From IMG/VR virus record IMGVR_UViG_3300020183_000042, positions 20,736 through 84,735 of that record: 64,000 nucleotides of DNA; one strand, given 5' to 3'. The position numbers and the translations under genes were made by a program. Of this stretch, positions 1 to 64,000 are shown piece after piece. Below the pieces are notes generated by a model. It was not told where the DNA came from. It was given only the letters and a program-made list of their open reading frames with translations, and ran no database searches. Numbering within the stretch: position 1 is the first letter of the stretch; the number at the start of each line of letters is the position of its first letter. This stretch comes from a virus.

Positions 1-632
1 TTGGGTCCGGGATTATCACAATTATGTCTGGCTCTAAAACTTTTGCGTCTGGATGGTATATTCTTTTTGATCTTCATATTAGGATCACCAAAATTCACTT
101 TCACAACATTACCTTTTTCATTTTTCACATAAACACTCATTTTTTTAGGACCACCAGGGGTTCTAAAGGGTTTATTTAAGGTAACTTTTCTACCTTGATA
201 TTCTGAAGCCTTACCTTGATAAACTAGGTATCTTTCATCTTTTTTATAGTTGCCCATTCTATCATAATAAAATAATTCAAATGTTTTAGGATCCATATAC
301 TTATACTTGGCATCGCTGTCTAAATCAGACAGATCTATTATTTCCACTTCTTCTTCCATATCTATATATTCATTGCTTTCTGGAATAATAATATCCGATA
401 AAGCAATTTCTTCTACAAAACCACAATCATCGCAATCGTTATATCCTATAGAAAATCCAAGAATTTCTAACACATTATTTAATAAGGAATTTTTTGATTT
501 ATTAGTTTGTCCTATACATATTGCGGCTCTTTGTTTAGAATCTGGATATTCTTTTTGCATGGTATTATTGCCCATACAACGAGATATAAATTTTTGTTTA
601 TCTTCATTTTGATTTGGACTAGGAATTGGCAT
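1..632 (-). CDS. Phage hypothetical protein, 3'-truncated by window edge
   Basis: Open frame of about 210 codons running off the window start. It begins MPIPSPNQNEDKQKFISRCM and contains an early C-x(n)-C segment (SRCM...AAICIGQ) followed by an acidic middle and a basic C-terminal part (RRKSFRARHNCDN). The end resembles the Arg/Cys-rich tails of phage structural or maturation proteins, but I do not assign a function. The start overlaps the stop of the downstream glycosyltransferase gene by 14 bp, as is usual in this operon. Confidence 0.75.
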   Translation of the reverse strand, partial: MPIPSPNQNEDKQKFISRCMGNNTMQKEYPDSKQRAAICIGQTNKSKNSLLNNVLEILGFSIGYNDCDDCGFVEEIALSDIIIPESNEYIDMEEEVEIIDLSDLDSDAKYKYMDPKTFELFYYDRMGNYKKDERYLVYQGKASEYQGRKVTLNKPFRTPGGPKKMSVYVKNEKGNVVKVNFGDPNMKIKKNIPSRRKSFRARHNCDNPGP

Positions 633-1704
633 GATAACTACCATTCTGTAATAGGGTTTCGTTAATAATATTAGCAGTATTAGTCCAGCTATATTTCTGT
701 GCTGTAGCCAATCCTCCTCGATTTGATCTGATGTTATTCTGATACACATATTTCATATAATGCACAGTTTGTTCTAGTTGATCGTCTCCCAATTTGGCCC
801 AATTACCTTGACCAAAAAACCATTTTCCATCATTAGCTGGTTCTGTTTCATCAACAGAAATTAAAAAAGCATTATTATCATTACAATATTCTGTATGAGC
901 AGAATAGAAGGTCGTGATGATTGGTTTATCTAAAGCCATACTTTCCAGAATTTCATTGTTCCAGCCCTCTGCTCTAGATAGGAAAACACCACAATCGCAC
1001 CTATATATAAATTCAGCCAAATGATATTGTGTGGGTAGTTTACTATATACTTTAATTTTATCTTTTAGTTTAGATTGTTCTACCAAATTTAGCCACTGAT
1101 TAGTTTCTTCATCGTTTAAAAATGGGTTGTGAGGCAATAACCATAATTCTACATCGTCCTGTTCATTAAATGATAAATCAAAAGCCTTTATTAGAAGATC
1201 GTGACCTTTTCTTAGTTCCCATTTGCCAATATGAAAAAATATATACTTATTATTATTGAATCTAATTTTGGGTGGACTATTAAAGATTGTCAAATCAACC
1301 GCCAAAGGAGACACATAAATCGGAGTGTTTATACCGTTGTTCTCTAGTATTGTTTTACCCCATGTCGATGCTGTAAAAATAAAATCAGGATATTTTAAAT
1401 GATGTTTTTCTCTATCTGTAAAAGTATCTAGTTCAAAAAATGGAAACGCATAATAATGCCCCTTACCTATTCTGGAAGCAAGATCATGTTGGTGCCATAT
1501 TTTTAAACACGGGGCATCATAATCGAATTCGCTACTATTTTTCAGATAATTTTGTACAATAGACTTATCTGTTTCTGAATTAACTTCGACATTTGTTCCT
1601 ATAGGGAATAATGCTATATTATTATTGAGATTCTTCATAATGTTTAGTGAAGTAATCCCATACCCAGTACTATTAATTGTACAATTTAAATTAAGATTTT
1701 TCAT
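619..1704 (-). CDS. Glycosyltransferase, GT-B fold (GT4-like)
   Basis: About 361 aa from MKNLNLNCTINSTGYG; a longer in-frame start at 1755 would overlap guaC by 65 bp, so the internal Met is preferred. The middle segment FFHIGKWELRKGHDLLIKAF and the later GVFLSRAEGWNNEILESMA match the nucleotide-sugar-binding half of GT4 enzymes, where the ExxxxxxxE-like region contacts the donor. Probably transfers a sugar from an activated donor in the cytoplasm. It is the last gene of the glycan operon. Acceptor and donor unknown. Confidence 0.8.
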   Translation of the reverse strand: MKNLNLNCTINSTGYGITSLNIMKNLNNNIALFPIGTNVEVNSETDKSIVQNYLKNSSEFDYDAPCLKIWHQHDLASRIGKGHYYAFPFFELDTFTDREKHHLKYPDFIFTASTWGKTILENNGINTPIYVSPLAVDLTIFNSPPKIRFNNNKYIFFHIGKWELRKGHDLLIKAFDLSFNEQDDVELWLLPHNPFLNDEETNQWLNLVEQSKLKDKIKVYSKLPTQYHLAEFIYRCDCGVFLSRAEGWNNEILESMALDKPIITTFYSAHTEYCNDNNAFLISVDETEPANDGKWFFGQGNWAKLGDDQLEQTVHYMKYVYQNNIRSNRGGLATAQKYSWTNTANIINETLLQNGSYHANS

Positions 1705-2794
1705 ATATTTTATTGTGAGTGTTGTTAACTTGAATGAATGTTGTTTTTTTACCAAAGTCTTTAATTTTATTTGCTCCTATATATGTACAAGCACTACGAA
1801 TGCCACCATAAATATCTTGTATAATTTCTGATACTAATCCTTTGTATGGTACAATAACAGATTTACCTTCTGCTGTTCTATAATTTGCAACTCCATCATG
1901 GTGTTTATCCATAGCGTCTTTACTACTCATTCCATAGTATTTTAAGGACACTTTTCGCTTTATATTATTATCTTGAGGATCTATTGGTTGCCAAGTTCCT
2001 AGACTAGCTTTATATTCATAAAACCATTCTCCTTCACATTCGTCGCATCCGGCAAACATACTTCCTAACATTACAAAATCACTATTCGCCCCAAACGCTT
2101 TACAAACATCTCCAACGGTTTTGCATCCTCCATCGCTGCAAATGTGTCCACCAAGACCATGAGCAGCGTCCGTACATTCCATCACAGCGCTCAGTTGAGG
2201 ATATCCCACGCCCGTTTTTAAACGAGTGGTGCATACGCTACCTGACCCTATACCAACCTTGACTATATCGGCCTTGCCGTGAATAATAAGTTCTTCCACC
2301 ATTTCAGGCGTTACCACATTTCCTGCCATTATAATAATTTCTGGAAATAGTTTGCGAATATGTGCGGCTGTTTTCACAAATTGTTCGGTATATCCATTTG
2401 CAATATCCAAACACACATTGGGAATATAGCCTCTGCTAAGTTCTACGGTTTTAAAAACACGCTCTAGTTTTTCTATATCTTTTTTGGATGTGCCTGTTGA
2501 ATACCAAATATAATCAGTTCGTTTAACAAATAAATTAACTAATACGTCTTCATCATAGTGTTTGTGTAAGCACGTTATCGCTTTATGAAGCGATAATGAT
2601 TGCGCCATATTAATGGTTCCAACAGTATCCATGTTGGCCGCAACGATTGGAACACAACTTAGTTCTCGGGGACTATGAACAAATCTGAATGAACGATGTA
2701 GATCGACTTCTGATCGACTCTTTAATACTGAGCGTTTTGGTCGAATCAAAACATCATCGAAATCTAATTTGATTTCATTAATTATTTTTTGCAT
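1691..2794 (-). CDS. guaC: GMP reductase / IMP dehydrogenase family
   Basis: 367 aa, close to bacterial and eukaryotic GuaC length (about 345). A (beta/alpha)8-barrel protein: N-terminal RPKRS, NMDTVGT, catalytic-loop GIGSGSVCTTR with the active Cys, GVGYPQLSA, and the phosphate-binding ICSDGGCKTVGDVCKA and VMLGSMFAGCDE. No CBS-domain insertion, which favours GMP reductase (GMP to IMP, NADPH) over IMPDH. Likely adjusts the purine pool during infection; it overlaps the nucleoside deoxyribosyltransferase-like gene upstream by 17 bp. Confidence 0.9.
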   Translation of the reverse strand: MQKIINEIKLDFDDVLIRPKRSVLKSRSEVDLHRSFRFVHSPRELSCVPIVAANMDTVGTINMAQSLSLHKAITCLHKHYDEDVLVNLFVKRTDYIWYSTGTSKKDIEKLERVFKTVELSRGYIPNVCLDIANGYTEQFVKTAAHIRKLFPEIIIMAGNVVTPEMVEELIIHGKADIVKVGIGSGSVCTTRLKTGVGYPQLSAVMECTDAAHGLGGHICSDGGCKTVGDVCKAFGANSDFVMLGSMFAGCDECEGEWFYEYKASLGTWQPIDPQDNNIKRKVSLKYYGMSSKDAMDKHHDGVANYRTAEGKSVIVPYKGLVSEIIQDIYGGIRSACTYIGANKIKDFGKKTTFIQVNNTHNKIYEKS

Positions 2795-3317
2795 TGAAGA
2801 AATACCATCTATTGTGAGAATTTATTTCTGACCATGAATTAATATGTATTACATACTCTTTGACTTGATCCCACGAAGAAAATATCATTTCATGAGGAAT
2901 AGTTCCAAATAGCCAATCTGGGGCGTGTAGCTTACCCTGCACCATATGTATGATAATAGGCTTTTTCTGTCTGTTGGCCCAAAAAATTTCTTCGTATGTG
3001 CCACACGGATGAATATCTAGATCTAAATTAACTATTAAAAAATCACTAATATCTACGAGTCTTAAGTCTACGGATCGTATAACTTTCATTAACTGGGACA
3101 GTTCATCATAGTTTTTTTCTAGTTTGAGTTTGATCTTGTGTTTATGGGTTTGTTCATCTTCTTGACCAACAATAGTAGGTTTTTTAATAGGATTGAAAAC
3201 AATGACTCCTAAATCTTGTAAGAACGGAGTAATATCATCTCTCCATCCACTCCCCCTATCATGAACACGATCCATAGCGCCAGCTAAATAGACTCTTTGA
3301 TTTTTTAAACGATTCAT
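2778..3317 (-). CDS. Nucleoside 2-deoxyribosyltransferase-like protein
   Basis: 179 aa. N-terminus VYLAGAMDR followed by the GWRDDI segment, then DISDFLIVNLD and CGTYEEIFWANRQKKPIII: the order of motifs (glycine-rich beta1 loop, acidic D, GTxxEI with the catalytic Glu) is that of the NDT/DRTase Rossmann-like family. It would cleave or exchange N-glycosidic bonds of deoxynucleosides, or bind a nucleotide ligand. Next to guaC, so a nucleotide-metabolism role is plausible. Substrate not predictable. Confidence 0.7.
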   Translation of the reverse strand: MNRLKNQRVYLAGAMDRVHDRGSGWRDDITPFLQDLGVIVFNPIKKPTIVGQEDEQTHKHKIKLKLEKNYDELSQLMKVIRSVDLRLVDISDFLIVNLDLDIHPCGTYEEIFWANRQKKPIIIHMVQGKLHAPDWLFGTIPHEMIFSSWDQVKEYVIHINSWSEINSHNRWYFFNAKNN

Positions 3318-3320
3318 ATT

Positions 3321-3389
3321 TTACTTTTTAATCTGTTCCAAACCATTAAAGATACCAACTATTATAGCTAAAGCAACTAGAATTGTCAT
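3321..3389 (-). CDS. Tiny one-helix membrane peptide
   Basis: 22 aa, MTILVALAIIVGIFNGLEQIKK: a single hydrophobic helix with a basic tail. Its ATG overlaps the TGA of the preceding fragment gene (ATGA), a coupling seen many times in this window. Too short for family assignment. Confidence 0.45.
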   Translation of the reverse strand: MTILVALAIIVGIFNGLEQIKK

Positions 3390-3604
3390 GCGACACTCTC
3401 TATGTGTTCTGATGAAAGTAACATAGTTTGAGAGGGATTTAGAAAAAGATTAAAATTGTTATCTTTAGAAAATATATCGTGATGAAACATCACATGCTCA
3501 CAATCATCTCCACTATAATTACCTATTAAAAAAAAATTAGTTTTATAGATCGCCATGCCTCCAAATCCACTATTTATTCTAATCGGATCGGAACCGACCG
3601 GCAA
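3386..3604 (-). pseudogene. Duplicated C-terminal fragment of a glycosyltransferase
   Basis: 72 codons matching the last ~65 residues of the neighbouring intact gene (3615-4469): SGFGGMAIYKTNFFLIGNYS versus SAFGGMTIYKTQYYLSGTYS, DCEHV, FHH, and FLNPSQTM in both. The similarity begins a few codons upstream of the Met (ILPVGS versus ILPIGS) right after the stop of the intact copy, so this looks like a tandem partial duplication. The fragment lacks the catalytic half. It still ends in an ATGA overlap with the next ORF, so it may be translated. Confidence 0.7.
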
Positions 3605-3614
3605 GATATGTGTT

Positions 3615-4469
3615 TCAAACCAACATTGTTTGAGATGGGTTTAAAAATAATTCAAACTCAGGATTATTATTGTATATACTATGATGAAATGTAACATGCT
3701 CGCAATCTTCGCCACTATAAGTGCCAGATAAATAATACTGAGTCTTATAGATAGTCATACCACCAAATGCGCTATTTGCTTTTATTATTGGTGATCCTAT
3801 TGGTAAAATCCAAAAACCAAACCATAACATTTGATTGTATTGATTTAAAGTTGATGGTTGAAATTCCCAGTCATGCCACCAAGTTCCTCTGTAAGCCCAA
3901 CTATCATAATTCCAAATCATAAGTTGATCTTCTTCTGGTGTTAAATATTTTAGCTCAAAACTATTACCAGCCATAGCACCTATATGTTGATTATCATTAA
4001 ACCACCCAAAAGAATTATATATACCATTAATTTCTATTTGTTTAAAATCTGTATCAAAAACAATTATAAAATCATAATCATTAAAATAGTTTGCTATATA
4101 GTTTTTTAATATATTTCTATATTCAGCTAGTGCTATTGTTCTGTTTTTATCTTTTACAGTTCCAAACTGTGGTCTATTGTATGTGTGCGATATGATCTCA
4201 ATATTAGAGTATTGATTTTTTAAATTTTCTAATTTTAATTTAGTATTATCTTCAGAATCATTTTCAAATAATATTATATTAAATCGACGACATTTATTAT
4301 TAAATATTTCTTGTATAGTATTTATATTATTTTCTATGATATTTTCCACAGATCTACAAAGACCAACTAAAGCAATCTTTTTATCTTTTAAAAAATTTAA
4401 TCCACTATTTATTTTTTTTAGATAATCTTCTTTGTAAGAATCATGCAAAATAAGATTACGTGTGTTCAT
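3615..4469 (-). CDS. GT-A-type glycosyltransferase
   Basis: 284 aa. Nucleotide-binding N-terminus (KKIALVGLCRSVENII), LFENDSEDNT, then FIIVFDTDFKQIE with a DxD-type metal site, and a C-terminal AFGGMTIYK segment. The arrangement resembles the CAP59/Mnn9-like mannosyltransferase group, although bacterial homologues are not characterised. Starts at the TAA/ATG junction with the upstream glycosyltransferase (4469). A partial copy of its C-terminus lies just downstream. Confidence 0.7.
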   Translation of the reverse strand: MNTRNLILHDSYKEDYLKKINSGLNFLKDKKIALVGLCRSVENIIENNINTIQEIFNNKCRRFNIILFENDSEDNTKLKLENLKNQYSNIEIISHTYNRPQFGTVKDKNRTIALAEYRNILKNYIANYFNDYDFIIVFDTDFKQIEINGIYNSFGWFNDNQHIGAMAGNSFELKYLTPEEDQLMIWNYDSWAYRGTWWHDWEFQPSTLNQYNQMLWFGFWILPIGSPIIKANSAFGGMTIYKTQYYLSGTYSGEDCEHVTFHHSIYNNNPEFELFLNPSQTMLV

Positions 4470-5098
4470 TATTTAATAACCTTGTTTAAAGTATTTTGAA
4501 TATTTACTAATCTTTCGGTATCATATGGAAATACTCCACAAGGATGATAAACAAAATCGCCTTCTTGCCAGTGTGATCCTGGATCTCCAGGCCCATTTCC
4601 TGGTTTATTCCAAACGCAAGAGTTAAAAGATCTTAGAGGAGCTACTGTCATAATATCACCAAGATTATTTTTATTTGCCGCTAACCAAGTTTGCCACCCA
4701 CAAACCAATGGTTCCCAAGATGCTTTGTTTTGAGTAATAGCTGTTAAAATAGCTTTGCTTTCATTAGTATTTTTCCAAACTATAGATCCACAATTAATCA
4801 AATTCCATGGTACTATGCCTTCTTCACAAACAGTCATATGCGGACCCAAGCATTCTAATTCCTCAATTTTTATATTCATATTAGTAATTAATGTATCAGC
4901 ATCCATAGTCCATAATACATCATACATATTTAATAAATTTATTAACGATGCCATACCAGCAACTATACTTTTATATGGTTGATTATTGACTATTAAAGAA
5001 TAATTATGCTTAGTACAATATTCTAGTTTATTAGGATTTGTTAATCTAGCCATAGGCTCTATTTCTTTAGACACATTAGTAAAAATCGCAACTCTCAT
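4469..5098 (-). CDS. GT34-like galactosyltransferase (GMA12/MNN10 type)
   Basis: 209 aa. MRVAIFTNVS start, NYSLIV, then YDVLWTMDADTLITN with a DAD metal motif, NCGSIVWKN (where donors are bound in GT34) and GSHWQEGDFVYHPCG near the end. The WQEGDF-H pattern is typical of the galactosyltransferase GMA12/MNN10 family. Acts on a soluble or membrane glycan in the cytoplasm, acceptor unknown. A 53-bp gap separates it from the upstream gene. Confidence 0.75.
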   Translation of the reverse strand: MRVAIFTNVSKEIEPMARLTNPNKLEYCTKHNYSLIVNNQPYKSIVAGMASLINLLNMYDVLWTMDADTLITNMNIKIEELECLGPHMTVCEEGIVPWNLINCGSIVWKNTNESKAILTAITQNKASWEPLVCGWQTWLAANKNNLGDIMTVAPLRSFNSCVWNKPGNGPGDPGSHWQEGDFVYHPCGVFPYDTERLVNIQNTLNKVIK

Positions 5099-5151
5099 TA
5101 TAATTCTTTTATATATGGGCCTGACAGTTAAATTGTAGTATCTGTAGAAGT

Positions 5152-6261
5152 TTAAACATTATATATATTTTTTACAGTATTATTAGGCAGTAAGTCTTGG
5201 TTTATTAGGTTGTTTATATCCAATAAAAAACTATACAATGTTTTTTTATGTTCTTCTACTAAATTATTAAAATTTTCTTTAGCATTTTTAATCGTATCTC
5301 TGGCATGTTCTATTTCTTGTTTATCATTTCCATATGCAATACCACTATCAAATTCAACATTATTATATTTTAATATTCTCGATGATAAGAATTGTTTTTT
5401 ATCTATACCATCCACAGGATGTAACACTGTTATACATCCACAAAGCGGAGCCATAACTGAGTAAAATGTATTAGGATCATAGCAATAAAACTTATCACAA
5501 TTGTTAAATATTCCAATGATTGGTATTGATTTTTTTTTATTATAATGCGTATCTAAACATATGTCTTTTCGACTATGATAAGTCTGGATTTTTTTATGAA
5601 AAACACCAGGAGCGCAGTGATTAATTTTTTTATAAGCATAACAATTACGGTGTCTGTCACTAGTATTATAATTCTTAATATAAGGATCAATCCATAAATT
5701 GATCAATTGTTTTGAGTTAATATTTTTGTTTGGCTCCCAGTGATAAACCAAATCGTTTTTGTTCCATGTAAAAATTTGTTCTTTTCTAGTATCTATTCCT
5801 AACTCTAATAAAATCCATCTAATACAATATCTAGAATTAAGTGGATTACCACCCATAACTTCAGGATATATAACTATAGTTTTATCATCTATTAAATTTG
5901 GATTAAAAAACTTGTCACAAAATATATTATCATATTTTTTATAGTTATAGCTATACAAAAGAATTTCAAAATTATCTGGGGCTATTTTTTTAAGTGTTTG
6001 TGCTAAATAATGTAATACTATTACTCCGCCACAGGATATATCTAATTCTGGAGTATAAATAACTATCTTAATTTTTTCTTTATATGAACTATCTATACTA
6101 TTAGTGACTTTATCATCAGGATTCATGTTATTATGATTATAAATTAATTGGTCATAATATTGATTTCTTAAAAAATACACATCTTCGATATGATTAAAAA
6201 CAGGCGGTGGTTTTTGGAATTTAAGAGTCAAAATTTCTGGATTATAGTAAATTCTAGACAT
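5152..6261 (-). CDS. Glycosyltransferase-like protein
   Basis: 369 aa. After a variable 60-residue leader there is KIKIVIYTPELDISCGGVIV, a GT4-type N-terminal acceptor loop with Gly-Gly, followed by HYLAQTL. The donor-binding half is poorly conserved. The first codons contain a stretch (NPEILTLKFQ) encoded by 31 bp that are identical to a piece of an unrelated small gene at 45363-45393, suggesting a recombined 5' end. Start overlaps the next gene by 8 bp. Confidence 0.6.
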   Translation of the reverse strand: MSRIYYNPEILTLKFQKPPPVFNHIEDVYFLRNQYYDQLIYNHNNMNPDDKVTNSIDSSYKEKIKIVIYTPELDISCGGVIVLHYLAQTLKKIAPDNFEILLYSYNYKKYDNIFCDKFFNPNLIDDKTIVIYPEVMGGNPLNSRYCIRWILLELGIDTRKEQIFTWNKNDLVYHWEPNKNINSKQLINLWIDPYIKNYNTSDRHRNCYAYKKINHCAPGVFHKKIQTYHSRKDICLDTHYNKKKSIPIIGIFNNCDKFYCYDPNTFYSVMAPLCGCITVLHPVDGIDKKQFLSSRILKYNNVEFDSGIAYGNDKQEIEHARDTIKNAKENFNNLVEEHKKTLYSFLLDINNLINQDLLPNNTVKNIYNV

Positions 6262-7399
6262 GGTATATAAAGTTTTTTATTTGATCACATACATAATCTA
6301 CGTCTGCAATTGACATTCCATGATGAGCGCCGAGTAAAAATCCATTCCTCATTATAGTATCAGCATTATCAAAAGGCTGTAAATAATTTCTATATACAGG
6401 ATGTCTTGTAACATTACCAGCAAAAGTAACTCGTGTTTGAATATTTTTATTTTCTAAATAATGAAGTAATGTATATCGATTTTTATATTGCAAAGGTATG
6501 GCTAACCAATTCGGCTTAATTGAATCATCTGGTAATAAAATTTCTGGTATATCTTTTAAATTAGCAAGATATTTTTCAAAAATTTCTCTGCGATGTTTTT
6601 CAAACTGGTCAAATCTTTTCAGTTGAACTAATCCAAAAGCTGCATTAATTTCACTACTTTTAAAATTATATCCTAAAACTCCATATAGGAATTTATAGTC
6701 ATAACGAATACCATCTATATCATGATTAAATCTATCGTCCATATTTTCGGAGTTATCGCCTATTCTTCCCCAGTCCCTAAATTGCAAAGCTTTTTGTTTT
6801 AATTTTATATCATTATACATTACCATTCCACCAGCACCACAAGCGGTTATTACATGACTAGCATAAAAACTGGTTGTGCTAATGTCGCTGTCTGGAGTAT
6901 TTGTCATTGTGTCCGCAGAATCCTCGATTAAAACAATATCATCTCGATCAATTACAGTAAGTTCTGCTTTAAGATTTTTCCAGTCTGGTTTGTTTCCAAT
7001 AAGATTTGGTAACATTATTACTTTTGTATCATCTGATACCAAAGATAATATATCTTCTATACGAGCAACATAAGAATTTAATCCCACATCGCAAAACACA
7101 GGTTCTAGTCCTAGTTGTATTATCGGAGCAAGTGTTGTAGAGAATGTGCAGGCTGGTGTTATTACTTTTGACTCTTTTGGTAATTCTAATGATGCTAATG
7201 CAAGCAAACAAGCAGAAGATCCAGAGTTAACAAATACGCCATATTTCTTGCCAAAGAAGCTGGAAATTTTTTCTTCAAATTCTATAGATTTTGGTCCAAA
7301 ACCTGCTAATATTCCATCCCTCAAGCATTCTGTAACAGCGTTTATTTCTTCTTCTCCATAAGATTCAAATTTATTTGGAGCATACCATATCTTTTTCAT
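6254..7399 (-). CDS. PLP-dependent sugar 3-dehydratase, ColD/RfbH-like
   Basis: 381 aa, DegT/DnrJ/EryC1 fold: FVNSGSSACLLAL, PACTFSTTLAP, VLIEDSADTM (PLP-ring Asp), YNFKSSEINAAFGLVQLKR. At the usual Schiff-base lysine site the sequence is SFYASHVITACGAGG, i.e. His replaces Lys, the hallmark of ColD (GDP-4-keto-6-deoxymannose 3-dehydratase) and the RfbH/E1 enzymes. Hence a 3-deoxygenation is more likely than transamination. At 381 aa it is near ColD length; RfbH is longer and binds an iron-sulfur cluster. Confidence 0.85.
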   Translation of the reverse strand: MKKIWYAPNKFESYGEEEINAVTECLRDGILAGFGPKSIEFEEKISSFFGKKYGVFVNSGSSACLLALASLELPKESKVITPACTFSTTLAPIIQLGLEPVFCDVGLNSYVARIEDILSLVSDDTKVIMLPNLIGNKPDWKNLKAELTVIDRDDIVLIEDSADTMTNTPDSDISTTSFYASHVITACGAGGMVMYNDIKLKQKALQFRDWGRIGDNSENMDDRFNHDIDGIRYDYKFLYGVLGYNFKSSEINAAFGLVQLKRFDQFEKHRREIFEKYLANLKDIPEILLPDDSIKPNWLAIPLQYKNRYTLLHYLENKNIQTRVTFAGNVTRHPVYRNYLQPFDNADTIMRNGFLLGAHHGMSIADVDYVCDQIKNFIYHV

Positions 7400-7401
7400 A
7401 T

Positions 7402-8184
7402 TTATAAATCCATTAATATACGATAAGTCTGAAAAATTCTATTCTCTAATGTATCTAATTGTAGGCCCAGATCGGTGTGTTGACCAGTGTAATTATTGTC
7501 CAAACCATCATCACTTGTTTGAATATTGACTTTATTAGACGATAATGTATTAATAATTTTCCCAATATCATTTAGGCTATATTTAGTATTATAAACACAA
7601 TTAATATGTTTTGGTAAGTTATTTGTGCTCAATAAATAATGCTCTAAAATTTTAATAAAATCTTTCATATGAATAAAATCCATAAATTTATTTTTATGGA
7701 TAATAATATTTTCTAATTTTTTATATCTTAAAATATTAGATTTTATAAATCTAGTATCTAATTCATTATGGTCAAATATACCAAAAATTCTTAAGTTATA
7801 AAAATTATCATGACAATCTATTGATCTAGCTATGATTTTTTTGCTTAAACTATATGGTGTTTCGTGAGAGTAAAATTCTGCACCAGAACCTATATTAATT
7901 AATTTATTAAAATATTTTTTATGATCTAATAAATTATAATACATTTTTAAATTTTTTTCGATCTGACTATTATTTTCTAGGTTTAGTCTACTGCCACCTT
8001 GAATAGCTGTATGTATTACAATATCAAAGTATTGATTTTTAAAAAAATTATGAACATCTAAGAAATTTTCTAGATTAAAGTTTTTTCTACTAATTTGAAA
8101 AATTTCAAAATCAAATTGTAGACTTTCATATATTGATTTTGCTATATATCCATTACTGCCGGTAAGTAAAATTTTCTTTTTCAT
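7402..8184 (-). CDS. NAD-dependent epimerase/reductase, extended SDR
   Basis: 260 aa. N-terminal LLTGSNGYIAKSIYESL (GxxGxxx NAD site), IGSGAEF, YSLSKKI (YxxxK active site), FGIFDHNE. Shorter than typical epimerases (about 310), so it may be a reductase such as a 4-keto-sugar reductase. Sits between the ColD-like enzyme and the sugar kinase in the operon and ends 2 bp before the former. Substrate is inferred to be a nucleotide sugar. Confidence 0.75.
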   Translation of the reverse strand: MKKKILLTGSNGYIAKSIYESLQFDFEIFQISRKNFNLENFLDVHNFFKNQYFDIVIHTAIQGGSRLNLENNSQIEKNLKMYYNLLDHKKYFNKLINIGSGAEFYSHETPYSLSKKIIARSIDCHDNFYNLRIFGIFDHNELDTRFIKSNILRYKKLENIIIHKNKFMDFIHMKDFIKILEHYLLSTNNLPKHINCVYNTKYSLNDIGKIINTLSSNKVNIQTSDDGLDNNYTGQHTDLGLQLDTLENRIFQTYRILMDL

Positions 8185-9101
8185 ATTTTTAAGATAAACT
8201 TAGTTAAACCAGTGAGTGTTTCAAAATTTGTTTTATGTAAAACTATCGGATTAGTATAATAATATTCAAATATATCTTTAATAAATGGCAATTTTTGAGG
8301 TATACCACCACTAAGTATAATAGTATAATGATCAAATAGAATATATTCCTTATATTGAATAACTAGAGTTTTTAATATAGAACTCAATAAATTATTTAAT
8401 GTAAAACTATTTTCATTAATATTAAAAATACCACCACCACCAGAATACTTATGTGATTGTTCGAAAACATTTAAATCTATATTAAGTGAAGATTTAACTA
8501 TATCTTCAATTTTAATTGATTTCATTAAATCAAATATATCTATATTTATTTCATTAAAAAATTTTGCAAATACTAGTAGTGCTCTACCAGCTGGAATATA
8601 TTTATTTATTGTATTTTTTGTAATAACTTGTGATCCAGTTCCTATATTGATAACATATTCTTGATCTTGAATATTCATACATTCTATTACACAATTAGTA
8701 TCGCCCAGAGAGCTATAAAATATATGATCATTTAAACATCCCAAAGGAATAATATTATTGATATCACCACCATGATGTTGATGAATATGATATGTTTTTT
8801 GGTCTATAAAAAGCTGGCTAATTAAACAATCTGGTTTTGATTGTTTTTTTAAAACTTTCCATGAATAATATATATCATTAATCCATTCGCCCCCAAGAAT
8901 ACTACAGGATATAATATATTTACACTCCGGATAAATGTTTAGAATATTTAAAATTATATCTAATAACTCTTGTTTAGATATAGTTTCAGATTTAGTAAAA
9001 GGAGAAGTTATACTTATCGTGGAGCTAATTTGATTAGTATTTTTATCAAATTTACAACACTTTATAAAACTTGCACCAAAATCAATTAGTAAGTATTGCA
9101 T
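8181..9101 (-). CDS. Carbohydrate kinase, FGGY/ASKHA type
   Basis: 306 aa. LLIDFGASFIKCCKFD (phosphate 1 motif with DxGxxxxK-like), INIGTGSQVI (phosphate 2), SGGGGIFN and LSGGIPQKLPFIKDIF (adenosine motif). About 150 aa shorter than full FGGY kinases, so one lobe is reduced; a sedoheptulose- or heptose-type substrate would fit the adjacent sugar-phosphate cyclase. Start overlaps that gene by 20 bp and the stop overlaps the next start by 4 bp. Confidence 0.7.
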   Translation of the reverse strand: MQYLLIDFGASFIKCCKFDKNTNQISSTISITSPFTKSETISKQELLDIILNILNIYPECKYIISCSILGGEWINDIYYSWKVLKKQSKPDCLISQLFIDQKTYHIHQHHGGDINNIIPLGCLNDHIFYSSLGDTNCVIECMNIQDQEYVINIGTGSQVITKNTINKYIPAGRALLVFAKFFNEINIDIFDLMKSIKIEDIVKSSLNIDLNVFEQSHKYSGGGGIFNINENSFTLNNLLSSILKTLVIQYKEYILFDHYTIILSGGIPQKLPFIKDIFEYYYTNPIVLHKTNFETLTGLTKFILKI

Positions 9102-10101
9102 CGAGTTTATTTATTAATGTATCATTAATTTCTGTTGGTACAAATCTAGTAACGCCGGGTTCATCAACCACAATTAGTGTAATTTTATCTAGTTGTGATT
9201 TTTTATCATGTTTTAATAAATGTATAATTTGTTTACTATCTATATTTTTAATTCTCTGAAGAGCTGTATACTTATGTACAGTGTCTGTAATTAATTTTGA
9301 TTTACTAAATAATTGATTTATAATTTCTATACCTAATAACACAGCTTCTCCATGAGGTATTGAATAGTTGGATGCTGCTTCAATAGCGTGTCCAAAAGAG
9401 TGTCCATAATTCAAGCATTTTCTAATATTTTTTTCAAATTCATCATATTCTACTATGATCTTTTTAATTGCTAAACCATCACGAATTTGATTCTGTAAAG
9501 CAGAGTCTAGCGAATCTAAAAAGTGTTTACCTCCAATAAGAAAAAATTTAACTATTTCTCCCATTCCACTAAGTATTTCTTGTTTTGGCAAAGATTGAAG
9601 AAATTGCGTATCTATAATTACAGATCTTGGTGCAGAAAATAGGGCTAGTTGATTTTTCGTTGATCCAAAATTAAGGGCGGTTTTACCACCAATACAACTA
9701 TCACACTGAGATAAAAGTGTAGTTGGAACATATGTCCACTTTATACCTCTTTTATATATACTACCCACAAAAGCACCTATATCTTGCGTAATACCTCCGC
9801 CAATAACATAAAGATGATTGCCCTTATTAAAGTTTTTATCTGCTAACCATCCACAAGCCATTAATGCTGTTTCAATAGTTTTATTTTTTTCTGTAGCTTC
9901 TATTATCATCATATTTGAGTGTTTGATATCATATAAATCGTATATATTTTGATCTATGATAAGAAAATCATTAGATGTAAATTCACCACTAAATTTTTCA
10001 AAAACCACATGGTAATCATTAGGTATAGATTTGATAATAAAATTATCAGAACTTATATCTTCAAACGAGAAATGTATATTATCTACAATAAAATTTTGCA
10101 T
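9082..10101 (-). CDS. 3-dehydroquinate-synthase-like sugar phosphate cyclase
   Basis: 339 aa. Contains GGGITQDIGAFVGSIYKRG, YVPTTLLSQCDSCIGGK, NFGSTKNQLALF, LSGMGEIVKFFLIGG, NYGHSFGHAIEAA and PHGEAVLLGI: the NAD- and metal-binding motifs (E, H, H) of AroB and of 2-epi-5-epi-valiolone-type cyclases. In a glycan operon with a TPP enzyme, SDR and NeuB-like synthase it is more likely a cyclase for an unusual sugar or cyclitol than a shikimate enzyme. No other shikimate gene is present. Confidence 0.85.
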   Translation of the reverse strand: MQNFIVDNIHFSFEDISSDNFIIKSIPNDYHVVFEKFSGEFTSNDFLIIDQNIYDLYDIKHSNMMIIEATEKNKTIETALMACGWLADKNFNKGNHLYVIGGGITQDIGAFVGSIYKRGIKWTYVPTTLLSQCDSCIGGKTALNFGSTKNQLALFSAPRSVIIDTQFLQSLPKQEILSGMGEIVKFFLIGGKHFLDSLDSALQNQIRDGLAIKKIIVEYDEFEKNIRKCLNYGHSFGHAIEAASNYSIPHGEAVLLGIEIINQLFSKSKLITDTVHKYTALQRIKNIDSKQIIHLLKHDKKSQLDKITLIVVDEPGVTRFVPTEINDTLINKLDAILTN

Positions 10102-10102
10102 A

Positions 10103-10729
10103 TTAAATTCCTAGTAAACTATATCCTCCATCAATAATAATATTTTGACCAGTCATATTTCTGTTATTAAGTAAAAAAGTACATAAGTCAGCTATGTCTG
10201 ATGGTTGGGTCATACCTAGTGGTATGTTGTCTTGTAGATATTGTATTCTATCTTTAGAATTATTTTTTTCTGTTAATGGAGTTAATACAAACCCAGGAGA
10301 AATCATATTCACTTTAATATTATCAGAAGCCATCTCTATGGCTAATGTTTTAATCGCACCATACATTCCATGTTTTGATACAGTATAGGCCAATCTTCCT
10401 GCTCTAGTTTCTGTCGCATACAATGATCCTATCGCTATAATATTAGCTCCATTATTAAATTTGATTTGTTTACACAATTCTATAAAAGATAATGTATTAA
10501 CTTTTATTGTATCAATTAAATTTTGCTTTGTTAATTCTTTATAGCTGCAAGGCTTATTTATTCCAGCACAATAAATCAGTGCATCAATATTAGAAAATTC
10601 TGTAATAAATTCAGTTGATAAATCAAAACTATCACGAGATACACAGAAAATATTATGGTTAGATTTAGCACAATATTGCTTAATAGTTGAACCAATACCA
10701 CCTGTTGAACCAGTTAAAATAATATTCAT
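10103..10729 (-). CDS. Short-chain dehydrogenase/reductase
   Basis: 208 aa classical SDR: ILTGSTGGIGSTI (TGxxxGxG), IYCAGINKP (NAG-like), IGSLYA, YTVSKHGMYG (YxxxK), ISPGFVLTPL, IIDGGYSLLG C-terminus. A somewhat short member (usual 240-260). Coupled to the TPP-enzyme gene by a 1-bp overlap. Probably reduces or oxidises a keto-sugar intermediate of the operon's product. Confidence 0.85.
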   Translation of the reverse strand: MNIILTGSTGGIGSTIKQYCAKSNHNIFCVSRDSFDLSTEFITEFSNIDALIYCAGINKPCSYKELTKQNLIDTIKVNTLSFIELCKQIKFNNGANIIAIGSLYATETRAGRLAYTVSKHGMYGAIKTLAIEMASDNIKVNMISPGFVLTPLTEKNNSKDRIQYLQDNIPLGMTQPSDIADLCTFLLNNRNMTGQNIIIDGGYSLLGI

Positions 10730-11901
10730 TAAAACGAATCCGATATATACATGTCAGTTAATAATCCTGGAATTATTTTGCCACTATTATCAACTCCTTT
10801 GTGTGTTACCTTTGGTTCATGTCTTTCTTTGGGGTGTGTGAAAACCTCAACAAAACATGGTTTATTATAGTTTTTAGCCTCTTTTAGACAAGTATCAATT
10901 TCATAGTTTGATCTAATAGATAAATATTTTATATCAAATGCATTACATACAGATTGAAAATTTGGTGTTGTTACACCATTTTGTGGCCCACTAGCAAATT
11001 CTAAACCTTGAAAGAAAGATTCCTGGCTCAGTTTAATTGATAAATATCCATCGTTATTAACTAATAATATTGTAATTGGTAAGTTATAGTGTTTGAGAGT
11101 TTGTAATTCTTGTAAATTCATCATTATACTTCCGTCGCCCTCAATACAAATAGTCGGGCTTTTATTATTTGCTATACAAGCGCCTATACTAGCAGGCAAC
11201 CCATAACCCATGCTCGCACAACCTACATTAGTAAAAAGTCTTTGTCCAGAATGGAGTTGGTAGGTTTGTAGTGTAATGACATGCGCACTACCATTGCTCG
11301 TGACTATTGTTTCTTTTTCCCAGATGTTTTTTGCACGATTTATTAGTTCATAAAAACTAGCATAGCCTTGAATATTTTTATGTTTAGGATAGACATATTG
11401 TTGTTTAAATCTAATATTTTTGATATATTCTAACCAATTATTTTTAGTAATTAAGTTGGGATATTCTTCAATTTCTGTGAAAAAAACGCGAAGATCTGTT
11501 ATTATTTTGAGATGTATTGGAAATGGATGTTTTGATGCTTCATTATCATCGATATCGATAATTATTTTTTTAGAATTTGGAGAAAACTCTTTGGTGTTAT
11601 AGCCTGTCATTTTAACTGGCAGTCTGGTCCCCAAACAAATTAAAAGATCGGCTTCTTGAACGATCTGATTAGATGTCAATTGACCTAGGATTCCTATTCT
11701 TCCCATGTAATTCATATATGTATTATCAATACAATCTAGCCCAGAATGTGGACCAGTAACAACTGGTAATTGGTATTTTTGTAAAAAATCTAATAATTTT
11801 TTACAAGTATTAGATAGACATATTCCGTTACCAACTATAACCAGTGGTCTTTCAGACTGTTCAATCATTTTAAATAGATTATCTAATAGATTTTTCATCA
11901 A
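10729..11901 (-). CDS. TPP-dependent enzyme, central and C-terminal (PP) domains
   Basis: 390 aa covering the central FAD/nucleotide-like domain (PLVIVGNGI, LLICLGTRLPVKMTG) and the pyrophosphate domain (SMGYGLPASIGACIA, CIEGDGSIMMNLQELQTL with GDG-x(~25)-NN: LLVNNDGYLSIK). Acetolactate-synthase-like. The PYR domain is in the overlapping upstream frame (11879-12424). Frame +1 relative to that gene, overlap 23 bp including ATGATG. Together they equal one normal-length (about 560 aa) enzyme, so this is a split enzyme, a frameshifted gene or a programmed +1 shift. Confidence 0.85.
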   Translation of the reverse strand: MMKNLLDNLFKMIEQSERPLVIVGNGICLSNTCKKLLDFLQKYQLPVVTGPHSGLDCIDNTYMNYMGRIGILGQLTSNQIVQEADLLICLGTRLPVKMTGYNTKEFSPNSKKIIIDIDDNEASKHPFPIHLKIITDLRVFFTEIEEYPNLITKNNWLEYIKNIRFKQQYVYPKHKNIQGYASFYELINRAKNIWEKETIVTSNGSAHVITLQTYQLHSGQRLFTNVGCASMGYGLPASIGACIANNKSPTICIEGDGSIMMNLQELQTLKHYNLPITILLVNNDGYLSIKLSQESFFQGLEFASGPQNGVTTPNFQSVCNAFDIKYLSIRSNYEIDTCLKEAKNYNKPCFVEVFTHPKERHEPKVTHKGVDNSGKIIPGLLTDMYISDSF

Positions 11902-12424
11902 CCATAGCTCCTTGAATATCTAATGGAATATCTATCCAAACTGGACCTGGGCGACCACTAAGACAAATTTCATATGCTTTATTTAGTTCATAAACTATAT
12001 CTTCAGCATTTTTTATCATTACTGCATATTTAGTAATATTAGAAACTAATTTAACAATATCAAATTCTTGATCGCCAATTTGTCTACACCCAGTTCCTTG
12101 TGATAATTGTGATCTTGGAACTTGTCCTGATATAAAAAATCCAGGTATACTATCGAGCCACATGCCAAGTACGCCAGTAATAGTATTTGTGCCGCCTGGA
12201 CCAGTAGTAACAATATTTCCACACAGTCTATTAGATTGTCTGTAATAACCCTCCGCAGCCATAGCCAACGCTTGTTCATGATGAAAACAATATGTTGATA
12301 GACTATGATCTGCTTTACGCAAACTATCTATTAAATGTATACATCCACCACCCGAGATTGTGAATACATCACATATTTTTTTAGCAATTAAAAAATCAAT
12401 AACAAGATCAGAAATTTTTTTCAT
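11879..12424 (-). CDS. TPP-dependent enzyme, N-terminal (PYR) domain
   Basis: 181 aa. VFTISGGGCIHLIDSL, YCFHHEQALAMAAEGY (catalytic Glu activating TPP is in HHEQ), NIVTTGPGGTNTITGVLG, WLDSIPGFFISGQV: the pyrimidine-binding domain of acetolactate-synthase-like enzymes. It ends in IDIPLDIQGAMVDEKSIR, exactly where the domain linker lies in full-length homologues. A short A-run (GAAAAAT) at the junction is a possible indel or slippage site. Stop and start overlap the NeuB gene by 4 bp. Confidence 0.85.
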   Translation of the reverse strand: MKKISDLVIDFLIAKKICDVFTISGGGCIHLIDSLRKADHSLSTYCFHHEQALAMAAEGYYRQSNRLCGNIVTTGPGGTNTITGVLGMWLDSIPGFFISGQVPRSQLSQGTGCRQIGDQEFDIVKLVSNITKYAVMIKNAEDIVYELNKAYEICLSGRPGPVWIDIPLDIQGAMVDEKSIR

Positions 12425-13578
12425 GTGATATCATTATATGTTAATGGATCATCTTTTTTTAGATTGTTTTTAGCCACACAATCTTTTTCTATAAAGTTAC
12501 GAGAAGATAGTTGTCCTATTTCTTTTTGATATGGTATTGCACTATATAAATGATTTATAGTAATTTTTTCACCCTCCTTGATATTTTTCTTAAGATACAA
12601 TCCTCTATATAGAGATTCTAAGTATTCTGTTTCTTTTTGATCTATAGTTCTTCTTTCATCATATGATGTTCCACACATGGTCTGAGCGGTATGAAATGCC
12701 TTAAACCATTCGTCTATTTGATGTGGTAAAGAGCAATAGGATGATACTTCTTTTTGAATATGATTTTTAGGATATGGTATATCTATATGTCTTTCCCAAG
12801 TGCGAGCGCCCTTAGCGTAGGATATTAGCATAGATGAATGCCAATCATGGTATTCGTGTGTTGACAACCCAATCGTAATATTTGGGTACCTATTTCTTAG
12901 GTAATCTATTTGATCTAATTCAAGCTCATTATCTTCGCTTGGATATTTAGAAACACAATGATTTAATGCTAATGATATCTTTCTATTTAAAAAAAACTTA
13001 ACACTATCATCTATTTGTTTTTCGTTGGCTCCACCAGTTGATAAAATAATTGGTTTTTTTGTATTAGCTAACTTATTAAGTAAAACCCAATCATTAAGAT
13101 CCGAACTAGCAACCTTAATAATAGGTATATCAAATTTTACACACAAATCAACTGATGGTTCATCAAAAGCTGTTGCCATAGGTATACAGCCATTCTCTTT
13201 TATATAATTAACTAATTCCTCAAATTCTTCTTTAGATAATTTTGTATAGCTGGTCTTTTCTATATATCTTAGCCTTTTTGGTAAACTATTAAGATCTTTT
13301 TCTTGTTTAGCTTTAAAGTCTTTGTGAATAAAACTATCTACATCTCGAAATTGAAGTTTAATTGATGCTTTAATATTATTATCTTTAACTACTCTAGAGA
13401 ATTCTCTAATGATTTTTTTACCTCTAGATACTGAACCCCAGTGGTTATTAGCTAGTTCTAGAACAAATAGATTATCAAAAATATTCATATTATAAAATTT
13501 AGTTTCAGAATCATACATTTGACAAAATCTAGAACCTATAAATCCGCTACTTCCGAATACTGAGATTTTATTGTTCAT
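12421..13578 (-). CDS. NeuB-like sialic/nonulosonic acid synthase with foreign N-terminus
   Basis: 385 aa. Residues ~34-290 are a NeuB barrel: LELANNHWGSVSRGKKII, IKLQFRD, KVASSDLNDW, ILSTGGANEKQI, NHCVSKYPS, IGLSTHEYH, WERHIDI; residues ~310-385 are an antifreeze-like SAF domain (LKKNIKEGEKIT). The first ~33 residues (KISVFGSSGFIGSRFCQMYD) instead match the NAD-binding start of an epimerase (GxxGxxG). This looks like an in-frame fusion after a deletion. The synthase would condense PEP with an N-acyl-mannosamine-type or other sugar. Confidence 0.85.
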   Translation of the reverse strand: MNNKISVFGSSGFIGSRFCQMYDSETKFYNMNIFDNLFVLELANNHWGSVSRGKKIIREFSRVVKDNNIKASIKLQFRDVDSFIHKDFKAKQEKDLNSLPKRLRYIEKTSYTKLSKEEFEELVNYIKENGCIPMATAFDEPSVDLCVKFDIPIIKVASSDLNDWVLLNKLANTKKPIILSTGGANEKQIDDSVKFFLNRKISLALNHCVSKYPSEDNELELDQIDYLRNRYPNITIGLSTHEYHDWHSSMLISYAKGARTWERHIDIPYPKNHIQKEVSSYCSLPHQIDEWFKAFHTAQTMCGTSYDERRTIDQKETEYLESLYRGLYLKKNIKEGEKITINHLYSAIPYQKEIGQLSSRNFIEKDCVAKNNLKKDDPLTYNDIT

Positions 13579-13872
13579 TTATAACCAATCCTTAGTATTC
13601 ATATTTTTATCATCAATAAATAAATCATAATTAGGCTTACCAAACTTTAAACCGTGATATTGAACTCCCCATTCTTTGAATTGATTTTTTGTAACTTCTG
13701 TCCAATCTAAGCCGGTTGCTGTTCCTCTGGCAGTCCAATAGATTATAGTATGACCATCATCATATAATTTATTAGCTTTTATTATATTTTCTATAATAGG
13801 AGTACTACTTATATAGTCTGGCTTATTAGGACTATGGCAGATAGTTTCGTCAATATCGATATATATGATCAT
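13579..13872 (-). CDS. HAD-superfamily phosphatase
   Basis: 97 aa from MIIYIDIDETIC, choosing the ATG 1 bp after the upstream stop rather than a longer start. DIDETI is HAD motif I, IIYWTARG motif II (T), KFGKPNYDLFIDDKN supplies motif III Lys and motif IV Asp-Asp. A minimal uncapped phosphatase, as found in capsule and heptose pathways. Likely removes phosphate from a sugar-phosphate made by this operon. Confidence 0.8.
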   Translation of the reverse strand: MIIYIDIDETICHSPNKPDYISSTPIIENIIKANKLYDDGHTIIYWTARGTATGLDWTEVTKNQFKEWGVQYHGLKFGKPNYDLFIDDKNMNTKDWL

Positions 13873-13873
13873 T

Positions 13874-14623
13874 TTAATTAAATTCACTAGTTGTATTAGT
13901 TATTCTTGGTATATTAAATTGTAGATTTGATTCTGATAAAGGAATATTTTTATCTTTAAAATAATTGGCTAATGGTGATTCAAAATCTACATTTATATAA
14001 TCATGGTCATACCAATAAGATTCTACATGGTCGTAATATTGAGATCTAAGTTCAACATAATCGATATTTCCGTGAAAAAATATGTCTTGTGTAAAATTAT
14101 CGCTAGAATATTTAGTTTTTGATAATACTAAATTTGGATTTTCAAGTTCTTTAGTATCAAGTTTAGATAGAAAGTTTATATCTAGTCTGGAACAAAAAAA
14201 TCTATCATATCTGTCATATTCTTTGGCAACATCAAAAATAGTTTTAAAAGCATATAATATATATTTTGCTGCAAATCTTGGTGGGGTTTGATGGTGGTTC
14301 CATTGAGGATGATTTTCATATTTTGGTACGGCCCATTTATGGGGTATTTCGTCCCAACTTGGGTCTTTTTCTATTATTATTTTTTTAGGATTGTATGTTG
14401 CTTTAATACGATCAAAATCTGGAGTCTTTGATCCTTCGTTTTTTAATGTTTCTGCCATAGGTCTATTCCAATCATTCCACCAAGAAGTTGTGCCGGCGTT
14501 CACCCTATCCCATGTATGAATAAAAATATCTCCTGGCATAACATTATAAATATTTTGATAAAAATTTGCATAACACTTTTTCCACGTTCTACTATGTCCT
14601 GAAAAAATATATGCTATTTTCAT
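13874..14623 (-). CDS. Putative glycosyltransferase-like protein
   Basis: 249 aa. Begins MKIAYIFSGHSRTWKKC and contains IFIHTWD and RFFCSRLDINFLSKLD, an arrangement common in uncharacterised proteins of polysaccharide clusters thought to be GT-A-like transferases (RxD near the metal site). No firm family. Located between the RmlB-like dehydratase and HAD phosphatase with 4- and 1-bp gaps. Confidence 0.5.
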   Translation of the reverse strand: MKIAYIFSGHSRTWKKCYANFYQNIYNVMPGDIFIHTWDRVNAGTTSWWNDWNRPMAETLKNEGSKTPDFDRIKATYNPKKIIIEKDPSWDEIPHKWAVPKYENHPQWNHHQTPPRFAAKYILYAFKTIFDVAKEYDRYDRFFCSRLDINFLSKLDTKELENPNLVLSKTKYSSDNFTQDIFFHGNIDYVELRSQYYDHVESYWYDHDYINVDFESPLANYFKDKNIPLSESNLQFNIPRITNTTSEFN

Positions 14624-14627
14624 GTAA

Positions 14628-15575
14628 TCACCATATAAACTTATTATTGTAATAAGATATTATATCTGATAATTCATCGTCAAAAATCTTAATTGGCTCC
14701 CAGCCAAGATTTCTTAATTTAGAATCATCTAAAGCATATCTTACGTCTTGTCCATGTCTATTATAAGACAAATCTATATAATCTTCTATATCAGAATAAC
14801 CACTAATGTTTAATATTTTTTTTACTGTTTCTATATTTGATTGCTCAAAACCTCCACATATATTATATATTTGGTTTTTTACTCCAGATTGTATCATAGT
14901 AATAATTGCTCTAGCAGTATCTTCTGCATGTAACCAATTTCTAATTGGTGTTCCATTATTATGTAAGGGAATTTTTCGACCAAGTTTAATATATTTACAA
15001 GTTTTAGGTATTAATTTTTCTACATATTGACCAATTCCATAATTATTAGTCGGTCTAGCAATAATATACGGGATATTATGAGTTCGGCCCCATGCAAGTA
15101 TTAACATATCTGCTGCTGCTTTTGTGGCAGCATAAGGATTGGACGGTTTTAAGATGTCGTTCTCTGTATGATCGCCACTAATAATATCTCCATAAACTTC
15201 GTCTGTGCTAATATGTAACAACGTTGGTTTTATAAAATTTTCTTGTCTATAATTTTGTATTAGTTTTAATAGATTATGAACCCCATCTATATTAGATTTT
15301 ACAAAATCGTCGCTATTAGCTATTGAATTACCAACATGGGTTTCTGCTGCTGTATTAATTATATAATCGCAGTCATATAGAAATTTTAGATCGTTTATAT
15401 CACACTTAACAAACGAAAAATTTTCAAACGAATTAAACTCTTTTAATAATTCATCATTCGCAGCATACGTTATCTTGTCAACTCCTTTTACATACCAGCC
15501 TTTATTTAGACATAATCTAGTTATGTGAGAACCTATGAATCCTAAACATCCAGTAATATAAACTACTTTTGTCAT
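14628..15575 (-). CDS. dTDP-glucose 4,6-dehydratase-like (RmlB family)
   Basis: 315 aa extended SDR: YITGCLGFIGSHITRL (GxxGxxG), NTAAETHVGNSI, HISTDEVYGD with the TDE catalytic triad residues specific for 4,6-dehydratases, and YAATKAAAD (YxxxK). ARPTNNYGIGQ is the usual substrate-binding segment. Converts an NDP-hexose to the 4-keto-6-deoxy form, the substrate class used by the ColD-like enzyme downstream. Nucleotide (dTDP, CDP or GDP) is not decided by sequence. Confidence 0.88.
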   Translation of the reverse strand: MTKVVYITGCLGFIGSHITRLCLNKGWYVKGVDKITYAANDELLKEFNSFENFSFVKCDINDLKFLYDCDYIINTAAETHVGNSIANSDDFVKSNIDGVHNLLKLIQNYRQENFIKPTLLHISTDEVYGDIISGDHTENDILKPSNPYAATKAAADMLILAWGRTHNIPYIIARPTNNYGIGQYVEKLIPKTCKYIKLGRKIPLHNNGTPIRNWLHAEDTARAIITMIQSGVKNQIYNICGGFEQSNIETVKKILNISGYSDIEDYIDLSYNRHGQDVRYALDDSKLRNLGWEPIKIFDDELSDIISYYNNKFIW

Positions 15576-15576
15576 T

Positions 15577-16125
15577 TTATTTTTGATAATGATAAATAAA
15601 CACGTCTAGATTAGACCAAATATCTTCGATAAGATTTGTAATAAATTTCCAGTCACCACCAGCCAATCCACAACCAAATTTTGGAGCATGAATCTGTACT
15701 TTATTATCTCTATCAAAATTATTAGCAATAAATTTATTAATACCACTCATACTTTTACATAAAGCAAAATAGTTTAATGGTCTAGTATTTCTAGTATTAA
15801 TTACACCATTCTGTGATATCATATTGGCAAAAATTAGTTTATGCCCATAATTTGTATCTTTAGCAACTTCAACGAATTGAGTATATCCTAAATTATTGTT
15901 TAAAAAATTTTGACCAAGAAGATGATAATTTTCTTTTACCAAAGGATAATGCTTGGAAACAGCAGCAGCAAATCCAGCCCCAAATAAATCGATATTATTA
16001 CATACATGAGGAACTATAATGCTACTACCATTATTTCCTTGTCGAATATATGTGTCGACATAATTAAAAATATCACCATTGATATTAACAATATTTGATT
16101 TATTGTATACTACTATAGGAATCAT
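15577..16125 (-). CDS. Macrodomain (ADP-ribose-binding) protein
   Basis: About 182 aa from MIPIVVYNKSN, placed at the TAATAATG junction. Macrodomain features: NINGDIFNYVD, IVPHVCNNIDLFGAGFAAAV (adenine/ribose loop with GAGFA), LIFANMISQ, APKFGCGLAGGDW (phosphate loop, resembles TARG1/Poa1-like G-C-G-L-A-G-G). Could remove ADP-ribose from nucleic acid or protein, or hydrolyse ADP-ribose-1''-phosphate. A defence-reversal role is possible but only inferred. Confidence 0.85.
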   Translation of the reverse strand: MIPIVVYNKSNIVNINGDIFNYVDTYIRQGNNGSSIIVPHVCNNIDLFGAGFAAAVSKHYPLVKENYHLLGQNFLNNNLGYTQFVEVAKDTNYGHKLIFANMISQNGVINTRNTRPLNYFALCKSMSGINKFIANNFDRDNKVQIHAPKFGCGLAGGDWKFITNLIEDIWSNLDVFIYHYQK

Positions 16126-16127
16126 TA

Positions 16128-16373
16128 TTAGATTTCTAACCATTTATTAATAGGACATTGTTGATCAGACCATGCTAATTTGTTAAGGAATTGTTTTTTA
16201 TTTGAAATATTACATCCACAAATCCCACACTGACTATTAATTTTATCAAAATCTTCACACGCTATACATATAGCATATCTTTGGTTTATTTGTTCTTGAC
16301 TACTTTTAGGAAGTCCTCTTTTAATATGCCACAACAAAGATTTAATAAAAGTTTTAAGTTTAAGAAACCACAT
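16128..16373 (-). CDS. Small Cys-rich zinc-ribbon-like protein
   Basis: 81 aa. Basic N-terminus, then CIACEDFD-x(5)-CGICGCNIS and a final WSDQQCPINKW: CxxC, CxxCxC and CPxxKW spacing typical of small phage proteins that bind one or two zinc ions. Function unknown. Overlaps neighbours on both sides by 14-16 bp (upstream gene and macrodomain start region). Confidence 0.7.
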   Translation of the reverse strand: MWFLKLKTFIKSLLWHIKRGLPKSSQEQINQRYAICIACEDFDKINSQCGICGCNISNKKQFLNKLAWSDQQCPINKWLEI

Positions 16374-16596
16374 TATTTTTTTCTCTTATTTTAATTGGAA
16401 TAATATTATTATCTTTATCAAGACTGAAGATAGGGTCGGTTTCTATAACAGTTTTAGATTCTAGCCATTTAGGAGAACCATCATTTAATGAATAACACAG
16501 TTTATCTCCGTTGCGTTTAAAATCAATAGTTAAGATATAAAGATTATTTTCATATCTAAAACTATCTCCTGGAGATATTTCTTCCAAATATTTCAT
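16360..16596 (-). CDS. Hypothetical protein
   Basis: 78 aa, MKYLEEISPGDSFRYENNLY..., probably a small beta-rich (SH3-like) fold: SPGDSF at the start and alternating hydrophobic strands. No family recognised. Shares its start codon position with the stop of the next gene upstream (1-bp overlap). Confidence 0.65.
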   Translation of the reverse strand: MKYLEEISPGDSFRYENNLYILTIDFKRNGDKLCYSLNDGSPKWLESKTVIETDPIFSLDKDNNIIPIKIREKNNVVS

Positions 16597-16784
16597 TAGT
16601 ATTTCCTATAATAATCAATATCATCTAGAATCTCATCCTCGATAATCTCTCTCATTTTATTCTTGAATGCTTTTTTAGCTTTATTGGCAAACTTTTGATC
16701 ATCACTTATATGATCTTTATTCTTCTGTTTATTACCAATAGGTTTACGAGATTTTCTTTTATCTCTATCGAAATCATCGGCCAT
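16596..16784 (-). CDS. Small charged hypothetical protein
   Basis: 62 aa, highly charged: a Lys-rich N-terminal half (DRDKRKSRKPIGNKQKNKD) and an acidic helix (REIIEDEILDDIDYY). Small proteins of this composition are common in large phages. The 56-bp gap upstream to the protease gene has no clear signal. Confidence 0.6.
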   Translation of the reverse strand: MADDFDRDKRKSRKPIGNKQKNKDHISDDQKFANKAKKAFKNKMREIIEDEILDDIDYYRKY

Positions 16785-16840
16785 TTATACCATATCTCCG
16801 TTTTCTTTAAAATAGGTGTGAAGACAGTTTCGGTCAAGTT

Positions 16841-17593
16841 TTATCGTTTTTTATTTTTTAGGATCCAGTCAATAAATCTAGATACTCTAGTATGACCAGA
16901 CTCATCGCCGTATCCAGAGTTTGTATTTTTATCAGCGGCCATAACACAAGAGTTTATTCCAACTAATTCATTATCCCAATACATTGGACCACCGCTATCT
17001 CCACTTGCTATGAGAAATTCTAGTTTTGTTCTATTTGGATCATCATTTCTGGAAGGAGAACATATTAACATATCCCTAAACACACCATCAACAACATTAG
17101 ACCCTGCTCTTTTTTTACCATCGCAAGTTCTTTTACTACCAGTAAAAGTTCCAGTAAATCCGTATCCCGCTATGGAAACTATTTGACCCACCTCATCATC
17201 TCCCTCATAAAGCTTAGGATAAAAATCTAACCCAAATGATTTTTCTGAATAACCTAGCGCTATATCCGCTATGCCAAAACTATTTTCACTATAGTTTTCA
17301 TGAATAATAATTTCTGAAATACAGTATTTTTTACCATTTAATGTGAAGATACAACTACTAGCATTTGTTGCAACGTGGGCTGCGGTAAGAATGTGATGGT
17401 CATCTATAGCAACAGCGGACGCTACAAAAAACTTAGTAATATCATCACCATAATTACCAGATAACGCACCAGTGTGAATGAACCGTTTGCCAAATTCTAT
17501 ATATTTTGAATCTGAAACATTAGGATCTATAGTGCCAGCACTTATTTGTGAAACCATTATTAATAAACAAATCAAAATTATATATCTAAACAT
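16841..17593 (-). CDS. Secreted trypsin-like serine protease (S1)
   Basis: 250 aa. Signal peptide MFRYIILICLLIMVSQISAG. Catalytic triad visible: LTAAHVATNA (His), SFGIADIALGY (Asp) and FLIASGDSGGPMYWDNEL (Ser in GDSGGP), plus Cys pairs that could form disulfides (CIF/C-IS, CDG/CS). Exported to the periplasm or outside; could act on host surface proteins or in lysis. Serine proteases of this eukaryote-like type are rare in phages. Good Shine-Dalgarno (AGGTGTTGAA) before the ATG. Confidence 0.85.
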   Translation of the reverse strand: MFRYIILICLLIMVSQISAGTIDPNVSDSKYIEFGKRFIHTGALSGNYGDDITKFFVASAVAIDDHHILTAAHVATNASSCIFTLNGKKYCISEIIIHENYSENSFGIADIALGYSEKSFGLDFYPKLYEGDDEVGQIVSIAGYGFTGTFTGSKRTCDGKKRAGSNVVDGVFRDMLICSPSRNDDPNRTKLEFLIASGDSGGPMYWDNELVGINSCVMAADKNTNSGYGDESGHTRVSRFIDWILKNKKR

Positions 17594-17611
17594 TTCAACA
17601 CCTCTTTTTAA

Positions 17612-17923
17612 CTAACGACGAGGTTTATTTTTTACTTTATTTAGGTACACTTTACAGTCACTTATTACCTCTTTATTCCAGCTTTTATAGTCCATTAAGT
17701 GGCCAAATAAGAAATGACAAGGATCATCACAAAGGGTAATGAGATTGCTAGGGTCTAATTCTCTATCTGGATTGCAATGAACCGGCTCTATATGGTGAAC
17801 CTCTAATTTTTTATTTCTTCCACAAGCCGCACAAACTGGCTGACTACTCAGGTGTTCTTTCCTTACGCTGCTCCACTTTGGTGATCTATATGCGTATCTT
17901 AAAAATTTTCTAAAATTAAACAT
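17612..17923 (-). CDS. HNH endonuclease
   Basis: 103 aa. QPVCAACGRNKKLEVHHIEPVHCNPDRE...NLITLCDDPCHFLFGH: CxxC zinc pair, HH of the HNH core, N in SNLITLC and the final H. Compact HNH protein like those of phage terminase regions or homing elements. No terminase gene is seen in the window, so it may be free-standing. Confidence 0.85.
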   Translation of the reverse strand: MFNFRKFLRYAYRSPKWSSVRKEHLSSQPVCAACGRNKKLEVHHIEPVHCNPDRELDPSNLITLCDDPCHFLFGHLMDYKSWNKEVISDCKVYLNKVKNKPRR

Positions 17924-17935
17924 TACTTAATACTC

Positions 17936-18163
17936 TCATATTTTTTTTATGTCATCTATAAACTTCTCCACAGAAATAATGTTCATCCATTCATATCTGT
18001 ATATTAGAAAATTATGGTAGTTTAATTCAATATCATTGATACGTATTGTTTTTTGAGATCCCTCTTTGATTATACCACACCCATAATCAGTATCGACAAC
18101 AAACATAGACAGATCGGTTCTGGTCGATTCATATTCTATAATACTTTCGAGGCTATCAAACAA
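17936..18163 (-). CDS. Hypothetical protein
   Basis: 75 aa, MFDSLESIIEYESTRTDLSM..., mildly acidic, no recognised motif. Overlaps the 3' end of the actin-like gene by 28 bp, so it is translationally coupled to it and might be a partner of the filament protein (inference). Confidence 0.55.
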   Translation of the reverse strand: MFDSLESIIEYESTRTDLSMFVVDTDYGCGIIKEGSQKTIRINDIELNYHNFLIYRYEWMNIISVEKFIDDIKKI

Positions 18164-19137
18164 CCCTTAGACACCGCATGTAATGGGTCGCTAGCGTGAG
18201 CAACCTCTTTAATTGGCAATGGAAAATTGTTTTCTTGTAGTTTTTGACTAAAGATTTCAATATATCCTTTTGCTTGAGATGTTCCTCCAGCAACCACAAT
18301 TTTAAGCGGACTTTTGAATTTGGGCAATGATTTATGATTGGTTAATGCAAAAGCTAGTTGTTTAGCCGTATAATCTATAAGTCTTTCATAATAAGCAGAT
18401 ACGGCGGATAACACATGATTATCATTGGGTTCACCGATTTTAAAATCGCCCCCCTCCTTCTCTGCCTGAACAACACTGTCTGGCTCTCCGGTTGCTACGG
18501 CGCTCATACGATCAATCCAGTCGCCGCTCTTGGTGGTACTAAAAACCACTGTTGGTTCGCCGTTAAGCATAACACAAACATTTGTCATACCAGCACCACA
18601 ACTAATAGCAACCCCGGTATAATCATCACCCTCTAATTCTGCATAACATAATGCTTCTGCCTCATTGATTGAGCGAGCATCATAACCACACTCTGCTAAT
18701 ACGGTTTTTACCACATCCTCATGATATCCCACATCAAAATCCTCATCTTCTTGGTCTACTGGTTGAGCAGGAACGCAGAACACTAACTTTTCTCCCGACT
18801 CTGATGCTGTTCCGACTACTTCTTTGAGAATAAAAGCGAGGATACGTTTTGCATCTTTTTCTTTTGCTGATACAACACCCCTATACATTGGGCGTTTTGC
18901 CGCATCGTTTCTTTCGACAGCTTTTTCTATAGCATCTTTACCAAGAATAATAAATGATCCGTCAGAATCTTTGATAAAAACCTTGCCAGACAAACCTTTC
19001 TCGATCATTTTTGTGGCTACTGGTGTGGTTGGTTTGATAATATAAAATGCGTCCCTAAAATCTTTGTATTGTATATTACCGTTAACTTCTTGTGATAATA
19101 CAATAAAACTTGTGCCTACATCTAAGCCACGACTCAT
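18136..19137 (-). CDS. Actin-like ATPase (ParM/MreB/Hsp70 fold)
   Basis: 333 aa. Phosphate 1 loop near the N-terminus (GLDVGTSFIVLSQ), YAELEGDDYTGVAISCGAGMTNVCVM as phosphate 2 (SCGAGMTN), IVVAGGTSQAKGYIEIF as the adenosine motif and VSKGCLIA at the C-terminus. This is the ASKHA arrangement of filament-forming or chaperone-like ATPases. In phages such proteins can position replicated DNA or organise virion assembly; the specific role here is not known. Confidence 0.8.
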   Translation of the reverse strand: MSRGLDVGTSFIVLSQEVNGNIQYKDFRDAFYIIKPTTPVATKMIEKGLSGKVFIKDSDGSFIILGKDAIEKAVERNDAAKRPMYRGVVSAKEKDAKRILAFILKEVVGTASESGEKLVFCVPAQPVDQEDEDFDVGYHEDVVKTVLAECGYDARSINEAEALCYAELEGDDYTGVAISCGAGMTNVCVMLNGEPTVVFSTTKSGDWIDRMSAVATGEPDSVVQAEKEGGDFKIGEPNDNHVLSAVSAYYERLIDYTAKQLAFALTNHKSLPKFKSPLKIVVAGGTSQAKGYIEIFSQKLQENNFPLPIKEVAHASDPLHAVSKGCLIASKVL

Positions 19138-19141
19138 AATA

Positions 19142-19468
19142 TTACCTCTTTAAGTTTTTAAGTTTATTTACGGAGTTGGAGATATTCTCTTCTGTTTGTT
19201 TTACATCTCCAAGATTATCGTATTTACGCTCCATTCCATCTGTTTTAATATCTACCACAAACCTTTTGTCATCAATAGATAGGTTGTTAACCACACGTTC
19301 TTTTTGGTCTTTTTGTTGTTTGAAAAATGATTGTGGACTATTATATACACCTTTTGAGGTAAAGACCCCTATAAAATAGCCAATAAGACCACAAATAAGA
19401 TTGAGTATTATTAGTATAGAAATTACTATAGCATCATTTGATAGAGACATTGGATAACCATTGTTCAT
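19142..19468 (-). CDS. Single-pass membrane protein
   Basis: 108 aa. One hydrophobic helix (VISILIILNLICGLIGYFIG, residues ~15-34) followed by a charged cytoplasmic tail with a coiled-coil-prone C-terminus (VNKLKNLKR). An alternative Met 7 start would reduce its 35-bp overlap with the thioredoxin-like gene. Directly upstream of the actin-like ATPase; a membrane anchor for it is conceivable. Confidence 0.65.
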   Translation of the reverse strand: MNNGYPMSLSNDAIVISILIILNLICGLIGYFIGVFTSKGVYNSPQSFFKQQKDQKERVVNNLSIDDKRFVVDIKTDGMERKYDNLGDVKQTEENISNSVNKLKNLKR

Positions 19469-19832
19469 ATTTTTTTCTTTCGTATCCTATTATAGAGGCT
19501 TTCTGTTTACCATCAACAATATATCTTGTATCTGGTAAACTCTTAATTTTATATTTATCTCTTAGTTCTTTTTCTTTAGTAATATCAATATAACATACAA
19601 TTTTACTATCTAATAAAGTGAGAAAATATCCATCGTCTATATCCTGTTTTAAGAGTCCACAAGCAGAACAAGATTTTGCACCAAATATAAGCACTATTGG
19701 TTGATCGGTGGATTCTGATAGTGATTCTGCTATGTGTAAATCATTTGCTACTGGAAAATCTGCGAATGATATTGGTATGGTAAGAGTTGATATAAAAATC
19801 ATCATGTATGTAGTAAATAATAACTTTTTCAT
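19434..19832 (-). CDS. Exported thioredoxin-like protein
   Basis: 132 aa. Signal peptide (KKLLFTTYMMIFISTLTIPISFA), then thioredoxin core: VLIFGAKSCSACGLLKQDID with a CSAC active site, YIDITKE, KIKSLPDTRYIV with the cis-Pro equivalent. DsbD-gamma/SoxW-like fold. Probably a periplasmic disulfide reductase or isomerase, which may serve the exported Cys-containing protease nearby (inference). Confidence 0.8.
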   Translation of the reverse strand: MKKLLFTTYMMIFISTLTIPISFADFPVANDLHIAESLSESTDQPIVLIFGAKSCSACGLLKQDIDDGYFLTLLDSKIVCYIDITKEKELRDKYKIKSLPDTRYIVDGKQKASIIGYERKKYEQWLSNVSIK

Positions 19833-19841
19833 AAAATCCCT

Positions 19842-20705
19842 TTAAGTTTGATTAGTTAATATATGTAATGGTTTATCAAAATAATGAAAATACATAGGAT
19901 CATATTCTGGATTCCATAGTCCTTCTTTTGATGTGTGTCCCCAAGGATCAAAAAATAACTCATGATTATTTACTGAACAACGGTATTCATTCCAATATTT
20001 TTTTATCATATATGCTGGTGAAGAATGATACCATGATATAAAACAAGATCTATTAAAATTTGCACCAATATAAGCATGATAGCTTTTTCTTGATATTTCG
20101 AAGATAAACAATCTATTATTTAGTGGTAAAACAGATTTGTATAATGAACTATCTAGATTTTCATAAACACCAGTTCCGCCCCCATCGTTTTCAGTAATAT
20201 TTTCTGGATGATCGAAATAATATAATAGAGCAACACTTCTACATAATTTATTAGTATTTGGTTGTAGATCCTGACTATCATCTTCGTATACACAATTAGG
20301 AGTCGCTATATCTGCATTCGTATTAGCAAATGAACATATTGATAAGTCTCTATGTATAAAACCACTTTTGGATGGGGCTTTATGTAAATGTATAGCCGGT
20401 GCGATGTATGGTGATGTAATTATATCAAACGTGTTTTCTACAAAACTTTTAAGAGTTTGAGATGCAAATAAATTAAATCCATTAATACATTCTTGTAATT
20501 CTAAACCCTTAATATATGCTTCATAATTACTACTATTTCTAGTTGTTTGATTATATGGTATAGTGTTTTGTATTAGAAATGAAAAATATGGAATAATCTG
20601 ATTGTATATATTATTTTTAAGTAGATTATCTATAATAATATGTTTATATGGCTTTGTATAACGCTTAACGTCCAGATTATCTGATATATGAGGATGATCT
20701 AGCAT
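19842..20705 (-). CDS. 2-oxoglutarate/Fe(II) oxygenase
   Basis: 287 aa. GFIHRDLSICSF gives the HxD iron motif, YYFDHPENITENDGGGTGVYE the conserved strand and loop, and FEISRKSYHAYIGANFNRSCFISWYH the distal His plus the Arg that binds 2-oxoglutarate. Prolyl-4-hydroxylase-like double-stranded beta-helix enzyme. Phage homologues are common in marine and large phages; substrate may be protein, nucleic acid or a sugar. Overlaps the epimerase by 29 bp. Confidence 0.82.
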   Translation of the reverse strand: MLDHPHISDNLDVKRYTKPYKHIIIDNLLKNNIYNQIIPYFSFLIQNTIPYNQTTRNSSNYEAYIKGLELQECINGFNLFASQTLKSFVENTFDIITSPYIAPAIHLHKAPSKSGFIHRDLSICSFANTNADIATPNCVYEDDSQDLQPNTNKLCRSVALLYYFDHPENITENDGGGTGVYENLDSSLYKSVLPLNNRLFIFEISRKSYHAYIGANFNRSCFISWYHSSPAYMIKKYWNEYRCSVNNHELFFDPWGHTSKEGLWNPEYDPMYFHYFDKPLHILTNQT

Positions 20706-21330
20706 TTTTTACAGTTTCAATGGTATCGTGATAAAATGTTATGCTTCTTATAGAAGTATCAAAATTAATATTTTCCAATAGACATTTAGAAAAATTTCTT
20801 ACATGAGAATGAAAATGGTCGGGATATACTCTCTGATTGTTGTGTTTCCAATATATAATATTGTTTTCCTCATAAAATCTATTGGTATAGTCATTGCTTC
20901 CATATAATACACATGGCCTAAATATAAGTACGTTTTTTATATTTGTAGAGATAATTAAATTTTCGATCTCTTTTTTATTTTGACCATATGCCCATAGTGG
21001 ATCATTAATTTCAAAACCACCAAATACTGCTAAAGTAGAAATAAAAATATATCTATGAAAAGATACAGTTTGTATAATGTTTAGGAAATGATTAATATTA
21101 TAGCAAGAGAAATCTATGATTGTGTCGTAGTGTTTATTTCTTAATAACTGACATTTATTTATATCTTCTCTATCTAGATTAATCCAATTTAAATAAGGAA
21201 ATAGATTCTTATTTGTTAAACCCCTATTAGCGAGATCTGGATAAATATTATTCTCAATACATAATTCTACAAAATCTCTACCAACCATCTGTGTGCCGCC
21301 AAGAACTAGCATATGTTTATCATTTTCCAT
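20677..21330 (-). CDS. NAD-dependent epimerase/dehydratase-like protein
   Basis: 217 aa. HMLVLGGTQMVGRDFVELCI (GxxxxxG NAD site) then DFSCYN, YIFISTLAVFG, WAYGQNKKEIE (YxxxK) and FRPCVLYG. Shortened relative to full epimerases; the substrate-binding lobe is reduced. Start chosen at the ATG with AGGACACACTA upstream. Isolated from the main glycan operon by 4 kb but may work with it. Confidence 0.7.
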   Translation of the reverse strand: MENDKHMLVLGGTQMVGRDFVELCIENNIYPDLANRGLTNKNLFPYLNWINLDREDINKCQLLRNKHYDTIIDFSCYNINHFLNIIQTVSFHRYIFISTLAVFGGFEINDPLWAYGQNKKEIENLIISTNIKNVLIFRPCVLYGSNDYTNRFYEENNIIYWKHNNQRVYPDHFHSHVRNFSKCLLENINFDTSIRSITFYHDTIETVKNARSSSYIR

Positions 21331-22219
21331 TAGTGTGTCCTAATACCCTACCTTTCTGAGTTCTTAATACAAAACCCATACGAATAAGATATGGTTCTAT
21401 ACTATTCTCTATCGTTTCTAGTGCTATTCCAGTTACAGATGATATAGACTTTAATCCGAGTGGATTGCCCCTATTCTTCTTTAGTACATCCAAGTATATT
21501 CTATCATAGGCATCCAGACCATTTTTATCAATACCTTGAAGATTGAAAATATCGTCTACAGATGAATGTTTACCAGTACATGAAATATAGTTCTGATACC
21601 ATTGTAATCTAGCATTTAAAATACGAGGAGTTCCTTTACTCCTTTGTGCTATTTCTAATAAATCAGAATCACTTATCATTAGTCCGAGCTTTTGGGCGTT
21701 CAATCCTGCTAGTTTGGCTAACTCATCGTAACTATAAAAACTCAAATGTTCCTTGATAGTAAATCGGTCATAGAATGGTTGACTAAGACTACCACCACTA
21801 GTTGTTGCTCCTACTAGAGTAAATGCTGCGACTTCTATTTCCTCTGGTTCTTTGTCCATAACTATACTAAACCTGAAATCCTCCATCACAGGATAGAGAA
21901 ATTCTTCAACCAGTTTGGGTAGTCTATGGATTTCATCTATAAAAAATACTGATCGTTTGGTCATCCTAAACATATAGGGCAAAATTGCTTTTACACTTCT
22001 AAGATTAGCAGCGTTTGCCGTATACAGATTGACCTCCATTTCGGAGGCTATAGCACCCGCCAGGGTTGTCTTACCAAGGCCAGGAGGGCCGTCTATTAAA
22101 ACATGAGGGAGGATGCTGTCGTTTTTTTTACAGCCCGCTGTGCTTATCTTTAACCGGCTAATTACATCGTTCTGACCAATAATTTCATCAAAACAAACTG
22201 GACGTTTTACCAATGTCAT
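21320..22219 (-). CDS. ruvB: RuvB-like Holliday-junction branch-migration ATPase
   Basis: 299 aa from MTLVKRPVCFDEIIGQ, the ATG following GGAGAATACG. VLIDGPPGLGKTTLAG (Walker A), RSVFFIDEIHRLPKLVEEFLYPVMEDF (Walker B and RuvB signature), LVGATTSGGSLSQPFYDRF (sensor 1 and Arg finger), C-terminal winged helix (SVTGIALETIENSIEPYLIRMGFV). Matches bacterial RuvB over its length (usual 330-350). No RuvA or RuvC is seen in the window. Likely drives branch migration in phage recombination. Confidence 0.9.
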   Translation of the reverse strand: MTLVKRPVCFDEIIGQNDVISRLKISTAGCKKNDSILPHVLIDGPPGLGKTTLAGAIASEMEVNLYTANAANLRSVKAILPYMFRMTKRSVFFIDEIHRLPKLVEEFLYPVMEDFRFSIVMDKEPEEIEVAAFTLVGATTSGGSLSQPFYDRFTIKEHLSFYSYDELAKLAGLNAQKLGLMISDSDLLEIAQRSKGTPRILNARLQWYQNYISCTGKHSSVDDIFNLQGIDKNGLDAYDRIYLDVLKKNRGNPLGLKSISSVTGIALETIENSIEPYLIRMGFVLRTQKGRVLGHTNGK

Positions 22220-22231
22220 CGTATTCTCCAA

Positions 22232-22630
22232 TTAGTCACTTTTATCTTTTACCCAAAACACAAAATCATTTGACTTTTCATCATAAGCCATATCAACAAG
22301 ACCCTTTTTTACTAGGCCGTTAAGAATATTACTAACCATTCGGCTATTTATTTTTTCCAGAACATCAGTAAATATTTTCTCGTTTAGAGTGTATCTGATT
22401 CGCTTCTTGTTTTTGCTGACCTGTATCTTAACAGACTCTTTCACGATAAGCAAACACTCTTGGTGAGATATTATCTTATCAAATTCTGCTTGTTCACTTT
22501 GCTTAACAGTATCTATAAGAAAATCTAATTCATCTGATTGATCCCTTGCTCCAAAATTATTAAAGATTATAGCCCTAACTCTGTCTGTGAATTCACCTAT
22601 ATCGTTAATAATAAACCATTCTTCTTCCAT
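22232..22630 (-). CDS. Hypothetical protein, VFWxKDK-tail family
   Basis: 132 aa. Winged-helix-like C-terminus ILNGLVKKGLVDMAY followed by DFVFWVKDK. The same ending (VGLAKLAGQDLIECAW...DMVFWAKDK) occurs in the protein at 35961-36383, so the two are paralogues or share a domain. Possibly a small DNA-binding protein. Good AGGAG leader; 12 bp upstream of ruvB. Confidence 0.65.
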   Translation of the reverse strand: MEEEWFIINDIGEFTDRVRAIIFNNFGARDQSDELDFLIDTVKQSEQAEFDKIISHQECLLIVKESVKIQVSKNKKRIRYTLNEKIFTDVLEKINSRMVSNILNGLVKKGLVDMAYDEKSNDFVFWVKDKSD

Positions 22631-22639
22631 TTTCTACTC

Positions 22640-23017
22640 CTAGTTTAAGATATCAAATAAGCCTTTGTAATATCTGGGCTGTTGTATAAAATGAGAAGCA
22701 TTGGCTTGTATGTGTTGTTTATATTCGTTATGGATAGGATCATAAATAAAATACTTACTTTTCCATATACCTTCACCATAATAATTGGATCCCAAATACT
22801 GGAACTTTTTAGGGTTCGCAGTATTGGGATTCCAACTATTCACAGGAAACTCAACCGACGGAAAACTATTGATATTATTTATGATATCCGTCATCCATTC
22901 TGAGAACGGAGAATCATGTCCAACATCAAATGTAAAATACCATTTGTACGGATTAACATTATTATCATAATCATGATCATCATTGTATCCATCATCTTCA
23001 TCATCTTCATCGTTCAT
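22640..23017 (-). CDS. Hypothetical protein with acidic N-terminus
   Basis: 125 aa; residues 1-20 are nearly all Asp/Glu/Tyr/Asn, followed by an aromatic-rich domain (NPYKWYFTFDVGHDS, QYLGSNYYGEGIWKSKYFIYD). No known family. Acidic tails also end the neighbouring rIIB-like protein. Confidence 0.6.
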   Translation of the reverse strand: MNDEDDEDDGYNDDHDYDNNVNPYKWYFTFDVGHDSPFSEWMTDIINNINSFPSVEFPVNSWNPNTANPKKFQYLGSNYYGEGIWKSKYFIYDPIHNEYKQHIQANASHFIQQPRYYKGLFDILN

Positions 23018-23024
23018 TGTTGTG

Positions 23025-23114
23025 CTATACGCAAAGTGTTATGTCAGCAATATTTTGTGGATGAACATATCCTTCTGTAGTAATAAATACATCAGAATAA
23101 ATTGATTGTTTCAT
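23025..23114 (-). CDS. Tiny hypothetical protein
   Basis: 29 aa, MKQSIYSDVFITTEGYVHPQ... with a strong leader AGGAGTAATAATA before the ATG. No motif recognised. Confidence 0.5.
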   Translation of the reverse strand: MKQSIYSDVFITTEGYVHPQNIADITLCV

Positions 23115-23142
23115 TATTATTACTCCTAATATAGAAAATAAA

Positions 23143-23227
23143 AAGGGAGTTGGGGGATCGAACCCCAAGAGATTCTGATGATCTTAATAAGACAATCTTT
23201 GAATCTGCTAGTCCCAGACTACTCCAT
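23143..23227 (-). tRNA. Degenerate type-II-length tRNA-like gene
   Basis: An intact T arm (GGGG-TTCGATC-CCCC) and an acceptor stem with 6 of 7 pairs are visible on the minus strand, giving an 85-nt gene like Leu/Ser/Tyr tRNAs. A D-like hairpin (TCTG/CAGA) is present, but no normal 5-bp anticodon stem with a 7-nt loop can be drawn; CAA and UGU are weak candidates. It may be a decayed tRNA or a tRNA-like end of an mRNA. Confidence 0.5.
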
Positions 23228-23234
23228 TAATTAA

Positions 23235-24101
23235 TCAGCCAGGATAAGAGTTGTCGTACTCATCCTCATCATCTTCATAATCTTCGTCGTCCTCGTCATC
23301 AAACTGATCCCAGTAATCATCGCGGATATCATAATCCTCGTCATCATCCTCGTACTCGTCCTCGGAAAAATTAGCCGAGTAAAGAGGCTTGAGAAGTTCG
23401 CCTTGATACTCTCCAACAACTTCGTATTGGCAAGTGCGAAGTTTCTCACAATTACAATCACTAGGAACACTCACAACATCACGCGGATTAATCTTAACGA
23501 TCACAATACGATCATGTGCTTCCACAGACCCATAACCAGCAACATAGTTTAATGCTCCAGCATGAAGTCCATTTGAACAACCGCGACCACGATCATCATC
23601 AACCTTGGCTCTTTGCATCTTGCAAATCTTGCCAACACTATTATCAAACGTACCACGATACTTATCCATATAATCACTTCTCACAGCCTTGTAGGCAAGG
23701 AAATGACCATCCTCAGTAATGGGCAGATGCTCATGCTCAAGGAAATCATAGAGTTCCTTTTGACTCTGCATACTAGGATTCTCCATAAGATTGTTGAGGA
23801 AATTAACAAGAGGCTGGAAAGGCAGACCCTTGCTTATAAACTCAAGAATACGCTTGCTGATGCTGCCGTGAACTTCCTCACCCTCATACATCACCTTGCC
23901 ATTCTTAATCTCAACCATACCATCGCTAAAACTGGATACGGCTTTTTCCACATCCACAATATCCAAGAGTTCATCGGCAGTTGCGGTTGGCAACGCTTCA
24001 AGAATCATCTTGTAATTAATATGATCCGGCAAAACCTGATAGGTTCTATTGTTAAGAACCAGAGTCAAATTACCATCAACCCACATAAACGGAACGCTCA
24101 T
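23235..24101 (-). CDS. rIIB: rIIB-like protein
   Basis: 288 aa. Residues ~110-230 (NFLNNLMENPSMQSQKELYD, LPITEDGHFLAYKAVRSDYM, RGCSNGLHAGALNYVAGYG, VVSVPSDCNCEKLRTCQYEV) match the conserved domain of T4-like rIIB proteins. The last ~55 residues are an acidic Asp/Glu/Tyr tail. rIIA/rIIB are membrane-associated proteins that protect against exclusion in T4; the biochemical role is unresolved. It follows rIIA directly, as in T4-like phages. Confidence 0.85.
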   Translation of the reverse strand: MSVPFMWVDGNLTLVLNNRTYQVLPDHINYKMILEALPTATADELLDIVDVEKAVSSFSDGMVEIKNGKVMYEGEEVHGSISKRILEFISKGLPFQPLVNFLNNLMENPSMQSQKELYDFLEHEHLPITEDGHFLAYKAVRSDYMDKYRGTFDNSVGKICKMQRAKVDDDRGRGCSNGLHAGALNYVAGYGSVEAHDRIVIVKINPRDVVSVPSDCNCEKLRTCQYEVVGEYQGELLKPLYSANFSEDEYEDDDEDYDIRDDYWDQFDDEDDEDYEDDEDEYDNSYPG

Positions 24102-24128
24102 TATTTTTCTCCTTGTTTACCTGTGAAA

Positions 24129-26762
24129 TTAACCAAAAACTTTACTAATTTGATCCCTAAACAAATCAACCTTATCTAACGTAACAAACCAACTAGATAA
24201 TCTTCTCCAACTTTGACGGTTATCAAATTGATTGAGAGGATCAGTATCTCTGAGATTTCTCAAATTACCATCAACCATGTTGGCACACATAATATACTTG
24301 AGCAGCGGGTTGCTGTCAAGTGTTGTCTTAATTGTTTTTCTTAGATCGCTAATGGGTGATAGAGTATGCTTTTTGTCTCTATCATTCTTAGTGGAAATAA
24401 GTTTCTTATATGTGTCCGAAGTATTCGGATACCAACTCTCTAAAAGACTCTTCATTGAGTTAAAGAGTAAGTTAGTATTCTTGATCTTCTTTACATCTAA
24501 GCCATTAATACCAATAGCATCAAGCAACTTGGCAATATGAGCATAGTAGTCTGTTTGCTTAAATCTTTTTAGATCATATCCATTACGATGAATAGTATCG
24601 GCAAAAAACTCCATTACAATCAGACTATCAATAGTGTTTACTAGAGTTTTGTCCGAGACATATTCTTTATAGTCCAGACCGAATATGTTCAGAATATGGT
24701 ATATAAACTGTCTATCAATATAGCCTTCGTTATAATCATGATTCATCTTGTCATCAGTGTTGTATTCTTTCTTACAGAATTCGATCACACTATTAATATC
24801 ACGCACATCACTAAACTGCGAGGAATCAATAGTCTTGAGTCGATCTTTGAACCAAGAGTTAAAATCAATTAGGTTGTACCCGTCCTTAATTAAACGATCC
24901 ACACTAGACTGTTTGATAGCATAGATATTTTCTCCACCAAACACAGAGTTATCCGTAATAATCTTATCCCAACGCTTAATACCTGCTATCTCTGGATAAT
25001 TTTCAATAGACGCATATCGTAGAATAGGAATATAAACGATAGTATCAGCATCCTCCAAATCATCCAAACGACTAGCACTAAGACTTCTCATATGAGAAGC
25101 ATCATTGTAGCCATAATTCAATGTTGTGGTATCTTGTGCATCTCCGTAAACCAGAAAAATATCTTGGTCACTAACGCTACCCTTGCTACCTTTACTTGCT
25201 CTAGTTTTTGGAGTTGACTTAATTAGATCACGATGATCCGAAACATTAAGAATATTAGACTCTCCAACATCCTTGACTAGTGCTTTAAAACCATTGGTCA
25301 CATCCTTATGATCTGTGGTATTAACCAACAGATAAGCAAAACAATCATTCTGATTGCAATACTTGGTAACAATCTTTTTGGCTGTTTCCGCAGCACTCAT
25401 ATCACACCAGAAAAACTTCATTGAATTAATCTTTTTCTGATGATTCCAATAGTATTGACCCTTGCCGGTTAGAGTTTCGTGATGAATCTTATCTGTAAGA
25501 TAAATCAGGCGTCGAGAACGATAACCCGCTGTTCTATAATTGAACACATAAAGGTTCTCATCCTTCTTGAGTTTATATTCCAAATCCTCACCAGAATTAA
25601 TAGGATGATCTTTACCATCACTATCTTTCCACGATGCTCCAACACCCCATCCACCAGCAAGATCATTCATCTGATAATAAGTCTGGATTGCTTCTACCTT
25701 GGTTTTGGCAGTAGCAATCTTGTCACTAAAATTCTGCTTCAACTCCACGAAAATATCTTGGGTCTTTTCACGCAGAGTTTTAACAACAGCCTTGGTATAC
25801 TGCAAACCTTCACGGCTAACATCCATTTCAAGTTCGCCAATACCAAAATCCAGTTCCAGATAAAGACCCTGACCAATAATTTCGCCAACAAAAGTCTTCC
25901 AAGATGCAATATCGGCCTTGTTAAAGGCTCTATTCCATTTGGCGATATGGTCTGGAGTCTCAGTCTTTTCTTCTCCTATAAGGTGAGAAACCTCAACAGG
26001 GTAGGCGATATTGCCCATCAAGGCAACAACCCCGCTTTGAATACGATAATCATTATTGGGAAACTTCATGTGATCATTATTGAGTCGGCAAACTCTCCAG
26101 CCTTCTCCATCAATCACCACGTTACGCTGACTATATTCCTTAGTAAAATCCCAATGAACTCCACCCTCAATAATGGGCTTCATTCTAAAATAATGAAAGA
26201 CCCTAACAGCCTTCTGACTAAACTCTTGGAAATCATATTGCTTAACAGCAAAACTAATCTCAAGACCATTAGGCTCATTAGTTTCTGTGCTATGAATAAG
26301 ATTCAGAGTAGGAACACCAGCATCATCAATAGCCGCAATATAAGTATATTGAGTACCATTAAAATAAGAAGTAGTTGTGAAACTCTTAGTATAAGCAAAC
26401 GGACTCTTTGAGCCTAGACCAAGACAACCAACAAAATCATTGCTATCATTCTTATTACTAGCACCATAGGTGGTGTAAAGATGTTCCATATCTTTTTGAC
26501 TAAGACCAGTGCCGTAATCTCGCACACTAAAATTAGGATTAGCGGCCGTAGGCAACGTCACCTTAAAAGGATTCTTATTGCCAGCACTAATATGAGAGTC
26601 ATAGGCATTGGTCGCAAGTTCACGAATGACTGCCATTACCTTGTCGGAATAAAGAGAGTCCGACAAGATTTTAAACATTTTGCTCGTTTGAGCAATAGTA
26701 AATTGATTAGCACTACTAATACCAGCACTATGAACTTCAACAGTTCGATCCGCAAGTTTCAT
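24129..26762 (-). CDS. rIIA: rIIA-like GHKL ATPase
   Basis: 877 aa from MKLADRTVEVHSAG, the ATG after GGAGAATACAA; longer frames run into the promoter. GHKL (Hsp90-type) ATPase motifs: VIRELATNAYDSHISAG (N-box), FSVRDYGTGLSQKDM (DxGxG), GCLGLGSKSPFAY (G2 box). Length and arrangement match T4 rIIA (about 725) with extra C-terminal sequence. Expressed from the strong promoter just upstream and cotranscribed with rIIB. Confidence 0.88.
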   Translation of the reverse strand: MKLADRTVEVHSAGISSANQFTIAQTSKMFKILSDSLYSDKVMAVIRELATNAYDSHISAGNKNPFKVTLPTAANPNFSVRDYGTGLSQKDMEHLYTTYGASNKNDSNDFVGCLGLGSKSPFAYTKSFTTTSYFNGTQYTYIAAIDDAGVPTLNLIHSTETNEPNGLEISFAVKQYDFQEFSQKAVRVFHYFRMKPIIEGGVHWDFTKEYSQRNVVIDGEGWRVCRLNNDHMKFPNNDYRIQSGVVALMGNIAYPVEVSHLIGEEKTETPDHIAKWNRAFNKADIASWKTFVGEIIGQGLYLELDFGIGELEMDVSREGLQYTKAVVKTLREKTQDIFVELKQNFSDKIATAKTKVEAIQTYYQMNDLAGGWGVGASWKDSDGKDHPINSGEDLEYKLKKDENLYVFNYRTAGYRSRRLIYLTDKIHHETLTGKGQYYWNHQKKINSMKFFWCDMSAAETAKKIVTKYCNQNDCFAYLLVNTTDHKDVTNGFKALVKDVGESNILNVSDHRDLIKSTPKTRASKGSKGSVSDQDIFLVYGDAQDTTTLNYGYNDASHMRSLSASRLDDLEDADTIVYIPILRYASIENYPEIAGIKRWDKIITDNSVFGGENIYAIKQSSVDRLIKDGYNLIDFNSWFKDRLKTIDSSQFSDVRDINSVIEFCKKEYNTDDKMNHDYNEGYIDRQFIYHILNIFGLDYKEYVSDKTLVNTIDSLIVMEFFADTIHRNGYDLKRFKQTDYYAHIAKLLDAIGINGLDVKKIKNTNLLFNSMKSLLESWYPNTSDTYKKLISTKNDRDKKHTLSPISDLRKTIKTTLDSNPLLKYIMCANMVDGNLRNLRDTDPLNQFDNRQSWRRLSSWFVTLDKVDLFRDQISKVFG

Positions 26763-26794
26763 TTGTATTCTCCAAGGTTTCCTGTGATGCTCGT

Positions 26795-26822
26795 AGTATA
26801 CATCGTCATTCCGCGTTGTCAA
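26795..26822 (-). promoter_or_regulatory. Promoter of rIIA-rIIB
   Basis: TTGACA, 16 bp, TATACT, placed 32 bp before the rIIA ATG. It overlaps the 3' end of the small membrane-protein gene upstream. Confidence 0.8.
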
Positions 26823-27064
26823 CCTTGATTTTTCTTTTGATTCACTCGTTGAATACTGATGTAACCAAAATAGATTGGTATTAATCCTATATACCATACT
26901 GGTAAGGCTAGAGAAGCAAACCAAAGTCCACTAACGATTGATAGTGCTGATAATATATAAACTATAAAAGATGGAAAATTTAACCTTGAGGTTAAGTATG
27001 CTAGCGGTCCAATCAAAATAGTTACTAAAACTATTAACGATGCTGCTAACGCTAAACTAGCCAT
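26819..27064 (-). CDS. Two-helix membrane protein
   Basis: 81 aa with two hydrophobic segments (LALAASLIVLVTILIGPLAY and FIVYILSALSIVSGLWFASL) plus a third shorter one, basic C-terminus QRVNQKKNQG. Function unknown. The stop codon overlaps the rIIA promoter -35. Confidence 0.65.
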   Translation of the reverse strand: MASLALAASLIVLVTILIGPLAYLTSRLNFPSFIVYILSALSIVSGLWFASLALPVWYIGLIPIYFGYISIQRVNQKKNQG

Positions 27065-27387
27065 TAGATTTCCTCATCGTCGTCTTGGTCTTTATAATCA
27101 TCTTTTGGAACCCATGTTTCATCAGTATCATCGATATTATAATTTTCTTCAAAATCTTCATCATCCTCTGCTAACAGAATAGTAAAATTATTGAGTATTT
27201 CTAGCATAACATCAACTTTGTGAGCAATATCTCTAACTTCTCGTTTGATTTCTATTATATCTTTAATTAGCTTGTCTTGATTTTTGCTTAGATCATCAAC
27301 ACCCCTAGATAAAGAGTCGTCTTTTTTATATAAGTCCTTATACGATTGCTCAATTTTTTTATAGATGTCGTCAATATCTCTAGACAT
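27064..27387 (-). CDS. Coiled-coil hypothetical protein
   Basis: 107 aa; heptad-like pattern through residues 1-75 (DDIYKKIEQSYKDLYKK, DLSKNQDKLIKDIIEIKREV) and an acidic C-terminus. AAGGAG leader. Probably an oligomeric scaffold or adaptor; no family assigned. Confidence 0.65.
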   Translation of the reverse strand: MSRDIDDIYKKIEQSYKDLYKKDDSLSRGVDDLSKNQDKLIKDIIEIKREVRDIAHKVDVMLEILNNFTILLAEDDEDFEENYNIDDTDETWVPKDDYKDQDDDEEI

Positions 27388-27396
27388 AACTACTCC

Positions 27397-27696
27397 TTAT
27401 TTGGGGTTGCGATATTCTCGTAAATCTCCATTTTCATTAATTTTCTGATCTTCATAGGATGATGCTAGTCGTCGATAGAATTCTTGCTTAATATTCTCTA
27501 ATACACCAGTTATCATAGCAATCTTCTTATATGAAACAGGTTTAATTAACTGGCCCAATACCCTGCTAAAACAATAGTTTATTCTACCAAGGTAGATGCT
27601 AAGATCGTTTGAGATTCTTTTATTACGAATAGCAATAACCATCACTGATATAGCATCGTCTAATTCTTTTCTTTCGTCTTCACTAATGTATGGCAT
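27397..27696 (-). CDS. Helical hypothetical protein
   Basis: 99 aa, all-helical prediction (DDAISVMVIAIRNKRISNDL, YKKIAMITGVLENIKQEFYR). GGAGG leader. No recognised family. Confidence 0.6.
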   Translation of the reverse strand: MPYISEDERKELDDAISVMVIAIRNKRISNDLSIYLGRINYCFSRVLGQLIKPVSYKKIAMITGVLENIKQEFYRRLASSYEDQKINENGDLREYRNPK

Positions 27697-28227
27697 TTAA
27701 TCCTCCTCGCATTTACATTCGTATCGTTTACAATAAGAACATTTTGGCCCAGGGTCGGGATTGCCCCAAGCATTTGATAATCCATCAAAACTTTCTTCAC
27801 CAGTATCTATACAGACCAATTTTTTGGTGCGTCCTCTTTTTACTAGTCCAACATTGTACCAATGACAATCCCAAAATTTCAATCCGGTCTTCTCATTGAT
27901 ATCATTAACGAGTTTTTGTATCTGCTTCATACTAATTTTTGTCGCGGCCCGATCAATGGTTGCTTTTTCTATAATATATCCCCAATCGCTTGGATCATCA
28001 AACACCATATCACCATCATCAGCAAATTTTAATCTACAAACTTTGCTATGAATTTTTGGTGCAAGATCGAACTTTTCTAGTTTTTTGTGATATGTATATG
28101 ACCGCGTAGCTTTCTTCTTATTCCTAAATTCCTTAAAGACTAAGCCACAATAACCAACTATAGGATAGACTTGACAATATCCTCCCTCATTACTCCAATC
28201 ACTATAATCTATTTGATAGTTAAGCAT
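27697..28227 (-). CDS. Divergent protein-kinase-fold protein with zinc tail
   Basis: 176 aa from MLNYQIDYSDW. Kinase-like order of residues: GLVFKEF (possible VAIK Lys), YIIEKATID, KFWDCHWYNVGLV (catalytic-loop-like D-x(5)-N) and LVCIDTGEESF (DFG-like Asp). It ends CSYCKRYECKC, a likely zinc knuckle. Similar kinase-like proteins occur in several large phages. Activity (phosphorylation or nucleotidylation) is not established. Confidence 0.55.
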   Translation of the reverse strand: MLNYQIDYSDWSNEGGYCQVYPIVGYCGLVFKEFRNKKKATRSYTYHKKLEKFDLAPKIHSKVCRLKFADDGDMVFDDPSDWGYIIEKATIDRAATKISMKQIQKLVNDINEKTGLKFWDCHWYNVGLVKRGRTKKLVCIDTGEESFDGLSNAWGNPDPGPKCSYCKRYECKCEED

Positions 28228-28549
28228 TAGAGTTATTAATAATTTTGTTAGCCATAATTTCTTGAGCAATATTAATTGCCTCATTAAGATTTGTAGTTTC
28301 ACATAGTCTTATCGGCCCCTTTGGAATATCAATCCAGTAAGAACCATATACGCCATAAAAAACACCACCAAGAGAGTGGTCGTGCATTAGAAAATCAATT
28401 TTGTCGTGAAAAATATCAAAACACCATTCACCACTATCGTCTTGAGTTTCTTTTATTGTATCTACAATTAAAAATCTAAAATTAGGATGTTTAAAATCTT
28501 CATGACTATGAACTATACCACGATAAAATCTGTTTGGAATAGTAACCAT
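28220..28549 (-). CDS. Hypothetical protein
   Basis: 109 aa, MVTIPNRFYRGIVHSHEDFK..., rich in His/Asp and aromatic residues with several predicted strands (IDFLMHDHSLGGVFYGVYGS). No family recognised. Stop overlaps the kinase-like start by 8 bp. Confidence 0.6.
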   Translation of the reverse strand: MVTIPNRFYRGIVHSHEDFKHPNFRFLIVDTIKETQDDSGEWCFDIFHDKIDFLMHDHSLGGVFYGVYGSYWIDIPKGPIRLCETTNLNEAINIAQEIMANKIINNSNA

Positions 28550-28550
28550 T

Positions 28551-28871
28551 TTATTTTCTAAATTTAGCGTAAAAATCCTTAAACTCTATTTTATTAGAAT
28601 ATAATGGAACACAAGTTGTTTCATCAGAGTAGGGATTATCTTGAGTTCGTAGATCATACAAATCTCCACGATCATTAGTTTTACCCCAAGCAACAGGATT
28701 GTCAAATATCTTTTTAAGACTAGATAATTCTTGTTCACAACTTAACCATCGTACATTATCTTCTTTTAGTTTTTTTAGTTCATCTTTTGCGTTGTTCACA
28801 ACGAACCGATCAGCACCATTTGCCCAGGCAAATTCGATAAGAAATTCGATAGGATCAGAATGTTGTTGCAT
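28551..28871 (-). CDS. Hypothetical protein
   Basis: 106 aa, MQQHSDPIEFLIEFAWANGAD..., short helix-rich protein with an internal FDNPVAWGKTNDRGDLYDLR motif seen in many phage proteins of unknown function. No assignment. Confidence 0.6.
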   Translation of the reverse strand: MQQHSDPIEFLIEFAWANGADRFVVNNAKDELKKLKEDNVRWLSCEQELSSLKKIFDNPVAWGKTNDRGDLYDLRTQDNPYSDETTCVPLYSNKIEFKDFYAKFRK

Positions 28872-28872
28872 T

Positions 28873-29094
28873 TTAGATAAATCCTATGCGAGTTTTTTCT
28901 GTAGTAACAATGTTCTCTATATCAGTAGAGTTAAAAATTTCCTTGCAATATGATCTTCCATTCCACCATCCGCACTCATAAGAGATAGAGTTATTTGAAC
29001 CAATATTAACACCAATAATAGTTCCATGAACATCATCTGTTAGTTTAACTTTGGTTCCAATATTGTAAAATTCTAGAATATTATTTTTACTCAT
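28873..29094 (-). CDS. Hypothetical small beta protein
   Basis: 73 aa with KVKLTDDVHGTIIGVNIGSNNSISYEC, an SH3/KOW-like strand pattern. Function unknown. First gene after tRNA-Leu on the transcribed strand. Confidence 0.6.
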   Translation of the reverse strand: MSKNNILEFYNIGTKVKLTDDVHGTIIGVNIGSNNSISYECGWWNGRSYCKEIFNSTDIENIVTTEKTRIGFI

Positions 29095-29127
29095 TTGTTT
29101 TCCTTTTAGTTAATAATTCCTAATTAA

Positions 29128-29200
29128 TAGGAGTGGTGGGAGTCGAACCCACACTGTACGGATTTTAAGTCCGTTGTCTCTGCCATTGGACTACACTCCC
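29128..29200 (-). tRNA. tRNA-Leu(UAA), short variable arm
   Basis: 73-nt cloverleaf: acceptor GGGAGTG/CACTCCT (G1-U72), D stem GTC/GAC, anticodon arm ACGGA-CTTAAAA-TCCGT with anticodon UAA, T arm GTGGG-TTCGACT-CCCAC, no encoded CCA. UAA reads Leu UUA codons, but the variable loop is only 5 nt, unlike standard bacterial tRNA-Leu (class II). Confidence 0.9.
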
Positions 29201-29211
29201 AAATGATAATC

Positions 29212-29277
29212 GACTACAACAACTAAAGGTATGAGGTTGATTATTTGTGGGCCTCTCCCGTTTAAACTGTTGTAGCC
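29212..29277 (-). repeat. Inverted repeat upstream of tRNA-Leu
   Basis: GACTACAACA near 29212 and TGTTGTAG near 29266 form a perfect 8-bp stem around ~45 bases. It lies in the 104-bp space between tRNA-Leu and the HTH-like gene and may be a processing or terminator structure. Confidence 0.5.
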
Positions 29278-29304
29278 GACTACCGTTTGATTTTATAAAG
29301 AGTC

Positions 29305-29586
29305 TCAGCCGTTGTTGTGAGCCTTTAGACGACGCACAATCTCGGCCATAGCCTCAACATTATCAACCGTCTTAGTGGGCTTCGCACGCTCCATAGCGGG
29401 AAGATCAATACCCTTCTTAGCCAGAGCGGCCTTAGTACGAGCATAACGAGCCATCGTACTAGCAACCTTCTGACCAGTCTTGGTAGCAATCTCAGCATAA
29501 GTCTTGGACGAATAAACCGCCTCAAGAAAAGCCTCGTCGCTGCAACGAACACGGGTCTGCTTCTCAACATTAGTACCTTCAGCCAT
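29305..29586 (-). CDS. Small helix-turn-helix-like protein
   Basis: 93 aa from MAEGTNVEKQTRVRCSDEAF with GGAGG leader. Residues ~15-45 (DEAFLEAVYSSKTYAEIATK) look like the start of an HTH (AEIATKTGQKVASTMARYAR), a recognition-helix pattern. Higher GC than its neighbours. Possible transcription regulator; fed by its own promoter with a CCGATA box. Confidence 0.65.
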   Translation of the reverse strand: MAEGTNVEKQTRVRCSDEAFLEAVYSSKTYAEIATKTGQKVASTMARYARTKAALAKKGIDLPAMERAKPTKTVDNVEAMAEIVRRLKAHNNG

Positions 29587-29662
29587 AATAATCAACCTCC
29601 AAATTAATCCAACCTTACTTCGCGGTTCAGTCACGCGACCGAATCACCCGCGTTGTATCATC

Positions 29663-29690
29663 ATTCTATCACGGGTTATCGGCTTGTCAA
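29663..29690 (-). promoter_or_regulatory. Promoter with CCGATA spacer box
   Basis: TTGACA, 16 bp containing AGCCGATA, TAGAAT; drives the HTH-like gene starting 77 bp downstream. Confidence 0.8.
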
Positions 29691-29709
29691 CCCCTTCAAC
29701 TTGAATTTT

Positions 29710-29886
29710 TCAGTCAGCACCAACCAGTTCATTGTCTTTTTTGTCGCTAAAAAACGACAGAGCATCTGTTAAAATTTCATTATGAATTTCCAGATTATTA
29801 ATGATAGCATTGGCTTGTTCTAGTGCTTTGGTTAGATGATAAACTTTATTAGCAAGTTCATCGGCCACATAGTTTTTCATAATCAT
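29710..29886 (-). CDS. Small hypothetical protein
   Basis: 58 aa, MIMKNYVADELANKVYHLTK..., a leucine-rich amphipathic helix (VYHLTKALEQANAIINNLEI). GGAGG lies 5-9 bases before the first ATG. Ends just upstream of the promoter for the HTH-like gene. Confidence 0.6.
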   Translation of the reverse strand: MIMKNYVADELANKVYHLTKALEQANAIINNLEIHNEILTDALSFFSDKKDNELVGAD

Positions 29887-30024
29887 GGTAGCCTCCTTTA
29901 TTTAGGGACAGTATTAATTACACTTTTTCTTTTTCTTTTTAAATATTCTGTGCCAATTCTTATCCCATATTTTTTGGTCAATATTGCGTGGTCGTCTTTT
30001 ACTCCCTTTACTATTCTGGCTGAT
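29887..30024. other. Short intergenic stretch
   Basis: 138 bp between the DNA-glycosylase-like gene and the 58-aa gene. A basic reading frame ending at 29898 is open here but has no convincing ATG and no promoter; I see nothing else. Confidence 0.4.
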
Positions 30025-30729
30025 TTAATCCTCCAGCACAAAACTCCAGTAGCGACTATCGTTCTTCTTTTGTAGAGCGTCCCAATAAATTGATCGTGCA
30101 ATATATGATGGTATCTTGTTTTTTCCACAATTAATCATCCAATGACGCTCCATCTTTTTATACGAGTCCGTACCACTTCTACTCTTATTGTACTTGAGAT
30201 GTTCCATATCGTAAAGTCGAAGTTGATGAATATCTCCACACAATACTCTTGCCTCATTGGGATGGATCATTTCCAAAGCAAAACTAACTTTTGCTAACCC
30301 GATCCCATTAATTTTACTAACAATAGTATCACGCTTCTTAACATGACCCTTTTGAGTGGTAAAATAAAAATCTTTAGGATTGGCCCAAAACTTTGTGGCA
30401 AAATCCCAAATATATTTTGTACGATTGTTATGAAGTCCAACTCCGCTTTTGTGAAGTTTATCTCTCAAGATATTCTCATCACTAATCCACTCATCAAAGT
30501 TCTTGATAGCATTATAGCCAGAGCAATTACCTTTCCAAGTAGTATGAACAGAACAGTAAGCAAAGAGATAACGCCTAAAAATATCAGAGGTATTCTGTGG
30601 GCGTACACTTTCCCAATATTCCTTGTATGCTACAATCTTTTCTCTCTGAAATGTGGCGAAGAAAATATCTGCCTTAGTCCTATCAAGAGTAGTATTCTGA
30701 ACTGGAATTACTGTGTTCTCAACAATCAT
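30025..30729 (-). CDS. HhH-GPD-like DNA glycosylase
   Basis: 234 aa from MIVENTVIPVQ, the ATG preceded by GGAGGACTC. SKINGIGLAKVSFALEMIHP is a helix-hairpin-helix (GIGxxKxxF) and ARVLCGDIHQLRL supplies the catalytic-type Asp. The order matches OGG/AGOG-like base-excision glycosylases, although the N-terminal half is divergent. Would excise damaged bases from DNA. Own promoter upstream. Confidence 0.6.
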   Translation of the reverse strand: MIVENTVIPVQNTTLDRTKADIFFATFQREKIVAYKEYWESVRPQNTSDIFRRYLFAYCSVHTTWKGNCSGYNAIKNFDEWISDENILRDKLHKSGVGLHNNRTKYIWDFATKFWANPKDFYFTTQKGHVKKRDTIVSKINGIGLAKVSFALEMIHPNEARVLCGDIHQLRLYDMEHLKYNKSRSGTDSYKKMERHWMINCGKNKIPSYIARSIYWDALQKKNDSRYWSFVLED

Positions 30730-30754
30730 AGAGTCCTCCAATGTGTATTCTGCG

Positions 30755-30782
30755 ATTTTACACTACGGATCAGCGTTGTCAA
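30755..30782 (-). promoter_or_regulatory. Promoter of glycosylase-like gene
   Basis: TTGACA, 16 bp, TAAAAT, 26 bp before the chosen start. Confidence 0.75.
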
Positions 30783-31439
30783 CTATCTACGAAAAAAACC
30801 TAAACTTTCCTCTAAGGACCAATCAACATTAGTATCTATAATATGTTTAATATTATCAGGAACATAATATGGATATTTATTTTCTAACACTGGTGCATCA
30901 CCAATATTTTTTAGATGAAATCTGTGCGAGATAATATTAATATAGGAATAATAGTTTTTTATGAGCATATCATATGAAAATAAGATATAGTTAGAAGCAA
31001 TAACAGGCATAATCTCATTGAGGTATCTATACTTAGTAGTCCTCATATCGAATATGTTTTTGTATCTTTTTTTTGTTATTGGATTTCTATCTGCTGGTAT
31101 TTCTCTAATTTCGATATCGGTAGAAAACCATTCACTTAATAAGAATGTTTCCCAGTTTACCATTCTGTGATGATGGATATGATGAGGCATATTAATCATA
31201 GCCATGATCCAGTCGTATGGATTTCTAACTATACCTATAAACAGGACATGTTTATCCTTATAAGAAATTGTTTCTGGTTTTGTCCATCCAAACCAGTGTT
31301 TATTACCGTAGAAATGAGTTCTAGTTAATCCAAATTTTTGAGTAAATATTTTCTCTGTGAGATTTGTTCCAGAGTGTCTTTCTCCATAAATTACAAACTT
31401 ATCAAGATATGATCTATACTCGGAACATATTTGTAACAT
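30783..31439 (-). CDS. Sulfotransferase-fold protein
   Basis: 218 aa. FVIYGERHSGTNLTEKIF resembles the 5'-PSB P-loop of sulfotransferases and LFIGIVRNPYDWIMAM their 3'-PB motif (R-x-P-x-D/W). Could transfer a sulfate from PAPS to a carbohydrate or could be a P-loop kinase-like relative. Lies between the DNA ligase and glycosylase genes with 3-bp spacing to the ligase. Confidence 0.65.
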   Translation of the reverse strand: MLQICSEYRSYLDKFVIYGERHSGTNLTEKIFTQKFGLTRTHFYGNKHWFGWTKPETISYKDKHVLFIGIVRNPYDWIMAMINMPHHIHHHRMVNWETFLLSEWFSTDIEIREIPADRNPITKKRYKNIFDMRTTKYRYLNEIMPVIASNYILFSYDMLIKNYYSYINIISHRFHLKNIGDAPVLENKYPYYVPDNIKHIIDTNVDWSLEESLGFFRR

Positions 31440-31442
31440 TTG

Positions 31443-32762
31443 TCATATTTGTCTATTAGAACCATGTAGGATTTTAAATGTAGGAAATCTTAGACTGATA
31501 CCACCATCTTGGTTTTCTGTTTCTTCAAAATATTGAACAGTAATTGTCTTACCAAGAATATGTTTCGGGTGCTTGTAAAAGTTTTGACGTTGTTCAATAC
31601 TAAAGCCACTACCAACACGCACAGTATGTCCCTTATGATTAATAGTTACACAAGAAAGCATGGTTTCTTCATGTTCTTTACCGTTTAATACATATCGAAA
31701 TGGTCCCATTTCTGTGTCGATAACTTCGTACTCATCATCAAAAAATTTCTTAACCTTGAGCAAATCTTTGCTACGCTTTCCCTTATATGGTTCATCTGCT
31801 CGCAACATTACTCCTTCCCATCCTTTATCAGCGGCTTCTTTTACCCACTCTTGGAAATGCTCATCATTATGAATCAATTCTTGTTCAAGCACAGTCAGGA
31901 TTGGATATGACTGGTAATATTGCATAGCACCACAAATATCAGCATATCGAATAGAATAAGGTCTATTACTCTTACCCTTCTTACTATAAAACTCATCAGT
32001 AGTTATCGCATCAAAAATCTTAAAAGACGGATTAGGAATAGTATGATCCTTCTTACGCAGTTCCTTCATCACTCCCTGGAAATCCTCATTACCATCTTCA
32101 TCTACCAGACAAAGTTCGCCGTCCAAAACAATACTATTAAGACCAATAGCCTTAATACCATCTGCAACTACTTCTAGAGTATCGAATACTTTTCCTGTTC
32201 TTGAAAGGAATGTAACTTCTCCAGCCTCATCAACAATAGCGATACATCTGGCCCCATCAATCTTACGAGAGACATACCATCCATCATTCCAATCAACAAG
32301 TTTAGGCTCATACTTTTCTGCTAGAGCAACACTAAACTCTGGAATCCAATCTGGAATAGCCTTGTTGATAATTTTATCGCCAGCACGGGTTTTCAAATCT
32401 TTATCAATAACACAATGAATAAGTTCCTCATAATCACTGTGATGTTCGATAAAACTATTGACCGCAGCAATAGCATCGTGACCAGTAATCTTGCGATTCT
32501 TTAGATCTTCAAGGAGATCAAAAAAATTATTGTATTCATTTTTACGAGCCACAAGATGACTCTTTTTCTTTAGATTATCGCTAGTAACATTATATTGCCA
32601 AAGAGGATGATAGGTATACAGCAGAATCTTCTTGGCAAAATTTGCAGAAGCATTATTAAAGATACCACAGTTTATTTTGATAATATCTTCTTTTTCTTTC
32701 GTACTGCTAGTTGCCCTAAGAGCATTAACCATATTCTGAACATAATTAAAATCGTGAGTCAT
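31443..32762 (-). CDS. ATP-dependent DNA ligase
   Basis: 439 aa. Adenylation motifs: WYVSRKIDGARCIAIV (motif I, KxDGxR with nucleophilic Lys), VLDGELCLVDEDG (III), FKIFDAITTDEF (IIIa), GWEGVMLRADEPYKG (IV), LLKVKKFFDDEYEVID (V) and an OB domain. Length like T4 and T7 ligases (359-487). Seals nicks in DNA replication and repair. Strong CCGATA promoter upstream. Confidence 0.93.
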   Translation of the reverse strand: MTHDFNYVQNMVNALRATSSTKEKEDIIKINCGIFNNASANFAKKILLYTYHPLWQYNVTSDNLKKKSHLVARKNEYNNFFDLLEDLKNRKITGHDAIAAVNSFIEHHSDYEELIHCVIDKDLKTRAGDKIINKAIPDWIPEFSVALAEKYEPKLVDWNDGWYVSRKIDGARCIAIVDEAGEVTFLSRTGKVFDTLEVVADGIKAIGLNSIVLDGELCLVDEDGNEDFQGVMKELRKKDHTIPNPSFKIFDAITTDEFYSKKGKSNRPYSIRYADICGAMQYYQSYPILTVLEQELIHNDEHFQEWVKEAADKGWEGVMLRADEPYKGKRSKDLLKVKKFFDDEYEVIDTEMGPFRYVLNGKEHEETMLSCVTINHKGHTVRVGSGFSIEQRQNFYKHPKHILGKTITVQYFEETENQDGGISLRFPTFKILHGSNRQI

Positions 32763-32788
32763 CCAAATAGTCTCCTGTGTTGCTACCC

Positions 32789-32817
32789 ATTCTACACTAC
32801 TGTTATCGGCTTGTCAA
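32789..32817 (-). promoter_or_regulatory. Promoter of DNA ligase
   Basis: TTGACA, 17 bp with AGCCGATA, TAGAAT; 27 bp before the ligase ATG. Confidence 0.82.
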
Positions 32818-32818
32818 G

Positions 32819-33169
32819 TCACCGTTCTTGAATTTTTCTTTTTGAAAGAAGATAATTCATAGCGTTGGTTATTCCTTCTAAACTATCGTCGAATTTTCCT
32901 AATCCCGTGTTGCAGCGGTCACACAACCATCCTCTAAAAGTATCATCACTATGATCGTGATCCATTGTCCATTTACGAGGAATCTTTTTGCAACATTCAC
33001 AAACTTCTGGTTTTGGTGGAGCCTTTTTATGTAGTTTGTTTCTTATCTTGGTTTGCTTTTTAATACAACTTCTACATCTACTATCCAGATTATCTTTATG
33101 AGAAATATGTTTGGGAAAACTTTTTAAGTTCTTCCTTTTCTTGCAGTAAAGACAAATTTTTCTGGGCAT
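32819..33169 (-). CDS. Recombination endonuclease VII-like
   Basis: 116 aa. CLYCKKRK...CRSCIKK zinc pairs, then MDHDHSDDTFRGWLCDRCNTGLGKFDD, the DHDH-x(n)-FRGxLCxxCNxxLG signature of the endonuclease VII family (T4 gp49). Resolves branched DNA or acts as a homing-type nuclease. Follows the 233-aa gene by 2 bp. Confidence 0.88.
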   Translation of the reverse strand: MPRKICLYCKKRKNLKSFPKHISHKDNLDSRCRSCIKKQTKIRNKLHKKAPPKPEVCECCKKIPRKWTMDHDHSDDTFRGWLCDRCNTGLGKFDDSLEGITNAMNYLLSKRKIQER

Positions 33170-33171
33170 AT

Positions 33172-33873
33172 TTAAGTGATAGAATCTTTATCCATCCTAT
33201 TATAAGCATCTGATCTTTCTTTATTAGATTCTCCAGAGGACAAATCAGTATGATCATAATCCATAATATCTGTGTCTGGAGTTACCCATCTCATGTTTCT
33301 TTCAGCGGTCCATAGTGTGCTGTTGTATTTGCGATGAATCACAAGGTCTTTTTTAATTGTGAATGATGGATCGTGCATAACCAATCTATTGTTTGGTTGA
33401 ATAGCAAAATTACCATTATCCATCATGATAAAATGACCACACTTATGTTGTGATGGAAATTCGCTCAGAGTAAAATCTGTATCCCCACTATCAGTAGAAC
33501 TTGCCCAATCAAGAGTGAACAAATATCGTCCAGTATATTCTACTCGTCGGCGTGAAATAAATTTGCAAGTATGATTTCGTAGTATAGGATACGAAGTTAC
33601 CGAAACATGATAACTAAAAGAATCCCACAACACTAACTCATCTAACTCTTGTTGTTCACTATCTTCTTTCCAACAAAAAGCATGAATGGGCATCCTCCAC
33701 CACAATCCACCATCCTCCATAATAAAATGGAATAATGGTGCTTGTGCTGGTATAGAAGTCATACCAAAAATATAACACGGAAACTTTTTGTCAAAAGAAT
33801 CCTCTTGATTGCGTAGAAAATTTCCACGCACATAACCACTAACAACAGGAATTGGAATGTTTAAGTATGCCAT
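33172..33873 (-). CDS. Hypothetical protein, aromatic-rich
   Basis: 233 aa, MAYLNIPIPVVSGYVRGNFL..., many Trp/His and beta strands (FHFIMEDGGLWWRMPIHAFC, GHFIMMDNGNFAIQPNNRLV). Looks like a beta-sandwich. No family recognised. It begins only 10 bp after the tmRNA 3' end, so it may be read from the same transcript. Confidence 0.6.
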   Translation of the reverse strand: MAYLNIPIPVVSGYVRGNFLRNQEDSFDKKFPCYIFGMTSIPAQAPLFHFIMEDGGLWWRMPIHAFCWKEDSEQQELDELVLWDSFSYHVSVTSYPILRNHTCKFISRRRVEYTGRYLFTLDWASSTDSGDTDFTLSEFPSQHKCGHFIMMDNGNFAIQPNNRLVMHDPSFTIKKDLVIHRKYNSTLWTAERNMRWVTPDTDIMDYDHTDLSSGESNKERSDAYNRMDKDSIT

Positions 33874-33883
33874 ATTATTTTAG

Positions 33884-34237
33884 TGGATGCGGCGGCATCG
33901 AAGCCGCGTCCTAGCATAAATCAAATTACATCTTCTACAAGTTTATTTTGTTCATGAGTTAAATAGGAATACAGAACAAACAAGATTCATCCTATCTTAC
34001 CAACTGCTCTTAACCTACAACCCGTTGGATATTGTAAGTGCAGAGGGATTTAACATCAGACTTTTGATCGCTACCCTCATTCGCAACCGCAGTCTGTTAC
34101 TGCCCTTTTTTGTCAGGCAGCAAGTGCTAACTGATTATTGCCAGTTAAAGCATTTAGTAGACTTTTATAGTGGCCTGTCTACCAACCACTACTTGCTAAC
34201 ATAACTCTCCGTATGTAGTCGAAACCTTTACGCACCC
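33884..34237 (-). ncRNA. ssrA: Transfer-messenger RNA (tmRNA)
   Basis: 354 nt. 5' end GGGTGCG pairs with 3' CGCATCC (7 bp, one G-U). The 5' tRNA-like half has GGTTTCGACT and the 3' half GGACGCGGCTTCGATGCCGC, an intact T arm; the last bases are ACTA, so CCA is not encoded. Between them, at 34151-34113, is a short ORF GCT...GCC-TGA encoding ALTGNNQLALAA, ending in the typical LALAA degradation signal. Rich in inverted repeats expected for the pseudoknots. Would rescue stalled ribosomes and tag proteins. Confidence 0.9.
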
Positions 34238-34245
34238 GTATTGTT

Positions 34246-34273
34246 ATTATACACTGTTGGTTTGAGAAGTCAA
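34246..34273 (-). promoter_or_regulatory. ssrA: Promoter of tmRNA
   Basis: TTGACT, 16 bp, TATAAT, placing the start site at or within 2 bases of the tmRNA 5' end (34237). Confidence 0.85.
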
Positions 34274-34288
34274 TAGGCATAGAAAAAT

Positions 34289-34316
34289 TTGCTTTTAGTC
34301 GAAAATGGTGTATGAT
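34289..34316 (+). promoter_or_regulatory. Plus-strand promoter of HNH gene
   Basis: TTGCTT, 16 bp, TATGAT on the plus strand, divergent from the tmRNA promoter. Confidence 0.55.
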
Positions 34317-34349
34317 ACTTTATCAAGTTACAATGTATTGAGTTCGATT

Positions 34350-34859
34350 ATGAATCATTGTGTCAATTGTTCAAAAGAAACAAATAATCCTAAATTTTGT
34401 TGTAGATCATGCGGAGTATCGCATAATAATCGACTACAGCCTAAAAGGATGGCTAAAAAAAGATATTTCAAATGTTTGTGTTGTAAAAAACAAACCGAGT
34501 TTTATACTAATAATCCTAGAAAATATTGTTCAAAAAAATGTCAAATCAAACATAAAAGAGAAAAATCAGATAATATTATAGAAAAACAAGGCTTCGGTAA
34601 TGGTTACTACCACAATGTAAGAATTAGAAAATACTTTATACGCAAGTATGGTAACAATTGTATGATCTGTGGGCAGTCTGGAGATAACTGGAATGGAAAA
34701 CCTATAACTCTTATTGTGGATCACATAGATGGGAAATCTAATAATAATAAATTAGATAACCTGCGTATTGTTTGTCCTAACTGTGATTGTCAATTACCAA
34801 CGTACAAAGCCAAAAATAAAGGTAATAGCACCAGACAATATTTTATAGTTCAGAAATAG
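34350..34859 (+). CDS. HNH endonuclease (homing-type)
   Basis: 169 aa from MNHCVNCSKE, 34 bp after the -10; a longer start at 34305 lies upstream of the predicted TSS. Three Cys pairs in the N-terminal half (CVNC, CCRSC, CLCC), then NNCMICGQSG and TLIVDHIDGKSNNNKLDNLRIVCPNC: the HNH core with the conserved N and Cys zinc knuckle. The only plus-strand gene in the left 50 kb, wedged between tmRNA and tRNA-Ile; its stop codon is inside the tRNA 3' end. Behaves like a mobile homing endonuclease. Confidence 0.88.
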   Translation: MNHCVNCSKETNNPKFCCRSCGVSHNNRLQPKRMAKKRYFKCLCCKKQTEFYTNNPRKYCSKKCQIKHKREKSDNIIEKQGFGNGYYHNVRIRKYFIRKYGNNCMICGQSGDNWNGKPITLIVDHIDGKSNNNKLDNLRIVCPNCDCQLPTYKAKNKGNSTRQYFIVQK

Positions 34860-34929
34860 GGCCGGGTAGAATCGAACCACCTTGACGAATTTATAAGATT
34901 CGCATCTTAGACCATTAGATGACGGCCCC
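34857..34929 (-). tRNA. tRNA-Ile(UAU)
   Basis: 73-nt cloverleaf: GGGGCCG/CGGCCCT, D arm ATCT/AGAT, anticodon arm CGAAT-CTTATAA-ATTCG (UAU, reads AUA), T arm GGTGG-TTCGATT-CTACC. The discriminator and two bases overlap the convergent HNH stop codon. Reads the rare AUA codon, useful for an AT-rich phage. Confidence 0.92.
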
Positions 34930-34960
34930 ATATTGTAAAAGATCAACCACCGACCAATAC

Positions 34961-34988
34961 ATTATACACTATCGACCACCACTGTCAA
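34961..34988 (-). promoter_or_regulatory. Promoter of tRNA-Ile
   Basis: TTGACA, 16 bp, TATAAT, 31 bp upstream of the tRNA 5' end. Confidence 0.8.
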
Positions 34989-35326
34989 CCCTTGAGTCTA
35001 AAATCCCAAATTTTCAAGTTGTATTCTTTGGCTAAATCAAACATCATCTGAGTTCCTTTTCCTCCAGTGAATAAAACGCAACCATCAGCATATTCTGCCA
35101 TTTGTTTGTTTCGTAAGTATCCTGCTTTTTTACCATAGGTTTTCCAATCAGCAGGAAAAATTTTAATTGGAATATTATTTTTTCTAGCCCATAATTCTCC
35201 ACAAGAGTCAACCCCTCTTGCTGCTCCACTAACTACTTGAGAAATGTTGCTTGATAGTTCATCTAACTTTAGTATATCTTCGTCGTTCAAATAGTAATCT
35301 CTCCCTCCAGCAATAATAGTTTTCAT
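34985..35326 (-). CDS. SLOG-like protein (YspA / DUF2493)
   Basis: 113 aa. MKTIIAGGRDYYLNDED, QVVSGAARGVDSCGELWA, IFPADWKTYGKKAGYLRNKQMAEYADGCVLFTGG: the GGRxxxD, SGGARGxD-like and RNxxM motifs of the DUF2493/YspA group of SLOG domains, which bind nucleotide-type ligands. Often next to nucleic-acid or signalling genes. Coupled to the TrmH-like gene by a 4-bp overlap. Confidence 0.85.
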   Translation of the reverse strand: MKTIIAGGRDYYLNDEDILKLDELSSNISQVVSGAARGVDSCGELWARKNNIPIKIFPADWKTYGKKAGYLRNKQMAEYADGCVLFTGGKGTQMMFDLAKEYNLKIWDFRLKG

Positions 35327-35865
35327 TTTGTAGACTCCATAAAATTTCTATACATAGCCATAACGATTCCACTAGTAGTTCCCACATTTAATGAACGAAC
35401 ACTACCATAATTGGGTATGGTAAGAATAACATTGGCACGATTCAGAATAAGGTTACTCAATCCTTTGTTTTCCTCTCCAAAAATAAACATTGGTTGACTA
35501 ATATGGGTATTAGGATTAAATTTATAATCAAAGAGATTAATTGTCTTATCAGCATACTCTGGAATATTGTTCTCTATTGCAATAAGAGTTCGTCCAGAAC
35601 ATTGAAGAAGAAAAAATTCTTCATTCTTATGATGGTAAATAGGAGTATAGTGATGCGTTCCAACACTACCCCTTTTATCCCACTTCTTTTTACCAACATA
35701 ATGAACACTACGAAATCCAAAAAAGTTTGCATTACGAATCATTGTGCTAAGATTAAAGTCTCCGCCGATATTTACCATAGCAACACTTGCGATAATGCTT
35801 TTACTATGACAATAGTTCGCAATATCTGGTACACTCAAATCTTTAAGATTGTCGATTACGTTCAT
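35323..35865 (-). CDS. TrmH/SpoU rRNA or tRNA 2'-O-methyltransferase
   Basis: 180 aa. Motif 1 NLSTMIRNANFFG, motif 2 PMFIFGEENKGLS, motif 3 ILTIPNYGSVRSLNVGTTSGIVMA: a complete SPOUT domain with the trefoil knot. Methylates a ribose in RNA using SAM; might modify a phage or host tRNA. Starts in the stop of the 60-aa gene upstream. Confidence 0.9.
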   Translation of the reverse strand: MNVIDNLKDLSVPDIANYCHSKSIIASVAMVNIGGDFNLSTMIRNANFFGFRSVHYVGKKKWDKRGSVGTHHYTPIYHHKNEEFFLLQCSGRTLIAIENNIPEYADKTINLFDYKFNPNTHISQPMFIFGEENKGLSNLILNRANVILTIPNYGSVRSLNVGTTSGIVMAMYRNFMESTK

Positions 35866-36025
35866 TTTCCAAATCTCTTAGTTGTTGTTCCAAAGTTTTA
35901 AGTTGATTATACAGAGAAACACAGTTGGTACAGAAATCTGAACTAATGTACTCTCTAGTATCAGCAATCTTGTTCTTTATTGCCCATATCTTTTCGTCTA
36001 GACTTAGGTTTGGATCGTTTAGCAT
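35843..36025 (-). CDS. Small coiled-coil protein
   Basis: 60 aa, MLNDPNLSLDEKIWAIKNKI...CTNCVSLYNQLKTLEQQLRD: helical, with one CxxC and a leucine-zipper-like C-terminus. Overlaps neighbours at both ends (65 bp upstream, 23 bp downstream). Function unknown. Confidence 0.6.
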   Translation of the reverse strand: MLNDPNLSLDEKIWAIKNKIADTREYISSDFCTNCVSLYNQLKTLEQQLRDLENERNRQS

Positions 36026-36383
36026 TTGGCTTTTTCTCTTTCTTAGTCTTTTTATCTTTGGCCCAAAACACCATGTCGTTCAAATCATTATCCCAGGCAC
36101 ATTCAATAAGGTCTTGACCAGCCAATTTTGCTAAACCAACATTATGAATCCAGACAGTAACATCTTCGTAAATGCTTTCATTAATAGTTTCATCAAGAAT
36201 TGGTCGATCCATATCATCATATCCAATGCACTTTTGCTTGACCAAATTGATAACTTGACCAACTGAAACATAATTATCAAGATCATTCGATGGAGCATCA
36301 GAGAGAGTTTTTGCTGCTGCATTTATTATTTCTTGAGCATATCCATCCAAATTACTAATCGCATAAACTTCTGGTTTTGACAT
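35961..36383 (-). CDS. Hypothetical protein, VFWxKDK-tail family
   Basis: 140 aa from MSKPEVYAISN, the ATG after GGAGAATACA. IHNVGLAKLAGQDLIECAWD...DMVFWAKDKKTKKEK resembles the end of the protein at 22232-22630, suggesting a shared winged-helix-like domain followed by a basic tail. Function unknown. Confidence 0.65.
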   Translation of the reverse strand: MSKPEVYAISNLDGYAQEIINAAAKTLSDAPSNDLDNYVSVGQVINLVKQKCIGYDDMDRPILDETINESIYEDVTVWIHNVGLAKLAGQDLIECAWDNDLNDMVFWAKDKKTKKEKKPNAKRSKPKSRRKDMGNKEQDC

Positions 36384-36395
36384 TGTATTCTCCAA

Positions 36396-36656
36396 TTATT
36401 GAATAAATTTAGATACACCACCGCCACTATGATTCTTGTCTCTAATTCGGTCAATAGTGTTTTGTAAAGTTAATCGTCCTCTAGGAAGCCACTTGGTATC
36501 ATTATACAGAGCAGTTACGATCTGAGGAATCCAATGTTGATAAGCATCAGAATATTCTTTGGGAAAATTCTCTTTCAACAGAGTTTGCATAGCCTGAATA
36601 TCTTTGCTAATATTCTCTCGTAAATCAAGCAGAATATTAATCTGTTCGGTATTCAT
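36396..36656 (-). CDS. Helical hypothetical protein
   Basis: 86 aa, MNTEQINILLDLRENISKDI..., mostly helical, C-terminal RIRDKNHSGGGVSKFI. No family recognised. Start overlaps the upstream stop by 1 bp. Confidence 0.6.
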   Translation of the reverse strand: MNTEQINILLDLRENISKDIQAMQTLLKENFPKEYSDAYQHWIPQIVTALYNDTKWLPRGRLTLQNTIDRIRDKNHSGGGVSKFIQ

Positions 36657-37078
36657 TATGCAAATTCTCGGTTGGACACAACCTCTTTCCTCTTGAGTTT
36701 AAGAATTTTGTGCTTAGTTTTATAGATACCAGTATCTTGATTTTGGTAATCTGGCCCCATATAAATGTGTGCAAACCCAGCGTTCTTATCAAGACCCCAT
36801 GCTTGAATACCTTTATCGTCAACTTTCTCAACCACAAACTTTCCTCTGTATCCCATAGGGATTAACTCTCCCTCATGAATATAATATGGGCCTCCACCAA
36901 CCTTAACTTTATCTCCCTTTTGAAGTTGACTCCAATGAAAGTTAGAGTCGGCTTTCATGGTGCGTTTTTCGGTATTAGTTACCTTGAAAGAAAAGATATG
37001 ATTACAATTCTTGCAAACATAGGCTCGCGGACCAGTAAGATTTCCGCAATCTGGACAAGTTTTTTTGCCTTTTGGCAT
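36656..37078 (-). CDS. Zinc-finger protein with beta domain
   Basis: 140 aa. TCPDCGNLTGPRAYVCKNCNHIF is a two-CxxC zinc ribbon (residues 7-28); the rest has SH3-like strands (GDKVKVGGGPYYIHEGELIP, YRGKFVVEKVDDKGIQAWGL). May bind nucleic acid. Driven by the promoter at 37108. Confidence 0.7.
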   Translation of the reverse strand: MPKGKKTCPDCGNLTGPRAYVCKNCNHIFSFKVTNTEKRTMKADSNFHWSQLQKGDKVKVGGGPYYIHEGELIPMGYRGKFVVEKVDDKGIQAWGLDKNAGFAHIYMGPDYQNQDTGIYKTKHKILKLKRKEVVSNREFA

Positions 37079-37107
37079 CGTGTTTCTCCGTTGTTAGTGA
37101 TAACCCA

Positions 37108-37135
37108 AGTATACCACAGTTATCGGAGTTGTCAA
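37108..37135 (-). promoter_or_regulatory. Promoter with CCGATA box
   Basis: TTGACA, 16 bp with CTCCGATA, TATACT; 30 bp before the zinc-finger gene start. It overlaps the 3' end of the next upstream gene. Confidence 0.8.
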
Positions 37136-37365
37136 GAAGGATTCTTTAGACCATCTACGATTGTGAGTTTACCCGGTTCATAGCGAGCAAAATAACTATT
37201 ATGAATTTTTCGTTTGATTAAATTGTCTTGATAGATTTCAGTATAAACATTAATACGATATCTATTATCCCATACATTAATAATCTTGGTCATTAGATGA
37301 TTCTTAGGTTTTTCAACTTGTTTAAAAAGTAAACTCTCAATTTCAAGATCCATTATTGTCTCCAA
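37132..37365 (-). CDS. Hypothetical protein
   Basis: 77 aa, METIMDLEIESLLFKQVEKP...NVWDNRYRINVYTEIYQDNL, beta-strand rich. No recognised motif; probably a small structural or regulatory protein. Overlaps its neighbour by 23 bp. Confidence 0.55.
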   Translation of the reverse strand: METIMDLEIESLLFKQVEKPKNHLMTKIINVWDNRYRINVYTEIYQDNLIKRKIHNSYFARYEPGKLTIVDGLKNPS

Positions 37366-37546
37366 CTAATGTATCAATATCCAAAACGATTCTATTATTA
37401 TGATGCTCTATCATTAGGTCTGCCACATAATATTGTCCTAAATTTCTATCATATATTGTAACTTCTTTTTGCCAATTGAAACTACCAAGATTTTTAATAT
37501 CGTTTGCTCGTTCATTTAGAAATTGAAAAAGATCAATCCATTTCAT
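37343..37546 (-). CDS. Hypothetical protein
   Basis: 67 aa, MKWIDLFQFLNERANDIKNL..., with the strand AIDL/MIEHHNNRIVLDIDTLV. No family recognised. Overlaps both neighbours. Confidence 0.55.
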   Translation of the reverse strand: MKWIDLFQFLNERANDIKNLGSFNWQKEVTIYDRNLGQYYVADLMIEHHNNRIVLDIDTLVGDNNGS

Positions 37547-37761
37547 CTTGCTCTCCTATTTGCTCGATCAAGTTTGCGAATAGTCTCAGCAGCATTAGCA
37601 GGAACCATCACAAGACTAGGGGCAGTTTTGTGTCCCCAATCCATAAAGCCAATCGCTCTAGTTTCTCTAGAACAAATAATGCAAACCAGGGTTCTCCCCG
37701 TGTCATTAAGAAACTCTAATCTCGATTCTGGAATCGCACTATCACAATAAATACAATTCAT
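37543..37761 (-). CDS. Small zinc-finger protein (DksA/TraR-like)
   Basis: 72 aa. CIYCDSAIPESRLEFLNDTG...CIICSRETRAIGF: two CxxC pairs spaced like the DksA/TraR C4 zinc finger. Basic helical tail. May modulate host RNA polymerase, as TraR-like proteins do; unproven. Own promoter upstream. Confidence 0.75.
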   Translation of the reverse strand: MNCIYCDSAIPESRLEFLNDTGRTLVCIICSRETRAIGFMDWGHKTAPSLVMVPANAAETIRKLDRANRRAR

Positions 37762-37781
37762 AGGTATCCTCCGTTGGATGG

Positions 37782-37809
37782 ATTATACCATAGTATCGTC
37801 CGTTGTCAA
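37782..37809 (-). promoter_or_regulatory. Promoter of zinc-finger gene
   Basis: TTGACA, 16 bp with GACGATA, TATAAT; 21 bp upstream of the ATG. Confidence 0.82.
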
Positions 37810-37829
37810 GCGAACCTTTAAGGAAAGCA

Positions 37830-38378
37830 TCACTGTAAACTATTATAGACAGATAAAAATTTATCTATAAATACTGTGTGCATAGATTGTTTATAACACT
37901 GTTCAGCAAATATACCATCAGCATATCTTATTGGTAATTTCCATTCCAAATTTTTGCAAATTTCATAAGATACTAAAAAATTATGACTATCAATATAATC
38001 AAGTTTAATTTGTTTTGATAATAACCTTACAGTACCGTCTTTCCATAATTGTTTAAACCATATGAAATCATATTTTTCTAAATCATAAATATTTTCCCAT
38101 AGTTTTGGATGAATAATTGTATCGTCATCATTAAAATAAACGTGTCCATATTCGACTTTTGACAATCCATAATTTCTTTGAGCATTACCATAAACACTAT
38201 TTTTATTTGTTGTGTAAAAAATATCAGTATTTTTTGATATTTTTGATATTTTTGTATGTATCTTACTTGTATCTACAATAATAATCCAACGATAGTTCTT
38301 GGATGGAATATTAATACTATCAGCAATTTTAGATAGATTATCTGGTCTAGAACAAGGAGTTATGATATTAAGAAACAT
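37830..38378 (-). CDS. Glycosyltransferase family 2-like
   Basis: 182 aa. MFLNIITPCSRPDNLSKIAD start, IIIVDTSK, NAQRNYGLSKVEYGHVYFNDDDTIIHPKL: the DDD is the metal-binding DxD-type site. A short GT-A domain as in small phage transferases. Could glucosylate DNA or modify a surface glycan; substrate unknown. Confidence 0.7.
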   Translation of the reverse strand: MFLNIITPCSRPDNLSKIADSINIPSKNYRWIIIVDTSKIHTKISKISKNTDIFYTTNKNSVYGNAQRNYGLSKVEYGHVYFNDDDTIIHPKLWENIYDLEKYDFIWFKQLWKDGTVRLLSKQIKLDYIDSHNFLVSYEICKNLEWKLPIRYADGIFAEQCYKQSMHTVFIDKFLSVYNSLQ

Positions 38379-38380
38379 AA

Positions 38381-38788
38381 TTATAATCTAGTAAAAGAAC
38401 CATCATCATTACTATGATAACAAGAATTTAAACCAACAGCATTTAATAGTTTATTACAATTTTCGCACGGTTTACTTCCGAGAATTAATCCTTTCCTGTT
38501 GATACGCAGTACCACAATATTCCAATTAGGATCAATGGTATTATAACTATCCAACAGATTACTAATAAGATGGCTTTCAGCATGAACAAACGGATACTCA
38601 ATATACTTAGCCAAATTAAATTGTTCACCAATTCTGTGTGCCTTGGCATTGGTTTTAATTGGGTTGTTTTGGGTGAAACAAATCATCTTATTGCCATCAA
38701 ATGCGGCAGCATAATGATAGCATCTAATCAGTTTGCTCGGTTTCCAACTTTTGTATGCTTTGCGAATTGTTTTGGTTATTATTTTCAT
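38381..38788 (-). CDS. Cytidine/deoxycytidylate deaminase-like
   Basis: 135 aa. FVHAESHLISNLL provides the HAE zinc and catalytic motif and KPCENCNKLLNAVG the PCxxC motif of CDA-fold deaminases. N-terminal basic segment. Would deaminate a cytosine derivative or act in RNA editing. No SD is visible and the start is uncertain because the upstream gene overlaps by 65 bp. Confidence 0.8.
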   Translation of the reverse strand: MKIITKTIRKAYKSWKPSKLIRCYHYAAAFDGNKMICFTQNNPIKTNAKAHRIGEQFNLAKYIEYPFVHAESHLISNLLDSYNTIDPNWNIVVLRINRKGLILGSKPCENCNKLLNAVGLNSCYHSNDDGSFTRL

Positions 38789-38936
38789 TTGATATTTTAC
38801 TTGCTAGAACAATACCACACCCAGAAGATTCTATTACTTCATAGTCTATTGATTTTAGTGGTATTTTTATAGGTTCTTTTGATCTTGGATTATCGGTAAG
38901 TGGTATTTTAGTTGGCTCAATTATTTTATTCCTCAT
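38724..38936 (-). CDS. Hypothetical protein
   Basis: 70 aa, MRNKIIEPTKIPLTDNPRSK..., Pro/Asn-rich, low complexity C-terminus (SNENNNQNNSQSIQK). Coupled to the 48-aa membrane-protein gene by ATGA. Function unknown; may be unstructured. Confidence 0.5.
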   Translation of the reverse strand: MRNKIIEPTKIPLTDNPRSKEPIKIPLKSIDYEVIESSGCGIVLASKISNENNNQNNSQSIQKLETEQTD

Positions 38937-39079
38937 TTATTTGCTAACATATATAATCCCACATTAGCAAAGGAGTAACCAATATAAGTGATAAGCATAC
39001 CAGTATTGCCCTTGTAGCCTTGCTCTAAAGCCACATAAAGATAAATTGCTCCAGTAAATGCTATTAACCAAGCACTCAT
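38933..39079 (-). CDS. Two-helix small membrane protein
   Basis: 48 aa, MSAWLIAFTGAIYLYVALEQ...MLITYIGYSFANVGLYMLAN: two hydrophobic helices in a hairpin. Coupled at both ends by ATGA overlaps (uvsE stop and the 70-aa gene). Function unknown. Confidence 0.65.
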   Translation of the reverse strand: MSAWLIAFTGAIYLYVALEQGYKGNTGMLITYIGYSFANVGLYMLANK

Positions 39080-39993
39080 ACAATTACTCCATTACATATT
39101 TTAGAGTGGTGTTCTATAGCATAGTCTTTCATTTTGAGTTCCATGTCAATATCAAATTCTAATCCGTATGTATTAAATGGATTTTCAGCAAAATCAGCAT
39201 GGGAACGAGGATTATTTCCGGGTTTACTTTCGCTGTAATGAAAAAGCGGTCTATATCCATGCCATGTATCATAACACATTCTTAGTGCTGTTTCTTCGTC
39301 CAGATTGTCTGGATTACATTTGTGATGAAGATAATCGAAAGTAATTGGTATATTGGTTGCTTTGTGAAAAATATTAACTAGTTCGTTCACATTCCAGCAG
39401 TTAATTTTGTCATCATTTTCAATAACCAGTCTGCTCCTACAATTAGGATCAAGACGATTAAAATTTTGAATAAAGCGACTAATGATTTCAGAGTGTGTTC
39501 CATTTTTGTTGTGAACATGAAGGTTCATTGGGTTGGTATAATTTGCTTCAAGGCCAATTCTGTCGAAGAAACTGCTGTAGAAATTGAGTTCTGTGATTGT
39601 TTTATCCACGGCTTTCTGGTTAGTGGAAGCGAGGACATTAAATTCACTAGGATGAGCAGAAACACGAACCCCAGTGCGGGAAATAGTTTGTGCAATATTA
39701 TCAAACTCATCTTGAATAGCATCATGATTAGGTAAATCTTCTAGGCTAACATTAGCCTCGTCAAAAGTAATTAGAGGAAAAATATCGCTACTAACTCGGT
39801 AAACATAATTATTTTCAGCACAAAATTCAATAGTCTTATCTGTTACCATAAGATTGTTTTGAATTCTGCTACCAAGAATTTCTAGTGCTTCTTCTCGCGG
39901 TAAACTAGAAAAACGCTTATAGGTCATAGTCTGATGACTAAAACCATCCTCTTTAAGTTTGAGACTAATACAGCAAAGGCCGAGTCTGTTCAT
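39076..39993 (-). CDS. uvsE: UV-damage endonuclease
   Basis: 305 aa from MNRLGLCCISLKL, chosen because the promoter -10 is 7 nt upstream. YRVSSDIFPLITFDEANVSL, GVRVSAHPSEFNVLASTNQK (His/Glu), NLHVHNKNGTHSEIISRF, RLVIENDDKINCWNV (Glu), PITFDYLHHKCNPDNL, PLFHYSESKPG and SHADFAENPFNTYGLEFDID: the metal ligands of the UvsE/UVDE TIM-barrel family. Incises 5' to UV photoproducts. Probably a leaderless mRNA. Confidence 0.92.
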   Translation of the reverse strand: MNRLGLCCISLKLKEDGFSHQTMTYKRFSSLPREEALEILGSRIQNNLMVTDKTIEFCAENNYVYRVSSDIFPLITFDEANVSLEDLPNHDAIQDEFDNIAQTISRTGVRVSAHPSEFNVLASTNQKAVDKTITELNFYSSFFDRIGLEANYTNPMNLHVHNKNGTHSEIISRFIQNFNRLDPNCRSRLVIENDDKINCWNVNELVNIFHKATNIPITFDYLHHKCNPDNLDEETALRMCYDTWHGYRPLFHYSESKPGNNPRSHADFAENPFNTYGLEFDIDMELKMKDYAIEHHSKICNGVIV

Positions 39994-40000
39994 GGGTGAA

Positions 40001-40028
40001 ATCATACCACAGTATCGGCAAAAGTCAA
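40001..40028 (-). promoter_or_regulatory. uvsE: Leaderless promoter of uvsE
   Basis: TTGACT, 16 bp with GCCGATA, TATGAT, ending 7 nt before the uvsE ATG at 39993, so the transcript probably begins at or within a base of the start codon. Confidence 0.78.
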
Positions 40029-40222
40029 GCAGCGTCTTGAGAAATTTCTTCCGCACTATGAATTTTTACCACATGAAATTCTATGCTTGGAGAGTATAAG
40101 ATATTGAATTTTTTAATAGCATCTTCTGATGATTCGGCGTCTAATACCTCATTAACTAACAGATGTTGTTTGTATGGATCGTATAATCTATATACTTGTG
40201 CTGTAATATTAAATTGTTTCAT
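40025..40222 (-). CDS. Hypothetical protein
   Basis: 65 aa, [20 protein letters not shown]..., beta/alpha pattern ([20 protein letters not shown]), resembles the single-domain phage proteins of DUF-type with a beta-alpha-beta core. Function unknown. Overlaps thyX by 14 bp. Confidence 0.6.
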
Positions 40223-40859
40223 TGTGCCACCCTAATGCTTCTCCAATAATAGGAAATTGTTCAGTAAAAATACGTTTACATTCTTTGGCTATGATTTGAT
40301 GTTCTTTTTGAGTGCCGTTACTAGAACGCAAATCTATATAATGAATCCATGAGCGAATTGATCCACTCATATAAAGTCTAGTGGGAGTTGCTAGTGGTAA
40401 TATGAATCTGGCACACTCTTTTGCTATTCCATCCTCTATCATTCCATCATACAACGCTTTTGATTTAGCAAAATGCTCGCGGATTCTAGTATACCATTTT
40501 ACTTTGGTTTCAACTTGTATATCGTCTATACTGTTTTGTCTATTTTTAGTATCTTGACGACGAAGTTCAAACAATGGTATTTCTTCTGATAATAATGTTG
40601 TATCAGCATATCGCTGAGAAAATTCTTGATAAGTAAAACTTCTGTGTCGTAGAATTTGAGCAGCAAGTCCTCTTGTGGTATTGATTTCCACAGTCATAAA
40701 TGCCATCTCAAAAATACTCCAGTGTTGGTGATCTATGCAGTATTTTAACAACTTGGATATATTGTCATTATTCTGATTGTTAGGATTGCTTACTCTAGCA
40801 CAGTATGCTATGTGTTTTTCTGCATCTGGAGTAACGCTTACTAGTTTCACATTATCCAT
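40209..40859 (-). CDS. thyX: Flavin-dependent thymidylate synthase
   Basis: 216 aa from [37 protein letters not shown] is the ThyX signature RHRxxSxNExSxRY; [20 protein letters not shown] and [17 protein letters not shown] are the helices around the FAD and substrate site. Makes dTMP using methylenetetrahydrofolate and FADH2. A widespread phage gene. Confidence 0.93.
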
Positions 40860-41109
40860 AATTACTATCACTAATATGAGCGTCTGTTTTTTCTAGGTTG
40901 TTTTGATATTCTTTTTGGTATTCAACCCACTTATTATCTGTTATATGATTGAAAATCGCTCTAGCAAGTTTACTAACACTTGGAGCAACACCGCTAGTAT
41001 TAGGATCATTAGAATCCAATTTTGCCCAATAATACTGATTATCGTCCTTATCTTTAATAGTCTCATAGCCTTTATTCTTTGCCCAACTTTTAGTTTCTTT
41101 CCAAAGCAT
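40852..41109 (-). CDS. Hypothetical protein
   Basis: 85 aa, [20 protein letters not shown]..., lysine- and Trp-rich with a helix ([20 protein letters not shown]). No family recognised. Overlaps the 5' end of thyX region by 8 bp. Confidence 0.6.
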
Positions 41110-41110
41110 A

Positions 41111-41722
41111 TTATGTTCCGTGTTTGTATTTTTGATAGAGAGAGTTTATTTTTCTAAAAACTTCTGGAGGAGTATTTTCTACAATAAATTTATCTTCATT
41201 ATCTGTTATGTATGCTTGAAGTTCATCGTTTAATACATCGTTATTATAACCTTTGTCTAAGATAAACTGTCTTACCTTTTTCATTTTTTTCTTGTTGTTG
41301 TCTAATATAGAGTTAACTGTTCGTGCATATTGATCATTTGCGGAATACAAAGCATGACTTAATTCGTGTCTTAAAGTTGCTTGATCTTGAGCGCCAATGA
41401 TATAGAAATTATCGTGTCTGTATCTGAAAAATTCTAGTAGATTGGTTTCGTACTCTGTTAGTGGGTCAAATAAACCTTTTTTAAATGGGTCTAATACTTT
41501 GCTTGGAAAATTAAAACCAATCCAATCTTTGTGATAAGTATCTCCACCATAAGTTAGCGAATACCATTCTCGTAATTGTCCAACTGTGAAAATTTTATCT
41601 CTAAAATCTGGATTGATACTCTCATAATGCTCTTGAAAACGCATAAAAGATAGAGACAATTCTTGCTGAGAATCTGCCTTTATCCACACGCTATTATGCG
41701 GTTGTTTTTGAATAGTGAGCAT
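41111..41722 (-). CDS. Metallopeptidase-like protein
   Basis: 203 aa. QATLRHELSHALYSANDQYA carries an HExxH zinc motif, with a possible third ligand in NDELQAYITDNED (Glu). The rest is helical. Could be a peptidase or a non-catalytic relative (gluzincin-like). Function in phage biology unknown. Confidence 0.65.
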   Translation of the reverse strand: MLTIQKQPHNSVWIKADSQQELSLSFMRFQEHYESINPDFRDKIFTVGQLREWYSLTYGGDTYHKDWIGFNFPSKVLDPFKKGLFDPLTEYETNLLEFFRYRHDNFYIIGAQDQATLRHELSHALYSANDQYARTVNSILDNNKKKMKKVRQFILDKGYNNDVLNDELQAYITDNEDKFIVENTPPEVFRKINSLYQKYKHGT

Positions 41723-41919
41723 TATTTATTGTCTTTACCAAGCCATTGAGGAAAATTACTAATATCTAAAGATCCCAACAAAAGCATAGATGGTTTTTCT
41801 GCTAGATTACGAATAGCATAACACTTATTGTGATTAGAATCATAACCACAATCAATAACATCATACTCTGTTACACTATGCAACATTTGTATGAGAGTTT
41901 CAATATCATTCATAATCAA
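41722..41919 (-). CDS. Hypothetical protein
   Basis: 65 aa, MIMNDIETLIQMLHSVTEYD..., with YDSNHNKCYAIRNLAEKPSM and a final NFPQWLGK. No recognised family. Directly follows the peptidase-like gene. Confidence 0.55.
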   Translation of the reverse strand: MIMNDIETLIQMLHSVTEYDVIDCGYDSNHNKCYAIRNLAEKPSMLLLGSLDISNFPQWLGKDNK

Positions 41920-42143
41920 GATGGAATTTGTTTATTCTCTGTGTTAGATAGAACATATTTGTTTAGTGTTGCTAGTTTACTATCGGCACTATCTAACAAA
42001 TCAACATATTTCTTTAACTCTAACAACAAATCAGAATGTTCACCAATTCCAACGGGTGAATTTAGGTATACTGATAATGTAGCAACCGCTTCGCTAATTT
42101 GAGCATTGTAATGATCCACAAGGGCTTTTGTAAGAGGATTCAT
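41916..42143 (-). CDS. Helical hypothetical protein
   Basis: 75 aa, MNPLTKALVDHYNAQISEAV..., two amphipathic helices (DLLLELKKYVDLLDSADSKL). May be an oligomerising protein. Function unknown. Confidence 0.6.
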   Translation of the reverse strand: MNPLTKALVDHYNAQISEAVATLSVYLNSPVGIGEHSDLLLELKKYVDLLDSADSKLATLNKYVLSNTENKQIPS

Positions 42144-42152
42144 ATTTTCTTT

Positions 42153-42377
42153 CTAGGTTTTGGGTTCGTAATAATTGTTTTTGATTAGTTCCACAACATA
42201 TCGTGAAGTGTCTGGCACGTTGTTACCACCCATATAATAACTAGCCAGAAAATCGAACAAACGTAGTAATTTTTGTTTCTCAACATACTCAGCATGATAT
42301 GATTCGTATTCTAATCCAATATATTCTCCAACACTGTTAGAGAATTTGATGATATTATTGTATAATTGTTTGTTCAT
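42153..42377 (-). CDS. Hypothetical protein
   Basis: 74 aa, MNKQLYNNIIKFSNSVGEYI..., helix-rich. No recognised motif. Confidence 0.6.
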   Translation of the reverse strand: MNKQLYNNIIKFSNSVGEYIGLEYESYHAEYVEKQKLLRLFDFLASYYMGGNNVPDTSRYVVELIKNNYYEPKT

Positions 42378-42383
42378 AATAAC

Positions 42384-42692
42384 TCAATGAAGATCAGGGC
42401 AAGTGTTGTTGTTTTGTTTTTGTATCATATCCAGAGCATTATGATATCCATCAGCATAAGCGGATGTTGTATCTCCTTCGTTAGTTGCATATAAAACAAC
42501 TGTTTTATCATCTAAATTTACGAATAAATGCTCATTACCAATACCAAACTGTGCTATAGCAGCATTGTGTCCTAAAAATCTTTCGTATGTATATACGGAT
42601 ATAATTTCTTTTTCCATAATTATACTATCTGTTTGTTTTGCACAACCACAGATTACTGTTATTAGCATAATTAGAATCTTATATTTGGTCAT
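42384..42692 (-). CDS. Putative lipoprotein
   Basis: 102 aa. MTKYKILIMLITVICGCAKQ is a lipoprotein-type signal peptide with a probable lipobox Cys at residue 17. The mature part (TVVLYATNEGDTTSAYADGY) has no known fold. Would be attached to a membrane, perhaps involved in superinfection exclusion (inference). Confidence 0.65.
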   Translation of the reverse strand: MTKYKILIMLITVICGCAKQTDSIIMEKEIISVYTYERFLGHNAAIAQFGIGNEHLFVNLDDKTVVLYATNEGDTTSAYADGYHNALDMIQKQNNNTCPDLH

Positions 42693-42958
42693 AGTTGCTC
42701 CAGTTTTTCTCTAGATGCTCCAGCGTTAGTCTAGTTGTACCATCGTCGTAGAAACAGTCAAGGTCTGTCTGAGTAATTTTTTTATATTCTGTGGGCCAAG
42801 TGTGGTACAAAACATTCATAACCGATTGACCGTATCACATATCTTCATGTGAACCATATGTTTCATCAACAAGATCTAGGAATATCTGGTTTATCGTAGT
42901 CATCTTTCCCAACTCTGTGATCTATCGCTCTTGCTAAAATAAGCAAATACCTATTCAT
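42679..42958 (-). pseudogene. Broken small gene with frameshift and in-frame TGA
   Basis: MNRYLLILARAIDHRVGKDD (30 aa, stop) is followed in another frame by TTINQIFLDLVDETYGSHED, then an in-frame TGA where Trp would be expected, then YGQSVMNVLYHTWPTEYKK (last 46 aa starting MNVLYHTWP, coordinates 42679-42819, still open). The pieces fit one decayed gene. Both defects would need recoding to be functional. No UGA suppressor tRNA is seen. Confidence 0.55.
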
Positions 42959-43173
42959 AGAACGCTAACACTTGTTTTTGGTTTCTGATTATTTTTACAA
43001 TCTGCTAGTTCTCCCTTTAATTTAATAACATATCTCATCCAGGCATCTATTTCTTCTTGCATATTTAATAATTCGCACTGAACATCCATTAATAATTCTG
43101 GTTGAACGGAACCATATTCATTGACCCAACTATCAAATTTCGACCAAATGTTTTGTCGTCTTTGATTATCCAT
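42955..43173 (-). CDS. Coiled-coil hypothetical protein
   Basis: 72 aa, MDNQRRQNIWSKFDSWVNEY..., heptad pattern MQEEIDAWMRYVIKLKGELA. Function unknown. Its stop overlaps the start of the broken gene. Confidence 0.6.
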   Translation of the reverse strand: MDNQRRQNIWSKFDSWVNEYGSVQPELLMDVQCELLNMQEEIDAWMRYVIKLKGELADCKNNQKPKTSVSVL

Positions 43174-43177
43174 GAAT

Positions 43178-43900
43178 TTATGTCCATAAGTGATGTCGGA
43201 TTTTGATCAATTCGATCAACATCTTTGTATCTTCCTCGTCGTATTCTTCTTCTAGTTCATAAACTTTCTTATATAACTTCTGTTTACTTTTAACTTGTTT
43301 TGTGTCTGTTATATCCTCAATACCCAATTCTGGATTATCAAGAGGATCTTTTCTTAGAGTACGTTTATATTTCCACCACTCATACAATTCTTTGATCTTG
43401 CGAGAACCTTTAGCCTGCTTTGTTAATCGACCTTGGTGCTTTAGGTGATTCGCCCACTGAAAATAATCGTCCTGTGCTTGTTGGCAACGATCTTTTACAA
43501 ACTTATAGTTTTTATCCTTATTCCATTTCATTAAAGAGGAAAGTTCCAACTCTACAAAATCCACCAACTCATTAAATAAGCCATACAGAATACGATGATC
43601 AAGATCATAATACTCACCGGGTTTTAGTCCAGTATGAAGATACTGAATCTTATCAATCCACCTATTACGAATATAAACTTTCGCTGTGTGATAAACATCC
43701 ACTGGAAAATAAATTATGTTCTGTAGTTTGTTGAGAAATTTTTCGCTCAACCAATATCTAAAAGGATGAAGTTTTTTTTGGTTGTTGTGCCATTCTTCCC
43801 ATTTGTGCCATTCAAGAACACAGGGTTTATTATCTCTCCTTATCCAAGTGGCTAATCTTGAACTACTCCAGTAATGTATTCTACTTCTTATCAGTCTCAT
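43178..43900 (-). CDS. Hypothetical basic helical protein
   Basis: 240 aa, MRLIRSRIHYWSSSRLATWI..., Trp- and Lys-rich helices (WHKWEEWHNNQKKLHPFRYW, GSRKIKELYEWWKYKRTLRK) and an acidic/Lys C-terminus. Similar all-helical proteins of unknown role occur in phage genomes; no family assigned. AGTGGTGA leader. Confidence 0.6.
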   Translation of the reverse strand: MRLIRSRIHYWSSSRLATWIRRDNKPCVLEWHKWEEWHNNQKKLHPFRYWLSEKFLNKLQNIIYFPVDVYHTAKVYIRNRWIDKIQYLHTGLKPGEYYDLDHRILYGLFNELVDFVELELSSLMKWNKDKNYKFVKDRCQQAQDDYFQWANHLKHQGRLTKQAKGSRKIKELYEWWKYKRTLRKDPLDNPELGIEDITDTKQVKSKQKLYKKVYELEEEYDEEDTKMLIELIKIRHHLWT

Positions 43901-43910
43901 AAATCACCAC

Positions 43911-44234
43911 TTATTCTGGTTCGTATGGTTTAACAATCCACCCTAATCTTATAAGATCAAGACGAATTTCATCTGTTACAAATCCTTCGGTTACAAATCC
44001 ATTTCTATCAGATATTCCAGAACAATAGTAGTCAATATAATCACCATTAGTATCTACCAAATCTGCAACTATTCCACCAGCGTGTCTCCAAGAACAACTC
44101 CATTGTTCGTCGTTATAAAAGAATCTGTTATTACATAATGCGGCATAAAGATTCTGAGCATAAACTGAACTATGTATTGCTTTATTAGCAATAGTATCAC
44201 TTTTGTATAAATCTTTTTCCAAATCTGCTGCCAT
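43911..44234 (-). CDS. Hypothetical protein
   Basis: 107 aa from MAADLEKDLYKS, the ATG after GGTGGAAAATAAT. AGGIVADLVDTNGDYIDYYC and GFVTEGFVTDEIRLDLIRLG repeat a similar pattern. No known family. Confidence 0.6.
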   Translation of the reverse strand: MAADLEKDLYKSDTIANKAIHSSVYAQNLYAALCNNRFFYNDEQWSCSWRHAGGIVADLVDTNGDYIDYYCSGISDRNGFVTEGFVTDEIRLDLIRLGWIVKPYEPE

Positions 44235-44235
44235 A

Positions 44236-45225
44236 TTATTTTCCACCTATATTAAAAGATTTTCGTGCGTTTTCTCTAGAGGCAATTAAACTATCGTTAT
44301 CATTATTTTCTTGAGGAATGTGATTTGCCACAACAACCTGACCAGTATTTGGTTGTATTGCTACCCAAAAAGCATCTATTATGGATAATCCTTTGTTTGA
44401 TATCATATCTCTGCGATTAACAATGAAGAAATATACTATCTCAAAAGGATCAATGTATGATACTGGTTTTTGTTTTACTAGAGCATCAAGACAACCAAGT
44501 TTATCAAATACTACTCCTATAGATCCTTCTTGTGATAAATCTCCCCATGTTTGAGAGGTATCATTCCCACTACCACTATATCGGAAATATATAGTCGCAA
44601 CTTTAGGAAAAATCATAGCAACTCCACTTTTTATTGGATGTCTTGCTACTCCAGCAATAATATTTGTTTTTGGTTGAGAGTTGTCTAATCCCCCACAATC
44701 TAATAGTGGATGCCAATAAGAGTTTCGTGAGTTTTGACTAGTTTCTTTATCAATAGATACTTTTGCTGTTGGTGGATTTTCATAGTTGAAACAATACCAT
44801 TCGGACATTTGAAGTCCTCTATAACTCTGATTGGTGGAGTCTGATTGAGCATAAAATCGAACTTTATAACCTCGTTTTAAATCATCCAATGACGCATTGA
44901 GAGGATTTAAACCAACGTCTATTGAGGATGGATAAACTCCGTTGTTTACTGGATTTGGCATTTTAGTAACCTTACATTCTATGAATGGTAGAATATAAGA
45001 ATTACTAATAACAATTCCAGAATTAGATTCTGGTTCTATTACTACTCCGTCACCAACCTCATTACATAATGCTTTGGATTTTGTGTTTCGTAATATACTA
45101 GCAAATTCTTGAGCCGCACTTTTTACTGTTCGACCATCACCGGGTCTACCAAGTAGTAAACCAAATAGTACCACCATTATTGTGGTTACTACTAATAGTT
45201 CTATTACTGTGAACCCCTTACGCAT
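44236..45225 (-). CDS. Type IV prepilin-like protein with N-methylation signal
   Basis: 329 aa from MRKGFTVIELLVVTTIMVVL. The RKG/FTVIELL motif is the class III (type IV pilin/GspH) signal: cleavage before Phe and Glu at +5, then a hydrophobic helix of about 20 residues. GspH/FimT-like. Pseudopilins of this form are abundant in Planctomycetes and other secreting bacteria but unusual in a phage. The remainder (SAAQEFASILRNTKSKALCN) continues as in pilin N-domains. Confidence 0.75.
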   Translation of the reverse strand: MRKGFTVIELLVVTTIMVVLFGLLLGRPGDGRTVKSAAQEFASILRNTKSKALCNEVGDGVVIEPESNSGIVISNSYILPFIECKVTKMPNPVNNGVYPSSIDVGLNPLNASLDDLKRGYKVRFYAQSDSTNQSYRGLQMSEWYCFNYENPPTAKVSIDKETSQNSRNSYWHPLLDCGGLDNSQPKTNIIAGVARHPIKSGVAMIFPKVATIYFRYSGSGNDTSQTWGDLSQEGSIGVVFDKLGCLDALVKQKPVSYIDPFEIVYFFIVNRRDMISNKGLSIIDAFWVAIQPNTGQVVVANHIPQENNDNDSLIASRENARKSFNIGGK

Positions 45226-45287
45226 AACAGCAATCAATACTAATAATTCCACAGCAGCACCTCTACAACTATGATTCTTATACCTTA

Positions 45288-45458
45288 TCAATTTCTTTTT
45301 TTAAATACCTCTTTATAGGAAGGAGCAAAGCACACTACTTGTAAAATTAAAACTGATCCATCTTGGAATTTAAGAGTCAAAATTTCTGGATTACTGAAAG
45401 TCAGAGTATAACTTACAATATCTTTGTGCTGACGTAAAATTTCCAGCAGTTTTTCCAT
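45288..45458 (-). CDS. Small hypothetical protein (31-bp repeat)
   Basis: 56 aa, MEKLLEILRQHKDIVSYTLT... SNPEILTLKFQDGSVLILQV. Its 45363-45393 segment is identical over 31 bp to 6214-6244, in the 5' end of a glycosyltransferase gene. ATGA overlap with the upstream gene supports translation. Confidence 0.65.
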   Translation of the reverse strand: MEKLLEILRQHKDIVSYTLTFSNPEILTLKFQDGSVLILQVVCFAPSYKEVFKKRN

Positions 45459-45631
45459 CACTTCTTCTTTTTAAGAGTCTTGAGAATAGTTATGTATCGT
45501 TCAGCATCAGTCTTATTATCAAATTCTGTGGTAACACTTGCCCCATCACTCTTGGGGAGTTGAATGGGTTGACCATTACTAGCCACAATAAACTTACCAC
45601 GCTTCTCAACCACACTCAGATTATCAGTCAT
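45458..45631 (-). CDS. Small hypothetical protein
   Basis: 57 aa from MTDNLSVVEKRGKF after GAGGACTAAT. Pattern GKFIVASNGQPIQLPKSDGA and TDAERYITILKTLKKKK. No recognised family. Confidence 0.6.
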   Translation of the reverse strand: MTDNLSVVEKRGKFIVASNGQPIQLPKSDGASVTTEFDNKTDAERYITILKTLKKKK

Positions 45632-45667
45632 ATTAGTCCTCAAAAGTTAGTTACAACACACACCATT

Positions 45668-45695
45668 ATTATACATCAAGCCTGTTACTTGTCAA
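45668..45695 (-). promoter_or_regulatory. Promoter of 45631 gene
   Basis: TTGACA, 16 bp, TATAAT; 36 bp before the start. It overlaps the 3' end of the upstream gene. Confidence 0.75.
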
Positions 45696-46128
45696 TGGCC
45701 GCTCTAGAATTCATTATTTTTTGTATTTCCTTAAAACTAACCAGTTTTCCATCACGAACAACAAATACTGTGACCTTACCACTAGACCTAATATAGTCTC
45801 GTCCACCATCAATCATGTTGCCATTGTTGAAACTCTTATAATCATGGCGACTCTGACTATACTCTAACTGCCCCTCATCATTCTCTACCATACCAAAAGT
45901 TAGATTCTCAATACCGTCAGCATTACCCACATACATATCATCACCACGAAAAAATAGGCAAAAATACTTGTTGCCAAACTTTGGATGGGGCGTTTCTCTA
46001 TAGAAAACATCACCAACAGCATCACCAAATTCTGTGGAGCAAACGTGCTTTACCTCAACTCCATCCTTTTCAGAATAGACTTTTTCCGCTTGCTCAATTT
46101 TAGTAATTGGATAGTGTTTGATATTCAT
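45685..46128 (-). CDS. Hypothetical protein
   Basis: 147 aa, MNIKHYPITKIEQAEKVYSE..., Gly/Asp-rich with strands (VFYRETPHPKFGNKYFCLFF, VTVFVVRDGKLVSFKEIQK). No family recognised. ATGA-coupled to the 59-aa gene. Confidence 0.6.
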   Translation of the reverse strand: MNIKHYPITKIEQAEKVYSEKDGVEVKHVCSTEFGDAVGDVFYRETPHPKFGNKYFCLFFRGDDMYVGNADGIENLTFGMVENDEGQLEYSQSRHDYKSFNNGNMIDGGRDYIRSSGKVTVFVVRDGKLVSFKEIQKIMNSRAAIDK

Positions 46129-46304
46129 ACAACCAATCTCCCCAATAAATTTTTAATAGTCTCACTAATATTTACGCCGTTCACAATAAGATCACTATCT
46201 GGATAAGGATTCACCAATAGGCTATGTTTTTCCACATAATCCATAGCACGACTATAACACCAATAAATAGCGTACTTTTCGTCTTTACTTAGTTCTGTGT
46301 TCAT
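46125..46304 (-). CDS. Small hypothetical protein
   Basis: 59 aa, MNTELSKDEKYAIYWCYSRA... NVNISETIKNLLGRLVV. Helical. Coupled by ATGA to the 147-aa gene and overlapping the 77-aa gene by 4 bp. Confidence 0.6.
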   Translation of the reverse strand: MNTELSKDEKYAIYWCYSRAMDYVEKHSLLVNPYPDSDLIVNGVNISETIKNLLGRLVV

Positions 46305-46534
46305 GCTAAAAAATAGATGCTAGGAAGATAATAAAAATCGTAAATCTGTTGCCATGTTGGGAACTCATAAAATGGTTCACCTTCATTTACGCACGATCCA
46401 CTGTTATCATAAACATCGTAAAAATCTACTTTGCGATTATCATAGTCCTCAATACTATTGTAACAAGCAAATACGTTGTAGGTTCCGTATGGAACAGTTT
46501 TGTCATAAATATAAGATGCTACCTGTTCTGTCAT
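46301..46534 (-). CDS. Hypothetical aromatic-rich protein
   Basis: 77 aa, MTEQVASYIYDKTVPYGTYN..., many Tyr/Phe/Asp. No family recognised. Promoter 26 bp upstream. Confidence 0.6.
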   Translation of the reverse strand: MTEQVASYIYDKTVPYGTYNVFACYNSIEDYDNRKVDFYDVYDNSGSCVNEGEPFYEFPTWQQIYDFYYLPSIYFLA

Positions 46535-46559
46535 AGTTGTTCTCCAATGGGTTGTTCAG

Positions 46560-46587
46560 AGTATACCACAGCATCGGCGTTTGTCAA
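46560..46587 (-). promoter_or_regulatory. Promoter with CCGAT box
   Basis: TTGACA, 16 bp with AACGCCGATG, TATACT. Confidence 0.8.
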
Positions 46588-46603
46588 GCCGAATCTTTAG
46601 AGA

Positions 46604-47257
46604 TTATTTGGAACTTCGTGGATGACCCGTTGGAAGAAGATCATTATCCTGTTTGTAGTTGGGATTTGATGGGCGGCCATTTCTTAGCAAATATAAAAAT
46701 GCGTTAACTCTTGCTATGGCCCATCCATCCCTACTCATTTTAGGAGCATGACTTGTACTAAATGCTCCTGCTCCCCTTCTGTAAACAGCCTTTAACATAC
46801 CAAGAGTAGCCTTACTACCCTTATCTTTTTTATTATGTTCAGTAACTAATGCTTGTAATCTTTTAATTACTGATTCATCAAGAGTTATTTTACCCTTGTC
46901 ATCTTTTGCACTATCTGGTTTGTTTTTCTTTGATCCTTTTTTCTGATCTTTTTTAGGGGCTGGAGTTTTGCGTGGATCATTTGGTCCGGGTTTTCCATAT
47001 TGTAGTGCTTTAGTATTTAGTTTGGATAAATATTCTTCATGATTTTTACCCGGCATAAAAACATTTTTACCATCCTTAGTTTTCATGGTGTGGATATTTT
47101 CTAATCCCATTTCTTTGGCTCGTTTCATAGCCTCGCCAGGATTATCAAATATGTCTTTAGAAAGTTCTTTGCTAGTTCCAGAACTATTATTACAATAACT
47201 CATATCCTTAGCGGATACATAGTCTTGAATTGCTTGTAAGTATTTATTGGTACGCAT
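46604..47257 (-). CDS. Phage protein with GAGAFSTSH motif
   Basis: 217 aa. Central Lys-rich linker, then AVYRRGAGAFSTSHAPKMSR and GWAIARVNAFLYLLRNGRPS, a motif found in many tailed-phage proteins annotated as structural or maturation associated. GRPSNPNYKQDNDLLPTGHP ends the protein. Probably cleaved or incorporated during morphogenesis, which I infer only from the family. Confidence 0.7.
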   Translation of the reverse strand: MRTNKYLQAIQDYVSAKDMSYCNNSSGTSKELSKDIFDNPGEAMKRAKEMGLENIHTMKTKDGKNVFMPGKNHEEYLSKLNTKALQYGKPGPNDPRKTPAPKKDQKKGSKKNKPDSAKDDKGKITLDESVIKRLQALVTEHNKKDKGSKATLGMLKAVYRRGAGAFSTSHAPKMSRDGWAIARVNAFLYLLRNGRPSNPNYKQDNDLLPTGHPRSSK

Positions 47258-47277
47258 ACACAGCCTCCTACTGTATA

Positions 47278-47484
47278 TTACACCATATTAATGGGTTTTT
47301 CCACCATGTTATTAATAAAATCGGCCAACCCCATTAATTCATTCCTTGTAAAATTCAAACTCAATATGTCCCAACTAATACTATCACTAAGATCAACACG
47401 ATACAAATCATCTGATATATGCTCAATATCAAATCTGTAAACATCAAGTTTGTGAAAATCTTTTTTGATTAGTGGATTATTCAT
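47278..47484 (-). CDS. Hypothetical protein
   Basis: 68 aa from MNNPLIKKDFHKLDVYRF after GAGGAGAGAT. Ends FINNMVEKPINMV. No family recognised. Confidence 0.6.
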   Translation of the reverse strand: MNNPLIKKDFHKLDVYRFDIEHISDDLYRVDLSDSISWDILSLNFTRNELMGLADFINNMVEKPINMV

Positions 47485-47578
47485 ATCTCTCCTCACACCC
47501 TGCTCTACAATCTTTTACCATATTACTCTGAATACAACGCCAGAGTTTACCATTCTTATGAACGGCCACACAATTCAT
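47477..47578 (-). CDS. Tiny Cys-rich protein
   Basis: 33 aa, MNCVAVHKNGKLWRCIQSNM...CRAGCEERYE: four Cys, possibly one zinc site. Weak SD. It may be the shifted 3' end of the 47592 gene. Confidence 0.4.
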   Translation of the reverse strand: MNCVAVHKNGKLWRCIQSNMVKDCRAGCEERYE

Positions 47579-47591
47579 AGCCCCATGCTTT

Positions 47592-47687
47592 TTACAATAA
47601 GATCAAATCAAGATTAACCAAAGACTCTAACACAACACCCATCTTCTGCTTAACTGGTTTCTTCTTTTTTGTAGTTTTCTTTTTCAT
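47592..47687 (-). CDS. Tiny basic peptide
   Basis: 31 aa, MKKKTTKKKKPVKQKMGVVL... ending in a hydrophobic stretch. Its ATG is fused with the stop of the preceding gene (TAATG). Confidence 0.5.
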   Translation of the reverse strand: MKKKTTKKKKPVKQKMGVVLESLVNLDLILL

Positions 47688-47827
47688 TATTTATTCTGCA
47701 AATACTTATTAAGTAAGTTATATAATCCTATATATAGAGCCGGGAATAAAAGCAACAAATCTTGTAAATCAAAATGGGAATGTGGACATGGACACAGCCC
47801 AATCATGTGAAGAATGTAATTAATCAT
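47687..47827 (-). CDS. Tiny membrane protein
   Basis: 46 aa, MINYILHMIGLCPCPHSHFD...LLLLFPALYIGLYNLL: one or two hydrophobic helices. Stop TAA overlaps the next ATG. Part of the tandem cassette. Confidence 0.6.
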   Translation of the reverse strand: MINYILHMIGLCPCPHSHFDLQDLLLLFPALYIGLYNLLNKYLQNK

Positions 47828-47846
47828 TAGTTATTCTACAATAGAA

Positions 47847-47936
47847 CTAAAACAGATCGCCATAGCCGTTATACCAATCGTACACTCTAATGCAAGCCAT
47901 ATAGCCAAGTACGGCAAAAAGAACTAATCCGGCCAT
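47847..47936 (-). CDS. Tiny membrane protein
   Basis: 29 aa, MAGLVLFAVLGYMACIRVYD...; one hydrophobic helix. GGAGAATAAATA leader. Confidence 0.6.
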   Translation of the reverse strand: MAGLVLFAVLGYMACIRVYDWYNGYGDLF

Positions 47937-47939
47937 TAT

Positions 47940-48032
47940 TTATTCTCCAAATATCCTATCTATAAATGCTACAACTTGCATAAGTGCTATAAAATATAGA
48001 CAATAATATTCCCAGCGAGGTATAGTTATCAT
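47940..48032 (-). CDS. Tiny membrane protein
   Basis: 30 aa, MITIPRWEYYCLYFIALMQV...; one hydrophobic helix, Trp/Tyr-rich. The end GAG-AAT region becomes the leader of the next gene. Confidence 0.55.
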   Translation of the reverse strand: MITIPRWEYYCLYFIALMQVVAFIDRIFGE

Positions 48033-48041
48033 TATTCAATC

Positions 48042-48095
48042 TCAGTTATGCTCAAGAAATTCTATTATTCTAATTTGTTTATCTGAAGGTTTCAT
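48042..48095 (-). CDS. Tiny peptide
   Basis: 17 aa, MKPSDKQIRIIEFLEHN, amphipathic helix. Same GGAGAATAAATA leader and TAATG junction as its neighbours. Might be only a leader peptide. Confidence 0.4.
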   Translation of the reverse strand: MKPSDKQIRIIEFLEHN

Positions 48096-48214
48096 TATTT
48101 ATTCTCCAAAATTATTGTTGAGATCATTATAGCAAACAAAATTGACATAATTAATCCTACCAGACTACCTCCAAACCATGCTCCCACAGTCCATATAATT
48201 GCTTCTCTACTCAT
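48095..48214 (-). CDS. Tiny membrane protein
   Basis: 39 aa, MSREAIIWTVGAWFGGSLVG...; one or two hydrophobic helices. TAATG coupling on both sides. Confidence 0.65.
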   Translation of the reverse strand: MSREAIIWTVGAWFGGSLVGLIMSILFAIMISTIILENK

Positions 48215-48384
48215 TATTTATTCTCCTTTAACCAACTATAAAAAATAGCACTAGCCTCAGAATATGATTGGCACATTAGCAATCTGGTAAACTTACCATT
48301 ACTTTTCATACGAAGAATCTCACGGCCCCAAATCATCTCATTACCTTGAGGTTGGCCTAATAGTTTAGTATATTTGTTTTCCAT
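48214..48384 (-). CDS. Small basic protein
   Basis: 56 aa, MENKYTKLLGQPQGNEMIWG..., helical, Lys/Arg-rich. Ends ...WLKENK with TAATG into the next gene. Confidence 0.6.
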   Translation of the reverse strand: MENKYTKLLGQPQGNEMIWGREILRMKSNGKFTRLLMCQSYSEASAIFYSWLKENK

Positions 48385-48416
48385 TTGATTTGTTTCCCAT
48401 TTGTGGAATGATAGCC

Positions 48417-48590
48417 CTAATCGATACTCTGATTATAAGTTTTTGTGGGTTTGATACCCAATAGACGGCTATGAATTATGGTCAAATTTCGATGCTCTGG
48501 AGTCAATTTCTCGTGAAGATAATCACCAATGACCCTCTTCAAGAGAGCAATTTCTTTATCGGTCAACAATACATTCTTATACATTTTCAT
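48417..48590 (-). CDS. Small hypothetical protein
   Basis: 57 aa, MKMYKNVLLTDKEIALLKRV..., basic amphipathic helices. First gene of the tiny-protein cassette to carry its own promoter. Confidence 0.6.
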   Translation of the reverse strand: MKMYKNVLLTDKEIALLKRVIGDYLHEKLTPEHRNLTIIHSRLLGIKPTKTYNQSID

Positions 48591-48627
48591 CTATACCTAT
48601 TAAGAAAAATACCACTACCCCTAGTAG

Positions 48628-48655
48628 AGTATACCACACCAATAGGGGTTGTCAA
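48628..48655 (-). promoter_or_regulatory. Promoter at the head of the tiny-protein cassette
   Basis: TTGACA, 16 bp, TATACT; 38 bp before the 48590 ATG. Confidence 0.75.
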
Positions 48656-48738
48656 GAGACTTTATCGGCCATTTCCCAGTTTGGCCTTTAATCTTTTTTT
48701 TACCACCGGCAAATTCAATAAGTAAAAATACGCCGATT
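48656..48738. other. Short intergenic spacer
   Basis: About 83 bp with no start-codon-linked ORF; only the promoter -35 region. Confidence 0.4.
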
Positions 48739-48942
48739 TTATTGAGAAACAGATGATATCCCCTCATTTTCTGGCACTTTTGGCTCAGAGTAGGATTCAG
48801 AAGATGTATAAATGGGGGTTTTATAAGATAGATTGATATAATAATTAACAATATAGTGACTAGAAACCATAGCAAACAGTGTTACTAGACCCACAACAAT
48901 TAAACCTTTGATAAAAGGCTTGTGAAATTCTTCAGTTATCAT
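48739..48942 (-). CDS. Single-pass membrane protein
   Basis: 67 aa, MITEEFHKPFIKGLIVVGLV...: one helix (residues 10-34) and an exposed Ser/Glu/Pro tail. AGGAGCAAAA leader; overlaps the 3' end of the next gene by 11 bp. Confidence 0.65.
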   Translation of the reverse strand: MITEEFHKPFIKGLIVVGLVTLFAMVSSHYIVNYYINLSYKTPIYTSSESYSEPKVPENEGISSVSQ

Positions 48943-49027
48943 TTTTGCTCCTATTTATATAGATGGTGGAAATTATGCAGAAAAGAAGTGTGAGTGATAA
49001 AAATATCCAACAAAGAGTTTCATTCAT
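48932..49027 (-). CDS. Tiny membrane protein
   Basis: 31 aa, MNETLCWIFLSLTLLFCIIS...; one helix with Cys residues. Confidence 0.55.
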   Translation of the reverse strand: MNETLCWIFLSLTLLFCIISTIYINRSKNDN

Positions 49028-49127
49028 GGTCGTCAGTCTCTTTGGAATATGAGTAGTCTAAGTAGGAATAAAGGGAACCCCAAAGTATTAGACAAATTGA
49101 AATTATAATGGGGCTGTAATCCCTCAT
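49020..49127 (-). CDS. Tiny membrane protein
   Basis: 35 aa, MRDYSPIIISICLILWGSLY...; one helix. Stop overlaps the following start. Confidence 0.55.
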   Translation of the reverse strand: MRDYSPIIISICLILWGSLYSYLDYSYSKETDDHE

Positions 49128-49139
49128 AAGACCCAGGGA

Positions 49140-49295
49140 TTATCGTTCATACTTTCTTTTCCTATCTGGAAAATTCTTCATAAAATCTGGATACTCGTTG
49201 GTTACTGTGGGAATAGTGGGGCTTGGTTTCAATAGAAGATATAGAATCCAAATATAAATACTAGTAGTAAGAACCAATCCCAAAAATAAAATCAT
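49140..49295 (-). CDS. Small membrane protein
   Basis: 51 aa, MILFLGLVLTTSIYIWILYL... then a basic tail PDFMKNFPDRKRKYER. AAGGAGATTAAG leader. Confidence 0.65.
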   Translation of the reverse strand: MILFLGLVLTTSIYIWILYLLLKPSPTIPTVTNEYPDFMKNFPDRKRKYER

Positions 49296-49313
49296 CTTAA
49301 TCTCCTTTTTTCA

Positions 49314-49360
49314 CTGACTATGAGCAACTGGGGCAAACTTATTAGTTGGGGTAAAACAAA
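49314..49360 (-). repeat. Family B structured element, copy 1
   Basis: CTGACTA...GTAAAAC type element directly after the stop codon of the 49361 gene (on the transcribed strand). The core hairpin AACT-TATT-AGTT is intact. Confidence 0.6.
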
Positions 49361-49543
49361 TTATTTCTCCTCTTTCTTATATTCTAGTTTTAGAACGTGA
49401 CTAGTATCTTCGGTGGTAATATTTCTAATCTCCAGTATTAAAAGTTTGTTTTGTATATTCTCCCTATTTTCCTGAATGAGTTTATTAATATCTGCTATAA
49501 TTTTTTCTGCCGCAATAGACCTATCTAGTTTATAGACTATCAT
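49361..49543 (-). CDS. Hypothetical protein
   Basis: 60 aa, MIVYKLDRSIAAEKIIADIN..., helix followed by strand (KLLILEIRNIT, HVLKLEYKKEE). Bracketed by two family B elements. No family recognised. Confidence 0.55.
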   Translation of the reverse strand: MIVYKLDRSIAAEKIIADINKLIQENRENIQNKLLILEIRNITTEDTSHVLKLEYKKEEK

Positions 49544-49549
49544 ATCTCG

Positions 49550-49596
49550 CTGACTACGACCAAAAAAATCAAACCTAAAAGGTTGGCTGGGACAGG
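49550..49596 (-). repeat. Family B structured element, copy 2
   Basis: Core hairpin AACCT-AAA-AGGTT; just upstream of the 49543 start. Confidence 0.55.
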
Positions 49597-49773
49597 TGGG
49601 ACTTCCTGCTAAGAATATGATAGATCAAATGATCTCTCTCTGGAGCGTGAAAAATTTTATGCGGCTCACTATGATTTTAAGTTTTAAGTATTAAAATAAA
49701 TTTGAATGATCGTGGAAACTCTTATCATAAGAACACACATAAAAAGTTTTTTCACTTGACAGATTCTTGGCGA

Positions 49774-49856
49774 TCTTGTATATATTATGCAGAGGGGAAC
49801 AGTAATATTCTACTAACTACTCTTAATAACTCTCATCCCCTGCATAACACCAAGAA
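49774..49856 (-). other. Long imperfect inverted repeat
   Basis: TTCTTGG (49774) pairs with CCAAGAA (49850) and TTATGCAGAGGGGA (around 49784) with TCCCCTGCATAA (around 49836), one base bulged. An 80-nt cruciform or RNA hairpin. A 20-odd-codon hydrophobic reading frame (ending 49813) preceded by AAGGAG but with AUU as its only in-range start lies inside. Transcribed from 49935. Confidence 0.6.
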
Positions 49857-49934
49857 CGATAGACAAACAAATAACAGCGGTAATAATTAATCTCCTTAAC
49901 AAAGGCAAAGTTGACAAACGGCGCGCACCCTCCC

Positions 49935-49963
49935 ATTATACAGTATCGGCCTGTGAACGCAAA
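49935..49963 (-). promoter_or_regulatory. Promoter (TTGCGT / TATAAT)
   Basis: -10 TATAAT with GCCGATAC in the spacer and a poor -35 TTGCGT at 17 bp. Confidence 0.5.
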
Positions 49964-50021
49964 CCCTTGTGGGACCAGGGGTTATATAACTGGCTGGATT
50001 TGGGCCAATTTACGAAAGTTT

Positions 50022-50050
50022 TTGAGATGATGATAAGTGGTGTATAGTAT
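50022..50050 (+). promoter_or_regulatory. Plus-strand promoter
   Basis: TTGAGA then, after 15-17 bp, TATAGT/TAGTAT; fits the plus-strand gene 50084, whose start has a GGAG leader. Confidence 0.5.
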
Positions 50051-50083
50051 CTATAGAGATACCCTACATTCGGAGAATCATTC

Positions 50084-50407
50084 ATGGCATTTAATCCCAG
50101 CCCCACAGGATATTTTAACGGAATAGTAACATTAGCATCAGGTGACTCGACTCCTAGTAGCGGAGTATTCTTTCCATATTCTGCATTTGAAAGTTATAAT
50201 GCTAGTACTAGTGGTGATATTAGACAGTTAGTATATTCATTTATTGAGAATATCTATGATGAATATGATTCTCTAGCATCAGAAGATAAACCATCAAAAA
50301 TATCCATATCAAGAACATCCACAGTTCCAGAAGATAATATTATTCGTAATACTTATAATCTAGTTATTAATCTAGCATATGAAGGATTACTGGTTGTTAA
50401 TGAGTAA
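50084..50407 (+). CDS. Hypothetical protein (plus strand)
   Basis: 107 aa, MAFNPSPTGYFNGIVTLASG..., Ser/Thr-rich N-terminus, helical C-terminus. GGAGAATCATTC leader. No known family. The only plus-strand gene right of 35 kb that I trust; it converges with the 50397 gene (11-bp overlap). Confidence 0.6.
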   Translation: MAFNPSPTGYFNGIVTLASGDSTPSSGVFFPYSAFESYNASTSGDIRQLVYSFIENIYDEYDSLASEDKPSKISISRTSTVPEDNIIRNTYNLVINLAYEGLLVVNE

Positions 50408-50597
50408 TATCTTTCATTGGCGACCATTCGGGATAAATCATTTTATACAAACCAGGAAAAGTATCCATTAAATCCCTTCTCTGCTTAATTTCCATAGTAC
50501 TAAGCAAACGCTCAAGTACAACCCTAATCTGATAGGGACTCATATTATCCAGACTAGGTTTATGATCTTTTCCCACTAGGCTATAATCAGTTCTCAT
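50397..50597 (-). CDS. Hypothetical protein
   Basis: 66 aa from MRTDYSLVGKDHKP after AAGGAAAGAAA. DNMSPYQIRVVLERLLSTME is a helix; ends MIYPEWSPMKDITH. No recognised family. Confidence 0.6.
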   Translation of the reverse strand: MRTDYSLVGKDHKPSLDNMSPYQIRVVLERLLSTMEIKQRRDLMDTFPGLYKMIYPEWSPMKDITH

Positions 50598-50633
50598 TTT
50601 CTTTCCTTTCTGCATAAATAGAACCATACCTTT

Positions 50634-50681
50634 GGCTGACTACCAGCAACGGCAGCAAATCCGCTAGATTAGGTAAAACAG
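50634..50681 (-). repeat. Family B structured element, copy 3
   Basis: GGCTGACTA... with hairpin AATC-CGCTA-GATT, directly after the stop codon of the tiny ORF 50686-50730. Confidence 0.6.
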
Positions 50682-50685
50682 ATTC

Positions 50686-50730
50686 TTATTTTTTGCAGCA
50701 AAATAAACAGTAGAATAGTGCTGCTATCAT
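50686..50730 (-). CDS. Tiny hydrophobic peptide
   Basis: 14 aa, MIAALFYCLFCCKK (a TTG start would give 20 aa). Supported mainly by the family B element that follows its stop. Confidence 0.35.
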   Translation of the reverse strand: MIAALFYCLFCCKK

Positions 50731-50892
50731 AATAAAGATTTCCAAACTAATCTAGTCTCCTAATATTAGTCATAAACCCAGTAGTACCAACACCTTACGT
50801 TACATTGTATCGTCAAACCAGTGGACTTGCAAGCAACCTTTTTGAGATTCTTTGACTAAGTTTCGTAATCGTTACCTTAAAAAATTGTAACT
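50731..50892. other. Intergenic region
   Basis: About 160 bp between the tiny ORF and repeat A1; contains a TTGCAA-17-TACAAT promoter-like pair on the minus strand around 50800-50830. Nothing else seen. Confidence 0.4.
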
Positions 50893-50935
50893 TGACATTT
50901 TGGCAGGCGGCGCGCCCGGTCTGCCATTTTGGCAG
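50893..50935. repeat. 43-bp repeat A1
   Basis: TGACATTTTGGCAG, core GCGGCGCGCCCGGTC (AscI-type palindrome), TGCCATTTTGGCAG. Confidence 0.8.
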
Positions 50936-51013
50936 TCAACATATGTACGCAGAAAAGCCGCCGCAGGATTTCTCCCACGGCGGCTCTCACCGCGACACCC
51001 CACGAAAGGAAGG

Positions 51014-51958
51014 TCAAATAGCGTTGGCAAACTCTAGAGCACTCTCCAACGCCTTATTATTCTCATTAGCATTTTGACCGAACCACAAACTATCGAGACG
51101 ATTATCGGTGGTACGACCCTTACCATAGTTAAGATATTCATTGAAGCCATTATAAGCAGCCCACCAAGTACCAGCCACACCAACAGCACTCTGCTTCGGA
51201 CCCTCAATACGAGCCAGAATATCGTCCATAATATTACGGGTACGAGTCTTAATATCCTCGTCAGCACCCTTAATATTCAGCACAATCTTAACATACTTCT
51301 CAATATCCTTCTGGTTGAACTGCTTGGTAGCCAGGAAACGATACTGTTCCGCAGTAGCCTCAAATCCAGCGTTAATATTGTCCATAACATCACGCACCGT
51401 TTCCAGATTCTTCTGGCTGGAGCGGGTATGACGAATACGGATCAGTTTACTATCATTATGCTTGTGGGCATAAGACAGCGTATTAACACACACAACACGA
51501 ATCGGGGTATAACCCACGCGAATAGCAGTCGAGCCGTCGTGACTATTACTTAGCAGGATAAACTTGCTGACCTCATCACCGCGAACAATCTCGCTGTTAT
51601 CACGATTCAACTGAGCAAGTACCCAAACCTTCTGACCGCTATGAAGCGATCCGGCAGTATGAATAGCACACTCATTAGCATCCAGAAATGGCTGGAACCA
51701 ATCAAAAGCATCCTTATTCTGGAGCGGGGTATAACGCGGACCCACAACACCCAGGATGCTACCATCGGTCTTACGATAGGTTGCACGATGGTTAACGGGT
51801 GTACCGTCAACAGTCTGCAAATCCTTCAGTCCGACTTCCCAATCCAGACCAGCCTCGACAATAGCGTCGTTAATCGTGACGCCCTCATCAACCTTGTTCC
51901 CCAGACCGTGCCAGGGAGTCTCACCGACAAACATCATCTTCTCAACAGCAGCAGGCAT
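51014..51958 (-). CDS. DUF932 phage/plasmid-like protein
   Basis: 314 aa from MPAAVEKMMFVGETPWHGLG after AAGGAGTTGATT. ETPWHGLGNKVDEGV near the N-terminus and VWVLAQLNRDNS, YTPIRVVCVNTLSYAHK match the widely distributed DUF932/TIGR03299 family of phages and plasmids. Function unknown; often near DNA-metabolism genes. Noticeably higher GC than the genes to the left. CCGATA promoter upstream. Confidence 0.88.
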   Translation of the reverse strand: MPAAVEKMMFVGETPWHGLGNKVDEGVTINDAIVEAGLDWEVGLKDLQTVDGTPVNHRATYRKTDGSILGVVGPRYTPLQNKDAFDWFQPFLDANECAIHTAGSLHSGQKVWVLAQLNRDNSEIVRGDEVSKFILLSNSHDGSTAIRVGYTPIRVVCVNTLSYAHKHNDSKLIRIRHTRSSQKNLETVRDVMDNINAGFEATAEQYRFLATKQFNQKDIEKYVKIVLNIKGADEDIKTRTRNIMDDILARIEGPKQSAVGVAGTWWAAYNGFNEYLNYGKGRTTDNRLDSLWFGQNANENNKALESALEFANAI

Positions 51959-52001
51959 AATCAACTCCTTCGTGGTTAGTGTCACTCGCTTCGATGCACT
52001 G

Positions 52002-52029
52002 ATTCTACCATAGGTTATCGGCAAGTCAA
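52002..52029 (-). promoter_or_regulatory. Promoter of DUF932 gene
   Basis: TTGACT, 16 bp with GCCGATAA, TAGAAT. Confidence 0.82.
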
Positions 52030-52053
52030 CAGGGCGGCTTGAAAGTTTTTTTC

Positions 52054-52096
52054 TGCCATTTTGGCAGCCGGGCCGGCCGCTCTGCCATTATGGCAG
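52054..52096. repeat. 43-bp repeat A2
   Basis: Core CCGGGCCGGCCGCTC (contains GGCCGGCC). Overlaps the last codons of the phosphoribosyltransferase gene. Confidence 0.8.
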
Positions 52097-52594
52097 TTCG
52101 GTAACATTCAGGAGAGGAACTCCCAAATCACGTTGGCACAATTTAGAACCATCAATGTTAGAGCGATAAGCACACTCATCCGGCATATAGCAATAAACTC
52201 CAACACATTTTGCCATTGGGATTTCTTCTTTGATAAGATTTTTAATACGACGAACTGTTCTTCCACTACAGATGAGATCATCAATAATGATATAACGATA
52301 GGGAGATACTCCCTCAATTTTAAAAGAACTATAACATCGTTCATGTTTTCTAATCACAATAATATGCTTATCAAGTAATTCTGCGATTTGTGGAACCACC
52401 ATCAATCCGCTAGTACCACAGCACGCGATACTATCAAAATCATTGATTATTTTTCTAAGATTACAAACAGCACGAATAATAATCTTGTTTCGTGTTTTAT
52501 GATTCAGAATAAGAGAAGTATAGGAAGAACCCTGAATATATCTACCATCATTCATTTTACGATGAGCATCAATATCAGAATCAAGAATATTCAT
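52088..52594 (-). CDS. Phosphoribosyltransferase-like protein
   Basis: 168 aa. RYIIIDDLICSGRTVRRIKN is the PRPP-binding motif (acidic pair, small residues, SGRT) of type I PRTases; FDSIACCGTSGLMVVPQIAE is the upstream core. Could salvage a nucleobase or be a regulator. C-terminus overlaps repeat A2 by 9 bp. Confidence 0.85.
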   Translation of the reverse strand: MNILDSDIDAHRKMNDGRYIQGSSYTSLILNHKTRNKIIIRAVCNLRKIINDFDSIACCGTSGLMVVPQIAELLDKHIIVIRKHERCYSSFKIEGVSPYRYIIIDDLICSGRTVRRIKNLIKEEIPMAKCVGVYCYMPDECAYRSNIDGSKLCQRDLGVPLLNVTELP

Positions 52595-52597
52595 AAA

Positions 52598-52689
52598 AGC
52601 GGATGGTACGATTTGAACGTACTAAGAAAGGAAGATAAAGCGTATTATTGCTTATAAATAGAATACTTGTCCCACCAAGTTGCATCCGC
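52598..52689 (-). tRNA. Class-II-length tRNA-like gene, anticodon unclear
   Basis: Acceptor GCGGATG/CATCCGC, D arm ACTT-GGTGGGAC-AAGT and T arm GTACG-TTCAAAT-CGTAC are normal, giving 92 nt. The ~41 nt between D and T arms allow no clean 5-bp anticodon stem; an ATTTATA loop with UUA anticodon is the least bad. May be a tRNA with an unusual anticodon arm or a decayed gene. Confidence 0.6.
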
Positions 52690-52699
52690 CGAGAAAAGG

Positions 52700-52876
52700 T
52701 TATTCGTCCGAAAGTTCATCCATTATGTCGTGATAATAACAGTCAAATTCCCGTTCATTAGAATAGTAGTAATCATACTCATCATCAGAGTAAATATCCT
52801 CGTCATCGTCCTCATAGAGAGCATCACTGTCCTCTACAATACGATCATAATCATACTCATATTCATCATCAAACAT
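52700..52876 (-). CDS. Small acidic protein
   Basis: 58 aa, MFDDEYEYDYDRIVEDSDAL..., Asp/Glu/Tyr-rich. AAAGGAGAAAAGGCTT leader. Acidic proteins of this type can mimic DNA in phages, for example Ocr; that is inference. Confidence 0.6.
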   Translation of the reverse strand: MFDDEYEYDYDRIVEDSDALYEDDDEDIYSDDEYDYYYSNEREFDCYYHDIMDELSDE

Positions 52877-52897
52877 AAGCCTTTTCTCCTTTATCCT

Positions 52898-52926
52898 ATT
52901 CTACACCAAACGGGCCAAACTGTCAA
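52898..52926 (-). promoter_or_regulatory. Promoter of acidic-protein gene
   Basis: TTGACA, 17 bp, TAGAAT; abuts the tRNA-Lys 3' end. Confidence 0.78.
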
Positions 52927-52927
52927 G

Positions 52928-52998
52928 TAGGGGTGGAAGGTAATGCTCCTTCTTCAATAGATTAAAAGTCTATTGCATCACTTTAATGCTTCGCCCCC
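52928..52998 (-). tRNA. tRNA-Lys(UUU) with unusual elbow
   Basis: 71 nt: acceptor GGGGGCG/CACCCCT, D arm GCAT-TAAAGTG-ATGC, anticodon arm ATAGA-CTTTTAA-TCTAT (UUU), T arm GAAGG-AGCATTA-CCTTC. The D loop lacks G18G19 and the T loop lacks the T-Psi-C sequence, so the canonical elbow contacts are missing, as in some organellar tRNAs. Confidence 0.8.
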
Positions 52999-53011
52999 GC
53001 AGGGAGATCCA

Positions 53012-53039
53012 ACTATATCATAGGTTATCGGCTTGTCAA
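53012..53039 (-). promoter_or_regulatory. Promoter of tRNA-Lys
   Basis: TTGACA, 16 bp with AGCCGATAA, TATAGT. Confidence 0.78.
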
Positions 53040-53072
53040 TCCCGCTACTTCAAAGAAAATTTCTGTCATTTT

Positions 53073-53119
53073 GGCTGACTACAGCCACCCTAGCCAAATC
53101 TGTAGGATTAGGTAAAACG
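53073..53119 (-). repeat. Family B structured element, copy 4
   Basis: GGCTGACTACAGCC hairpin plus core AATC/GGATT. It begins at the 3' end of tRNA-Ser. A half-arm of repeat A (TGTCATTTTGGCT) adjoins it. Confidence 0.65.
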
Positions 53120-53204
53120 GAATCTGAGGGATTCGAACCCCCGGAGGATTTTAACCCTCGGCGGTTTAGTAAACCGCTGCCTTAAACCACTCGGCCAAGA
53201 TTCC
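53118..53204 (-). tRNA. tRNA-Ser(ACU)
   Basis: 87 nt, class II with a long variable arm (GAGGGTTAAAATCCTC). Acceptor GGAATCT/AGATTCC, anticodon arm GCGGT-TTACTAA-ACCGC. Anticodon ACU instead of the usual GCU; A34 would need editing or gives an altered decoding. Confidence 0.85.
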
Positions 53205-53207
53205 AAA

Positions 53208-53280
53208 CTGCCCAAGTAGGACTCGAACCTACAACCCAGCGGTTAACAGCCGCTTGCAACTACCATTGTGCTACTGAGCA
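53208..53280 (-). tRNA. tRNA-Asn(GUU)
   Basis: Acceptor TGCTCAG/TTGGGCA, anticodon arm AGCGG-CTGTTAA-CCGCT (GUU), T arm GTAGG-TTCGAGT-CCTAC. Begins with U1-A72. Confidence 0.9.
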
Positions 53281-53309
53281 ACACTCGTAACTCTAACGTC
53301 AGCCTCCGA

Positions 53310-53380
53310 TTCCGGGACTACGATTTGAACGTAGAATAAAGGGTCCAAAGCCCTCTGTGATACCGTTTCACCATCCCGGA
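53310..53380 (-). tRNA. tRNA-Gln(UUG)
   Basis: Acceptor TCCGGGA/TCCCGGA, anticodon loop CTTTGGA (UUG), T arm CTACG-TTCAAAT-CGTAG. Compact D arm GTG/CAC. Confidence 0.9.
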
Positions 53381-53452
53381 AGCCAGCAGAGGGAATCGAA
53401 CCCCCGACAGGTTGTTTACAAAACAACTACTCTACCACTGAGTTAGGCTGGC
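53381..53452 (-). tRNA. tRNA-Thr(UGU)
   Basis: Acceptor GCCAGCC/TGCTGGC (one mismatch), anticodon arm GTTGT-TTTGTAA-ACAAC (UGU). Directly adjacent to tRNA-Gln. Confidence 0.9.
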
Positions 53453-53462
53453 GAGACTACAT

Positions 53463-53491
53463 ATAATACTCATCACGCCAGTGCTTGTCAA
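53463..53491 (-). promoter_or_regulatory. Promoter of tRNA cluster
   Basis: TTGACA, 17 bp, TATTAT, about 11 bp before tRNA-Thr; probably transcribes Thr-Gln-Asn-Ser. Confidence 0.8.
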
Positions 53492-53826
53492 CGGCGGATC
53501 GGGTACGCAGTCGCTTGGGCCTGTTGTCCATAACTGTGTCCCGATACTCCTTGTGTCCCGTAGGGATTTCCCAACGCTTCTTGACCTTGATCTGGATATT
53601 CTCGTATTTTCGGCGGGAAGTCATACCATTGTCCGTTTTCGTGTTGATAAAAAACTTTTCTAAGGTTAGGATCGTAAGCCATCAGACAGTATTGTACAGG
53701 ATAGGTTGGTTTTGTCAATACGGGTTTTTGAGGCAAAGGGATTTTAATATCACCCTTTTGATAATCTTTCAATCCTGTATATGCTAATCCCAACAATGCT
53801 ACCAATACACCTATCCATTGTATCAT
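53488..53826 (-). CDS. Membrane-anchored hypothetical protein
   Basis: 112 aa from MIQWIGVLVALLGLAYTGLK after AGAGGATCGGG: one N-terminal helix, then a Pro/Gln/Tyr-rich low-complexity region. Possibly a spanin-like or anchoring protein; no evidence beyond the architecture. Confidence 0.6.
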   Translation of the reverse strand: MIQWIGVLVALLGLAYTGLKDYQKGDIKIPLPQKPVLTKPTYPVQYCLMAYDPNLRKVFYQHENGQWYDFPPKIREYPDQGQEALGNPYGTQGVSGHSYGQQAQATAYPIRR

Positions 53827-53899
53827 ACCCGATCCTCTTTGCAAGCGCCCTCTGGAAACCATACCATTTTATCGGCAAACCAGCAGCAAAAACTTTAAC

Positions 53900-53942
53900 T
53901 GCCATTTTGGCAGCTCGGCCGCGCCGCCTGCCGTTTTGGCAG
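53900..53942. repeat. 43-bp repeat A3
   Basis: Core CTCGGCCGCGCCGCC; second arm has CCGTTTTGG instead of CCATTTTGG. Confidence 0.8.
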
Positions 53943-53947
53943 AATAA

Positions 53948-54019
53948 TAGCCCCAGGAGGAATCGAACCTCCAATAACTGCTTAGAAGGCAGTTGTTATA
54001 TCCATTTAACTATGGGGCC
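53948..54019 (-). tRNA. tRNA-Arg(UCU)
   Basis: Acceptor GGCCCCA/TGGGGCT (G1-U72), anticodon arm ACTGC-CTTCTAA-GCAGT (UCU), T arm GGAGG-TTCGATT-CCTCC. Reads AGA/AGG. Confidence 0.92.
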
Positions 54020-54084
54020 ATAAAAGCCGATAGCCGCCAGTATCACTACCAGCGGTCTATCGGTATTATAGCATATTGTTATAC

Positions 54085-54333
54085 TCAGGCAACAGTCTCC
54101 GCTTCAACCTTGCTGTTGTGAGCATCACCAGCCTGCTTCGCGGTCACACCAGTGACCCTAGCACGCCACACCTTATAACCCTGCTCGCTAAACGCCTTGA
54201 CTTCGCCAGCCTTGACGTTAGCATGAACGTCACCCGGAAGTGCATCACTCAGGCAGGACGAAATCGAATCCACAACAGTATCACGATCCAGTTCATCGGC
54301 CACAACATCGACAATAAAAGAAAACTTCTTCAT
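54085..54333 (-). CDS. Hypothetical protein
   Basis: 82 aa from MKKFSFIVDVVADELDRDTV after GGAGGTTTGCT. beta-alpha-beta pattern with a Val/Ala-rich core; possibly a ferredoxin-like fold. Higher GC. No family recognised. Confidence 0.6.
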   Translation of the reverse strand: MKKFSFIVDVVADELDRDTVVDSISSCLSDALPGDVHANVKAGEVKAFSEQGYKVWRARVTGVTAKQAGDAHNSKVEAETVA

Positions 54334-54465
54334 AGCAAACCTCCAAGTTAGTGTTAGTTCCAAACCAGTAAACCAATCATATCACGAACCATATCATTTG
54401 TCAAGGGGCCAATCTGAACTTTTGTAGTGTTGAGATCAGTTGGCTTCTTGTCGTGTGATGCTATC

Positions 54466-54493
54466 ATTCTACCATAGGTATCGGCACTGTCAA
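54466..54493 (-). promoter_or_regulatory. Promoter with CCGATA box
   Basis: TTGACA, 16 bp with GCCGATACC, TAGAAT. Confidence 0.8.
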
Positions 54494-54518
54494 CCTCCCT
54501 ACATGAATATTTTTTGGG

Positions 54519-54560
54519 TGCCATTTTGGCAGCTCGGCCGCACCGCCTGCCGTTTTGGCA
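54519..54560. repeat. 43-bp-type repeat A4
   Basis: Core CTCGGCCGCACCGCC; second arm TGCCGTTTTGGCA without the terminal G. Confidence 0.75.
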
Positions 54561-54572
54561 TTTGGCTTTATG

Positions 54573-54653
54573 CTAGGCGTTCAGTACACAACATTCACAA
54601 CCACAAGCGGCCAAGCTCACCATCTCACGAATCGTCATGCCAACATTGATCAT
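54573..54653 (-). CDS. Tiny Cys-rich peptide
   Basis: 26 aa, MINVGMTIREMVSLAACGCE... CCVLNA: four Cys in a short span. ATGA-coupled to the 54650 gene. Confidence 0.5.
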   Translation of the reverse strand: MINVGMTIREMVSLAACGCECCVLNA

Positions 54654-55057
54654 GTTCTTTCCTCCAAAACGTAAACTTGTTTGCCTTGTGTAATCAGAGA
54701 GTCATATTGTGAATCGTCCCATGCGAACTCTCCACAATCACTTTCTCGTCGCCAGTAAACATCGCGGATTGGATTGTAATACAACTTCTCTAGATTGTCA
54801 ACACCAATCTCATTATTTATGATAACCGTATCACACTTTACCCAACCAGCCACATCCTTCACACCAGCCTCATGAACTTTCTTAGCCTTATTCACTTTAT
54901 TTACCAGTTTGCAACTCAACATCTCTAACTGATAAAGAGCCGGATCATAATAAAACTCTTGCAGTTTCTTTCTACCACACATGGCCTTGACTTGCCAGTG
55001 CATATAGTTTGGCCCACGAGCCAGATGAAATCGTACTTCGTAGTGTGTTCGTGTCAT
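54650..55057 (-). CDS. Hypothetical protein
   Basis: 135 aa, MTRTHYEVRFHLARGPNYMH..., His/Trp/Tyr-rich with Lys (KVNKAKKVHEAGVKDVAGWV). ATG sits 6 nt after the -10, so the mRNA is probably leaderless. Family not recognised. Confidence 0.65.
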   Translation of the reverse strand: MTRTHYEVRFHLARGPNYMHWQVKAMCGRKKLQEFYYDPALYQLEMLSCKLVNKVNKAKKVHEAGVKDVAGWVKCDTVIINNEIGVDNLEKLYYNPIRDVYWRRESDCGEFAWDDSQYDSLITQGKQVYVLEERT

Positions 55058-55063
55058 GCGACT

Positions 55064-55092
55064 AGTATACCTTATTGGTTATTGGTTGTCAA
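55064..55092 (-). promoter_or_regulatory. Leaderless promoter of 54650 gene
   Basis: TTGACA, 17 bp, TATACT, 6 nt before the ATG at 55057. Confidence 0.8.
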
Positions 55093-55106
55093 GACTATAC
55101 ACTTTC

Positions 55107-55150
55107 GCTGACTATCGCCAAGACCGCAAATCCGTAGGATTAGGAAAAAC
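55107..55150 (-). repeat. Family B structured element, copy 5
   Basis: CGCTGACTATCGCC, core AATCC-GTA-GGATT; begins at the 3' base of the sRNA outer stem. Confidence 0.65.
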
Positions 55151-55229
55151 AATGTCGGCTTCCGCCATACTCGACCAGCATTTCAGATAGCCTCTTTTGA
55201 TATCATTGTGGCTATCTCCGTACATTGTT
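55148..55229 (-). ncRNA. Predicted small RNA with three-way junction
   Basis: 82 nt from a precise start 7 nt after TATACT. Outer stem AACAATGT/ACATTGTT, inner stem AGATAGCC/GGCTATCT and a third hairpin GTCG...GGC-GGAA-GCC-GAC with a GGAA tetraloop. U-rich tail (TTGTTTTT) then element B5. No AUG-led ORF of useful length. Function unknown. Confidence 0.7.
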
Positions 55230-55236
55230 CGTTCTA

Positions 55237-55264
55237 AGTATACCCTATAGATCGGCATTATCAA
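55237..55264 (-). promoter_or_regulatory. Promoter of small RNA
   Basis: TTGATA, 16 bp with GCCGATC, TATACT; start predicted at 55230. Confidence 0.78.
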
Positions 55265-55277
55265 TAGGATTCTTTAG

Positions 55278-55320
55278 TGCCATTTTGGCAGATCGGCCGC
55301 GGCTCCTGCCGTTTTGGCAG
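55278..55320. repeat. 43-bp repeat A5
   Basis: Core ATCGGCCGCGGCTCC (contains CCGCGG). Confidence 0.8.
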
Positions 55321-55336
55321 GAGTTATTCTATTCCA

Positions 55337-55585
55337 TTATTTTCCCCTCCCAATAATCAAACACGGAGTACCAACCTTCTCATCCGTAAACTTCACACAC
55401 GCATGAGGCCCATAATACCAAGCATTATTCTGTGAGAAATCGAATACAATCTCTTCGATCTTCAACCCCACATCATTATACCCACCCTCATACAGACCCG
55501 ATGGCCAAGAAATCCCACCAAGAGTAAGAACCCGCATATCGCCCGGATAGTTCTTCAACTGCTCAATAAGTTCAGAAACGGTCAT
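55337..55585 (-). CDS. Hypothetical protein
   Basis: 82 aa from MTVSELIEQLKNYPGDMRVL; SELIEQLKNYPGDMRV is the pattern of a common small phage/plasmid protein family of unknown role (often ~90 aa). Ends LIIGRGK. Immediately followed by repeat A5. Confidence 0.7.
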   Translation of the reverse strand: MTVSELIEQLKNYPGDMRVLTLGGISWPSGLYEGGYNDVGLKIEEIVFDFSQNNAWYYGPHACVKFTDEKVGTPCLIIGRGK

Positions 55586-55625
55586 TTTACAGTCTCTTTC
55601 TGCTGTTTCTGCCACTCTAATACCA

Positions 55626-55760
55626 TTACCGATACTTGAGACGTATCATAACATCGCGAGCAGACCAGAGAATATCCCAAAATCGCTCATCACGATACAT
55701 CTTCCAATCTTCCTCAGTAATCATACCTTTCATGTACCATCTAAACATCTTCTCGTACAT
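55626..55760 (-). CDS. Small helical protein
   Basis: 44 aa, MYEKMFRWYMKGMITEEDWK..., Trp/Arg-rich amphipathic helix. AGAAAGGAAAAACA leader. Downstream of the structured leader below. Confidence 0.6.
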   Translation of the reverse strand: MYEKMFRWYMKGMITEEDWKMYRDERFWDILWSARDVMIRLKYR

Positions 55761-55794
55761 TGTTTTTCCTTTCTATATACTTGTGTTGATCGTG

Positions 55795-55975
55795 GTGGGG
55801 ACGCTATCCCCCATAGACTAGTATCGGTTCCCAGAGCATAACCGGCTCATTCGTCCCCGATAGGTTATCTAATCTAGTCCCGAGCCATGGACCCACGAAA
55901 GTTTTTGTGATGGTTGTCTCTCTACCCTAAAGGCGAGGGTTGGTTTTACCCGACAACTAGGTTGTGGCCTCCACT
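55795..55975 (-). ncRNA. Highly structured leader or ncRNA, unidentified
   Basis: GGGGACG/CGTCCCC (7 bp, perfect), GAGC-GCTC, GTTGTC/GACAAC enclosing ACCCT/AGGGT. 3' part reads CCCACCA. It lies between the promoter at 56010 and the 44-aa ORF: either a long 5' leader (riboswitch-like) or an independent RNA. I do not recognise a known class. Confidence 0.55.
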
Positions 55976-56009
55976 TTGCCAGCACCACTTTGTTTTGTCT
56001 TACTCAATC

Positions 56010-56037
56010 ATTCTACACTCTAGTATCGGCTTGTCAA
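56010..56037 (-). promoter_or_regulatory. Promoter of structured leader
   Basis: TTGACA, 16 bp with AGCCGATAC, TAGAAT. Confidence 0.82.
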
Positions 56038-56062
56038 CAGCAAGAATCCAAGAAAAATGTTG

Positions 56063-56105
56063 TGCCATTTTGGCAGTTGTCGCGGCCCATCTGCCGTTTT
56101 GGCAG
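56063..56105. repeat. 43-bp repeat A6
   Basis: Core TTGTCGCGGCCCATC. Confidence 0.8.
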
Positions 56106-56118
56106 CGTGGGTTTTGTT

Positions 56119-56583
56119 TTATGTTTCTACTTCATCAGTAAAAAACTCGTCAAGGTTGTAATCTTCCCACACTCTAACAGGAATCACACCCTTATCATTT
56201 CCATATTCCGTACACAGATCATCACCATCATGCCAAATACCACAATAGCCGATTCCAGGCTCAAAATAACTAGCATCAACCATAAACCCCAACCTATCCA
56301 ACTCCTCATACAATCCAATGGGAGGACTCCAAGCACTATCAAAACTCATGGTAGCCTCATTATCCACAATCGTAGGATGTAGTCCGTGAACTTCACCATT
56401 ATCACTACCAATATCCCACTTGGTTCCCCAGTTTTTGATATTCCAGTTGTACCAATCTTCACCCTCTGGCATCGGCAAATAATGTTCACAAGCCTTACCC
56501 TCCTTGAAGGCATGAACAAACTCCATAACCTTAGACCGATCCTCATGGCTAATCTTCAACTTGTTCAAGCACCAGTTAGGCAT
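56119..56583 (-). CDS. Api92-like / YubB ferredoxin-like protein
   Basis: 154 aa. MPNWCLNKLKISHEDRSKVM start and NWGTKWDIGSDN with a C-terminal FEPGIGYCGIWHDGDD: the MPNWC-N-L and WGTKWD signature of the ferredoxin-like Api92 family in phages. Role unknown, sometimes linked to RNA or metal binding. Confidence 0.85.
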   Translation of the reverse strand: MPNWCLNKLKISHEDRSKVMEFVHAFKEGKACEHYLPMPEGEDWYNWNIKNWGTKWDIGSDNGEVHGLHPTIVDNEATMSFDSAWSPPIGLYEELDRLGFMVDASYFEPGIGYCGIWHDGDDLCTEYGNDKGVIPVRVWEDYNLDEFFTDEVET

Positions 56584-56602
56584 AACTTTCTCCTTTGGTT
56601 CG

Positions 56603-56631
56603 ATTCTACACTAGTCGTTATCGGTTGTCAA
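56603..56631 (-). promoter_or_regulatory. Promoter of Api92-like gene
   Basis: TTGACA, 17 bp with CCGATAAC, TAGAAT; 19 bp before the ATG. Confidence 0.8.
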
Positions 56632-56960
56632 GCGGCCAAAACTTTACCAAACATCTTTTTTCCCACACGCAAATCTCTGTGGCTATATTTAGAACCAACA
56701 TATTTAGCAACAGTTCTAGTATCCATAACCCTAGCGGTCAAACCCTCTGGGCTAACAAACACCATAACCAGTTTGTGAAAGTTATTGGGGCAAATATGCT
56801 GAAACTTATAAGTATACTTGATTGTTCCACCAACAATGGTCATTCTGGCCAGACTAGACTTGACCTCTACCTTGCGACCATTCACAAGCATATCAAAAGA
56901 GTGACTACCACCAATATAAGAAACAGTGTGACCAGCATCCTTATAATAATCCCTAATCAT
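56628..56960 (-). CDS. PD-(D/E)XK nuclease-like protein
   Basis: 110 aa. GGSHSFDMLVNGRKVEVKSS places Asp, Glu and Lys as D-x(n)-E-x-K, typical of restriction-endonuclease-like folds. Start may lie slightly upstream (ATT preceded by AAGGGG) but is taken at 56960. Could be a restriction-like or Holliday-junction nuclease. Confidence 0.65.
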   Translation of the reverse strand: MIRDYYKDAGHTVSYIGGSHSFDMLVNGRKVEVKSSLARMTIVGGTIKYTYKFQHICPNNFHKLVMVFVSPEGLTARVMDTRTVAKYVGSKYSHRDLRVGKKMFGKVLAA

Positions 56961-56980
56961 ACGTTCAATCGCACCACCCC

Positions 56981-57103
56981 TTACTGACTACTCATCCTAG
57001 ACAGTCTATAGGCCAACATATTCTTTTTCGGGCAAAAAATACTTTTCTTGTGGAATCCACGAACTTCGCACAAAACCTTATTCAAATGAGTTGTAGTAAA
57101 CAT
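56981..57103 (-). CDS. Small basic protein
   Basis: 40 aa, MFTTTHLNKVLCEVRGFHKK..., basic with two Cys (LCEV, FCPK). GGAGATCACT leader. No family. Confidence 0.6.
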   Translation of the reverse strand: MFTTTHLNKVLCEVRGFHKKSIFCPKKNMLAYRLSRMSSQ

Positions 57104-57122
57104 AGTGATCTCCTTTGGGCGT

Positions 57123-57150
57123 ATTCTAATACTAAATATCGTCTTGTCAA
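57123..57150 (-). promoter_or_regulatory. Promoter
   Basis: TTGACA, 16 bp with GACGATATT, TAGAAT; 20 bp before the 57103 ATG. Confidence 0.8.
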
Positions 57151-57165
57151 CAGATAAAACTTTAT

Positions 57166-57208
57166 TGCCATTTTGGCAGTCGGGGCGCCCGGTCTGCCGT
57201 TTTGGCAG
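57166..57208. repeat. 43-bp repeat A7
   Basis: Core TCGGGGCGCCCGGTC; abuts the stop codon of the 57209 gene. Confidence 0.8.
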
Positions 57209-57448
57209 TTATTCATCCTCTTCGAATAGTTCGGGCTGTGATGCCAAGATAACATCCTCTGTGCGAATAACAGTAGTAGTAGGTGTAGCAGTTAGATAAT
57301 CTCTCATACCACATTCATCAACATAAAAATATTCATCGATAACATCATTCTTATTACAACCCATAAGAGTTCTAACAGCCGCCTCCAAAGGATCGCAGCA
57401 ACTAGTAATAAGTTCAGCAGTATTACTCTTTACATAAAACTTAGGCAT
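57209..57448 (-). CDS. Hypothetical protein
   Basis: 79 aa from MPKFYVKSNTAELITSCCDP after GGGAGTTGATC. EYFYVDECG and PTTTVIRTEDVILASQPEL: similar to a small phage family with FYVxSG...I. CxxC-like CC. Function unknown. Confidence 0.65.
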   Translation of the reverse strand: MPKFYVKSNTAELITSCCDPLEAAVRTLMGCNKNDVIDEYFYVDECGMRDYLTATPTTTVIRTEDVILASQPELFEEDE

Positions 57449-57450
57449 GA

Positions 57451-57696
57451 TCAACTCCCTAGACTAATCAAAACAAAACCATCATCATTATAACACTCGT
57501 CATAATCTAATGTGTCATTGACAATCTCGGCATCATAAAGAATAGTATCTAAATCTCGATTGGTCATAAGAGTATCATAGTTAGTACCAAAACTGATATC
57601 ACTATCACAAACTGCCTGAATAACCCTATCGTAGTCTAAATCGTTATGCTTACACACGTCTTTGAGCATCAAATAAGTATAACTATAACTTCTCAT
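57451..57696 (-). CDS. Hypothetical protein
   Basis: 81 aa from MRSYSYTYLMLKDVCKHNDL; acidic second half (DYDECYNDDGF). No family recognised. Coupled to the next gene. Confidence 0.6.
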   Translation of the reverse strand: MRSYSYTYLMLKDVCKHNDLDYDRVIQAVCDSDISFGTNYDTLMTNRDLDTILYDAEIVNDTLDYDECYNDDGFVLISLGS

Positions 57697-57707
57697 TATT
57701 TTGTCTT

Positions 57708-58412
57708 TCAATGGGCGGGAAACAAAACATTAGCCAGACCACGCACACACAAGTCACATGATATACTATCCTTCGTGCCAGTGCAAGTGATTGTTGCTCG
57801 ACCACGACGGATTTCCGGGCAGACCACAAACTTGGTCGCGTTCAGTACCACCAACTTCGGCAGACTAGCCCTCCAAGCATCAGCCTTTTTCTTGCTACGG
57901 GGACGTTTCGGTGCAATCTTTTCGTCGCTATCACACCACGCGAACAACTTGAATCCTTGTGCTAGAGCCTCGCCCATATCGTTATCGTCGTGAACACTAG
58001 CATACACGGCCATATACTTGTCGAGACTAACAAGCCGACTATCATAAATATGGGTATAAAACCACATATCGGGCAGACTATCACCATCAGCAAGAATACT
58101 CTCACACGCCCATGTCACATTAGCAACATATTCTACGTCAAGTTCGCCGTTGAGAAACCAGTCACCCCGCTCGTGCCAACGGATACTCTTTTCACGACGC
58201 TTCGCATCCAGAATCATAGCACGGATTTTGTTTTTCTCTGTGACTATGTTAGCAAACCCCGCGGTACGGGCGTTTTTATACTGATTCTCGGTAGCCTCGG
58301 CATAGCAGCCGTTGCCGAGATAGTCACAATCGGGCGGACAAGTATCGCCAACGGGACGCGACACCACAACGCAACCCTTGCCCAACTTATCATTTCCGTC
58401 TGCGGTTTTCAT
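57708..58412 (-). CDS. Cys-rich phage protein (CPPDC-NGCYA family)
   Basis: 234 aa from MKTADGNDKLGKGCVVVSRP after GGAGAAACAAAT. GDTCPPDCDYLGNGCYAEAT (CPxxC-x(n)-GCYA) and the C-terminal CPEIRRGRATITC...CDLCVRG Cys group resemble a phage family of unknown function (gp88-like). The Cys arrangement could hold a metal cluster. CCGATA promoter 23 bp upstream of the start. Confidence 0.75.
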   Translation of the reverse strand: MKTADGNDKLGKGCVVVSRPVGDTCPPDCDYLGNGCYAEATENQYKNARTAGFANIVTEKNKIRAMILDAKRREKSIRWHERGDWFLNGELDVEYVANVTWACESILADGDSLPDMWFYTHIYDSRLVSLDKYMAVYASVHDDNDMGEALAQGFKLFAWCDSDEKIAPKRPRSKKKADAWRASLPKLVVLNATKFVVCPEIRRGRATITCTGTKDSISCDLCVRGLANVLFPAH

Positions 58413-58434
58413 ATTTGTTTCTCCGTGTCTCTCG

Positions 58435-58462
58435 ATTCTACAGTGTGGTATCGGCTTGTCAA
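58435..58462 (-). promoter_or_regulatory. Promoter of Cys-rich gene
   Basis: TTGACA, 16 bp with AGCCGATACC, TAGAAT. Confidence 0.83.
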
Positions 58463-58495
58463 CACACAAACTTGAGCATAAAAAAAGATTTTGTT

Positions 58496-58511
58496 TGGCA
58501 CAAGGTTTGCT
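58496..58511 (+). promoter_or_regulatory. Sigma-54-like motif C1
   Basis: TGGCACAAGGTTTGCT on the plus strand, with T7 on the minus side just upstream. May be a terminator-associated repeat instead. Confidence 0.45.
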
Positions 58512-58514
58512 CGT

Positions 58515-58557
58515 TGCCATTTTGGCAGGGCGGCCGGCCGAGCTGCCATTTTGGCTG
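58515..58557. repeat. 43-bp-type repeat A8
   Basis: Core GGCGGCCGGCCGAGC; second arm runs into element B6. Confidence 0.78.
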
Positions 58558-58600
58558 ACTATCGCCACGACTGCCAAATCCGTAGGATTAGGAAAAACAA
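58553..58600 (-). repeat. Family B structured element, copy 6
   Basis: GGCTGACTATCGCC then AATCC-GTA-GGATT; starts 1 base after the tRNA-Glu 3' end. Confidence 0.68.
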
Positions 58601-58601
58601 A

Positions 58602-58674
58602 TAGCCCCACGGAGGATCGAACTCCGATCTCCGGGATGAAAGCCCGGTATACTAAACCATTATACTATGGGGCC
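58602..58674 (-). tRNA. tRNA-Glu(UUC)
   Basis: 73 nt: GGCCCCA/TGGGGCT (G1-U72), anticodon arm CCGGG-CTTTCAT-CCCGG (UUC), T arm CGGAG-TTCGATC-CTCCG. The 5' end overlaps the stop of the 58665 gene by 10 bp. Confidence 0.92.
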
Positions 58675-58823
58675 GACACTCGCTCTACCCAAACATTATC
58701 ACCGTGTTTTTTTTGAGCAAGTAGATAAGCGTTCATTTGAGAAAGAGACACAACATATCCAACAAAGCGATTATTCTTGAAAACTCTCCAAATATAACCA
58801 CTATAGCAAAACGCGGTATTCAT
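58665..58823 (-). CDS. Small hypothetical protein
   Basis: 52 aa, MNTAFCYSGYIWRVFKNNRF... ending VERVSAP, whose stop TAG is inside tRNA-Glu. The ATG is 6 nt after the -10, so probably leaderless. Confidence 0.6.
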   Translation of the reverse strand: MNTAFCYSGYIWRVFKNNRFVGYVVSLSQMNAYLLAQKKHGDNVWVERVSAP

Positions 58824-58829
58824 ACGGTT

Positions 58830-58857
58830 ATTCTAACAGTTAGTATCGGCTTGTCAA
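58830..58857 (-). promoter_or_regulatory. Leaderless promoter
   Basis: TTGACA, 16 bp with AGCCGATACT, TAGAAT; 6 nt before the 58823 ATG. Confidence 0.8.
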
Positions 58858-58872
58858 GAGGCAAAACTTTAG

Positions 58873-58915
58873 TGTCATTTTGGCAGTTTTCGCGGCCGGC
58901 CTGCCAAGATGGCAG
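58873..58915. repeat. 43-bp repeat A9
   Basis: Core TTTTCGCGGCCGGCC; arms TGTCATTTTGGCAG and TGCCAAGATGGCAG. Confidence 0.78.
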
Positions 58916-58927
58916 AGCCAGAACCCC

Positions 58928-59332
58928 TCAAAAGAGGAGGCTGGCCAAGCCGGTCTTGAAAGCCACCCCACCCAGGAGGGGCCGACGCACGTTAGTGGTA
59001 CGCTCCGCATAGAAGTTGCGAATCTTACCATCGGGCGTTTGAGCAGTCACCAAATGCTGGCTACGCTGAAACGTCGGATCATCCCTACGATAGCGACTCT
59101 TACGATTGAGTCGAGCAAGATAATCCGCGGAAAACTCGTGAACCTCAAGCACCTTTGCCATGAACCGCTCACGATCACCCGTGACCGGCTGCACATACTC
59201 AAAGTTATACACACCACCAACCTTAGCGTTGGTCAGACTATCGTGAAGACCAGAAAAAAGATGAAAGCACACAAAAGCCACAACACCAGCAACCAACCCA
59301 CAACCAATCGCAACCATAGTCATCGTATCCAT
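58928..59332 (-). CDS. Membrane-anchored hypothetical protein
   Basis: 134 aa. N-terminal helix MVAIGCGLVAGVVAFVCFHL, then a strand-rich domain (GVYNFEYVQPVTGDRERFMA, GKIRNFYAERTTN). No family recognised. Followed by a short C/G hairpin. Confidence 0.65.
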   Translation of the reverse strand: MDTMTMVAIGCGLVAGVVAFVCFHLFSGLHDSLTNAKVGGVYNFEYVQPVTGDRERFMAKVLEVHEFSADYLARLNRKSRYRRDDPTFQRSQHLVTAQTPDGKIRNFYAERTTNVRRPLLGGVAFKTGLASLLF

Positions 59333-59374
59333 AGTATTAGCCTTTCGTTGTTATATCCCAAACTCAATAAAACT

Positions 59375-59403
59375 AGTATACCACACTTATCGGCGTTTGT
59401 CAA
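59375..59403 (-). promoter_or_regulatory. Promoter of 58928 gene
   Basis: TTGACA, 17 bp with GCCGATAAG, TATACT. Confidence 0.8.
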
Positions 59404-59448
59404 GCGTCAACTTCACAAAGTTTAGTTGTCAAACGAAGAAAATATTTT

Positions 59449-59491
59449 TGCCATTTTGGCAGATCGGGCGCCCAGGCTGCCATTTTGTCTA
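59449..59491. repeat. 43-bp-type repeat A10
   Basis: Core ATCGGGCGCCCAGGC; second arm TGCCATTTTGTCT. Confidence 0.75.
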
Positions 59492-59533
59492 ACTACAGCC
59501 ACCCTAGCAAATCCGGGAGGATTAGGAAGAACA
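59487..59533 (-). repeat. Family B structured element, copy 7
   Basis: TCTAACTACAGCC with hairpin AATCC-GGGA-GGATT. Confidence 0.6.
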
Positions 59534-59575
59534 AGCCCGCCGCATCAATCCCTACTCTTTGGGGGTCGGCGTTTG

Positions 59576-59926
59576 TCAAGCGTCAACTTCAACATTTTCC
59601 AAAAGATGCTCCGCGATTTCTAGCCAGTTAGTTACAGAAAGAGCAGCACCAAGCAAGTCTGCCCATACACTCGCGGTCAACTTTGTTTGTTCAAGTATTT
59701 CGTCCTTGGCTTCTTCGTAATAATCCCTCAGCCTATCAGCCATTAGATACACGGCCTCGTCCATGCGTGACATACCGATATCGGTATTGTCGCGTGTGTG
59801 GTTGTGGTATACATCTTCCGCAACTTCTCGCCAGTAATCGTGGGTACCTTCTTCGTTGTCCATCCACAGATTCACAACCCACGTTTCGTAGTTAGTCCAG
59901 CCGTTGTAGTTCTTGTCGTTGTCCAT
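59576..59926 (-). CDS. YNGWTNYETW-motif phage protein
   Basis: 116 aa from MDNDKNYNGWTNYETWVVNL after AAGGAGAAAGAAAGA. NYNGWTNYETW with Trp-rich helices is the signature of a common small phage family of unknown function. Ends WLEIAEHLLENVEVDA; its 3' end duplicates a promoter -35 region (see findings). Confidence 0.82.
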   Translation of the reverse strand: MDNDKNYNGWTNYETWVVNLWMDNEEGTHDYWREVAEDVYHNHTRDNTDIGMSRMDEAVYLMADRLRDYYEEAKDEILEQTKLTASVWADLLGAALSVTNWLEIAEHLLENVEVDA

Positions 59927-59952
59927 TCTTTCTTTCTCCTTGGTATCCCTCA

Positions 59953-59979
59953 AGTCTACTCTATATATCGGTTTGTCAA
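59953..59979 (-). promoter_or_regulatory. Promoter
   Basis: TTGACA, 15 bp with AACCGATATA, TAGACT. Confidence 0.65.
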
Positions 59980-59990
59980 CCCCCGAAACT

Positions 59991-60248
59991 TTACTTTTGC
60001 AAGTATTCGATTTCCTGGCCGTTAGCGATCATGGAAGCATACAGTTCGATGCGACGATCCTTTTCCCGCTTTTCGATTTGATGATCCGTTTCGATTCTTT
60101 CGCGTCGGTCACACTTAGCATCCAATGCGGCCAGCGTCACACTATCGGTGCGATTATCGCGGAAGTCCTCGGGCAGCCAACTATTCGGCACCACAATACA
60201 ATCTTTGATAATCCGCTGAAACTCCGCCATCAGTTCGTAGCCGTTCAT
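59991..60248 (-). CDS. Hypothetical protein
   Basis: 85 aa from MNGYELMAEFQRIIKDCIVV after GGAGGAAACC; very charged helix (CDRRERIETDHQIEKREKDR). No family. Confidence 0.65.
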   Translation of the reverse strand: MNGYELMAEFQRIIKDCIVVPNSWLPEDFRDNRTDSVTLAALDAKCDRRERIETDHQIEKREKDRRIELYASMIANGQEIEYLQK

Positions 60249-60270
60249 GGTTTCCTCCGTTGTTGTGTGG

Positions 60271-60298
60271 ATTATACAGATGGAAAAGTGGATGTCAA
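60271..60298 (-). promoter_or_regulatory. Promoter
   Basis: TTGACA, 16 bp, TATAAT; no CCGATA box. Confidence 0.78.
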
Positions 60299-60314
60299 CT
60301 CGAAAAAAAGCAGT

Positions 60315-60330
60315 AGCAAATACTGTGCCA
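60315..60330 (-). promoter_or_regulatory. Sigma-54-like motif C6, with terminator-like hairpin
   Basis: TGGCACAGTATTTGCT on the minus strand, overlapping an arm of A11. The segment also forms CAGTA-TTTGC-TACTG followed by T7, an intrinsic-terminator shape in the direction of transcription. Confidence 0.5.
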
Positions 60331-60368
60331 AAGTGGCAGATCGGGCGCGCCACCCGCCATTGTGGCAG
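60326..60368. repeat. 43-bp repeat A11
   Basis: Core ATCGGGCGCGCCACC (GGCGCGCC). Confidence 0.78.
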
Positions 60369-60378
60369 ATGGTCTTTT

Positions 60379-60447
60379 TTAGATTAGGGATAGAAAGTAG
60401 GTCATAACAATAAAACCAGCCAGAAATCCCACAATATTTTCAATCAT
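60379..60447 (-). CDS. Tiny membrane peptide
   Basis: 22 aa, MIENIVGFLAGFIVMTYFLS... one helix; overlaps the preceding gene's 3' end. Confidence 0.5.
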   Translation of the reverse strand: MIENIVGFLAGFIVMTYFLSLI

Positions 60448-60547
60448 TATTTTCCCTCATTGGAAAAACCAAATCAGAAACAAACCAACTACTAACAATG
60501 CCAGCAACAAATCCCACACCTACTAGTACCCAGTTGATATCGACCAT
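60440..60547 (-). CDS. Tiny membrane protein
   Basis: 35 aa, MVDINWVLVGVGFVAGIVSS... one helix. AAGGGGCCAAGG leader. Confidence 0.55.
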   Translation of the reverse strand: MVDINWVLVGVGFVAGIVSSWFVSDLVFPMRENND

Positions 60548-60562
60548 CCTTGGCCCCTTTCT

Positions 60563-60772
60563 TTATTTTTTATATCCAACCCAGAAAACTTCGCCCCGAT
60601 CATTAGTCATTTCCACAGGATTATCCAGAAAATCCCTACGAATCCTCAGATGCTCCCTGCGTCGTTTCCATCCGATGATACTATCACAAATGGCCCCACA
60701 AATCAATAGTAAAAACTCCACAAGGCCCACAGCCATTATTGGAAAAGCGATGAATAGTACAATATATTTCAT
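60563..60772 (-). CDS. Single-pass membrane protein
   Basis: 69 aa from MKYIVLFIAFPIMAVGLVEF; helix then a basic tail (WKRRREHLRIRRDFLDNPVE). ATGA-coupled to the gene upstream. Confidence 0.65.
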   Translation of the reverse strand: MKYIVLFIAFPIMAVGLVEFLLLICGAICDSIIGWKRRREHLRIRRDFLDNPVEMTNDRGEVFWVGYKK

Positions 60773-61080
60773 CCCTGCACCACCATATTTTCCATAAAAG
60801 GATATTCCTTGCCGTTGATTCTCACAAACCATTCGTATTTTCGCTGGTACACTCTCACCGGGCTATACTGGTTTATTCTATCCTTGGTTGTGGCCGTTTG
60901 CCATCCCCCCGTTTGCAGGGTATAGGTATTGTCAGGATGAATCTTCACCACATAGGTGTTGTGGAGCAAAATGCCCACGCTGCCGTCACTCAGAATCTCA
61001 GCGTAGGTGTTGTTGCCGATCTTCCGGCTATCCTTGTTCTGCTTGCCCCGAACCATATTGACCGCTTCGGTGTGAGTCAT
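60769..61080 (-). CDS. Phage protein with GGWxTxTT motif
   Basis: 103 aa from MTHTEAVNMVRGKQNKDSRK after GGAGCGTTGAA. NNTYAEILSDGSVGILLHNT, YTLQTGGWQTATTKDRINQY: strand pattern shared with a common phage protein family of unknown role. Ends MENMVVQG. Confidence 0.75.
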   Translation of the reverse strand: MTHTEAVNMVRGKQNKDSRKIGNNTYAEILSDGSVGILLHNTYVVKIHPDNTYTLQTGGWQTATTKDRINQYSPVRVYQRKYEWFVRINGKEYPFMENMVVQG

Positions 61081-61135
61081 TTCAACGCTCCGTATAGTTA
61101 GTGAGTTCATTTTTTCCTCTTTCCTTTATATCGGT

Positions 61136-61163
61136 ATTCTACAGCCCAAACTTTACTTGTCAA
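61136..61163 (-). promoter_or_regulatory. Promoter with downstream CCGATA
   Basis: TTGACA, 16 bp, TAGAAT followed at once by ACCGATATA. The box moved from the spacer to just after the -10. Confidence 0.8.
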
Positions 61164-61172
61164 GCACTTTTC

Positions 61173-61220
61173 GCTGACTACAGCCACACCAGCCAAACCC
61201 GGAGGGTTAGGTGAGACAGT
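61173..61220 (-). repeat. Family B structured element, copy 8
   Basis: CGCTGACTACAGCC and AACCC-GGA-GGGTT; starts right after the stop of the 61221 gene. Confidence 0.68.
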
Positions 61221-61373
61221 CTACTCCTTCCAGTTGTCGTTGTATTCGGGATCGGTAGGGTCGGGATAGTATTCAAGGATTGGGGTACAATGCTCAAGGC
61301 AGCAAGCACAGAAATCGTAGCCTTGAACCTTGTCGCCGCAGCAATCGGAAACTATCACTTCAATCATTCTCAT
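61221..61373 (-). CDS. Small zinc-binding-like protein
   Basis: 50 aa, MRMIEVIVSDCCGDKVQGYD FCACCLEHC-type with several Cys; acidic C-terminus. GGAAGTTGACC leader. Confidence 0.6.
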   Translation of the reverse strand: MRMIEVIVSDCCGDKVQGYDFCACCLEHCTPILEYYPDPTDPEYNDNWKE

Positions 61374-61406
61374 GGTCAACTTCCTTTCTTCTATCTTTAT
61401 ATCGGT

Positions 61407-61434
61407 ATTCTACAGCGTAAACTTGAGATTGCAA
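61407..61434 (-). promoter_or_regulatory. Promoter with downstream CCGATA
   Basis: TTGCAA, 16 bp, TAGAAT followed by ACCGATATA. Confidence 0.7.
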
Positions 61435-61480
61435 GCGAAATTTTCAAATATAATTTCATGCCAAATAAAAAATATTTTTG

Positions 61481-61496
61481 TGGCACGATATTTGCT
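61481..61496 (+). promoter_or_regulatory. Sigma-54-like motif C2
   Basis: TGGCACGATATTTGCT, an exact match to the -24/-12 consensus including the G after TGGCAC; A12 follows. Confidence 0.5.
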
Positions 61497-61501
61497 ATGT
61501 C

Positions 61502-61544
61502 TGTCAATATGGCAGATCGGGCGGCCGCGCTGCCATTTTGGCAG
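61502..61544. repeat. 43-bp repeat A12
   Basis: Core ATCGGGCGGCCGCGC (contains GCGGCCGC). Confidence 0.8.
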
Positions 61545-61556
61545 TCGCGGTTTTGC

Positions 61557-61775
61557 TCAATAATCGTTATCCTCCCCGAAATAGCCGTAGTCCTCGTCGG
61601 TTCCCCAACCCGCCGACTCCATCGCACTATCATGGTCGCCATCCGTGCTGTCGTCGTAGAAATCGTCGTAGTCGTCGTAGTTAGGATCGTCGTTGTCGTG
61701 CGATTCGTCGTCGATCCACGGCCAAATCGTACGCTCCGCCATATCATCAAATCGGTCACAAGAATCATCGCTCAT
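61557..61775 (-). CDS. Small acidic protein
   Basis: 72 aa, MSDDSCDRFDDMAERTIWPW... extremely acidic (Asp/Glu/Tyr) C-terminus. GGAGAATACG leader. DNA-mimic-like composition; function unknown. Confidence 0.65.
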   Translation of the reverse strand: MSDDSCDRFDDMAERTIWPWIDDESHDNDDPNYDDYDDFYDDSTDGDHDSAMESAGWGTDEDYGYFGEDNDY

Positions 61776-61802
61776 CGTATTCTCCTCATCGGGTGAGTCA
61801 TC

Positions 61803-62015
61803 TCAAAAAACATCCCAAACAACGCTGTGCTCATCGACCATCGGCTCAGGATACAACTCATCCCACAGCCCCGCGACTTCCGCATAATCAAACGGACAGC
61901 AATCGGGCTCGTCAATCGGCTCGACCATACGCTCATCGACCAGTTCCGCGAGGATAGCGTTCACCGTGTCGGTATCTTCAAGCAAACCCATCATTCGAGG
62001 AAAGTGATTCATCAT
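61803..62015 (-). CDS. Acidic hypothetical protein
   Basis: 70 aa, MMNHFPRMMGLLEDTDTVNA... acidic, two Cys. CAGGAGAAACG leader. No family. Confidence 0.65.
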   Translation of the reverse strand: MMNHFPRMMGLLEDTDTVNAILAELVDERMVEPIDEPDCCPFDYAEVAGLWDELYPEPMVDEHSVVWDVF

Positions 62016-62038
62016 CGTTTCTCCTGGGGTGTACTACC

Positions 62039-62066
62039 GTTATACAGTCTATATCGGTGTTTGCAA
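62039..62066 (-). promoter_or_regulatory. Promoter with CCGATA box
   Basis: TTGCAA, 16 bp with ACCGATATA, TATAAC. Confidence 0.7.
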
Positions 62067-62097
62067 GCGGAAAAAATAGTGGAAAAAAAGTTTTTTG

Positions 62098-62113
62098 CGG
62101 CACAACATTTGCT
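62098..62113 (+). promoter_or_regulatory. Sigma-54-like motif C3
   Basis: CGGCACAACATTTGCT, one mismatch to the consensus. Confidence 0.4.
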
Positions 62114-62118
62114 GATGC

Positions 62119-62160
62119 TGCCATTTTGGCAGTTCGGGCGCGATTTCTGCCATTTTGGCT
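62119..62160. repeat. 43-bp-type repeat A13
   Basis: Core TTCGGGCGCGATTTC; second arm continues into element B9. Confidence 0.75.
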
Positions 62161-62203
62161 AGCTGTCGCCATTTTCGCCAGCCGATAGGATCGGATGAGA
62201 CAG
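62157..62203 (-). repeat. Family B structured element, copy 9
   Basis: GGCTAGCTGTCGCC and CCGAT-AGG-ATCGG; begins after the stop of the 62204 gene. Confidence 0.65.
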
Positions 62204-62419
62204 TCAACTTACTCCCATCCATGAGGCGTTTTCTACACAATAATCATAAAACATATCGTTCAACATATCACGATAGTTACTATCGGTCAACCGGCGACGA
62301 TCCATCGTAAACTCACACTCAGCATAGATTCTACCGTCCGGAGTTGCAAGGAAAGAAATCTGGTAACTCTCGCTTCCCCAGATCTGACGAATCGCATCCC
62401 GAATCTTATTCGTTTCCAT
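62204..62419 (-). CDS. Hypothetical protein
   Basis: 71 aa, METNKIRDAIRQIWGSESYQ..., mixed alpha/beta (FLATPDGRIYAECEFTMDRR). No family. Confidence 0.6.
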   Translation of the reverse strand: METNKIRDAIRQIWGSESYQISFLATPDGRIYAECEFTMDRRRLTDSNYRDMLNDMFYDYCVENASWMGVS

Positions 62420-62449
62420 CTTCTATTTCCTCCTGCTAGGTATATCGGT

Positions 62450-62477
62450 ATCCTACATTCGGTCTCTTGAATGTCAA
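62450..62477 (-). promoter_or_regulatory. Promoter with downstream CCGATA
   Basis: TTGACA, 16 bp, TAGGAT followed by ACCGATATA. Confidence 0.75.
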
Positions 62478-62510
62478 ATAGAAAAAATCGCTCAAAAAAA
62501 AGATTTTGTT

Positions 62511-62526
62511 TGGCACAAGATTTGCT
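62511..62526 (+). promoter_or_regulatory. Sigma-54-like motif C4
   Basis: TGGCACAAGATTTGCT; T8 on the minus side precedes it. Confidence 0.45.
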
Positions 62527-62531
62527 CTGCC

Positions 62532-62574
62532 TGCCATTTTGGCAGTTTTCGCGGCCTGCCTGCCATTTTGGCAG
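62532..62574. repeat. 43-bp repeat A14
   Basis: Core TTTTCGCGGCCTGCC. Confidence 0.8.
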
Positions 62575-62584
62575 CTTTTTGACT

Positions 62585-62628
62585 GGCTGACTGTCATTAT
62601 TGTCAGCCGATAGGATCGGCTAGGACAA
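62585..62628 (-). repeat. Family B structured element, copy 10
   Basis: GGCTGACTGTC and GCCGAT-AGG-ATCGGC. Confidence 0.62.
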
Positions 62629-62652
62629 ACGGGGGGAGTATCCCCTATAAGG

Positions 62653-62695
62653 TGCCATTTTGGCAGATCGGGCGCGCCGCCTGCCATTTTGGCAG
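62653..62695. repeat. 43-bp repeat A15
   Basis: Core ATCGGGCGCGCCGCC; both arms perfect. Confidence 0.85.
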
Positions 62696-62741
62696 AGACC
62701 CCTCATTGGTGGGGGAGCGGCACCATACCCCTAGTGGGGGG

Positions 62742-63116
62742 TTATTCCCCATCCCACCCAAAGGGGGAGACTTCCTCTCCGCTGGCGAGAATCGCACCAT
62801 ACTGTTCGGCCAGAGCCTTTTTTCGCTCATCGGAACCGGGCTTTCCAACCTTGATAATCATCGTATCATCACCCCCCTTGTAGCGGGGGTCAACCCTCTC
62901 GACCTTACGCTTGCCCATGCGACGCAACGCCTTGCGATTGAACTTGAGAACCTTTTCGGTCATCACCTTACGCTGTCGATCACCGACACCATAAACATAG
63001 TCTACGCCGTCGATCACCCGATCATCGGGCACGTCGATAGCGTCGGGAATAGCGATTCCATCGAACCAGTTGATGATAGCACGCTGAAAATCACGCAGAA
63101 TCGGACTAGTTGCCAT
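62742..63116 (-). CDS. Hypothetical basic protein
   Basis: 124 aa from MATSPILRDFQRAIINWFDG after GGAGCAAAGCATC; Arg/Lys-rich helical region (FNRKALRRMGKRKVERVDPR) and a PRYKGG insert encoded by a family D palindrome. No family. Confidence 0.65.
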   Translation of the reverse strand: MATSPILRDFQRAIINWFDGIAIPDAIDVPDDRVIDGVDYVYGVGDRQRKVMTEKVLKFNRKALRRMGKRKVERVDPRYKGGDDTMIIKVGKPGSDERKKALAEQYGAILASGEEVSPFGWDGE

Positions 63117-63186
63117 GATGCTTTGCTCCAAAGGATTATTGACTGTACCAAAAAACTTTTTTGACCACAACCCCCACCATGGGGGA

Positions 63187-63381
63187 CTACCATCCATTCT
63201 GCCGACAAGTCTCATCCCACGAGTCCTGTTCACGACGCTGGGAGCGGGTCATCGGCTCGTCGCCAAGGCACCACTCATCGCGGGCCGCATCGTACCCGTC
63301 GTCCGAAACATCACAATGCTCGCCACAACGCGAGCAAATATCCTGAAACCGAACCACAGCACCACAGCAATCACTTAGCAT
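63187..63381 (-). CDS. Small zinc-ribbon protein
   Basis: 64 aa from MLSDCCGAVVRFQDICSRCG EHC after GGAGACTGAAA. CC...CSRCGEHC gives two Cys pairs of a zinc ribbon; acidic/Arg-rich C-terminus. Confidence 0.75.
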   Translation of the reverse strand: MLSDCCGAVVRFQDICSRCGEHCDVSDDGYDAARDEWCLGDEPMTRSQRREQDSWDETCRQNGW

Positions 63382-63421
63382 TTTCAGTCTCCGTTTCTTT
63401 CTTTCTTTCTTTCTATATCGG

Positions 63422-63449
63422 ATTATACGGTCTGAAACTTGAAAAGCAA
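63422..63449 (-). promoter_or_regulatory. Promoter with downstream CCGATA
   Basis: TTGCTT, 16 bp, TATAAT followed by CCGATATA. Confidence 0.7.
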
Positions 63450-63481
63450 ACCGAAAAAAATCGGGAGAGAAAAATATTTTG

Positions 63482-63497
63482 TGGCACAGTATTTGCT
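63482..63497 (+). promoter_or_regulatory. Sigma-54-like motif C5a
   Basis: TGGCACAGTATTTGCT. Confidence 0.45.
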
Positions 63498-63507
63498 GGC
63501 GCGATTT

Positions 63508-63523
63508 TGGCACAAGATTTGCT
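63508..63523 (+). promoter_or_regulatory. Sigma-54-like motif C5b
   Basis: TGGCACAAGATTTGCT; its left part looks like a decayed repeat A arm. Confidence 0.4.
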
Positions 63524-63527
63524 AGCC

Positions 63528-63570
63528 TGCCATTTTGGCAGTTCGCGCGGCCGATCTGCCATTTTGGCAG
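63528..63570. repeat. 43-bp repeat A16
   Basis: Core TTCGCGCGGCCGATC. Confidence 0.8.
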
Positions 63571-63572
63571 TC

Positions 63573-64000: not shown

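Follow-up and report, generated by a model that had tools for sequence, protein, structure and literature searches.

tmRNA is a bacterial RNA that releases stalled ribosomes and labels the incomplete protein for destruction. The bacterial one-piece form (ssrA, RF00023), for example that of Chloroflexota, has the same architecture, pseudoknots, G3·U70 pair, G--QLALAA tag, and UAACU-GGC context as the gene described here. Genes that are likewise phage-encoded were reported from mycobacteriophages Bxz1 and Wildcat, Bacillus phage G, Streptomyces BE phages, and huge phages, often together with tRNA genes (PMC4131195, PMC7162821). A published count found tmRNA in 402 of 18,146 phage genomes (PMC9004378). 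An earlier note on the DNA analysed here had called phage tmRNA uncommon, which is right as far as frequency is concerned, but such genes are well known.

The gene described in the following lies in a stretch of 64,000 nucleotides (hereafter the window) from an IMG/VR virus record of 84,735 bases. Comparative sequence evidence indicates that it is a real phage tmRNA with an intact structure under strong selection, and that tmRNA is a core gene of the metagenomic phage clade to which this virus belongs.

Identity and structure of the tmRNA gene

Covariance-model search matched the gene to RF00023 from end to end (model positions 1-374) with 103 bits (E 3.8e-39), which is more than twice the gathering score of 47. 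Together with the one-piece call by ARAGORN, this confirmed the proposal of a complete phage tmRNA, and neither of the two findings named as speaking against it, a missing match or missing pseudoknots, was obtained. A circular permutation with an intervening segment is absent, the 5' to 3' order being contiguous in both ARAGORN and RF00023. The features of the locus are collected in Table 1.

Table 1. Features of the tmRNA locus; positions refer to the window except for the protease gene in the last line.
Feature	Position	Strand	Evidence and remarks
tmRNA gene, one-piece, 355 nt	33883..34237	-	ARAGORN; Rfam RF00023
Acceptor stem, 5' strand GGGUGCG	34231..34237	-	7/7 pairs with 33885-33891
Acceptor stem, 3' strand CGCAUCC, and discriminator A73	33884..33891	-	sequence, structure alignment
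D-loop region UAAAGGUUUCGAC with G18 G19	34218..34230	-	parsed sequence
T-arm GCGGC-UUCGAU-GCCGC, intact 5-bp stem, 6-nt loop	33892..33907	-	parsed sequence
PK1 (AGUGG/CCACU, GGUAGAC/GUCUACU)	34156..34190	-	helices 4, 5; 97-98% of cells paired, compensatory changes
PK2	34043..34096	-	helices 7, 8, 9
PK3	34000..34039	-	helices 10, 11
PK4	33947..33995	-	helices 12, 13
Tag frame GGC AAU AAU CAG UUA GCA CUU GCU GCC UGA = GNNQLALAA-stop	34113..34142	-	ARAGORN; RF00023 alignment
Sigma-70 promoter TTGACT-16-TATAAT	34246..34273	-	11/12 positions; 8 nt before tmRNA 5' end
HNH endonuclease gene	34305..34859	+	PHROG 1271, E 5e-23; Pfam HNH_3 below cut-off
tRNA-Ile, anticodon TAT	34856..34930	-	ARAGORN; own perfect promoter 34988-34961
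Short phage protein gene annotated 'PurM/ferredoxin'	33172..33873	-	PHROG 3704; starts <=10 nt past tmRNA 3' end
ATP-dependent DNA ligase	31443..32762	-	PHROG 114, E 9e-90
ClpP-like protease, 227 aa	L304:6592-7275 = record G000 16991-17674 (outside window)	-	PF00574, 58.9 bits (cut-off 20.2)

The two tRNA-like ends pair as claimed, in a 7-bp acceptor stem that includes a G3·U70 wobble, which together with discriminator A73 provides the alanine identity features. G3·U70 is constant in 56/56 sequences, and the neighbouring acceptor pairs 4-6 covary. At its 3' end the tmRNA reads CAUCCACUA, and CUA-type sequence follows in the genome. CCA is thus not part of the gene and has to be added; the tmRNA of the close relative L006 encodes it.

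Selection on the fold was assessed in an alignment of 56 distinct relatives, in which 83 pairs in 14 helices, the four pseudoknots included, were scored. Standard pairs occupy 96.4% of the cells compared to 83.4±0.3 after shuffling, and double-sided changes were found at 59/83 pairs compared to 33.8±2.6; as the structure was drawn on the window sequence, a somewhat favourable bias is built into these values, but the double-change count lies far beyond that effect. None of 500 shuffles reached the observed pairing or double-change value, and the covariation signal was lost when partner columns were slid by 1-3 positions. PK1 to PK4 are all present, each with compensatory changes.

The tag reading frame

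The frame of nine codons occupies nucleotides 96-125 of the tmRNA gene according to ARAGORN. Its resume codon, GGC, follows UAACU and agrees in register with that of the Rfam consensus; U and A at -5/-4, a short frame, a small hydrophobic end, and a stop were all found. Read from this context, the mature tag would be A-GNNQLALAA once the tmRNA-borne alanine is added. A tag of 12 residues had been proposed before, but its first triplets, A-L-T, precede the resume codon and are not translated. Six relatives (L183, L216, L218, L223, L236, and L264) have a 1-nt deletion in this stretch and keep the tag, which shows that it is not read in frame.

The LALAA end given in the earlier note was correct. 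The lack of charged residues, also pointed out there, applies to this tag but is not a feature of the clade, as relatives carry E or K at positions 2-3 (GETQLALAA, GKTTLALAA). Clade tags are mostly of the form G--QLALAA with NN, TN, ET, VN, NT, SH, KT, and others at residues 2-3, and while these residues differ, LALAA and the stop are almost fixed. A DNA pattern for such tags retrieved 63 bacterial stretches, 53 of which hold an ARAGORN tmRNA with a G--Q[LF]ALAA tag, mostly from Chloroflexota but also from some Opitutia, Saprospiraceae, and others. The tag of the window is therefore an ordinary one, found in many cellular tmRNAs. It had been suggested that its unusual start could alter protease targeting; with the tag corrected to an ordinary type that retains the C-terminal LALAA, the stated ground for this expectation is removed. 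A-N-D-E as a yardstick is centred on E. coli and may not be the tag of the host.

A hairpin between UAACUG upstream and CAGUUA within the tag was considered as a special feature and rejected, since resume-codon hairpins occur in many bacterial tmRNAs. Its pairs are invariant, except that five sequences show one compensatory replacement, U-A for C-G.

Distribution in the phage clade and possible host

Relatives were located by means of the downstream ATP-dependent DNA ligase. A tmRNA upstream of the ligase was found in 34/34 loci with an upstream flank of over 4 kb, typically at a distance of about 1.4 kb, and the RF00023 score is above cut-off in 24/25 longer records. Blastn searches with the tmRNA, a method insensitive here, gave no match at E 0.01 in 50,697 phage records and none in 151 Chloroflexota genomes. 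Among the isolate phages of the collection searched, none has a ligase with more than about 32% identity to it. Taken together, ligase and tmRNA searches point to a clade without a near isolate in the collections searched.

The host could not be read from a FastTree tree of tmRNAs or from a ranking with a phage profile; best matches were scattered over Bacteroidota, a zetaproteobacterium, Chloroflexota, and Opitutia and thus uninformative. Shine-Dalgarno sequences precede 24/65 starts in the window, compared to a background of 8%, and this usage together with the sigma-70 promoters argues mildly against a Bacteroidota host.

Variation of the elbow

The T-arm had been described as canonical, which is true for the stem GCGGC/GCCGC but not for the loop UUCGAU, which has 6 nt instead of 7. 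G18, G19, U55, and C56 are present. The tmRNA body of L006 and L086 is near-identical to that of the window, but their T-loop is a normal UUCGAUU of 7 nt. SmpB binding requires the contact of D- and T-loop, and SmpB grips the elbow (PMC3968760); a 6-nt loop could weaken the elbow that is contacted by SmpB and by modification enzymes.

A survey of 100 distinct phage tmRNAs, which also covered those missed by ARAGORN, found 74 canonical elbows, nine with G18/U55 and a 6-nt loop, 11 with A18/G55, five with U18/U55, and one with A18/U55. G55 was always accompanied by A18. The A18/G55 group (L057, L180, L190, L197, L219, L220, L222, L184, L243, L019, and L268) has the D-loop/T-loop sequences GGCAGAN, UGCAAAU, and UGCGAU; its members escape ARAGORN and are detected by Rfam or a phage profile. 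On a tree built from the rest of the sequence, the 18/55 state required 15 changes compared to a mean of 16.6 for shuffled labels, so that the state of the elbow is hardly tied to the ancestry of the tmRNA body.

In bacterial tmRNAs from several phyla, the G18G19/U55C56 core was found in 109 of 110 parsed sequences, a count that leaves aside 18 unparsable loci and takes in as core six Chloroflexota rows which, as read from the sequences, are one base out of register through a longer T-stem. The remaining one, L443 from a Bacillota-group genome, has an A18/G55 elbow in a one-piece tmRNA. A 6-nt T-loop did not occur in any of the 110. From the literature, a G at the U55 position is known from Caulobacter tmRNA and GG from the mitochondrial tmRNA of Reclinomonas (PMC1168896); the usual T-arm, with a 5-bp stem, a 7-nt loop, and G18/G19 with U55/C56, is widespread in tmRNA but does not strictly define it. 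Cellular tmRNAs strongly conserve the elbow; in this clade, it changes unusually fast. A limited literature search found no description of repeated elbow switching inside one phage clade.

The switching may stem from recombination of the ends, from adaptation to the SmpBs of different hosts, or from escape from an enzyme that binds the elbow. Metagenome assembly error could affect single cases but is a poor explanation for independent recurrence. As a tentative reading, with the odds rather against it, the elbow might be under diversifying pressure, either to match different host SmpBs or to escape a host enzyme that recognises the elbow. On this reading there are repeated switches among canonical G18/U55, A18/G55, and contracted 6-nt T-loops, in which both ends of the molecule change together while body and tag stay nearly constant, and the window would be one case of it.

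The A18 D-loop pattern also matches many other phage contigs (L461-L519), some of which probably have two-piece tmRNAs. Quite different tags occur among them, for example with the ends RTDNQFALAA or EEESLLAA, and a few of the matches are not tmRNA.

Promoter and genomic neighbourhood

The good promoter that had been noticed at the 5' end was confirmed. The window has 29 promoters with at least 11/12 consensus positions compared to about four expected for both strands together, and every one lies on the minus strand; the tmRNA promoter is therefore probably real and of the host sigma-70 type. In most relatives, the tmRNA lies tight between two genes and no promoter is recognisable immediately in front, which suggests that it is processed from an operon transcript.

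All but one of the 29 promoters (TTGACA/TATAAT) fall within 24319-61163 (-), the 29th being at 3389, and they are dense in 52-61 kb, where many small ORFs are found. G+C is 44-49% in the promoter-rich region and 27-38% elsewhere. The promoter-dense minus-strand region looks like an early-gene region.

The divergent HNH endonuclease gene separates tRNA-Ile from the tmRNA; it is absent in L006, where about 90 nt are found at this place. A further tRNA match at 52928-52998 (-), with 41 bits in Rfam and unreported by ARAGORN, adjoins a tRNA cluster. Elsewhere, a protein of 682 aa (L303:7648-9696, minus strand) has an intein carrying a LAGLIDADG endonuclease. An apparent repeat of the motif TGGTGTAWWATA did not exceed chance expectation in the window, and nothing supported an alternative genetic code for the right-hand 16 kb of the window.

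Possible function

SmpB (PF01668) was found in 0/25 records of the clade, mostly fragments, with positive controls in 10 bacteria. Judged from these mostly fragmentary records, the phage tmRNA must use SmpB, AlaRS, and EF-Tu of the host. It probably works as a one-piece tmRNA that is transcribed from the gene's own promoter of host type. Its 5' end would be set by the transcription start or by RNase P, CCA would be added by a host enzyme, and host AlaRS would charge the molecule. Host SmpB and EF-Tu would then bring it to ribosomes that have stalled, the nascent chain would gain A-GNNQLALAA, and host proteases of the ClpXP type would degrade the tagged chain via its LALAA end. What the phage gains is most likely the recycling of ribosomes and a source of tmRNA at a time when the genes and mRNAs of the host are destroyed, as for the neighbouring phage tRNAs. 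With tmRNA as a core gene of a large clade without near isolates, ribosome rescue appears to be needed by these phages rather than carried as an occasional passenger.

Other roles have to be weighed against this. A phage tmRNA that works poorly once bound to the SmpB of the host, or once inside a stalled ribosome, could dampen host trans-translation, as was reported for the tmRNA-like RNA of mycobacteriophage DS6A, which consists of the TLD only. Such a decoy would fit the contracted T-loop of the window and the other non-canonical elbows of the clade, and a DS6A-like form inhibits tmRNA in E. coli (PMC11915505, PMC4131195). However, all domains, the tag frame, the stop, and the four pseudoknots are kept under covariation and the end of the tag is nearly invariant, none of which an inhibitor would need, and this makes the decoy quite improbable. 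The gene might also be a non-functional passenger or an attachment-site relic taken from a host tmRNA gene, as integration often takes place in tmRNA genes (PMC9004378, PMC11590407). Conservation with compensatory changes throughout the clade, the presence of a promoter for the gene itself, and the distance of the tmRNA body from every sampled bacterial tmRNA leave hardly any room for this origin.

It was further considered that proteins tagged by the tmRNA may be destined for a protease with a ClpP-like phage subunit, by which the phage would control degradation. A ClpP homologue lies about 37 kb downstream of the tmRNA in the same record and occurs in 15/25 records of the clade. The aligned triad of Ser, His, and Asp is conserved, and the predicted fold (pTM 0.70) has ClpP as its best PDB match (E 1.7e-9); the phage collection gave no match at 1e-5. 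On the other hand, a Clp-type unfoldase above cut-off was found in none of 18 records, some phages were reported to have ClpP-like proteins as their prohead proteases (PMC5964084), and co-occurrence with tmRNA may be plain shared ancestry. A search for the T4-type prohead protease (PF03420) matched nothing, controls included, and was thus uninformative. A link between ClpP and the tag would be attractive; degradation run by the phage is considered unlikely.

Comparison with known systems

Among the sampled bacterial tmRNAs, no close sequence relative of the window tmRNA was found. Many of the sampled Chloroflexota tmRNAs can form a sixth T-stem pair, as noted for Dehalococcoides (PMC1168896), whereas the window has a T-stem of 5 bp and a loop of 6 nt. 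Some huge phages carry SmpB beside their tmRNA (PMC4131195, PMC7162821), in contrast to the 25 records of this clade, and the known phage tmRNAs are set apart from this metagenomic clade by the lack of a blastn match among the phage records. Two further tmRNAs from large phages are those of Melnitz and Mosig. Methylophage Melnitz has a two-piece permuted tmRNA that is tied to a glutamine riboswitch (PMC9004378), whereas that of the window is one-piece. The tmRNA of pelagiphage Mosig is also two-piece and permuted; this phage shares with the window the PurM/ferredoxin-like gene, which in the window follows the tmRNA.

Phage tmRNA is thus already known in kind, and the variation of the elbow is the part worth pursuing. 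If confirmed, elbow switching would provide a set of natural tmRNA variants that differ in their D/T-loop contacts on near-identical bodies, in which the role of this contact in SmpB recognition would be directly testable.
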